21,026 nucleotides of DNA from Clostridia bacterium. GTDB taxonomy: Bacteria > Bacillota_A > Clostridia > Christensenellales > Aristaeellaceae. Shown in pieces: positions 1-21,026 of this stretch. Every line of letters starts with the position of its first letter. Position 1 is the first letter of the stretch. The DNA is taken from positions 1 through 21,026 of the forward strand of contig JAFQGN010000048.1 of assembly GCA_017398245.1 (NCBI GenBank), given 5' to 3'. The position numbers and the translations under genes are program-made. The notes beneath the pieces are model-generated. The model ran no database searches, was not told where the DNA came from, and worked only from the letters and a program-made list of their open reading frames with translations.

Positions 1-61
1 CTCAAAGAAATGAAATTACAAATGCAAAAAGGATGGGGCATAGACATTTTTATTAGTTTTT

Positions 62-100
62 GAAAGAAAAAGACCACCGAATCATTTGATCCGATGGTCT
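62..100 (-). terminator. Rho-independent terminator of the tRNA-Thr gene
   Basis: Read on the minus strand, a 14-bp imperfect stem (arms at 71-84 and 87-100, two-base loop) begins just past the tRNA CCA end and is followed by a T-rich tail (TTTTTCTTT). The spacing and tail fit an intrinsic terminator for the tRNA transcript. Confidence 0.85.
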
Positions 101-101
101 T

Positions 102-177
<76 letters not shown>

Positions 178-201
178 ACGTCGCTGTTCGCAACGATTGA
201 C

Positions 202-230
202 ATTATACTACAAAGCAGCTTGAATTGCAA
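202..230 (-). promoter_or_regulatory. Sigma-A promoter of tRNA-Thr
   Basis: The minus strand shows TTGCAA (225-230), a 17-nt spacer and a perfect TATAAT (202-207). The -10 box ends 24 nt before the first base of the mature tRNA, leaving a short 5' leader for RNase P to remove. Confidence 0.88.
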
Positions 231-239
231 TAGGAAAGA

Positions 240-636
240 GTGTAAACATACAGTAAAACAAACTTCAAATTGAACAGTTTCCGGACGAATTCAGGTTACA
301 TAAAGCTGACCATGCCGCAATTTGTCTCTTAGTGCGGCGCGAAACTGGCGCATTCCGGGAAACAGAACAATCGACGAAGTTTTATACAGAACGGGAAATG
401 GAGCCGATGCAAAGTATACAGAACAAAGCAACGATCATTCAAGATTTGCAGCCTAAAATTACAGGAAACTGCACAAAGGGCAAAACGGGCGTTTTTTATC
501 GGCTTTTTCTCCAAAGCAGGCGTTCGTTAAACGGCCTTAAGTGGCCGATTTTGTGCAGAAAACGCACAAAAATGCATGGGTTAAAGAGCGCATTTTTTCA
601 AAAAACGGGACAATGCGGGCGTATTTGCGGGGCGGC
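240..636. other. Non-coding stretch with several hairpins
   Basis: About 400 bp of lower-GC DNA between the tRNA promoter and the next gene. Short open frames here have no ribosome binding site and no protein-like composition. Visible inverted repeats are GCCGCA/TGCGGC (314-319 and 333-338), CGGCC/GGCCG (532-536 and 543-547), and the perfect 8-bp pair TTTTGTGC/GCACAAAA (549-556 and 564-571). None has a proper terminator tail. A small RNA or a decayed gene is possible; nothing is recognised. Confidence 0.5.
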
Positions 637-665
637 TTGACAAATCCATTCCACTTCGTTAGTAT
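637..665 (+). promoter_or_regulatory. Sigma-A promoter of the phospholipase C-like gene
   Basis: A perfect TTGACA (637-642), a 17-nt spacer and TAGTAT (660-665) lie just upstream of the AAGGAGG ribosome binding site (687-693) of the gene starting at 702. Confidence 0.8.
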
Positions 666-701
666 TTATCCTGAAAACACATACAGAAGGAGGAAGCAGG
701 A

Positions 702-1343
702 ATGGCTCTGCCGATGGTACACCTCGCCGTTGCCCGCGCATTGTACGAACGGAGGAAAGACGATGTGATGGCAGACGGCGCGTATTATCTGGGCGCAATC
801 TCGCCGGACGCCGTGCACATGCGGCCTGCATACGACAAAACGCTCAAAGCCGCTTCGCATTTCACGGCGGATAAGAGCAGGCAGAAGGACCCGGCCGCCT
901 GGACGGCGGACGCGCTTCTCGCTCTTCACGGCCGCAAAAGCGATCCGTTCTGCCTTGGATACGTCGTGCATGTGCTTACCGATATCATTTGGGCGCAAAC
1001 ATTGGGCGGAAAAATATACGACGCCTACGACGCCGATCCTTCGCCGGCGCAGAGCCGTTCTGCGGCGTATTACAACGATACCGATCTGATCGATATCGAA
1101 CTGTACAAGAACGCTGCCTGGCGCGAAGAAGTGTTCGGCCTGATGGAAGAAGCGCGAGCACAAGCGTTTGATGAGCTTGTGACGGAGGCCGACTGCGCAG
1201 CATGGCTGGCGCGCACGATCCGTTGGTACGACGAGCATTACGAGAGCATGTATCAGCCCATGCGCTATGTGAACGAAGCGGAAACAGCGGCGTTTATACA
1301 GGAAGCAGCCGAGGAGATCGAAAAACTGCTCGATGCCGAATAA
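702..1343 (+). CDS. Zinc-dependent phospholipase C-like protein
   Basis: A 213-residue soluble protein without a signal peptide. It resembles the small cytosolic Clostridia branch of the zinc-dependent phospholipase C / S1-P1 nuclease-like fold (PF00882). Candidate metal ligands typical of that fold are spread through the helices: His7, Asp36 and His39 (GAISPDAVH), His53, and His90/Asp94 (GYVVHVLTD). The family hydrolyses phospholipids or related phosphoesters in its secreted members; substrate and location of these leaderless versions are not established, so the catalytic role is inferred. The ATG at 702 follows AAGGAGG with an 8-nt spacer. It has its own promoter and a terminator directly after the stop, so it is a single-gene unit, convergent with the DUF3842 gene. 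Confidence 0.72.
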   Translation: MALPMVHLAVARALYERRKDDVMADGAYYLGAISPDAVHMRPAYDKTLKAASHFTADKSRQKDPAAWTADALLALHGRKSDPFCLGYVVHVLTDIIWAQTLGGKIYDAYDADPSPAQSRSAAYYNDTDLIDIELYKNAAWREEVFGLMEEARAQAFDELVTEADCAAWLARTIRWYDEHYESMYQPMRYVNEAETAAFIQEAAEEIEKLLDAE

Positions 1344-1380
1344 AAAGCGGAGCCCGGCGTGAAGCCGGGCTCCGCTTTTT
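1342..1380. terminator. Bidirectional intrinsic terminator
   Basis: A 17-bp perfect stem with a GTGAA loop has A5 on one flank and T5 on the other (AAAAAGCGGAGCCCGGC / GCCGGGCTCCGCTTTTT). It lies between two convergent stop codons and overlaps both slightly, so it can end transcription from both sides. Confidence 0.95.
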
Positions 1381-1792
1381 ATTTCTGTTTAAGCAAGGCA
1401 ATGATTTTTTCGACCGCGTCCTCGATCAGCGCATTCAGAGGAGGCACGGCGCTCATTCCCGCTATATGCACTCCGCATTTTGCGGAAGGTACCAGCACCT
1501 TATGCGCGCCGGAAGAACCGACGGCCTGCGCAATAGCAGGGGTGATCTCGCCAAGCATGGAATCCGCCATCAATAGCCCGATGGGCCCGGCGATGATATC
1601 CGCCTTCGCCGCGCAGACCTTTGCCGCGTTTTCACCGGTCGCGCCCCGGTCGGCCCCTGCGCGCAGCATAGCCGCCGTTGCAATGGCATTGGCTCCAACA
1701 GCTGTGATATCGCATTGCGGATCGTATTTTTTGAGTTGTTCGATCAGTGCGCGGCCGACGCCGCCGCCTTGTCCGTCCATGATCAGGAGCAT
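1379..1792 (-). CDS. DUF3842 family protein
   Basis: A 137-residue protein matching the DUF3842 family of Clostridia by its overall pattern. It has a glycine-rich N-terminus MDGQGGGVGRALIEQL (from residue 5), an ITAVGANAIATAAML segment, GATGENAA, and a central IIAGPIGLLMADSMLGEITP. The alternating beta/alpha pattern with glycine-rich turns suggests a Rossmann-like nucleotide-binding fold; that is inference, and no function is established for the family. The ATG at 1792 is preceded on the minus strand by GGAGGAGG at good spacing. It lies downstream of the isomerase gene but behind that gene's hairpin, so it either relies on read-through or has an unseen promoter in the 1793-1840 gap. Confidence 0.8.
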   Translation of the reverse strand: MLLIMDGQGGGVGRALIEQLKKYDPQCDITAVGANAIATAAMLRAGADRGATGENAAKVCAAKADIIAGPIGLLMADSMLGEITPAIAQAVGSSGAHKVLVPSAKCGVHIAGMSAVPPLNALIEDAVEKIIALLKQK

Positions 1793-1840
1793 GAAATCCT
1801 CCTCCGGTTCGTTTTCTGTACAGAGTTTTGCGCAAGAAAG

Positions 1841-1866
1841 AAAAGCCCCCGGAAAGGGGGCTTTTT
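1841..1866 (-). terminator. Intrinsic terminator after the isomerase gene
   Basis: The stem AAAAGCCCCC / GGGGGCTTTTT has a GGAAA loop and A/T runs on both flanks. It begins 10 nt past the stop codon of the minus-strand isomerase gene. Its symmetry would let it work in either direction, but only the minus-strand gene reads into it. Confidence 0.88.
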
Positions 1867-1875
1867 CAGACGGAA

Positions 1876-2634
1876 TTAGTCGTCCAGATAGATGCGGCGG
1901 AATTCCTTCAGGGACTCGATCGGATCCATCAGCGGGCCGTATTCGATGCCGCAGGCGCCGGTGTAGCCGGCCTCGTCGACCTTCTTGAACACGAGCTTGT
2001 AATCGGTCTCGCCGGTCTGCAGCTCATGGCGGCCCGGATGGCCGGCGGCATGCAGGTGGGCGATGCAATCAAGGTTGTTCACGATATTGTTGATGATGTT
2101 GCCTTCCATGATCTGCTGATGATAGATATCATAGATGACCTTCACGTTGGGGGAGTTGACTTCGCGGATGATGTTGAAGCTCTCCAGAGAAGACCACAGA
2201 TAGCAATCCTTATGGTTGTACAGGGTGTTGAGAGGCTCGACCATCAGGGTGATGCCGTAATCTTCGCAGATGGGCTTGGCAGCGAGCAGGCCCATGATGA
2301 TGGAATCGTGCTGCTTGTTGCGGCACTCGCCGGTGTCCTTGCCGCCCTGGGTGATCAGGAACTTGGCGCCGACCTTCTTGGCGGCAGCGCAGCTTTCCTT
2401 CAGGCACTCAACAAAGTGCGCGCGGTTTTCCGGCACGGTGAGGCCGAAATCGGTGGTGCACATGCTCAGCAGTTCAACGCCGCTCTCTTCGCACGCAGCG
2501 CGGACAGCGTCGAGATCAAGGTTCTTCCAGTTGTAGGTTTCAGCGGCATCAAAGCCGAGCTTGCCGATCTGCCTGATCGCCTCGGGGAATTCCACATTTC
2601 TAAAGAAGCCGGGAACCGGAACGCAAATTCTCAT
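1876..2634 (-). CDS. hyi: Hydroxypyruvate isomerase-like TIM-barrel enzyme
   Basis: A 252-residue protein of the xylose-isomerase-like/AP-endonuclease-2 TIM-barrel superfamily, closest in pattern and length to hydroxypyruvate isomerase (about 258 residues), which interconverts hydroxypyruvate and tartronate semialdehyde. Likely metal-site and catalytic residues are Glu133 (MVEPLNT), Asp169/His172 (IYDIYHQQ), His195 (HLHAAGHPGRHE) and Glu231 (GIEYGP). Other sugar isomerases or epimerases share these motifs, so the substrate is uncertain. The ATG at 2632-2634 follows AAGGAGGAA; longer upstream reading is non-coding because a promoter sits there. Every lysine codon I read is AAG, unlike nadK, which suggests strong expression. 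The gene is divergent from the spoIIIA cluster. Confidence 0.82.
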   Translation of the reverse strand: MRICVPVPGFFRNVEFPEAIRQIGKLGFDAAETYNWKNLDLDAVRAACEESGVELLSMCTTDFGLTVPENRAHFVECLKESCAAAKKVGAKFLITQGGKDTGECRNKQHDSIIMGLLAAKPICEDYGITLMVEPLNTLYNHKDCYLWSSLESFNIIREVNSPNVKVIYDIYHQQIMEGNIINNIVNNLDCIAHLHAAGHPGRHELQTGETDYKLVFKKVDEAGYTGACGIEYGPLMDPIESLKEFRRIYLDD

Positions 2635-2694
2635 AACTGGTTTCCTCCTTGTGATTTCCGTTTCAGGTCGAAAATATATATTCCGACGCCTGCA

Positions 2695-2724
2695 ATTGTA
2701 CAGGCAAATGGAACCGAATGTCAA
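2695..2724 (-). promoter_or_regulatory. Sigma-A promoter of the isomerase gene
   Basis: On the minus strand a perfect TTGACA (2719-2724), an 18-nt spacer and TACAAT (2695-2700) stand about 60 bp before the start codon. This is one of the strongest promoters in the window. Confidence 0.87.
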
Positions 2725-2733
2725 GACGGTACG

Positions 2734-2757
2734 AATATTTATCCGGCAATATTTATC
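2734..2757. repeat. Direct repeat upstream of the isomerase promoter
   Basis: Two identical 10-bp copies of AATATTTATC lie at 2734-2743 and 2748-2757, 14 bp apart start to start. The nearer copy begins 10 bp upstream of the -35 box of the minus-strand promoter, a position typical of an activator site. The binding protein is unknown. Confidence 0.55.
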
Positions 2758-3042
2758 ACTACATATAACTGCGGCAGGCTTCTGCGGAAGCGGAGCTAAA
2801 GAGATGAATCCGGCTCCGCGCGCCGCGCGATTTTGACAAGGGACGTCGCCTCGATTCGAGCGGCAAAGAGCCTCGTTGCACAGGAAATCCTTCGTTTCAC
2901 GAAACAAACAGACGTACCTATATACATTTATATTTTACCAACACCGCCGAAAACATGCAATAGATTTCGACAATTTCTATAGGGGAAAAGGAGTATTTTT
3001 GTGCTGCCTGCGGCATAGGATGATGACACCGCTATGGATCGT
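2758..3042. other. Divergent intergenic region before spoIIIAC
   Basis: About 285 bp between the isomerase control region and spoIIIAC. It holds an inverted repeat GCGGAGC/GCTCCGC (2790-2796 and 2813-2819), a GC-rich palindrome (2817-2829), GTTTC-AC-GAAAC (2894-2905) and an AT-rich stretch (2915-2935). A five-codon frame (GTG at 3001, stop at 3016-3018) sits behind AAAAGGAG. I found no convincing sigma-E promoter for the spoIIIA genes and no trace of spoIIIAA or spoIIIAB coding sequence. Confidence 0.5.
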
Positions 3043-3057
3043 GGAGGTGGTTGTGAG

Positions 3058-3255
3058 GTGCAGGCTGTCGTTCAGATCACGGCGATCGGGCTTGCGGCAT
3101 CGCTGGGCTCTCTGCTTTTGAAACGGGCGGGGCGCGAGGACATCGCGGCAGTCGTCGGGCTTGCGGGACTCCTGCTCACGCTGCTTGTTGTATTCAGCCT
3201 TATGCGGGAGTTTTTCGCAGGCGTTCAGTCTGTGCTGGGCGGGTTCTGGCAGTGA
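3058..3255 (+). CDS. spoIIIAC: Stage III sporulation protein AC
   Basis: A 65-residue protein with two membrane segments (roughly residues 3-18 and 30-50) joined by a short charged loop (KRAGREDIA), matching SpoIIIAC in length and pattern. In sporulating Bacillota it is a mother-cell membrane subunit of the SpoIIIA-SpoIIQ channel between mother cell and forespore. I chose the GTG at 3058 because GGAGGTGG (3043-3050) stands 7 nt upstream and the resulting length fits the family; the ATG at 3034 would place this sequence inside the protein. It is the first recognisable gene of the cluster: the usual upstream spoIIIAA and spoIIIAB are missing. SpoIIIAD follows after 12 nt. Confidence 0.82.
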   Translation: MQAVVQITAIGLAASLGSLLLKRAGREDIAAVVGLAGLLLTLLVVFSLMREFFAGVQSVLGGFWQ

Positions 3256-3267
3256 TGGGAGGGCCAT

Positions 3268-3660
3268 ATGAGCGGAGTCTTTCAGACAGTTCTGTTCGTT
3301 GTTGCGACTGCGCTTTTGTGCGTACTGCTACGCTCTGTAAAGCAGGAGTTTTCCGTTTTTGCGGGCATTGCGGGCTGCATCATCGTGCTGATCGCCGTGC
3401 TTCCGCAGCTTCGCCGCACGACAGAGGTGTTCGGCCGGATCTCATTCGACAGCGAGATCGGCGAGACGGCGAGGCAATGCATACAGGCGATGGCGATCGT
3501 TCTGCTGTGCGAATTTGCCGCTGCGATCTGCAAGGACGCAGGACAGAACGCGTTGGCTTTGCACGTATCCTTTTTCGGCCGGGCGACGATCTGCGCTCTT
3601 TGCGCTCCACTATTTGCCGGTCTGATCGATTCGCTCGGCTCGCTTTCGTCCTCCTTTTGA
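3268..3660 (+). CDS. spoIIIAD: Stage III sporulation protein AD
   Basis: A 130-residue integral membrane protein, close to the 133 residues of Bacillus SpoIIIAD. It has hydrophobic segments at about residues 4-20 and 27-46, then an amphipathic stretch and further hydrophobic segments through FAAAICKDAGQNALA and the C-terminus. The FAAAICKDAGQ-like sequence is characteristic of the family. It is predicted to be a membrane subunit of the SpoIIIA complex. The start ATG follows GGGAGGG with a 4-nt spacer. The end overlaps the proposed start of spoIIIAE, so translation of the two is probably coupled. Confidence 0.85.
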   Translation: MSGVFQTVLFVVATALLCVLLRSVKQEFSVFAGIAGCIIVLIAVLPQLRRTTEVFGRISFDSEIGETARQCIQAMAIVLLCEFAAAICKDAGQNALALHVSFFGRATICALCAPLFAGLIDSLGSLSSSF

Positions 3661-4712
3661 TCGCGCTTCCTTTTCCGGCCGAAGCGCAGAGCGAAACGGA
3701 GAGGCTGATCGACGCAATCAATCTTTCGGCGCTGCAGGAGCTGGCGGGGGATCTTTCCATAAAAGAAACGGCGATCGGGCTTCTGCGGGGCGAAACGGAC
3801 CTTGTAGATACTCTGATCGGCAGTTTCGATTTCAAAACCGTGATTTCGAACGCAGGAATGCGCGCGGGGCAGATCCTGATCCCGATCGGCCTGTGGGGGC
3901 TTTGTCCTGCGCTGCTTGGCGAACGAGGCGCGCATGCCGCAGGGAAATTCTGCGCATGCACGCTTGCTGCATCATTGGCGCAGATACTTTTTGCGCAATA
4001 TCGGTCTGCAATGTCTGCTGCAGAGCGGATCGCGCTGTTGTGCGAAGGGGCTGCGCCTGTGCTGACCACGCTGCTCAGCGCATCCGGCGCGGTGACTTCG
4101 TCCGCCCTGCTTACGCCTGCGGCCGGGATCGCGGCGCAGATCTGCACGGAGCTCATCGGCAGGTATATGATCCCCATCCTCGGCTGCTGCGGAGTCCTGG
4201 CCGTTTGTCCGGCATTTTCCGAGCGCTTTTCCTTTTCAGGGCTGCGAAAGCTGATGACGGGAGCCTGCACATGGCTGCAGGCCGGGGTTCTCGGGCTGTT
4301 TATGAGCGTGCTCCACATGCGCGGCATGCTTAAAACGGGGATGGACGGGCTTTCGATGCAGACGGCGAAATACACGATCGACAGCCTTCTGCCGGTCGTC
4401 GGCGGCGATGTAGCCGATTCGCTTGGGCTGCTGGTCGCCAGTGCGAAGGCCGTGCATGCCGGAGTAGGCGCGGTATGCTGCGCGCTGCTTTTGTCGTTCT
4501 GCATTGAGCCGGTCTGTGCGGCGGCAGCGGCCTTTCTGCTTGTACGCGTGTGTCGGGCGATTGTACAGCCGATCGGCGCGGGTGGGGCAATCGCTCTTTT
4601 GGACGGTTTTTCGGAGGTGCTTCAGGCGATGCTGGTTTCGATCGTATGCGCGGCGGTTCTGTTTGTGATGCTACTGGGCGCGTCGTTTCGCATGGCGGCG
4701 GCGCTGGGATGA
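3600..4712 (+). CDS. spoIIIAE: Stage III sporulation protein AE
   Basis: A polytopic membrane protein of about 370 residues (Bacillus SpoIIIAE has 399). Family features are the SASGAVTSSALLTPA segment, MDGLSMQTAKYTIDSLLPVVGG, and AIVQPIGAGGAIALLDGFSEVLQ near the C-terminus. It forms a large membrane part of the SpoIIIA complex. The N-terminus is predicted to be a signal peptide (hydrophobic core AFVLLLIALPFP, then AEAQ). No ATG or GTG lies in frame near it. I propose TTG at 3600, inside spoIIIAD, because it gives a normal basic n-region; TTG at 3657, which overlaps the spoIIIAD stop, is the alternative but truncates the signal. The frame stays open back to 3252, but that part is a shadow of spoIIIAD. 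Confidence 0.82.
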   Translation: MRSTICRSDRFARLAFVLLLIALPFPAEAQSETERLIDAINLSALQELAGDLSIKETAIGLLRGETDLVDTLIGSFDFKTVISNAGMRAGQILIPIGLWGLCPALLGERGAHAAGKFCACTLAASLAQILFAQYRSAMSAAERIALLCEGAAPVLTTLLSASGAVTSSALLTPAAGIAAQICTELIGRYMIPILGCCGVLAVCPAFSERFSFSGLRKLMTGACTWLQAGVLGLFMSVLHMRGMLKTGMDGLSMQTAKYTIDSLLPVVGGDVADSLGLLVASAKAVHAGVGAVCCALLLSFCIEPVCAAAAAFLLVRVCRAIVQPIGAGGAIALLDGFSEVLQAMLVSIVCAAVLFVMLLGASFRMAAALG

Positions 4713-4885
4713 AAAAGGTGTATGAGCTGTGCTTGCAGCTGGCTGCATTTTCGGCGATCGCCGGGGGGATGGAGATCCTTCTGCCGGAAGGAAAGCTGCG
4801 CAGCGCGGCGCTCACGCTGGCCGGTCTGCTTGCAGCAAAGCTGATCGCAGAAAGCACGCTATCCTGGATCGGCATGAACGGCTGA
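4709..4885 (+). CDS. spoIIIAF: Truncated SpoIIIAF-like membrane protein
   Basis: Only 58 residues, against about 200 in Bacillus SpoIIIAF. It retains the family's N-terminal membrane hairpin: one hydrophobic segment (about residues 8-25), the loop MEILLPEGKLRSA, where family members have a similar LLP turn, and a second hydrophobic segment (about 33-47). The cytosolic or intermembrane C-terminal domain is entirely absent. The ATG at 4709 overlaps the spoIIIAE stop (ATGA), so it is translationally coupled. spoIIIAG starts 17 nt after the stop, so no room remains for a frameshifted C-terminal domain. The call rests on position plus the LLP membrane-hairpin pattern. Confidence 0.72.
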   Translation: MKKVYELCLQLAAFSAIAGGMEILLPEGKLRSAALTLAGLLAAKLIAESTLSWIGMNG

Positions 4886-4901
4886 AATACGAGGTGCTTC
4901 G

Positions 4902-5279
4902 ATGCAGAAGATGAGATCTTTTCCGAAAATCAGTCCAGCGGTTCTGTATGCCGGGGTGTTTCTTTTACTGATTATGGGGTGTATGTCGGTATTCGGGCAG
5001 GATGAGAGCGGTACGAGCCTTGAGAGGCGGGTGGAGGAGGTTTTGAGCCGGATACAGGGGGCGGGCGAGGTGCGCGTGCTGATCAACAGCGGGCAGGAGC
5101 AGGCCCTTTCGGCATGGAGCATGATCGGCGTATCCGAACCGGAGAGGGAGATCACGGGCGTGCTGGTCGTTGCGCAAGGCGCGGCCGACCCGGCGGTCGC
5201 AGCGCGGCTTGCGCAGGCTGTAGGCACGGTGCTGCAGGTGGATCAATCGGCCATCTGCATCATGCTTATGGAAAAATGA
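4902..5279 (+). CDS. spoIIIAG: Short SpoIIIAG, ring-forming sporulation protein
   Basis: A 125-residue protein with one N-terminal membrane segment (about residues 12-31), then a ring-building-motif domain: LERRVEEVLSRIQGAGEVRVLINSG (40-64), ITGVLVVAQGAADPAVAARL (84-103) and a final helix and strand. The strand-turn GAGEVRV and the GVLVVAQGA motif are diagnostic of SpoIIIAG. Bacillus SpoIIIAG has 229 residues, largely because of a long beta-rich insertion between these two halves that builds the barrel of its 30-subunit ring. Here only about 20 residues join them, so this insertion is missing. The ATG at 4902 follows GAGGTG by 5 nt. Confidence 0.8.
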   Translation: MQKMRSFPKISPAVLYAGVFLLLIMGCMSVFGQDESGTSLERRVEEVLSRIQGAGEVRVLINSGQEQALSAWSMIGVSEPEREITGVLVVAQGAADPAVAARLAQAVGTVLQVDQSAICIMLMEK

Positions 5280-5311
5280 CGGTATCATTCGTCGAAAAGG
5301 CGGCATACTGA

Positions 5312-5318
5312 AAGGAGG
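5312..5318 (+). promoter_or_regulatory. Ribosome binding site that decides the spoIIIAH start
   Basis: The AAGGAGG at 5312-5318 ends one base before an in-frame ATG at 5320, too close for initiation there. A TTG at 5326 stands 7 nt away, the usual distance, so TTG is the likelier start. Confidence 0.6.
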
Positions 5319-5325
5319 GATGGCC

Positions 5326-5805
5326 TTGCCGGCGAGGTTAAGAAGGGCGCTCGGCGCAGGGCTGCTCGCCTTTTCCGTCGCTGCTTACGCCGGGGTATTG
5401 CCGGTATGGCGCATGGCAGAGCGGGAAACGCAAAGGCCGGCAGCGGCTTTTTCAGGCGTACAGATTTTGTCGGGTGACCAGGCGCGTACGGAAATGCTGG
5501 CCGTATTGGAGCGGACGCTGAACGACCCGCTGGCTTCAGAAAACAGTAAGGAAGAAGCGGCAGGACAGATGCAGGCGCTGCTTCGGACGATGGAGCAGGA
5601 AAATGCCATTGAAGAGGAACTGCGCCTTCGCGGGTACGGTCAAAGCATTGCAGGCGTGCACGCCGGGTTCGTTTCGGTGATCGTGCGCCGGGAACTGAGC
5701 GCGGAGGAAGCTGCGGCGATTTTTGAAACGGTTTGTCGCATAACCGGCTGCGAGATCGGGAATGTCCGTTTGATCCCATCGCAGGAAGATGCTGATATGA
5801 ATTAA
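5326..5805 (+). CDS. spoIIIAH: Stage III sporulation protein AH
   Basis: A 159-residue protein (Bacillus SpoIIIAH has 218) with an N-terminal membrane anchor (about residues 8-27), a linker and a C-terminal ring-building-motif domain. The latter shows the family pattern EEELRLRGYGQSIAGVHAGFVSVIVRRELSAEEAAAIFETVCRITG. In sporulating relatives this extracytoplasmic domain pairs with forespore SpoIIQ across the intermembrane space. The TTG at 5326 is chosen by ribosome-binding-site spacing; ATG at 5320 would add two residues. It closes the spoIIIA cluster. accB and accC, often found next in Clostridia, are not here; a 225-bp gap leads to the asp23 promoter. Confidence 0.83.
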   Translation: MPARLRRALGAGLLAFSVAAYAGVLPVWRMAERETQRPAAAFSGVQILSGDQARTEMLAVLERTLNDPLASENSKEEAAGQMQALLRTMEQENAIEEELRLRGYGQSIAGVHAGFVSVIVRRELSAEEAAAIFETVCRITGCEIGNVRLIPSQEDADMN

Positions 5806-6030
5806 CGACAGATGCGGTAGGCTTTGTTCACGACCGGTGTGGGAAGCGGTATGGATCGACTGATTTGAAATTGTAAAGGTGAGGAACGGAATTAAGCAAA
5901 AGTTACGCTATAAATCCTGCGCTTTGCCGGTCAATAGAAAGGGAATATCCCCTGATTGCGTCTTGTGAAGGAGATAATGGTGGTTCTGAAGCAGATTTAC
6001 CGTAAAATTTTGTCCATTTGCTTACATGAT

Positions 6031-6059
6031 TTGCCAAGACGGCGGATATCTGTTATAAT
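6031..6059 (+). promoter_or_regulatory. Sigma-A promoter of the asp23-amaP-DUF2273 unit
   Basis: TTGCCA (6031-6036), a 17-nt spacer and a perfect TATAAT (6054-6059) stand 12 nt before the AAGGAGG of asp23. The 225 bp upstream of it (5806-6030) contain no convincing gene or terminator. Confidence 0.88.
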
Positions 6060-6086
6060 ACAATAGCTATAAGGAGGCGAATACCT

Positions 6087-6701
6087 ATGAGTGATAATAT
6101 GCCCACGAACGTTCAGCTGGATGCGAACGCGAATGGTTCCGTTAGCTTCGCGACTGAAGTAGTCGCTACGATCGCCGGTCTTGCCGCTACGGAGATCGAA
6201 GGCGTTGCCAGCATGGCCGGCGCCAACAACGGCACGAGCCTGGCCGACATCCTCTCCCGCCGCATGGCCAACAATTCCAAGAACCTCACCAAGGGCGTGA
6301 AGGTGGAAGTGCAGGACGGCAAGGTCATTGTCGATGTGAATTTTATCGTCGAATACGGCTCTCCCGTGCCGGAGGTGGCCAAGAACATTCAGGAAAACGT
6401 CAAGAAGGCCATTGAGACCATGTCCGGTCTGACGGTCGAAACGGTCGACGTGCACGTGCAGGGCATCAGCTTTGAGCGCGAGAACAAGGCCGTGGCTGAG
6501 ATCGAACAGCAGCAGCGCCTGCTTCTGCAAAAGCAGCAGGAAGACGAGCGCGAACAGCGCGAAAAGAACGACCCGGTGGATCAGCTGCGCAAGGAAGAAC
6601 AGGCCGAACCTGTGCAGGCGGAAGAAGCCGCGCAGGAAGCTGCGGAAGAAACTGCAGAAGATGAGATCTCCGCCGGGGAAGAAGAAGGCGAGCAGGAATA
6701 A
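6087..6701 (+). CDS. Asp23/Gls24 family envelope stress protein
   Basis: A 204-residue soluble protein. Residues about 15-130 form the Asp23 domain: SVSFATEVVATIAGLAATEIEGVASMAG, GVKVEVQDGKVIVDVNFIVEYG, then VAKNIQENVKKAIETMSGLTVETVDVHVQGI. Family members coat the inner face of the membrane through AmaP, the next gene. From about residue 140 the protein turns into a Gln/Glu-rich helix and a long acidic Glu/Ala tail, absent from the classical protein of about 170 residues. AAGGAGG stands 9 nt before the ATG. Codon use is strongly biased (AAG for lysine, GAA for glutamate), as in abundant proteins. Confidence 0.9.
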   Translation: MSDNMPTNVQLDANANGSVSFATEVVATIAGLAATEIEGVASMAGANNGTSLADILSRRMANNSKNLTKGVKVEVQDGKVIVDVNFIVEYGSPVPEVAKNIQENVKKAIETMSGLTVETVDVHVQGISFERENKAVAEIEQQQRLLLQKQQEDEREQREKNDPVDQLRKEEQAEPVQAEEAAQEAAEETAEDEISAGEEEGEQE

Positions 6702-6738
6702 AACTGCTTCCGCCCAAACCGGAAAGGCGGTATAGAGT

Positions 6739-7608
6739 ATGAAGTTTCGTTTGCGAGACAGGATCGCGCTGGCGATCTATTCCCTTCTCGGCTTTGTTGC
6801 AGCGGCGCTTTTTGCAGGAGTAGGCTACCTTTTGTACACGGGTATGCTCCATGTTCAGCTCCCTTTGCTCGGCCGCGCGGGTTCCATGATCGCCGCGAAT
6901 GTATTGGCCGTGATCATGCTGGTCTACTCTGCGTTCATGCTGCGTCTGGCCTTTAAGCACAAGCCGAAGAAGGACAAAAACAGCGTTACCGTGGCTACTT
7001 CCGAGCAGGGCAACGGCGAAGTGCGCGTGAGCGTGCAGGCGCTGGACGCGCTGGTAAAGCAGGCCGTGGCCGGCAACAACGAGGGCGTGGCGGACATCAA
7101 GACGAGCATCGTCAACCACGACGATTCCATCTCCGTGAAGATCGACATGAGCCTGCACGGAGACGCGCACATTCCCAATATCACAATGCTTTTGCAGAGC
7201 TCCATCAAGAGCTATATCGAGGAGTTCTCCGGCATCGCTGTGCGCGATGTGTCCATCATGGTGAAGACCATCGTTCCCGTTCTGCCGCAGCTGGCGATCG
7301 AAGAAAAGAGCGCGCCGGTCGTTCTGGAAGAGAACGAACACCGCGAAATGCCCGCGCCGCAGCTGAGCGAGGCGCAGACCGAAAGCCCGGCTGAGGAAGC
7401 TTTCGCCAATGAAGAAGATGAGCTGAGCGAGACCGCGGTCGAAAGCGAAGCTGCCGAAGAAATCGAGCAGGGGGAGCCGACCGAAGAGACGACCGACGAG
7501 ATCGTCGGAGACGAAGAAGTGGTTCTCGAAGACGAGGTCGAAACCGAAGAGGCGGCTGAATTCGCCGAAGAAGCGGAAAAGAACGAAGAAGCACAGGAAG
7601 ACGCCTGA
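6739..7608 (+). CDS. amaP: AmaP-like membrane anchor for Asp23
   Basis: A 289-residue protein with two N-terminal membrane segments (about residues 9-33 and 46-70), a basic stretch KHKPKKDK, then an Asp23-like domain (about 83-175) with EVRVSVQALDALVKQAV, GVADIKTSIVNHDDSISVKIDMSL and YIEEFSGIAVRDVSIMV. AmaP anchors Asp23 oligomers to the membrane. From about residue 190 to the end is a low-complexity tail very rich in Glu and Asp, far longer than in typical AmaP (about 180-190 residues). It lies 37 nt after asp23 and 21 nt before the DUF2273 gene in one transcript. Confidence 0.87.
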   Translation: MKFRLRDRIALAIYSLLGFVAAALFAGVGYLLYTGMLHVQLPLLGRAGSMIAANVLAVIMLVYSAFMLRLAFKHKPKKDKNSVTVATSEQGNGEVRVSVQALDALVKQAVAGNNEGVADIKTSIVNHDDSISVKIDMSLHGDAHIPNITMLLQSSIKSYIEEFSGIAVRDVSIMVKTIVPVLPQLAIEEKSAPVVLEENEHREMPAPQLSEAQTESPAEEAFANEEDELSETAVESEAAEEIEQGEPTEETTDEIVGDEEVVLEDEVETEEAAEFAEEAEKNEEAQEDA

Positions 7609-7629
7609 AGAGAAAAGAGGTAGGGACGG

Positions 7630-7824
7630 ATGTCCAATCCGATGATCAAGCGCCTTGTCGGCGCCGCTATAGGCGTCGCCATAGCTGTAATGATGTTGTT
7701 CCTCGGGTTCTGGAAAACGCTGCTGATCGTCGCGCTGGCGGCGGCCGGCTGGTGGCTTGCCGGGTCCCGGAAGGTCCCGCAGGTGGTGCTGGAATATATT
7801 TCCCGCATTTTTCACCTGAACTGA
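7630..7824 (+). CDS. DUF2273 small membrane protein
   Basis: A 64-residue protein with a glycine/alanine-rich first membrane segment (RLVGAAIGVAIAVMMLFLGF) and a second (TLLIVALAAAGWWLAG), a basic turn, and a short C-terminal tail. This is the DUF2273 pattern, found beside Asp23 and AmaP in many Bacillota and assumed to belong to the same membrane assembly; its own role is unknown. It is the last gene of the unit, followed by a hairpin at 7842. Confidence 0.88.
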   Translation: MSNPMIKRLVGAAIGVAIAVMMLFLGFWKTLLIVALAAAGWWLAGSRKVPQVVLEYISRIFHLN

Positions 7825-7841
7825 TACGAACTGCGCAGCGC

Positions 7842-7880
7842 CATGCGGCGGTACTCCGCCGCATGACGCATTTTCTGTTT
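7842..7880 (+). terminator. Probable terminator after the DUF2273 gene
   Basis: A perfect 10-bp GC-rich stem with a four-base loop (CATGCGGCGG / CCGCCGCATG, 7842-7865) is followed by ACGCATTTTCTGTTT. The U tract begins 5 nt after the stem and is broken, so termination may be partial, letting some transcription reach nusB. Confidence 0.6.
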
Positions 7881-8003
7881 GGATCGGATTATCAGAAAGC
7901 GATTGCGAGCAAATCTGCCTTTTCTGATGTGAAAACGCAGATTGCGGCGCAGATAACACGCCCGGAATTTTCAGAGACACACGGTCGATAGATTTGTTTA
8001 TTT

Positions 8004-8054
8004 CCCGGCACGGCGCCGGGTTTGCATAGAGGAAGGTACCCGCTGCGGTGCGGG
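8004..8054 (+). other. Two tandem GC hairpins in the nusB leader
   Basis: CCCGGC/GCCGGG (8004-8009 and 8015-8020) and CCCGC/GCGGG (8039-8043 and 8050-8054) can form two short hairpins just before the GGAGGG (8065-8070) of nusB. No classical promoter is evident between the asp23-unit hairpin and nusB, so this is probably a 5' leader. Confidence 0.45.
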
Positions 8055-8077
8055 AAACAGATGCGGAGGGAAATACT

Positions 8078-8488
8078 TTGGATAGGACGCAAGCGCGTGC
8101 TGCGGCAATGCAGCTGGTTTACGAAAAGGAAATGGGCGGAGACGGCGGGATCGATACCCGAATCGGGCTCCTGGAGATCGCCGAAGAGGATAAAAACACG
8201 AAATATGTGGACGAGCTGGTCGAAGCGGTTGAAAAGAATCTGACGGCTATCGATGAGAAGATCTCCTCGTTCCTGCGAAGCGGATGGCGGCTTGAGCGCA
8301 TCACCCGTGTGGATCTGTGCATTCTGCGCGTGGGCGTGGCCGAAATGCTGTATTGCGGAACTCCGGCTGCTGTTGTGATCAACGAGGCGATCGAGCTTTC
8401 CAGGAAGTATTCCACGGAAGAGATCGGTTCGTTCATCAACGGCGTGCTGGGCTCTGTTGCCCGCAGCATGCAGGCGGAAAAGGCGTAA
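8078..8488 (+). CDS. nusB: Transcription antitermination factor NusB
   Basis: A 136-residue all-helical protein matching NusB from the start (RTQARAAAMQLVYEKEM) through YVDELVEAVEKNLTAIDEKISSFL and the conserved C-terminal part LERITRVDLCILRVGVAEML, PAAVVINEAIELSRKYSTEEIGSFINGVLGSVA. With NusE (ribosomal protein S10) it binds boxA RNA and supports rRNA antitermination. I chose TTG at 8078 because GGAGGG (8065-8070) lies 7 nt upstream and NusB proteins normally begin just before this R..AR motif; a GTG at 8048 would add ten non-conserved residues. It opens a long block of closely packed genes and is 2 nt from the next one. Confidence 0.93.
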   Translation: MDRTQARAAAMQLVYEKEMGGDGGIDTRIGLLEIAEEDKNTKYVDELVEAVEKNLTAIDEKISSFLRSGWRLERITRVDLCILRVGVAEMLYCGTPAAVVINEAIELSRKYSTEEIGSFINGVLGSVARSMQAEKA

Positions 8489-8490
8489 AT

Positions 8491-9441
8491 ATGGGCGTTC
8501 TCGGTATCGATACGAGCTGCTATACCACCTCTGTGGCGTATGCGCAGAGAGGAGCAGAGCCTGTTCAGGCGCGAAGGATTTTGACGGTTCCCGAAGGAAA
8601 AAGTGGACTGCAGCAGTCCGGCGCGCTGTTTCAGCATGTTCAGAATCTTCCGGTCATGCTGGAAGAGCTGCGCGCAAAGTGTCCGGAAATGCAGATAGAG
8701 GCCGTATGCGCGAGCACGCGGCCGCGTGATGCGCAGGACAGCTATATGCCCGTGTTTCTAGCGGGAGAAGGGACGGCAAGGGGGATCGCGGCCTCTTTGC
8801 AAGTCCCATTTTTTGCTACTTCGCACCAGCAGGGGCATGTGCGCGCCGCGATTTTGCACAGCGGCATCCCGGAGGGCGATTTCATGGCAGTGCACCTTTC
8901 CGGCGGCACGACCGAGCTTTTGCACACAGGGTTTGATCTGCATGTCGATCTGCTGGGCGGTACGGAGGATCTCAACGCAGGGCAGCTGGTGGACAGGACA
9001 GGCGTTGCGCTGGGCTTGCCGTTCCCTTGCGGTCCGCATCTGGAAGAGCTGGCAAAAGGCGGCAAAGCGGAATCGAAGATCCCGCTTTCGGCTAAAGGAA
9101 TGGCGCTGCATTTTTCCGGAGCGGAGGCGCAGATCATGCGCTGGGTGGAATCCGGCGAGATGAAAAAAGAGGACATTGCAGCGGAAGTGTATTCGTACCT
9201 GAGCCGCGCGGTTGCGCATCTTCTGACCGAAGGGTACAAGCATACTGGCTGCAAAAACGTGCTTATTGCGGGCGGAGTTTCTTCTTCGGCCCGTTTCCGC
9301 ACTCTTCTGCCCGAACGGCTCCGGCGCAAGAAATGCCCGGTGCGCGTGTACTGGGGCAAGCCGGAGTTTTCTTCCGACAACGCCGTAGGCGCGGCGCTGA
9401 TCGGTCTTGATTTGTTTGAAGGGAGCCGAGAAGCGAAATGA
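8491..9441 (+). CDS. TsaD/Kae1-like paralog of the ASKHA fold
   Basis: A 316-residue protein of the TsaD/Kae1 (old Gcp, peptidase M22) family: MGVLGIDTSCYTTSVA at the start, HQQGH (112-116) with metal-binding His112 and His116, HLSGGTTELL (135-144), GGTEDLNAGQLVDRTGVALGLPFPCGP (156-182), GGVSSS (261-266) and SSDNAVGAA with Asp296 as third metal ligand. Canonical TsaD makes the t6A modification of tRNA with TsaB and TsaE. This copy departs from TsaD at several phosphate-contact positions, including SGGT for SGGH and EDLNAGQ for the usual DDAAGE. Similar divergent paralogs sit beside nusB in Clostridia, so I read it as a paralog, not the t6A enzyme. It overlaps folD by 4 nt (ATGA). Confidence 0.8.
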   Translation: MGVLGIDTSCYTTSVAYAQRGAEPVQARRILTVPEGKSGLQQSGALFQHVQNLPVMLEELRAKCPEMQIEAVCASTRPRDAQDSYMPVFLAGEGTARGIAASLQVPFFATSHQQGHVRAAILHSGIPEGDFMAVHLSGGTTELLHTGFDLHVDLLGGTEDLNAGQLVDRTGVALGLPFPCGPHLEELAKGGKAESKIPLSAKGMALHFSGAEAQIMRWVESGEMKKEDIAAEVYSYLSRAVAHLLTEGYKHTGCKNVLIAGGVSSSARFRTLLPERLRRKKCPVRVYWGKPEFSSDNAVGAALIGLDLFEGSREAK

Positions 9442-10289
9442 CGGCCCGATATATAGACGGTAAAGCGACGGCGGCAGATATTCGCGCCGAATTGCGCAAT
9501 AGAGTGGACGCGCTGCGGGAACGAGGCGTTGTCCCCGGCCTTGCGGTTATTCTGGCAAGCGACGATCCCGCTTCGAAGGTGTATGTGCGCAACAAAGAAA
9601 AGGCGTGCGCGCAGGTGGGGATCGCATCGCGTACGATCCGCCTGCAGGCAGACGCTGCGCAGAGCGACCTGATGCAGACGATCGAAAAGCTGAACGCGGA
9701 TCCTTCCGTGCACGGGATCCTTCTGCAGCTGCCGACCTACGCTCATCTGGATTCCAAGGCTGCGCTGAGCACGATCCTGCCCGAAAAGGACGTGGACGGC
9801 TTTCACCCGGTGAACGCGGGAAAGCTGTTTCTTGGAGAGGAAGCACCGGCGGCGTGCACCCCTGCGGGGTGTATGGAGCTGCTGCGCAGGACCGGGATTT
9901 CGCTGAACGGCAAGCGCGCCGTGGTTCTTGGCCGAAGCAATATCGTGGGAAAGCCGATGGCTGCGATGCTTTTGCAGGCGAACTGCACGGTAACGGTCTG
10001 CCACAGCAAGACCGAGAATCTTTCTGCGATAACGCGGGAGGCGGACATTCTCGTCGCGGCGATCGGAAAGCCGAAGTTCGTTACGGCGGAAATGGTAAAG
10101 AGCGCCGCAGTCGTTCTGGACGTGGGCATCAACCGCCTTGCAGACGGAACGCTCTGCGGTGATGTGGATACGGACGATGTGGCGCGCGTTGCATCGTATA
10201 TCACTCCGGTTCCCGGGGGAGTCGGGCCGATGACGATCGCCATGCTCCTTGTGAACACGGTAAAAGCGGCGGAGAAATATGCAGAATAA
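9438..10289 (+). CDS. folD: Bifunctional methylenetetrahydrofolate dehydrogenase/cyclohydrolase
   Basis: A 283-residue FolD, the usual length. It oxidises 5,10-methylene-THF to methenyl-THF with NADP and hydrolyses it to 10-formyl-THF. Visible motifs are VYVRNK with Tyr49 and catalytic Lys53, ILLQLPTY (94-101, where QLPLP is usual), KDVDGFHP (117-124), CTPAGCMELL (140-149), the dinucleotide loop GRSNIVGKP (165-173), and PVPGGVGPMTIAML near the C-terminus. Its start overlaps the end of the TsaD-like gene and its end overlaps xseA by 11 nt, so it belongs to the same transcript. Confidence 0.96.
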   Translation: MTARYIDGKATAADIRAELRNRVDALRERGVVPGLAVILASDDPASKVYVRNKEKACAQVGIASRTIRLQADAAQSDLMQTIEKLNADPSVHGILLQLPTYAHLDSKAALSTILPEKDVDGFHPVNAGKLFLGEEAPAACTPAGCMELLRRTGISLNGKRAVVLGRSNIVGKPMAAMLLQANCTVTVCHSKTENLSAITREADILVAAIGKPKFVTAEMVKSAAVVLDVGINRLADGTLCGDVDTDDVARVASYITPVPGGVGPMTIAMLLVNTVKAAEKYAE

Positions 10290-11523
10290 CTGGACGCTGA
10301 GCGTAAGCCAGCTCAATGAATATGTGCGCGTTCAGCTTGCATCGGACCCTGTTTTGCGTGAATTGCGCGTGGAAGGGGAGATTTCCGGCTTCAAGCGCGC
10401 GATAAGCGGACATATGTACTTTGCGCTGAAGGATGAATCTGCGCGGGTGCAGTGCGTGATGTTCCGGCAAAACGCGCTTGCGTTGGATTTTATGCCTTGC
10501 GACGGCATGAAAGTGATCGTTCGGGGCAGCGCTTCGCTGTTTGTTCGCGATGGGACATATCAGGTGTATGTCGAGGCCATGCAGCAGCAGGGAATCGGCG
10601 ATCTGTACCGACAGTTTATGCTGCTCAAGGAGCGCCTTGCGCGAGAAGGGCTGTTTGACCCGGCGCTCAAGCGCCCGCTGCCTGAATTTGCGCGGAAGAT
10701 CGGCATTGTGACGAGCAGAAGCGGCGCGGTACTGCACGACATACTGCGCGTGGGCTGGGCCAGATGGCCGAATATGCGCTTTGTGCTCGCGCCCTGCAGC
10801 GTGCAGGGGCCCGGCGCGGCGGAGGAGATCGTCGAGGCGATCGGGCTGCTGAACAGGCATTCCGATTGCGACGTGATCCTGTGCGGGCGCGGTGGCGGTT
10901 CGCTGGAGGATTTGTGGCCGTTTAACGAGGAGAAGGTCGCGCGTGCGATCCGCGCAAGCAGGATCCCGGTCGTTTCGTGCGTTGGGCATGAAACGGATTT
11001 TACGATTGCGGATTTTGCAGCCGACTGTCGCGCGGCAACGCCCTCGAACGCGGCGGAGATCGCAGTTGGGCTGCGAAGTGAATACCTGGAAGAAATATCA
11101 GACTATAAGGCGGCCTTGCAGCGCGCTGCTGTCCGAAAGCTGAGCCTTCTGAAAAACGAGCTGAGCGCGCTTTCTGCGCGAAGGGTATTTGCAAACCCCG
11201 CTTCGGCATGGGTGGAGCCGCGCAGAAAAGAGCTGGAACAGCTTTCGATCCGGCTGAAGAACACCGCCGGACAAAGAGTGAGTTTTGCTAAGGCGGAGCT
11301 TGCCGTTGAAATGGCAAGGCTGCAGGCTCTAAGGCCCGGCGCGCCGCTCGAGAGAGGTTATGCACTGATCGAACAAGGCGGGAAGATCGCCGAGAATGCG
11401 GCGCAGCTTCGGGAAGGCGGAGCGAACATCTGGATGAAGGACGGCGGTTGGGCTGCCGAGCTTGTCCATCCGGCAGAAGGGAGCGCATGGGAACATGCCC
11501 AGGAAAAAGGAACCGACGTTTGA
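10279..11523 (+). CDS. xseA: Exodeoxyribonuclease VII large subunit
   Basis: A 414-residue XseA. It has an N-terminal OB fold (about residues 5-100: LSVSQLNEYVR, LRVEGEISGFKRAISGHMYFALKD, MFRQ), then the catalytic domain with KIGIVTSRSGAVLHDIL (140-156), CGRGGGSLEDLWPFNEE (202-218) and GHETDFTIADFAADCRAATPSNAAE (236-260), followed by a long coiled-coil region and a final LERGYALIEQGGK motif. With XseB it degrades single-stranded DNA into oligonucleotides. The ATG at 10279 lies inside folD behind GGCGGAG, and the end overlaps xseB by 29 nt, which suggests coupled translation of the two subunits. Confidence 0.96.
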   Translation: MQNNWTLSVSQLNEYVRVQLASDPVLRELRVEGEISGFKRAISGHMYFALKDESARVQCVMFRQNALALDFMPCDGMKVIVRGSASLFVRDGTYQVYVEAMQQQGIGDLYRQFMLLKERLAREGLFDPALKRPLPEFARKIGIVTSRSGAVLHDILRVGWARWPNMRFVLAPCSVQGPGAAEEIVEAIGLLNRHSDCDVILCGRGGGSLEDLWPFNEEKVARAIRASRIPVVSCVGHETDFTIADFAADCRAATPSNAAEIAVGLRSEYLEEISDYKAALQRAAVRKLSLLKNELSALSARRVFANPASAWVEPRRKELEQLSIRLKNTAGQRVSFAKAELAVEMARLQALRPGAPLERGYALIEQGGKIAENAAQLREGGANIWMKDGGWAAELVHPAEGSAWEHAQEKGTDV

Positions 11524-11737
11524 AGAGAAGCTGAGCCGACTGCGCGGCATTGTGGAAGCGTTGGAGAGCGGCGAAATGGCGCTCAAGGAGACGTTTGAAG
11601 CATACGAAGAAGGCGTGAACATTGCAAAAGAGTTGGAAAAAATGCTGCTTGAGGGCGAACGGCGCATTGAGCTGATGACCGCGCAGGGCAGCACGCAGGA
11701 TATCACAGGCGAAATCGCCGAAGCAAAGGAAGGTTGA
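11495..11737 (+). CDS. xseB: Exodeoxyribonuclease VII small subunit
   Basis: An 80-residue XseB with the conserved helical hairpin FEEKLSRLRGIVEALESGEMALKETFEAYEEG, followed by KELEKMLLEGERRIELM. Several copies wrap around the coiled coil of XseA in exonuclease VII. I use the ATG at 11495, which gives the family length; a TTG at 11462 would add eleven residues. The ribosome binding site is distant (AGAAGGGAG about 11 nt upstream), so coupling to the overlapping xseA probably matters. It is followed by ispA after 2 nt. Confidence 0.94.
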   Translation: MPRKKEPTFEEKLSRLRGIVEALESGEMALKETFEAYEEGVNIAKELEKMLLEGERRIELMTAQGSTQDITGEIAEAKEG

Positions 11738-11739
11738 TT

Positions 11740-12615
11740 ATGACGACGCACGCAGAATATGTCCGTGATATTGAACAGCGGCTGCGTACAATTTTTTATG
11801 GAAATTCCGGCGTACAGGCAGAATCGATGTGCTACAGCCTGCTGGCGGGTGGGAAGAGACTGCGCCCGGCCATGCTGCTCGCTGCAGTAGAAATGCTCGG
11901 CGGATCTGTCGAAGAGGCGATGATCCCCGCATGCGCCATTGAGATGATCCATACCTATTCTCTGATCCACGATGATCTGCCCGGTATGGACGACGATACC
12001 CTGCGCAGAGGCGTGCCTACCAACCATGTGGTCTACGGAGTTGGGCAGGCGATCCTCGCGGGAGACGGTCTTTTGACGCATGCGTTTCAGATTATGGCCG
12101 AAAACGCGCTGAATTACCCCGAGCATGCGGTACGCCATATCTGGGCTATTCGAGAGATCGCTTCCGGCGCAGGCGTGAACGGCATGATCCAGGGGCAGAG
12201 CCTCGATCTCCTTTGCGAAAAGGAAGGCGGCGGTGCAAACGAGCTGGAGCTGATCCACCTTGGCAAAACAGCTGCCATGTTCCGCGCGGCTCTTCGCGCA
12301 GGCGGCAGGATCGCCGGGGCAGACGATGGAGAGCTGTACGCGCTGACGGAGTTTGCCCGCAATTACGGGCTTCTGTTCCAGTATGCGGACGATATCATGG
12401 ACGTCGTCTCTTCCGCCGCAAAGATGGGCAAGAGCATTGGCAAGGATGAAAAGAGCGGAAAGCTGACCGCTGTGTCTCTCTATGGCCTGGACGGCGCGAA
12501 GGAGCGCTGCAGGACGCTGTATAATGACGCGGTCGATGCGCTGCGCGCATTCGGCGGCAGGGGCGAGTACCTGTTCCACGCCGCGCAGGACTGCGTTGAA
12601 AAGATCGATCTGTAA
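11740..12615 (+). CDS. ispA: Farnesyl diphosphate synthase (IspA family)
   Basis: A 291-residue trans-prenyl diphosphate synthase. It has the first aspartate-rich motif DDLPGMDDD (78-86), the second DDIMD (217-221), the substrate lysine/arginine stretch GGKRLRP (37-43), and the small-residue pocket HTYSLIHDDLP before the first motif. It condenses isopentenyl diphosphate with DMAPP and geranyl diphosphate to give C15 farnesyl diphosphate for undecaprenol and quinone-type products. AAGGAAGG ends 6 nt before the ATG at 11740; a TTG at 11734 overlaps the xseB stop and is less likely. It shares the block with dxs, which feeds the same pathway. Confidence 0.95.
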   Translation: MTTHAEYVRDIEQRLRTIFYGNSGVQAESMCYSLLAGGKRLRPAMLLAAVEMLGGSVEEAMIPACAIEMIHTYSLIHDDLPGMDDDTLRRGVPTNHVVYGVGQAILAGDGLLTHAFQIMAENALNYPEHAVRHIWAIREIASGAGVNGMIQGQSLDLLCEKEGGGANELELIHLGKTAAMFRAALRAGGRIAGADDGELYALTEFARNYGLLFQYADDIMDVVSSAAKMGKSIGKDEKSGKLTAVSLYGLDGAKERCRTLYNDAVDALRAFGGRGEYLFHAAQDCVEKIDL

Positions 12616-12629
12616 GGAGTTGACCGGAA

Positions 12630-13076
12630 TTGAAGCAGCTGCTCGATCTTCTGGGCAACCGTGTGCTGTGGGCCTGCGTCATTTCCTGGGCGACGGCGCA
12701 GGGTGCGAAAGTCCTCCTATGCCGTCTGATCGAAAAGAAGTGGGATTGGAAGCGCTTTTTCGGCCTTGGCGGCATGCCTTCCTCGCATTCTTCCGTCATG
12801 TGCACGGTAACGATGTCGGCGGGCATTATGCGCGGCTTCGGCTCGCTTGAATTTGTGATGATGCTGGTCATCGCGCTCGTTGTGATGACGGATGCATCCG
12901 GCGTGCGGCGCGAAGCAGGACAGCATGCGCGCATACTGAACAAGATTTTGCAGGATATGAAAGAAAACGATAACGCCATTACATACGATACGCTCAAAGA
13001 ACTGCTCGGCCATTCTCCGTTTGAAGTGCTCGTCGGCGCGCTGCTTGGCGTGCTGGTGGCGTTCGCGGTCATGTAA
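12630..13076 (+). CDS. Divergent PAP2 family membrane protein (YuiD-like)
   Basis: A 148-residue membrane protein of the DUF212 / divergent PAP2 family. Motifs are GGMPSSHSS (47-55), the family's equivalent of the phosphatase core, then MTDASGVRREAGQHARILNKIL and the end motif LKELLGHSPFEVLVGALLGVLVA. These proteins are thought to be acid-phosphatase- or vanadium-haloperoxidase-related, possibly acting on lipid phosphates; placement between ispA and dxs hints at polyprenyl phosphate handling, but that is inference. It starts at TTG (12630) behind AAGGAG with a 10-nt spacer; no in-frame ATG lies before the conserved region. Confidence 0.88.
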   Translation: MKQLLDLLGNRVLWACVISWATAQGAKVLLCRLIEKKWDWKRFFGLGGMPSSHSSVMCTVTMSAGIMRGFGSLEFVMMLVIALVVMTDASGVRREAGQHARILNKILQDMKENDNAITYDTLKELLGHSPFEVLVGALLGVLVAFAVM

Positions 13077-13094
13077 GGGCAGGCGGAGGTTCTC

Positions 13095-14945
13095 ATGCTG
13101 CATGAACTGAATCTTCCGGGCGATCTGAAAGGGTTGAATACGGCCGAACTGAAGCAGCTTGCGCAGGAAATACGCAAGGAGCTGATCGAAACCGTAAGCG
13201 AAAACGGCGGCCATCTGGCGAGCAATCTGGGCGCGGTGGAATTGACCATCGCGCTGCATTGCGTTTTTGAAAGCCCTAAGGATAAGCTCGTGTTTGACGT
13301 AGGACATCAGGCCTATGTCCATAAAATGCTCACAGGGCGCGCAGGCGCCTTCAAAACGCTGCGGCAGCGGGGCGGCATCAGCGGGTTTCCCAACAGCCAC
13401 GAAAGCCCGCACGATTCCTTTACCGCCGGGCATGCCTCAACGGCGATTTCGGCTGCTTTGGGGCTTGCAAGGGCGCGCGACTTGCGCGGGGAAAAGCATA
13501 ATGTTGTGGCTGTGGTGGGCGACGGCGCGCTCACAGGAGGTATGTGCTACGAGGCGCTCAACGACGCGGGCAATTCCGGCACAAGGATGATTGTCGTGCT
13601 CAACGACAACGAAATGTCCATTTCGCGCAACGTGGGCGCGATGTCCACGCATCTGAGCGGCCTGCGACAGAGCGCGTCGTACATGCACGCGAAAGAAACC
13701 GTGCGCGGCGGGCTTGAAAAGATCCCCGGGATCGGCAGGAAAACCGTGAGGCTGATCGAGCGGATCCGTGACGCGGTAAAGGCGTTTCTGGTCGGAGACC
13801 GTTTCTTCGAGGCGCTTGGGTTCAGCTATTCAGGACCGATCAACGGGCACGATATCGAAGGGCTGATCAAGGCGCTGCGGGTAGCGGCAAAATCGAGCAG
13901 GCCTGTGGTGCTGCATGTTGTTACGCGCAAAGGGCAGGGATACATGCCCGCACAGCAGCAGCCGGACAGGTACCACGGGCTGGCGCCCAAGGGGAGCGGG
14001 ACTCCTAAAGAATACGCGTCCACAGGCGCTGCTGCGGCTGACTGGCTGATTGAGCGCGCAAAAACGGACGAGCGCATCTGCTCTGTTGTGGCTGCCATGC
14101 CCTCCGGTACGCAGATGGACCGTTTTTTTGAAAGGTATCCGAAGCGTTCGTTTGACGTCGGCATCGCCGAAGAACACGCGGTGGAGATGGCGGCCGGACT
14201 TGCCGCAGGCGGGATGAGGCCGTTTGTGGCGATCTATTCCACCTTCCTGCAAAGGGCGGTCGACCAGATCCAGATGGATGTTTGTCTGCCTGAGCTGCCG
14301 GTCACCTTTCTTCTCGACCGCAGCGGCTTTGTAGGAGACGACGGCGCGACGCACCAGGGGCTGTACGATTTGACCTATCTGCGTCAGATGCCCAATATGA
14401 CGATCGCAGTTCCTTCCTGTGTGGAGGATCTGCGCAGGATGATGGAGCTTTCCGTCGATCTGCGCGGGCCGATGGCGATCCGCTACCCGAAGACGCTGCC
14501 AATTTCTGCGATTGTGTCGCAGGGGTTCGGCATCGGGCAGGCGATTGTTCTGCGAAAAGGAAAGGATGCGGCTGTGTGGGCTCTTGGACCGATGGTGCAG
14601 CAGGCTTTGCTCGCTGCGGAGCTGCTTTCCGCCCGGGGCATTTCTCTGGAAGTGGTAGACGCGCGCTTTGTGAAGCCGCTGGACGAGGGGCTGCTGGAGC
14701 GGCATATTCGTGAAATGAAGACAATATTCACGCTGGAGGAGAACACGATCTGCGGCGGATTTGGCGCTTGTGTTATGGAATTTGTTTCGCGAAAGAGACT
14801 TCGGGCGGTTATTGTGCCTCTGGCCGCGCCCGATCGCTTTGTAACGCACGGAAAAATCGACGAGCAGAGAAAAGAATGTACGCTTGATGCAGATTCTATT
14901 GCAGATACAATTCATTCATGTTTGCATAACGAAATAATTTCGTAA
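13095..14945 (+). CDS. dxs: 1-deoxy-D-xylulose-5-phosphate synthase
   Basis: A 616-residue thiamine-diphosphate enzyme that condenses pyruvate with glyceraldehyde 3-phosphate, the first step of the MEP isoprenoid route. It has GGHLASNLGAVELTIALH (38-55), DVGHQAYVHKMLTGR (68-82), GHASTAISAALG (112-123), the diphosphate/metal motif GDGALTGGMCYEALN (142-156), LNDNEMSISRNVGAM, the catalytic-glutamate segment VGIAEEHAVEMAAGLA (355-370) and DRSGFVGDDGATHQG. Its length is normal. GGCGGAGG stands 5 nt before the ATG. It is the last gene of the packed block; 196 bp separate it from nadK, where tlyA is often found in relatives. Confidence 0.97.
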   Translation: MLHELNLPGDLKGLNTAELKQLAQEIRKELIETVSENGGHLASNLGAVELTIALHCVFESPKDKLVFDVGHQAYVHKMLTGRAGAFKTLRQRGGISGFPNSHESPHDSFTAGHASTAISAALGLARARDLRGEKHNVVAVVGDGALTGGMCYEALNDAGNSGTRMIVVLNDNEMSISRNVGAMSTHLSGLRQSASYMHAKETVRGGLEKIPGIGRKTVRLIERIRDAVKAFLVGDRFFEALGFSYSGPINGHDIEGLIKALRVAAKSSRPVVLHVVTRKGQGYMPAQQQPDRYHGLAPKGSGTPKEYASTGAAAADWLIERAKTDERICSVVAAMPSGTQMDRFFERYPKRSFDVGIAEEHAVEMAAGLAAGGMRPFVAIYSTFLQRAVDQIQMDVCLPELPVTFLLDRSGFVGDDGATHQGLYDLTYLRQMPNMTIAVPSCVEDLRRMMELSVDLRGPMAIRYPKTLPISAIVSQGFGIGQAIVLRKGKDAAVWALGPMVQQALLAAELLSARGISLEVVDARFVKPLDEGLLERHIREMKTIFTLEENTICGGFGACVMEFVSRKRLRAVIVPLAAPDRFVTHGKIDEQRKECTLDADSIADTIHSCLHNEIIS

Positions 14946-15031
14946 TATATTAAGAAGCTGATTGGCACAACATCTTGAAGCAGAACGCGGTCTGTTTCCC
15001 AGTACTTGCGATGAGAGAGGCCGGATGGCCG

Positions 15032-15053
15032 ATGCAAAACGCATGCAAAGCGC
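15032..15053. repeat. Tandem 11-bp direct repeat upstream of nadK
   Basis: ATGCAAAACGC (15032-15042) is followed immediately by ATGCAAAGCGC (15043-15053), one mismatch. The 11-bp period equals about one helical turn, as at tandem protein-binding sites. It lies some 40 bp upstream of the proposed nadK promoter. Confidence 0.5.
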
Positions 15054-15089
15054 GGTATATGAAACTTGTATGAATTGTTCAAAGATCGC

Positions 15090-15118
15090 TTGTTTTCAAG
15101 CGTTAATTGTGATATATC
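15090..15118 (+). promoter_or_regulatory. Possible sigma-A promoter for nadK-argR-recN
   Basis: TTGTTT (15090-15095), a 17-nt spacer and TATATC (15113-15118) lie 23 nt before the nadK start. The -35 box overlaps a perfect hairpin CGCTTG-TTTT-CAAGCG (15087-15102). Both boxes deviate from consensus, but a promoter is needed after the dxs gap. Confidence 0.5.
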
Positions 15119-15141
15119 TTTATTAGAAGAAGGGGACATTC

Positions 15142-15990
15142 GTGCAGATCCGAAAGATAGGCATATGGTGGAATCCTGAAAAATCAAACGCGGTCTGTAC
15201 TGCGGCAAGCGTTGCGCGTTCTTTCCAAAAAAGGGAAGTGTCGGTTTTTGCTGACAAAAAACTGGCCTCTGAGGCCGATTGCCCAGGAATACATGTGACA
15301 AATGACTTGTCGGAATGTGACGCAATTGTCGCAATCGGCGGAGACGGGACGCTGATATCCGCATTGGACAGCGCCGCGCCGCGCAGTATTCCGCTGCTTG
15401 GCGTCAATGCGGGTCGGCTGGGCTTTCTGGCGGAAGTAGAGACGGCGCAGATCGACGAGGCTGTGCAGGCGCTTGTCGAGGGCCGGTACGAGCTGGAGGA
15501 GCGCATGCTGCTGGAGGCGGATTTCGGCAGCGGCTATACATGCTGCGCGCTTAATGAATTCAGTTTCAGCCGTAAGGGCGCAGCGATCGGCATTACACAG
15601 CTAGATGTGTTTTGCGACGGATCGCTCGTGGACCGGATCGGCGGAGACGGAGTTGTGATCGCTGCGCCGACCGGTTCTACCGCGTATTCTCTGGCAGCCG
15701 GCGGGCCGATCGTCGCGCCAGGGCTGAATTGCATCTTAATCACGCCGGTCTGCGCGCACTCGCTGCGCTCCAGGCCTTGTATTCTTCCGCCGGACGTCGT
15801 CATCGAAGTGCGCGGCACAGGGCAGCGCGCGCCGCTGGAAGCGTTTGCGGACGGAAAGCCTGTTGGGCCGAGCGAGATTGCCAGCGCAAGGATCCGCCGA
15901 AGCGGGAAGAAGGCGTATTTCATCCGCCTGAAACCCTATGCATTTTTCGATCTGCTCCGGCAAAAGTTTGCCGATTGGTCGCATGAGTGA
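15142..15990 (+). CDS. nadK: NAD kinase
   Basis: A 282-residue NAD kinase, phosphorylating NAD to NADP in the cytosol. Motifs are [14 protein letters not shown] (63-76, GGDGT at 66-70), [14 protein letters not shown] (87-100), [27 protein letters not shown] and the C-terminal [16 protein letters not shown]. It starts at GTG (15142) behind AGAAGGGGA with normal spacing. The stop is 42 nt before argR. Its lysine codons are mostly AAA, in contrast to the AAG-only genes of the window. NADPH is used by FolD-type and MEP-pathway enzymes encoded upstream. Confidence 0.95.
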
Positions 15991-16011
15991 ACCTTCAAAG
16001 AATTTGCGGTC

Positions 16012-16031
16012 AAAGGAGTCGGTAAAACCGA
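16012..16031 (+). promoter_or_regulatory. argR ribosome binding site with intervening hairpin
   Basis: AAAGGAG (16012-16018) is 14 nt from the argR ATG, longer than normal, but the gap contains a perfect 5-bp hairpin TCGGT-AAA-ACCGA (16019-16031). Folding it would bring the ribosome binding site close to the start codon. No alternative in-frame start exists nearby. Confidence 0.45.
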
Positions 16032-16032
16032 T

Positions 16033-16482
16033 ATGAAATCCATTCGCCATGCGATGATCCTGGAGATCATTGAGAGTAAGGATATAGAGACACAATCGGA
16101 GCTTGCAGAAGAGCTCAAGCGGCACGGCGTGAAGGTGACACAGGCAACGGTTTCGCGCGATATAAAAGATCTCAAGCTGATCAAAGCCCTTTCCGAAAAG
16201 GGCGGATATAAATATGCCACCGCAGAACGCGCGGAAAAGGGCATCAGCGACAGGCTCATCCGGATTTTTTCGGAATCGGTCCTGTCTATTAACGCTGCGG
16301 AGAACATCATCGTGATCAAAACTCTGACCGGCAGCGCGAGCGCCGCGGCAGAAGCGGTGGACAGCCTGCACTGGCCGGAAGTCGTGGGCACGCTGGCCGG
16401 AGACAACACCATCTTCGTCGTTGTGCAGACGAAAGAGATGGTTCCCGGCGTTGTTGCACGCTATCAGGCCATGCAGAAATAA
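16033..16482 (+). CDS. argR: Arginine repressor ArgR
   Basis: A 149-residue ArgR/AhrC. The N-terminal winged helix (about residues 1-70) contains TQSELAEELKRHGVKVTQATVSRDIKDLKLIKA, and the C-terminal hexamerisation and arginine-binding domain ends in EVVGTLAGDNTIFVVV (family pattern GTIAGDDTI). Arginine-bound hexamers repress arginine synthesis and can activate catabolism; no arginine genes lie in this window. The ATG at 16033 is the only plausible start, with an unusual hairpin in the ribosome-binding-site spacer. nadK-argR-recN is a common Bacillota order. Confidence 0.95.
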   Translation: MKSIRHAMILEIIESKDIETQSELAEELKRHGVKVTQATVSRDIKDLKLIKALSEKGGYKYATAERAEKGISDRLIRIFSESVLSINAAENIIVIKTLTGSASAAAEAVDSLHWPEVVGTLAGDNTIFVVVQTKEMVPGVVARYQAMQK

Positions 16483-16505
16483 TCTTCCGCAAAGGAGAAG
16501 CGGAG

Positions 16506-18212
16506 ATGCTCATTGAACTATCTATCCGAAATATAGCGCTGATCGAATCGCTGCGCATTCCTTTTGGCCCGGGCCTGAACATCCTTACCGGTGAAACAGG
16601 CGCGGGCAAAAGTATCGTTGTGGATTCTGTCTGCCTTGCGCTTGGCGGCCGGGCCGACAGAGACCTGATCCGTTCCGGCACGGAAAGCGCGAGCGTGCAG
16701 GCTGTGTTCGATATTTCCGACAACCCGCAGGTGCGCTCTCTGCTTGCGGAGTACGGGATCGACCCGGGCGACAATGTGATCACCGTGGGCAGAGAGCTTT
16801 CTGCAAACGGGCGGAATATTTGCCGAATTTGCGGTGCTGCTGCAACGCTCACACAGCTGCGCTCGCTCACGTCGCTTCTGATGGACATGCACGGGCAGCA
16901 TGAGCACGCTCGACTGCTCGACCCGGCTGCGCACCTGAGTTTTCTGGACGAATGCGGAGACGATGAGCACCATCGTCTGATCGCAGAGGTGCGCGAGGCG
17001 TATGCCGCGTACGCGCAGGCCGAAAAGGAGCTGCGCAGCGCGAACGCGGATATTTCCGAGCGGGAACGCCTTGCCGACATGCTCCGGTTTCAGATCGCCG
17101 AGATCGATGAAGTACGCCCGAAGGCGGGGGAATACGAAAAGCTGGAAGCGAAGGCGAAGCTGTATGAGCATGCAGAGCTGATCGCCGACAAGGTGGAGAT
17201 CGCCTACACGCAGGCGTATGCCGGCGCAGGGCGCAGCGCAGGCGCACAGGAAGCGCTGAAGAAAGCCATGAACGCGATGAGCGCCATCGCTGAGTTCGAC
17301 CCGCGCTTTTCGCTGCTGCACGAGCGGCTGGAAGAGAGCTATTATATGGTGCAGGATATCGGCCTGGAGCTGCAGGATATCCGCGACGGACTGGATTACG
17401 ACCCGGGAAAGCTGGGCAGGATCGAAGACCGGCTGGATGCTCTGAAGCGCCTGATGCGAAAGTACGGGCCGGAGGTTGCCGATGTACTTGCGTTCCGAGC
17501 GGACGCCGCTGCGCGTTTGGATTCGCTCGACAACGCCGATGAGCGACGCGAAGAATTGGAAAAGGCGCTGAAAAAAGCGGATGCAAAGTACTCAAACCTG
17601 TGTGCAAAGCTGACGGAAAGTCGTCAGCGCATCGCCGATTTTTTCTGCACGGCAGTGCGCAGCGAGCTGACCGAACTTGGCATGCCGAAGATCCGTTTCG
17701 AAGCGCGCTTTGCGCCGCGCACGAAGATGCATTCTCCGACGGGTTCCGATGTGGTCGAGCTCGTTATTTCCCCTAATCCCGGCGAGCCGCTCAAGCCGAT
17801 GGCTTCTATCGCCTCCGGCGGCGAGCTGGCGCGCATCATGCTCGCGTTCAAGACTGTGCAGAACCAGCAGGGCGGAGCGGGCACGATGGTGTTTGACGAG
17901 ATCGACACCGGTGTGAGCGGGCGGATGGCGCAGGCTGTGGGCGAGAAAATGGCCCGGATCGGCTTCGGCAAGCAGGTCATATGCGTTACGCATCTTCCGC
18001 AGATCGCAGCGATCGGCGACAGGCAGTATTTGGTAGAGAAAAACGAGGAGAACGGGCGCACGGAGACGAATGTTCGCTTGCTGGATGACGAAGGACGCGC
18101 CCTTGAGCTTTCGCGCCTCGTTGGCGGAGCGGAGGACGAAGGCAGCGCGCTGGAGCATGCGAGAAGTATGCTGCGGCAGGCGGAAAAGAGAAAGACAGAA
18201 ATGCGCATCTAA
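16506..18212 (+). CDS. recN: DNA repair protein RecN
   Basis: A 568-residue SMC-like ATPase of double-strand-break repair. It has Walker A GETGAGKS (29-36), the N-terminal RecN block GGRADRDLIRSGTESASVQAVFDI, MDMHGQHEHARLLDP (about 124-138), a central coiled coil (about 155-370), the signature SIASGGELARIMLA (about 434-447), and Walker B GTMVFDEIDTGVSG (about 459-472) followed by QVICVTHLPQIAA. Length and order are normal. It starts 23 nt after argR behind AAAGGAGAAG. A strong terminator follows, so spoIVB and spo0A, its usual Clostridia neighbours, are not here. Confidence 0.96.
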   Translation: MLIELSIRNIALIESLRIPFGPGLNILTGETGAGKSIVVDSVCLALGGRADRDLIRSGTESASVQAVFDISDNPQVRSLLAEYGIDPGDNVITVGRELSANGRNICRICGAAATLTQLRSLTSLLMDMHGQHEHARLLDPAAHLSFLDECGDDEHHRLIAEVREAYAAYAQAEKELRSANADISERERLADMLRFQIAEIDEVRPKAGEYEKLEAKAKLYEHAELIADKVEIAYTQAYAGAGRSAGAQEALKKAMNAMSAIAEFDPRFSLLHERLEESYYMVQDIGLELQDIRDGLDYDPGKLGRIEDRLDALKRLMRKYGPEVADVLAFRADAAARLDSLDNADERREELEKALKKADAKYSNLCAKLTESRQRIADFFCTAVRSELTELGMPKIRFEARFAPRTKMHSPTGSDVVELVISPNPGEPLKPMASIASGGELARIMLAFKTVQNQQGGAGTMVFDEIDTGVSGRMAQAVGEKMARIGFGKQVICVTHLPQIAAIGDRQYLVEKNEENGRTETNVRLLDDEGRALELSRLVGGAEDEGSALEHARSMLRQAEKRKTEMRI

Positions 18213-18222
18213 AATGTATTGT

Positions 18223-18259
18223 AGAAGCCTTCCGGTTTGTCCGGCGGGCTTCTTTTTTT
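18223..18259 (+). terminator. Intrinsic terminator after recN
   Basis: A stem AGAAGCC/GGCTTCT (18223-18229 and 18247-18253) with an inner CCGG/CCGG pairing is followed by seven T residues (18253-18259). It ends the nadK-argR-recN transcript. Confidence 0.92.
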
Positions 18260-18314
18260 ACATATTCTCCGGCAAAACGAACCATACTTCCTGTGATAAA
18301 AGGGAGGGATGGAA

Positions 18315-20024
18315 GTGTTTTTTGCCGTGGTCACCCTCATTCAGCTTTGTGTCACGCTGATCATGGGCGCGTATTTTTTCAAACAGCTCAAAACTACGCA
18401 GGAGGCACAGGCTCCGCAGAAGGGTTCGTATTCCCGGAGCGAGCAGGAGCGGCTTATCAAACTGCGCTCGATCCGCCTGAGCGAGCCGCTGGCGGAGAAG
18501 GCAAGGCCGGAGAATCTTTCGGACATTATTGGACAGGCGGAAGGGATACGGGCTTTGCGGGCAATCCTTTGCGGCGCACATCCGCAGCATGTGATCATAT
18601 ACGGGCCGCCGGGCGTCGGCAAGACATGCGCAGCCCGCCTTATGCTGGAAGAGGCAAAGCGTTCTGAGGGGACGCCGTTTTGCGAGAAGGCACCGTTTAT
18701 CGAGGTGGACGCGACCTGCGTGCGATTCGACGAACGATCCATCGCCGATCCGCTCATCGGCAGCGTGCACGATCCGATCTATCAGGGCGCAGGGCCTTTG
18801 GGCATGAACGGAATCCCGCAGCCGCGCGAGGGCGCAGTCACACGCGCGCACGGCGGCGTGCTCTTTCTCGATGAGATCGGCGAGATGCAGCCCATTCAGA
18901 TGAACAAGCTGCTCAAGGTGCTGGAGGACAGAAAGGTGCGCTTTGAAAGCGCATATTACGACCCGGACGACCGAAAGACGCCGGCGTACATACACGATAT
19001 ATTCAAAAACGGCCTTCCGGCGGATTTCCGGCTCGTCGCGGCCACGACGCGTTCTCCGGAGGATATTCCTCCGGCGCTGCGTTCCAGATGCATGGAGGTA
19101 TACTTTCGTGCGTTGGAGCCGGAAGAATTGGCAGACATTGCTGAAGGAGCAGCGCAGCGGCTCGGCTGCAGCATGGAGCGCGAATGCGCTGTGCTGATCG
19201 GTTCTGCGGCAAGCTGCGGGCGAGACGCGGTAAATATCGTGCAGATGGCGGCAAGCTCTATTGAAGCGGAAGGCAGAAGCGTTATTGGGCGAAAGGATAT
19301 TGAATGGGTGATGGAGTGCTGCGGTTTTGCACCCCGCAGCAAGCAGGGGCTACCGGACAAAACGCGATGCGGGCGGGTAAACGGCCTTGCGGTGTACGGG
19401 ACGCAGCAGGGGGCGGTATTGCGGATCGACGCATCTGTTGCGCCGGGCAGCGGCAGGATACACCTGACGGGCGCAGTGGATCAAGAGGAGATCGGTTCCG
19501 GGCGCGGACGAACGATCCGCCGAAGCGGCATGGCAAAGGATGCAGCGGAGAAAGCTGCGTTCATCCTGCGCAGCAGGGGAATTCTGAATGATCGTATAGA
19601 CGTGCATATCGATTTCCCGGGTGGGATCCCGGTAGACGGGCCTTCGGCAGGTCTTGCGATGTGCATTGCGGCGTATTCGGCGATCTATGGCGTGCCGGTG
19701 CGAAACGAGATTGCGATGACGGGCGAGATCAGCATGCAGGGGGATGTTCTGCCGGTCGGCGGAGTGAGCCGAAAGATCGACGCGGCGGAACGGATCGGCT
19801 GCAGCGAGGTTTTGATCCCGCACGAAAACTGGCAGGAGGCATATGCGCAGCGAAAGGTGAAGGTCACAGCGGTGCGTTCCATAGAAGAAGCGATGCGTGC
19901 GGCGTTTTCAACGGAAGATCATGCAGCTGCGCATTCTGCAACGCCCGAAATTAGCGCTGAACGATTGGCTGCGCAGGGCTCGGCAGAGGGTTTGACCAGC
20001 GCAGAAGCAAGAAAACAGGGCTGA
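18315..20024 (+). CDS. lonB: Membrane-anchored Lon-type protease LonB
   Basis: A 569-residue LonB. An N-terminal membrane segment (about residues 2-22) replaces the substrate domain of LonA. The AAA+ module follows: Walker A GPPGVGKT (97-104), Walker [13 protein letters not shown] (about 180-191), and [14 protein letters not shown] with sensor/arginine-finger residues. The C-terminal protease domain has catalytic Ser444 ([13 protein letters not shown]) and Lys487 ([14 protein letters not shown]), 43 apart as in other Lon proteases. In Bacillus lonB is forespore-expressed; in Clostridia it is widespread. Start: the ATG at 18309 abuts the GGGAGGG, so GTG at 18315, 7 nt from GGAGG, is preferred. 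The last 35 residues or so are a low-complexity Ala/Ser/Glu tail. Confidence 0.93.
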
Positions 20025-20081
20025 AGAGCGGAAAATTATGCTGATTTCCTGTAAAAAGAGCGATTGAAGAGCAGAAAACGA

Positions 20082-20110
20082 TTGCAAAGTGGGGCGGGTT
20101 ATGGTATACT
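20082..20110 (+). promoter_or_regulatory. Sigma-A promoter of secG
   Basis: TTGCAA (20082-20087), a 17-nt spacer and TATACT (20105-20110) precede secG by 41 nt. There is no terminator between lonB and this promoter. Confidence 0.87.
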
Positions 20111-20125
20111 AAACAAGCTGTTTAG
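20109..20125. promoter_or_regulatory. Palindromic operator-like site at the secG start
   Basis: A perfect palindrome CTAAACA-AGC-TGTTTAG begins at the last two bases of the -10 box and covers the expected transcription start. This is the place and symmetry of a repressor operator, for instance of a TetR-type regulator. The regulator is unknown; the palindrome could instead form a hairpin at the mRNA 5' end. Confidence 0.6.
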
Positions 20126-20151
20126 TTGGAATTACAGGAGGGTTTTATTTC

Positions 20152-20553
20152 ATGAATGCCGTACTTATTCTTGTCAATATTCTGCTCGCTCTGGTCGCGA
20201 TCGTTCTGATCGTCTCCGTTCTTGCGCAGGAAGGCACCCGTCAGGGCCTCGGCGCTATCACCGGCGGCGCGGAAACCTTCTTTGGTAAGAACAAGGCCAA
20301 GAGCATTGAAGGCAAGCTGGAACTGATCACCAAGATCGGCGCGACTGTCTTTATCGTTCTCGCTATCGTTTCTACTCTGCTCACCTCTTCCATCAATAAG
20401 AACAACACCATCGTTGTTGACGACGCCGCTGTTGTGGAAGATCATGTCCATACCGAAGGCGAAGAGCACGTACACGAGGAAGAAACCACCGGCAAAGAGA
20501 CCGAGGCTACCGAATCTGAGGAAACTGCCGAGACCGAGTCTACGGAAGGCTAA
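20152..20553 (+). CDS. secG: Preprotein translocase subunit SecG with long acidic tail
   Basis: A 133-residue protein whose first 80 residues are a normal SecG: membrane segment 1 (about 3-25), the conserved loop QEGTRQGLGAITGGAETFFGKNKAKSIEGKL, and membrane segment 2 (about 62-80). SecG assists SecYE in protein export. The remaining 50 residues or so are an unusual acidic tail with two HVH motifs (HVHTEGEEHVHEEE) and a Thr/Glu-rich end; ordinary SecG stops near 75 residues. If topology follows E. coli SecG, the tail lies outside the membrane. GGAGGG precedes the ATG at 9 nt. All lysine codons are AAG, which suggests high expression. The next gene is rnr, a common order. Confidence 0.92.
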   Translation: MNAVLILVNILLALVAIVLIVSVLAQEGTRQGLGAITGGAETFFGKNKAKSIEGKLELITKIGATVFIVLAIVSTLLTSSINKNNTIVVDDAAVVEDHVHTEGEEHVHEEETTGKETEATESEETAETESTEG

Positions 20554-20567
20554 TTTTACCGAAATAC

Positions 20568-20596
20568 AGAGCCGACGGGTTTCCGTCGGCTCTTTT
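20568..20596 (+). terminator. Intrinsic terminator after secG
   Basis: An 11-bp stem AGAGCCGACGG / CCGTCGGCTCT (20568-20578 and 20583-20593) with a four-base loop is followed by TTTTC. It starts 14 nt past the secG stop, so rnr must have its own promoter or depend on read-through. Confidence 0.88.
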
Positions 20597-20597
20597 C

Positions 20598-20639
20598 ATG
20601 CCCTGACGAATGCGAAAGGTTTCTTGCGCTGCAGGGCAT
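20598..20639 (+). other. Structured leader between secG and rnr
   Basis: An outer 8-bp perfect stem ATGCCCTG/CAGGGCAT (20598-20605 and 20632-20639) encloses an inner stem GCG-A-AAG / CTT-G-CGC around a GTTT loop (612-629 in the 20 kb count). No T tract follows, so it is not a terminator. It ends 17 nt before the rnr ribosome binding site. Confidence 0.5.
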
Positions 20640-20670
20640 ACTGCACACGCGTGGAAAGGAGGAGGACGGA

Positions 20671-21026
20671 ATGCCCTTTGTACAGGAGGAACTGGTTGGA
20701 CTTTTGCTCAAAAGGCCGCGGGCCGAGGACGAAGATTTTATCTGCAGGCAAGCGCAGATTTCCAAGGAAGAGCTGCAGGCTGTTCTTCCGGAAGCGCTGC
20801 GCACGGCGACGGTCGTTCGGACGCGCAAAGGCCGATATTCTACGCCGCAGCAGTTGGGGCTGATCGTTTGCCGGGTTACGGCGGGCGGGTCGCTTTTGTT
20901 CGGCAGACCGCTGGATGAAGAACTCCGGCATGCTCTGCGCGGAGATATCCGCCTGGATATGCCTACGGAAAGCGCGTGGCCGGACGATACTGTTCTCGTA
21001 CGCCTGACGGACAGCGGAGAAAAGCC
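20671..21026 (+). CDS. rnr: Ribonuclease R, 5' part
   Basis: The frame stays open to the window edge, giving 118 residues of an otherwise unseen protein. It begins with a helical winged-helix-like part (about residues 1-55: VQEELVGLLLKRPRAEDEDF, ISKEELQAVL), followed by a cold-shock OB-type region with KGRYSTPQQLGLIVCRVTAGGSLLFG and MPTESAWPDDTVLVRL, equivalent to the GDxVxVR end motif of RNase R/VacB proteins. RNase R is a 3'-5' exoribonuclease that degrades structured RNA; the catalytic domain lies beyond the window. Position directly after secG supports the call. The ATG at 20671 follows AAGGAGGAGG at 5 nt. Confidence 0.8.
   Translation, partial: MPFVQEELVGLLLKRPRAEDEDFICRQAQISKEELQAVLPEALRTATVVRTRKGRYSTPQQLGLIVCRVTAGGSLLFGRPLDEELRHALRGDIRLDMPTESAWPDDTVLVRLTDSGEK

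Follow-up and report, generated by a model that had tools for sequence, protein, structure and literature searches.

A spoIIIA cluster that begins at spoIIIAC, without spoIIIAA and spoIIIAB, in a Clostridia bacterium

The A-Q 'feeding tube' joins the mother cell and the forespore, and SpoIIIA makes up its mother cell side. SpoIIIAA is a secretion-type ATPase, SpoIIIAB is a GspF-like platform and SpoIIIAF of B. subtilis consists of a membrane part and a soluble domain. In B. subtilis and in Clostridia spoIIIA stands in front of asp23-nusB-folD-xseAB-ispA-dxs. It has been reported that deletion of spoIIIAA or spoIIIAB in B. subtilis brings sporulation down to 0.001-0.003% (PMC12720343). SpoIIIAA of B. 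subtilis requires both of its Walker motifs; in C. difficile a Walker B mutation carries only about a 3-fold cost and a Walker A mutation about a 300-fold cost (PMC4605598). The preliminary description of the locus presented here held that the eight genes form one operon in sporulating Bacillota, which was an overstatement. Spore formers in which both AA and AB are missing, often with AD or AF as well, are described in the Sporosarcina clade, other Planococcaceae and some Lysinibacillus (PMC7924749); L. sphaericus without AA-AB also appears in PMC3533761, whose authors had doubts about the genome. Erysipelotrichia that form spores are reported without any spoIIIA genes (PMC3749518). In asporogenous Clostridia, for example E. 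rectale, R. albus and some Caldicellulosiruptor, AB is reported missing together with AF (PMC3533761). No report of a Clostridia spore former that keeps AC-AH without AA-AB was found in the accessible parts of the openly licensed literature. Since some spore formers are already known to be without AA-AB, the present locus is an unusual variant and not a new type of system.

The window, that is the whole stretch of DNA analysed, is an entire contig of 21026 bases, and therefore no contig end lies near position 3058. Its spoIIIA set, AC-AD-AE-AF-AG-AH (3058-5805, all on the forward strand), was read as six intact and coupled frames, as the preliminary description had it, and stands in front of asp23-nusB-folD-xseAB-ispA-dxs. 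The closest genome compared, G456, has a RecN 71% identical to that of the window; its contig ends inside AE, and the comparison of spoIIIA with it covers AC, AD and AE. spoIIIAC (3058..3255) codes for 65 aa from a GTG at 3058 preceded by GGAGGTGG, in a frame that is open from an ATG at 3034. Its product gives 39.3 bits with PF06686, above the curated cut-off, and 42 bits with TIGR02848, below the cut-off. spoIIIAD (3268..3660) gives 67.9 bits with PF06686, and spoIIIAE (3657..4712), whose start overlaps the stop of AD, gives 125 bits with PF09546. All three members of the membrane core are above the Pfam cut-offs and all are below the NCBIfam equivalog cut-offs. The search for relatives of AE found six, which are 47-57% identical; one is a piece of 218 aa. 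The AlphaFold2 model of AE is all-helical (pLDDT 79.8) and matched no solved structure in the PDB at E <= 0.001.

The start of spoIIIAF (4709..4885) overlaps the stop of AE, and the gene is a stub of 58 aa that holds the membrane part only and not the full protein. HMM searches with it gave no match in Pfam and nothing convincing in NCBIfam; the name is based on position and on likeness to the equivalent small ORFs of relatives. spoIIIAG (4902..5279, 125 aa) is a short form with the ring-building domain and little of the insertion of the B. subtilis protein. It likewise had no match in Pfam and reached 44.5 bits with TIGR02830 (cut-off 147.7). AG alone matched the SpoIIIAG structure 5wc3 at E 0.045 and profile A5 did so at E 3.3e-07, and its model (pLDDT 70) showed a weak resemblance to the ring domains of PrgK, FliF and SpoIIIAG (best E 2.5e-03). 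spoIIIAH (5320..5805) gives 62.5 bits with PF12685, above the cut-off; the sequence alone had no match in the PDB, and profile A6 matched the SpoIIIAH structures 3tuf and 3uz0 at E 1.5e-15 and 2.2e-15. Both ring-building proteins are thus present, AG being recognizable though weakly. An Rfam search of the window returned a tRNA as the only match.

Compared with SpoIIIA-SpoIIQ of B. subtilis and C. difficile, the locus shares the families AC, AD, AE, AG and AH and their order, but it has no AA and no AB, its AF is a membrane stub and its AG is without most of the insertion. It resembles the sets of the Sporosarcina clade, other Planococcaceae and some Lysinibacillus in missing AA and AB; those, however, as far as their source describes them, belong to Bacilli reported to form spores and are by profile without AF and partly without AD, whereas the present set is from Clostridia, keeps AD and is known from genes only. 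Erysipelotrichia, as reported, have no SpoIIIAA ATPase either but differ in having no spoIIIA genes whatever. Among related genomes, G449, G439, G001 and G008 have the same downstream genes and an AG without the long insertion (four of four), and G001 has an AF-size ORF of 56 aa like the stub of the window; in contrast, AC is immediately preceded by AA and AB in all four. Of nine AA-keeping relatives, six have an AF-like ORF of 54-60 aa in the corresponding position. Shortness of AG and AF was considered as a sign of AA-AB loss and rejected, because both forms also exist in these AA-keeping relatives.

It was found that spoIIIAA and spoIIIAB are absent upstream of AC and elsewhere in the 21-kb contig. 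HMMs for SpoIIIAA (14 sequences) and SpoIIIAB (11 sequences), made from the proteins of relatives, were run with filters off on all six frames (stretches of at least 15 aa) of the window and four loci. The best scores in the window were 11.2 bits for AA, from a stretch within the AF region, and 4.7 bits for AB, as against 334-340 bits and 198-216 bits in two loci carrying the genes. The claim that the cluster starts at spoIIIAC without AA and AB is thus confirmed. Profile searches of the incomplete G456 assembly found neither the ATPase nor the platform. Its sole match to the AA profile, at 23 bits, falls within an ORF of 517 aa which we take to be Rho, and it was rejected as a substitute ATPase. 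The preliminary description had named AA-AB elsewhere in the genome, or an assembly break just before 3058, as results that would speak against it; neither was found in the window contig or in the incomplete G456 assembly.

The place that AA-AB occupy in relatives is taken by a divergent neighbour of AC, a hydroxypyruvate-isomerase-like TIM-barrel gene (1876..2634, reverse strand; PF01261 126 bits, TIGR03234 120 bits, the latter below cut-off). G456 (L058), an independent genome, has an 82% identical isomerase gene at the equivalent place, and the isomerase|AC junction recurs there. The best local match between the intergenic regions of the two genomes is a block at 2930..2967 on the forward strand, consisting of ATATTTTA (2930-2937), 16 bases and CATGCAATAG (2954-2963); its score was reached in 4 of 2000 first-order Markov resamples, and in 6 of 2000 once the ends had been trimmed. 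By comparison with the sigma-E consensus, ATATTTTA-N16-CATGCAATAG is a candidate sigma-E-type promoter of AC-AH, which could instead serve the divergent gene. In 22 AA-bearing loci repeated matches to a sigma-E-like -10 site before AA were found at the AA start codon only, and these loci therefore give no calibration of the promoter.

In 20 genomes searched with the AA profile, 16 gave strong matches (E <= 1.3e-81), which is 16 of the 19 other than G456. The remaining misses were G434, where AB is cut off at the contig start, G425 and G468; AB was detected in 9 of 12 genomes and in none of G456, G425 and G468. In a tree of 15 genomes the window and G456 form a clade with support 1.000 that adjoins the AA-bearing G449 (0.956) and is nested among AA-bearing genomes. 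As this clade lies in a family with AA in 16 of 19 other tested genomes, loss of the pair probably occurred in the ancestor of the clade, together with the rearrangement by which the isomerase gene arrived. A survey of the order, a draw of 396 genomes from a larger group with different queries and cut-offs for the two genes, found AE in 323 (E <= 1e-10) and AA in 338 (E <= 1e-15). AE without AA occurred in four (G067, G112, G178 and G375), and in the one checked, G067, the contig ends beside AE.

A derived SpoIIIA operon, from which AA-AB were removed by rearrangement and whose AC-AH are still used in an ATPase-free sporulation channel, is the explanation we lean towards, by a slight preference. 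In the clade ancestor a rearrangement would have placed the sugar-isomerase gene next to the start of spoIIIAC, removing spoIIIAA and spoIIIAB. AC-AH would still be expressed, probably from the sigma-E-type promoter just upstream; AC-AD-AE would still build the membrane core, and AG and AH the rings linking mother cell and forespore. The complex could be a scaffold or a passive conduit, or it could draw energy from elsewhere, without an ATPase of its own. A minimal complex, one of the options raised earlier, is the best reading. The severe sporulation defect of AA or AB deletions in B. subtilis and the missing AB of asporogenous Clostridia, both cited above, speak against it. AC, AD and AE of the window and G456 are 49%, 36% and 41% identical at the protein level and stop-free, for AD in the aligned part; being intact at 36-49% identity, they are probably still in use, to judge from their sequences. 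The dN/dS values proposed as a check were obtained for these three genes (about 0.19, 0.38 and 0.45, with dS near saturation).

The main alternative is that sporulation is being lost, or has already been lost, in the clade, AA-AB having gone first with AC-AH on the way out. It is unlikely but deserves serious weight. AE and AD are under weaker constraint than five neighbours; SpoIVA, SigG and SigK were not found in the incomplete G456 assembly; and G425, the only other genome of the clade's genus among those compared, gave no AE (E <= 1e-5) and no Spo0A_C, SpoIVA or small acid-soluble spore protein (SASP) match. G468 gave none of these three matches either, and no AE at E <= 1e-24. The missing AB and AF reported for asporogenous Clostridia (PMC3533761) would fit such a course. 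Against it, six frames are intact in the window, AC, AD and AE have stayed stop-free in G456 despite long divergence, AE has its six further relatives, and codon-position GC resembles that of housekeeping genes. The AE/housekeeping pN ratio of 1.81 in the clade does indicate a fast AE; as a sign of lost function this is unsupported, the value lying inside, near the top of, the range of AA-bearing pairs (1.12-2.02). The search for sporulation genes in G456 was productive for the early regulators, with three Spo0A_C matches, SpoIIAA-SpoIIAB-SigF and SpoIIGA-SigE (SpoIIGA, SigF and SpoIIAA scoring below NCBIfam cut-offs), and for two strong SASP matches, and it did not find AA, AB, SigG or SigK in that incomplete assembly. 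SigA is likewise missing, so incomplete assembly accounts for at least part of the gaps. The AA-bearing control G439 has a sub-threshold SASP match only.

Relocation of spoIIIAA-AB, the pair acting in trans, is rather improbable. The isomerase junction in the place of AA-AB points to rearrangement, as had been suggested, the window genome is known from a 21-kb contig, and because G456 is incomplete AA/AB could sit in its assembly gaps; but profiles of relatives found no moved copy in that assembly. Nor was there a clear moved AA among the 87 better-scoring genomes with both positions listed: in 82 of them AA and AE share a contig and are no more than 3042 bases apart, and in the other five the AA/AE genes sit about 1.5 kb or less from contig ends, the pattern expected of a contig break. 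That AC-AH were repurposed as a non-sporulation envelope complex, the other earlier suggestion, is very improbable and gained no positive support. The absent ATPase and a recN in the window that is not followed by spoIVB and spo0A would agree with it, but G456 keeps early sporulation regulators and SASPs, and the AA-bearing G439 and G479 are, by eye, also without a spoIVB- or spo0A-like frame directly after recN. An assembly artefact in front of AC, conceivable for a single unplaced contig, is already refuted by the identical junction, with its 82% identical isomerase, in G456.

The SpoIIIA channel may be an ATP-driven exporter or else a scaffold or a passive conduit, and the question is unsettled. 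It is tentatively suggested, as a possibility that we hold with less than even confidence, that a lineage of Clostridia still sporulates with a SpoIIIA minus its ATPase and platform, the core and rings being enough for a passive conduit or an engulfment zipper. If true, such a lineage would naturally test whether the 'feeding tube' is an active secretion machine, and its state would have arisen independently of Planococcaceae. In lineages that keep the channel and drop the motor, evolution would have separated the two functions.

The six frames spoIIIAC to spoIIIAH (AC-AH, 3058-5805) named in the preliminary description are real and stand in the order claimed. AC most likely starts at GTG 3058 with a good ribosome-binding site, and the starts of AE and AF overlap the stops of AD and AE, respectively. 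The supposed absence of spoIIIAA (AA, the ATPase) and spoIIIAB (AB, the platform) before AC was borne out, as the 423 bases between AC and the start (2634) of the divergent hydroxypyruvate-isomerase-like gene (1876-2634, minus strand) carry no trace of either. When relatives' HMM profiles were run with filters off, the best matches anywhere in the window were 11.2 bits for AA and 4.7 bits for AB. There is no assembly break before AC; the contig is the entire record (21026 bases) and thus the gap does not lie at a contig end. The SpoIIIA locus is otherwise intact, and the gene loss is true and uncommon.

Within 4709-5279, AF (58 aa) is a membrane stub only and AG (125 aa) is a short form which, compared with B. 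subtilis SpoIIIAG, is without most of the insertion. Both features are also seen in relatives retaining AA: six of nine examined have AF-position ORFs of 54-60 aa, and the long AG insertion is absent in all four aligned relatives. The AG profile matched 5wc3, which is B. subtilis SpoIIIAG, most clearly over its second half, a low-depth AG model displayed weak likeness to the ring domains of PrgK, FliF and SpoIIIAG, and the AH profile matched solved SpoIIIAH structures. Therefore, the ring and core parts are retained and the cytosolic motor with its platform is missing.

A SpoIIIAE search, with the window's own record excluded, gave six close relatives (47-57% identity), and relatives were sought in the order and family of G008 (Candidatus Pullichristensenella). 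The closest genome found was G456 (RecN 71%, best of 308 genomes searched; AE 42%, best of 300). In its locus L058 the isomerase (82% identical) is divergent from AC, followed by AD and AE, and the contig has neither AA nor AB. In a tree built from six housekeeping proteins, concatenated across 15 genomes, the window grouped with G456 (support 1.000) beside AA-bearing G449 (0.956); the loss of AA and AB is therefore most likely derived.

The surroundings of the operon were also compared. The PF00882-like and DUF3842 genes farther upstream in the window had no match in L058; the former (702-1343) has a weak zinc-dependent phospholipase C likeness (19 bits, below cut-off). Upstream of its isomerase, L058 encodes a tandem pair of proteins (4650-7162) that resemble each other and have signal-like starts. 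A TsaD-like gene (PF00814, 8488-9441) lies between nusB and folD, as in several relatives. The dxs-nadK gap (14946-15141) is too small for a gene and about as small in G456; in one relative the gap holds an ORF (L087, 16203-17027) that may be tlyA-like. Downstream, the genes after recN are lonB and secG rather than spoIVB-spo0A in the window (16506-20553) and in G456 (L080) alike, with a frame which we take to be rnr behind them.

It could be possible that sporulation is decaying in this clade, and AB loss in some asporogenous Clostridia, noted in the relevant passages of PMC3533761, shifts the odds slightly toward decay. As to whether the operon is still in use, AC, AD and AE of the window and G456 are stop-free (amino acid identity 49, 36 and 41%, respectively), with dN/dS of about 0.19, 0.38 and 0.45 at dS near saturation; five neighbours (isomerase, RecN, FolD, IspA, ArgR) gave 0.04-0.18. 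The AE/housekeeping pN ratio was 1.81 for this pair and 1.12-2.02 for pairs both having AA, and base composition by codon position resembles that of the neighbours. A block ATATTTTA-N16-CATGCAATAG is common to the otherwise dissimilar intergenic regions of window and G456, its score being equalled in 4 of 2000 Markov resamples (6 of 2000 with ends trimmed). We take CATGCAAT to resemble a sigma-E -10 element, a candidate site of unusual spacing. G456 also has SpoIIAA-SpoIIAB-SigF and SpoIIGA-SigE, where SpoIIAB exceeds its NCBIfam cut-off, SigE one of two, and SpoIIAA, SigF and SpoIIGA score under theirs. Three Spo0A_C matches lie above cut-off in G456, likewise in five AA- or AB-bearing relatives, and two SASP matches are strong (AA-bearing G439 has one, sub-threshold). 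SpoIVA, SigG and SigK had no match in G456; its assembly is incomplete, because SigA is also missing and the sigE contig ends right behind sigE.

As for a possible relocation of AA and AB, AA lies within 3042 bases of AE on the same contig in 82 of the 87 genomes with both positions listed. In the other five the genes are no more than about 1.5 kb away from the ends of contigs, the pattern expected from breaks, and thus movement of AA is not the norm in this order. The AA profile matched strongly in 16 of 20 genomes, the exceptions being G456, G425, G468 and G434; in G434 AB is truncated by the contig start. The AB profile matched in 9 of 12, the exceptions being G456, G425 and G468. Because neither G425 nor G468 matched Spo0A_C, SpoIVA or SASP, these two are apparently non-sporulators, or else their genomes are very incomplete. 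A draw of 396 genomes from the order had AE in 323 and AA in 338, with AE without AA in four; in one (G067) the contig ends right beside AE, and the others (G112, G178, G375) could reflect either breaks in the contigs or additional losses.

According to the pertinent passages of the published reports, B. subtilis needs both AA and AB (PMC2703783, PMC12720343), and in C. difficile SpoIIIAA the Walker A motif has an effect of about 300-fold, compared with just 3-fold or so for Walker B (PMC4605598). Lack of AA and AB is described for spore formers in the Sporosarcina clade, in other Planococcaceae and among some Lysinibacillus (PMC7924749). The absence was also noted in L. sphaericus, but that genome was judged unreliable, and all eight genes were otherwise listed for all spore formers (PMC3533761); spore-forming Erysipelotrichia are reported without spoIIIA (PMC3749518). 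The present case resembles the Sporosarcina, Planococcaceae and Lysinibacillus ones, as far as these are described, in lacking AA and AB, but belongs to another class and keeps AD. Thus, a SpoIIIA locus without AA and AB does not constitute a novel type of system, and the window and G456 apparently represent a further, independent loss in another class. Most likely, SpoIIIA of this bacterium continues to serve sporulation, with no ATPase of its own.
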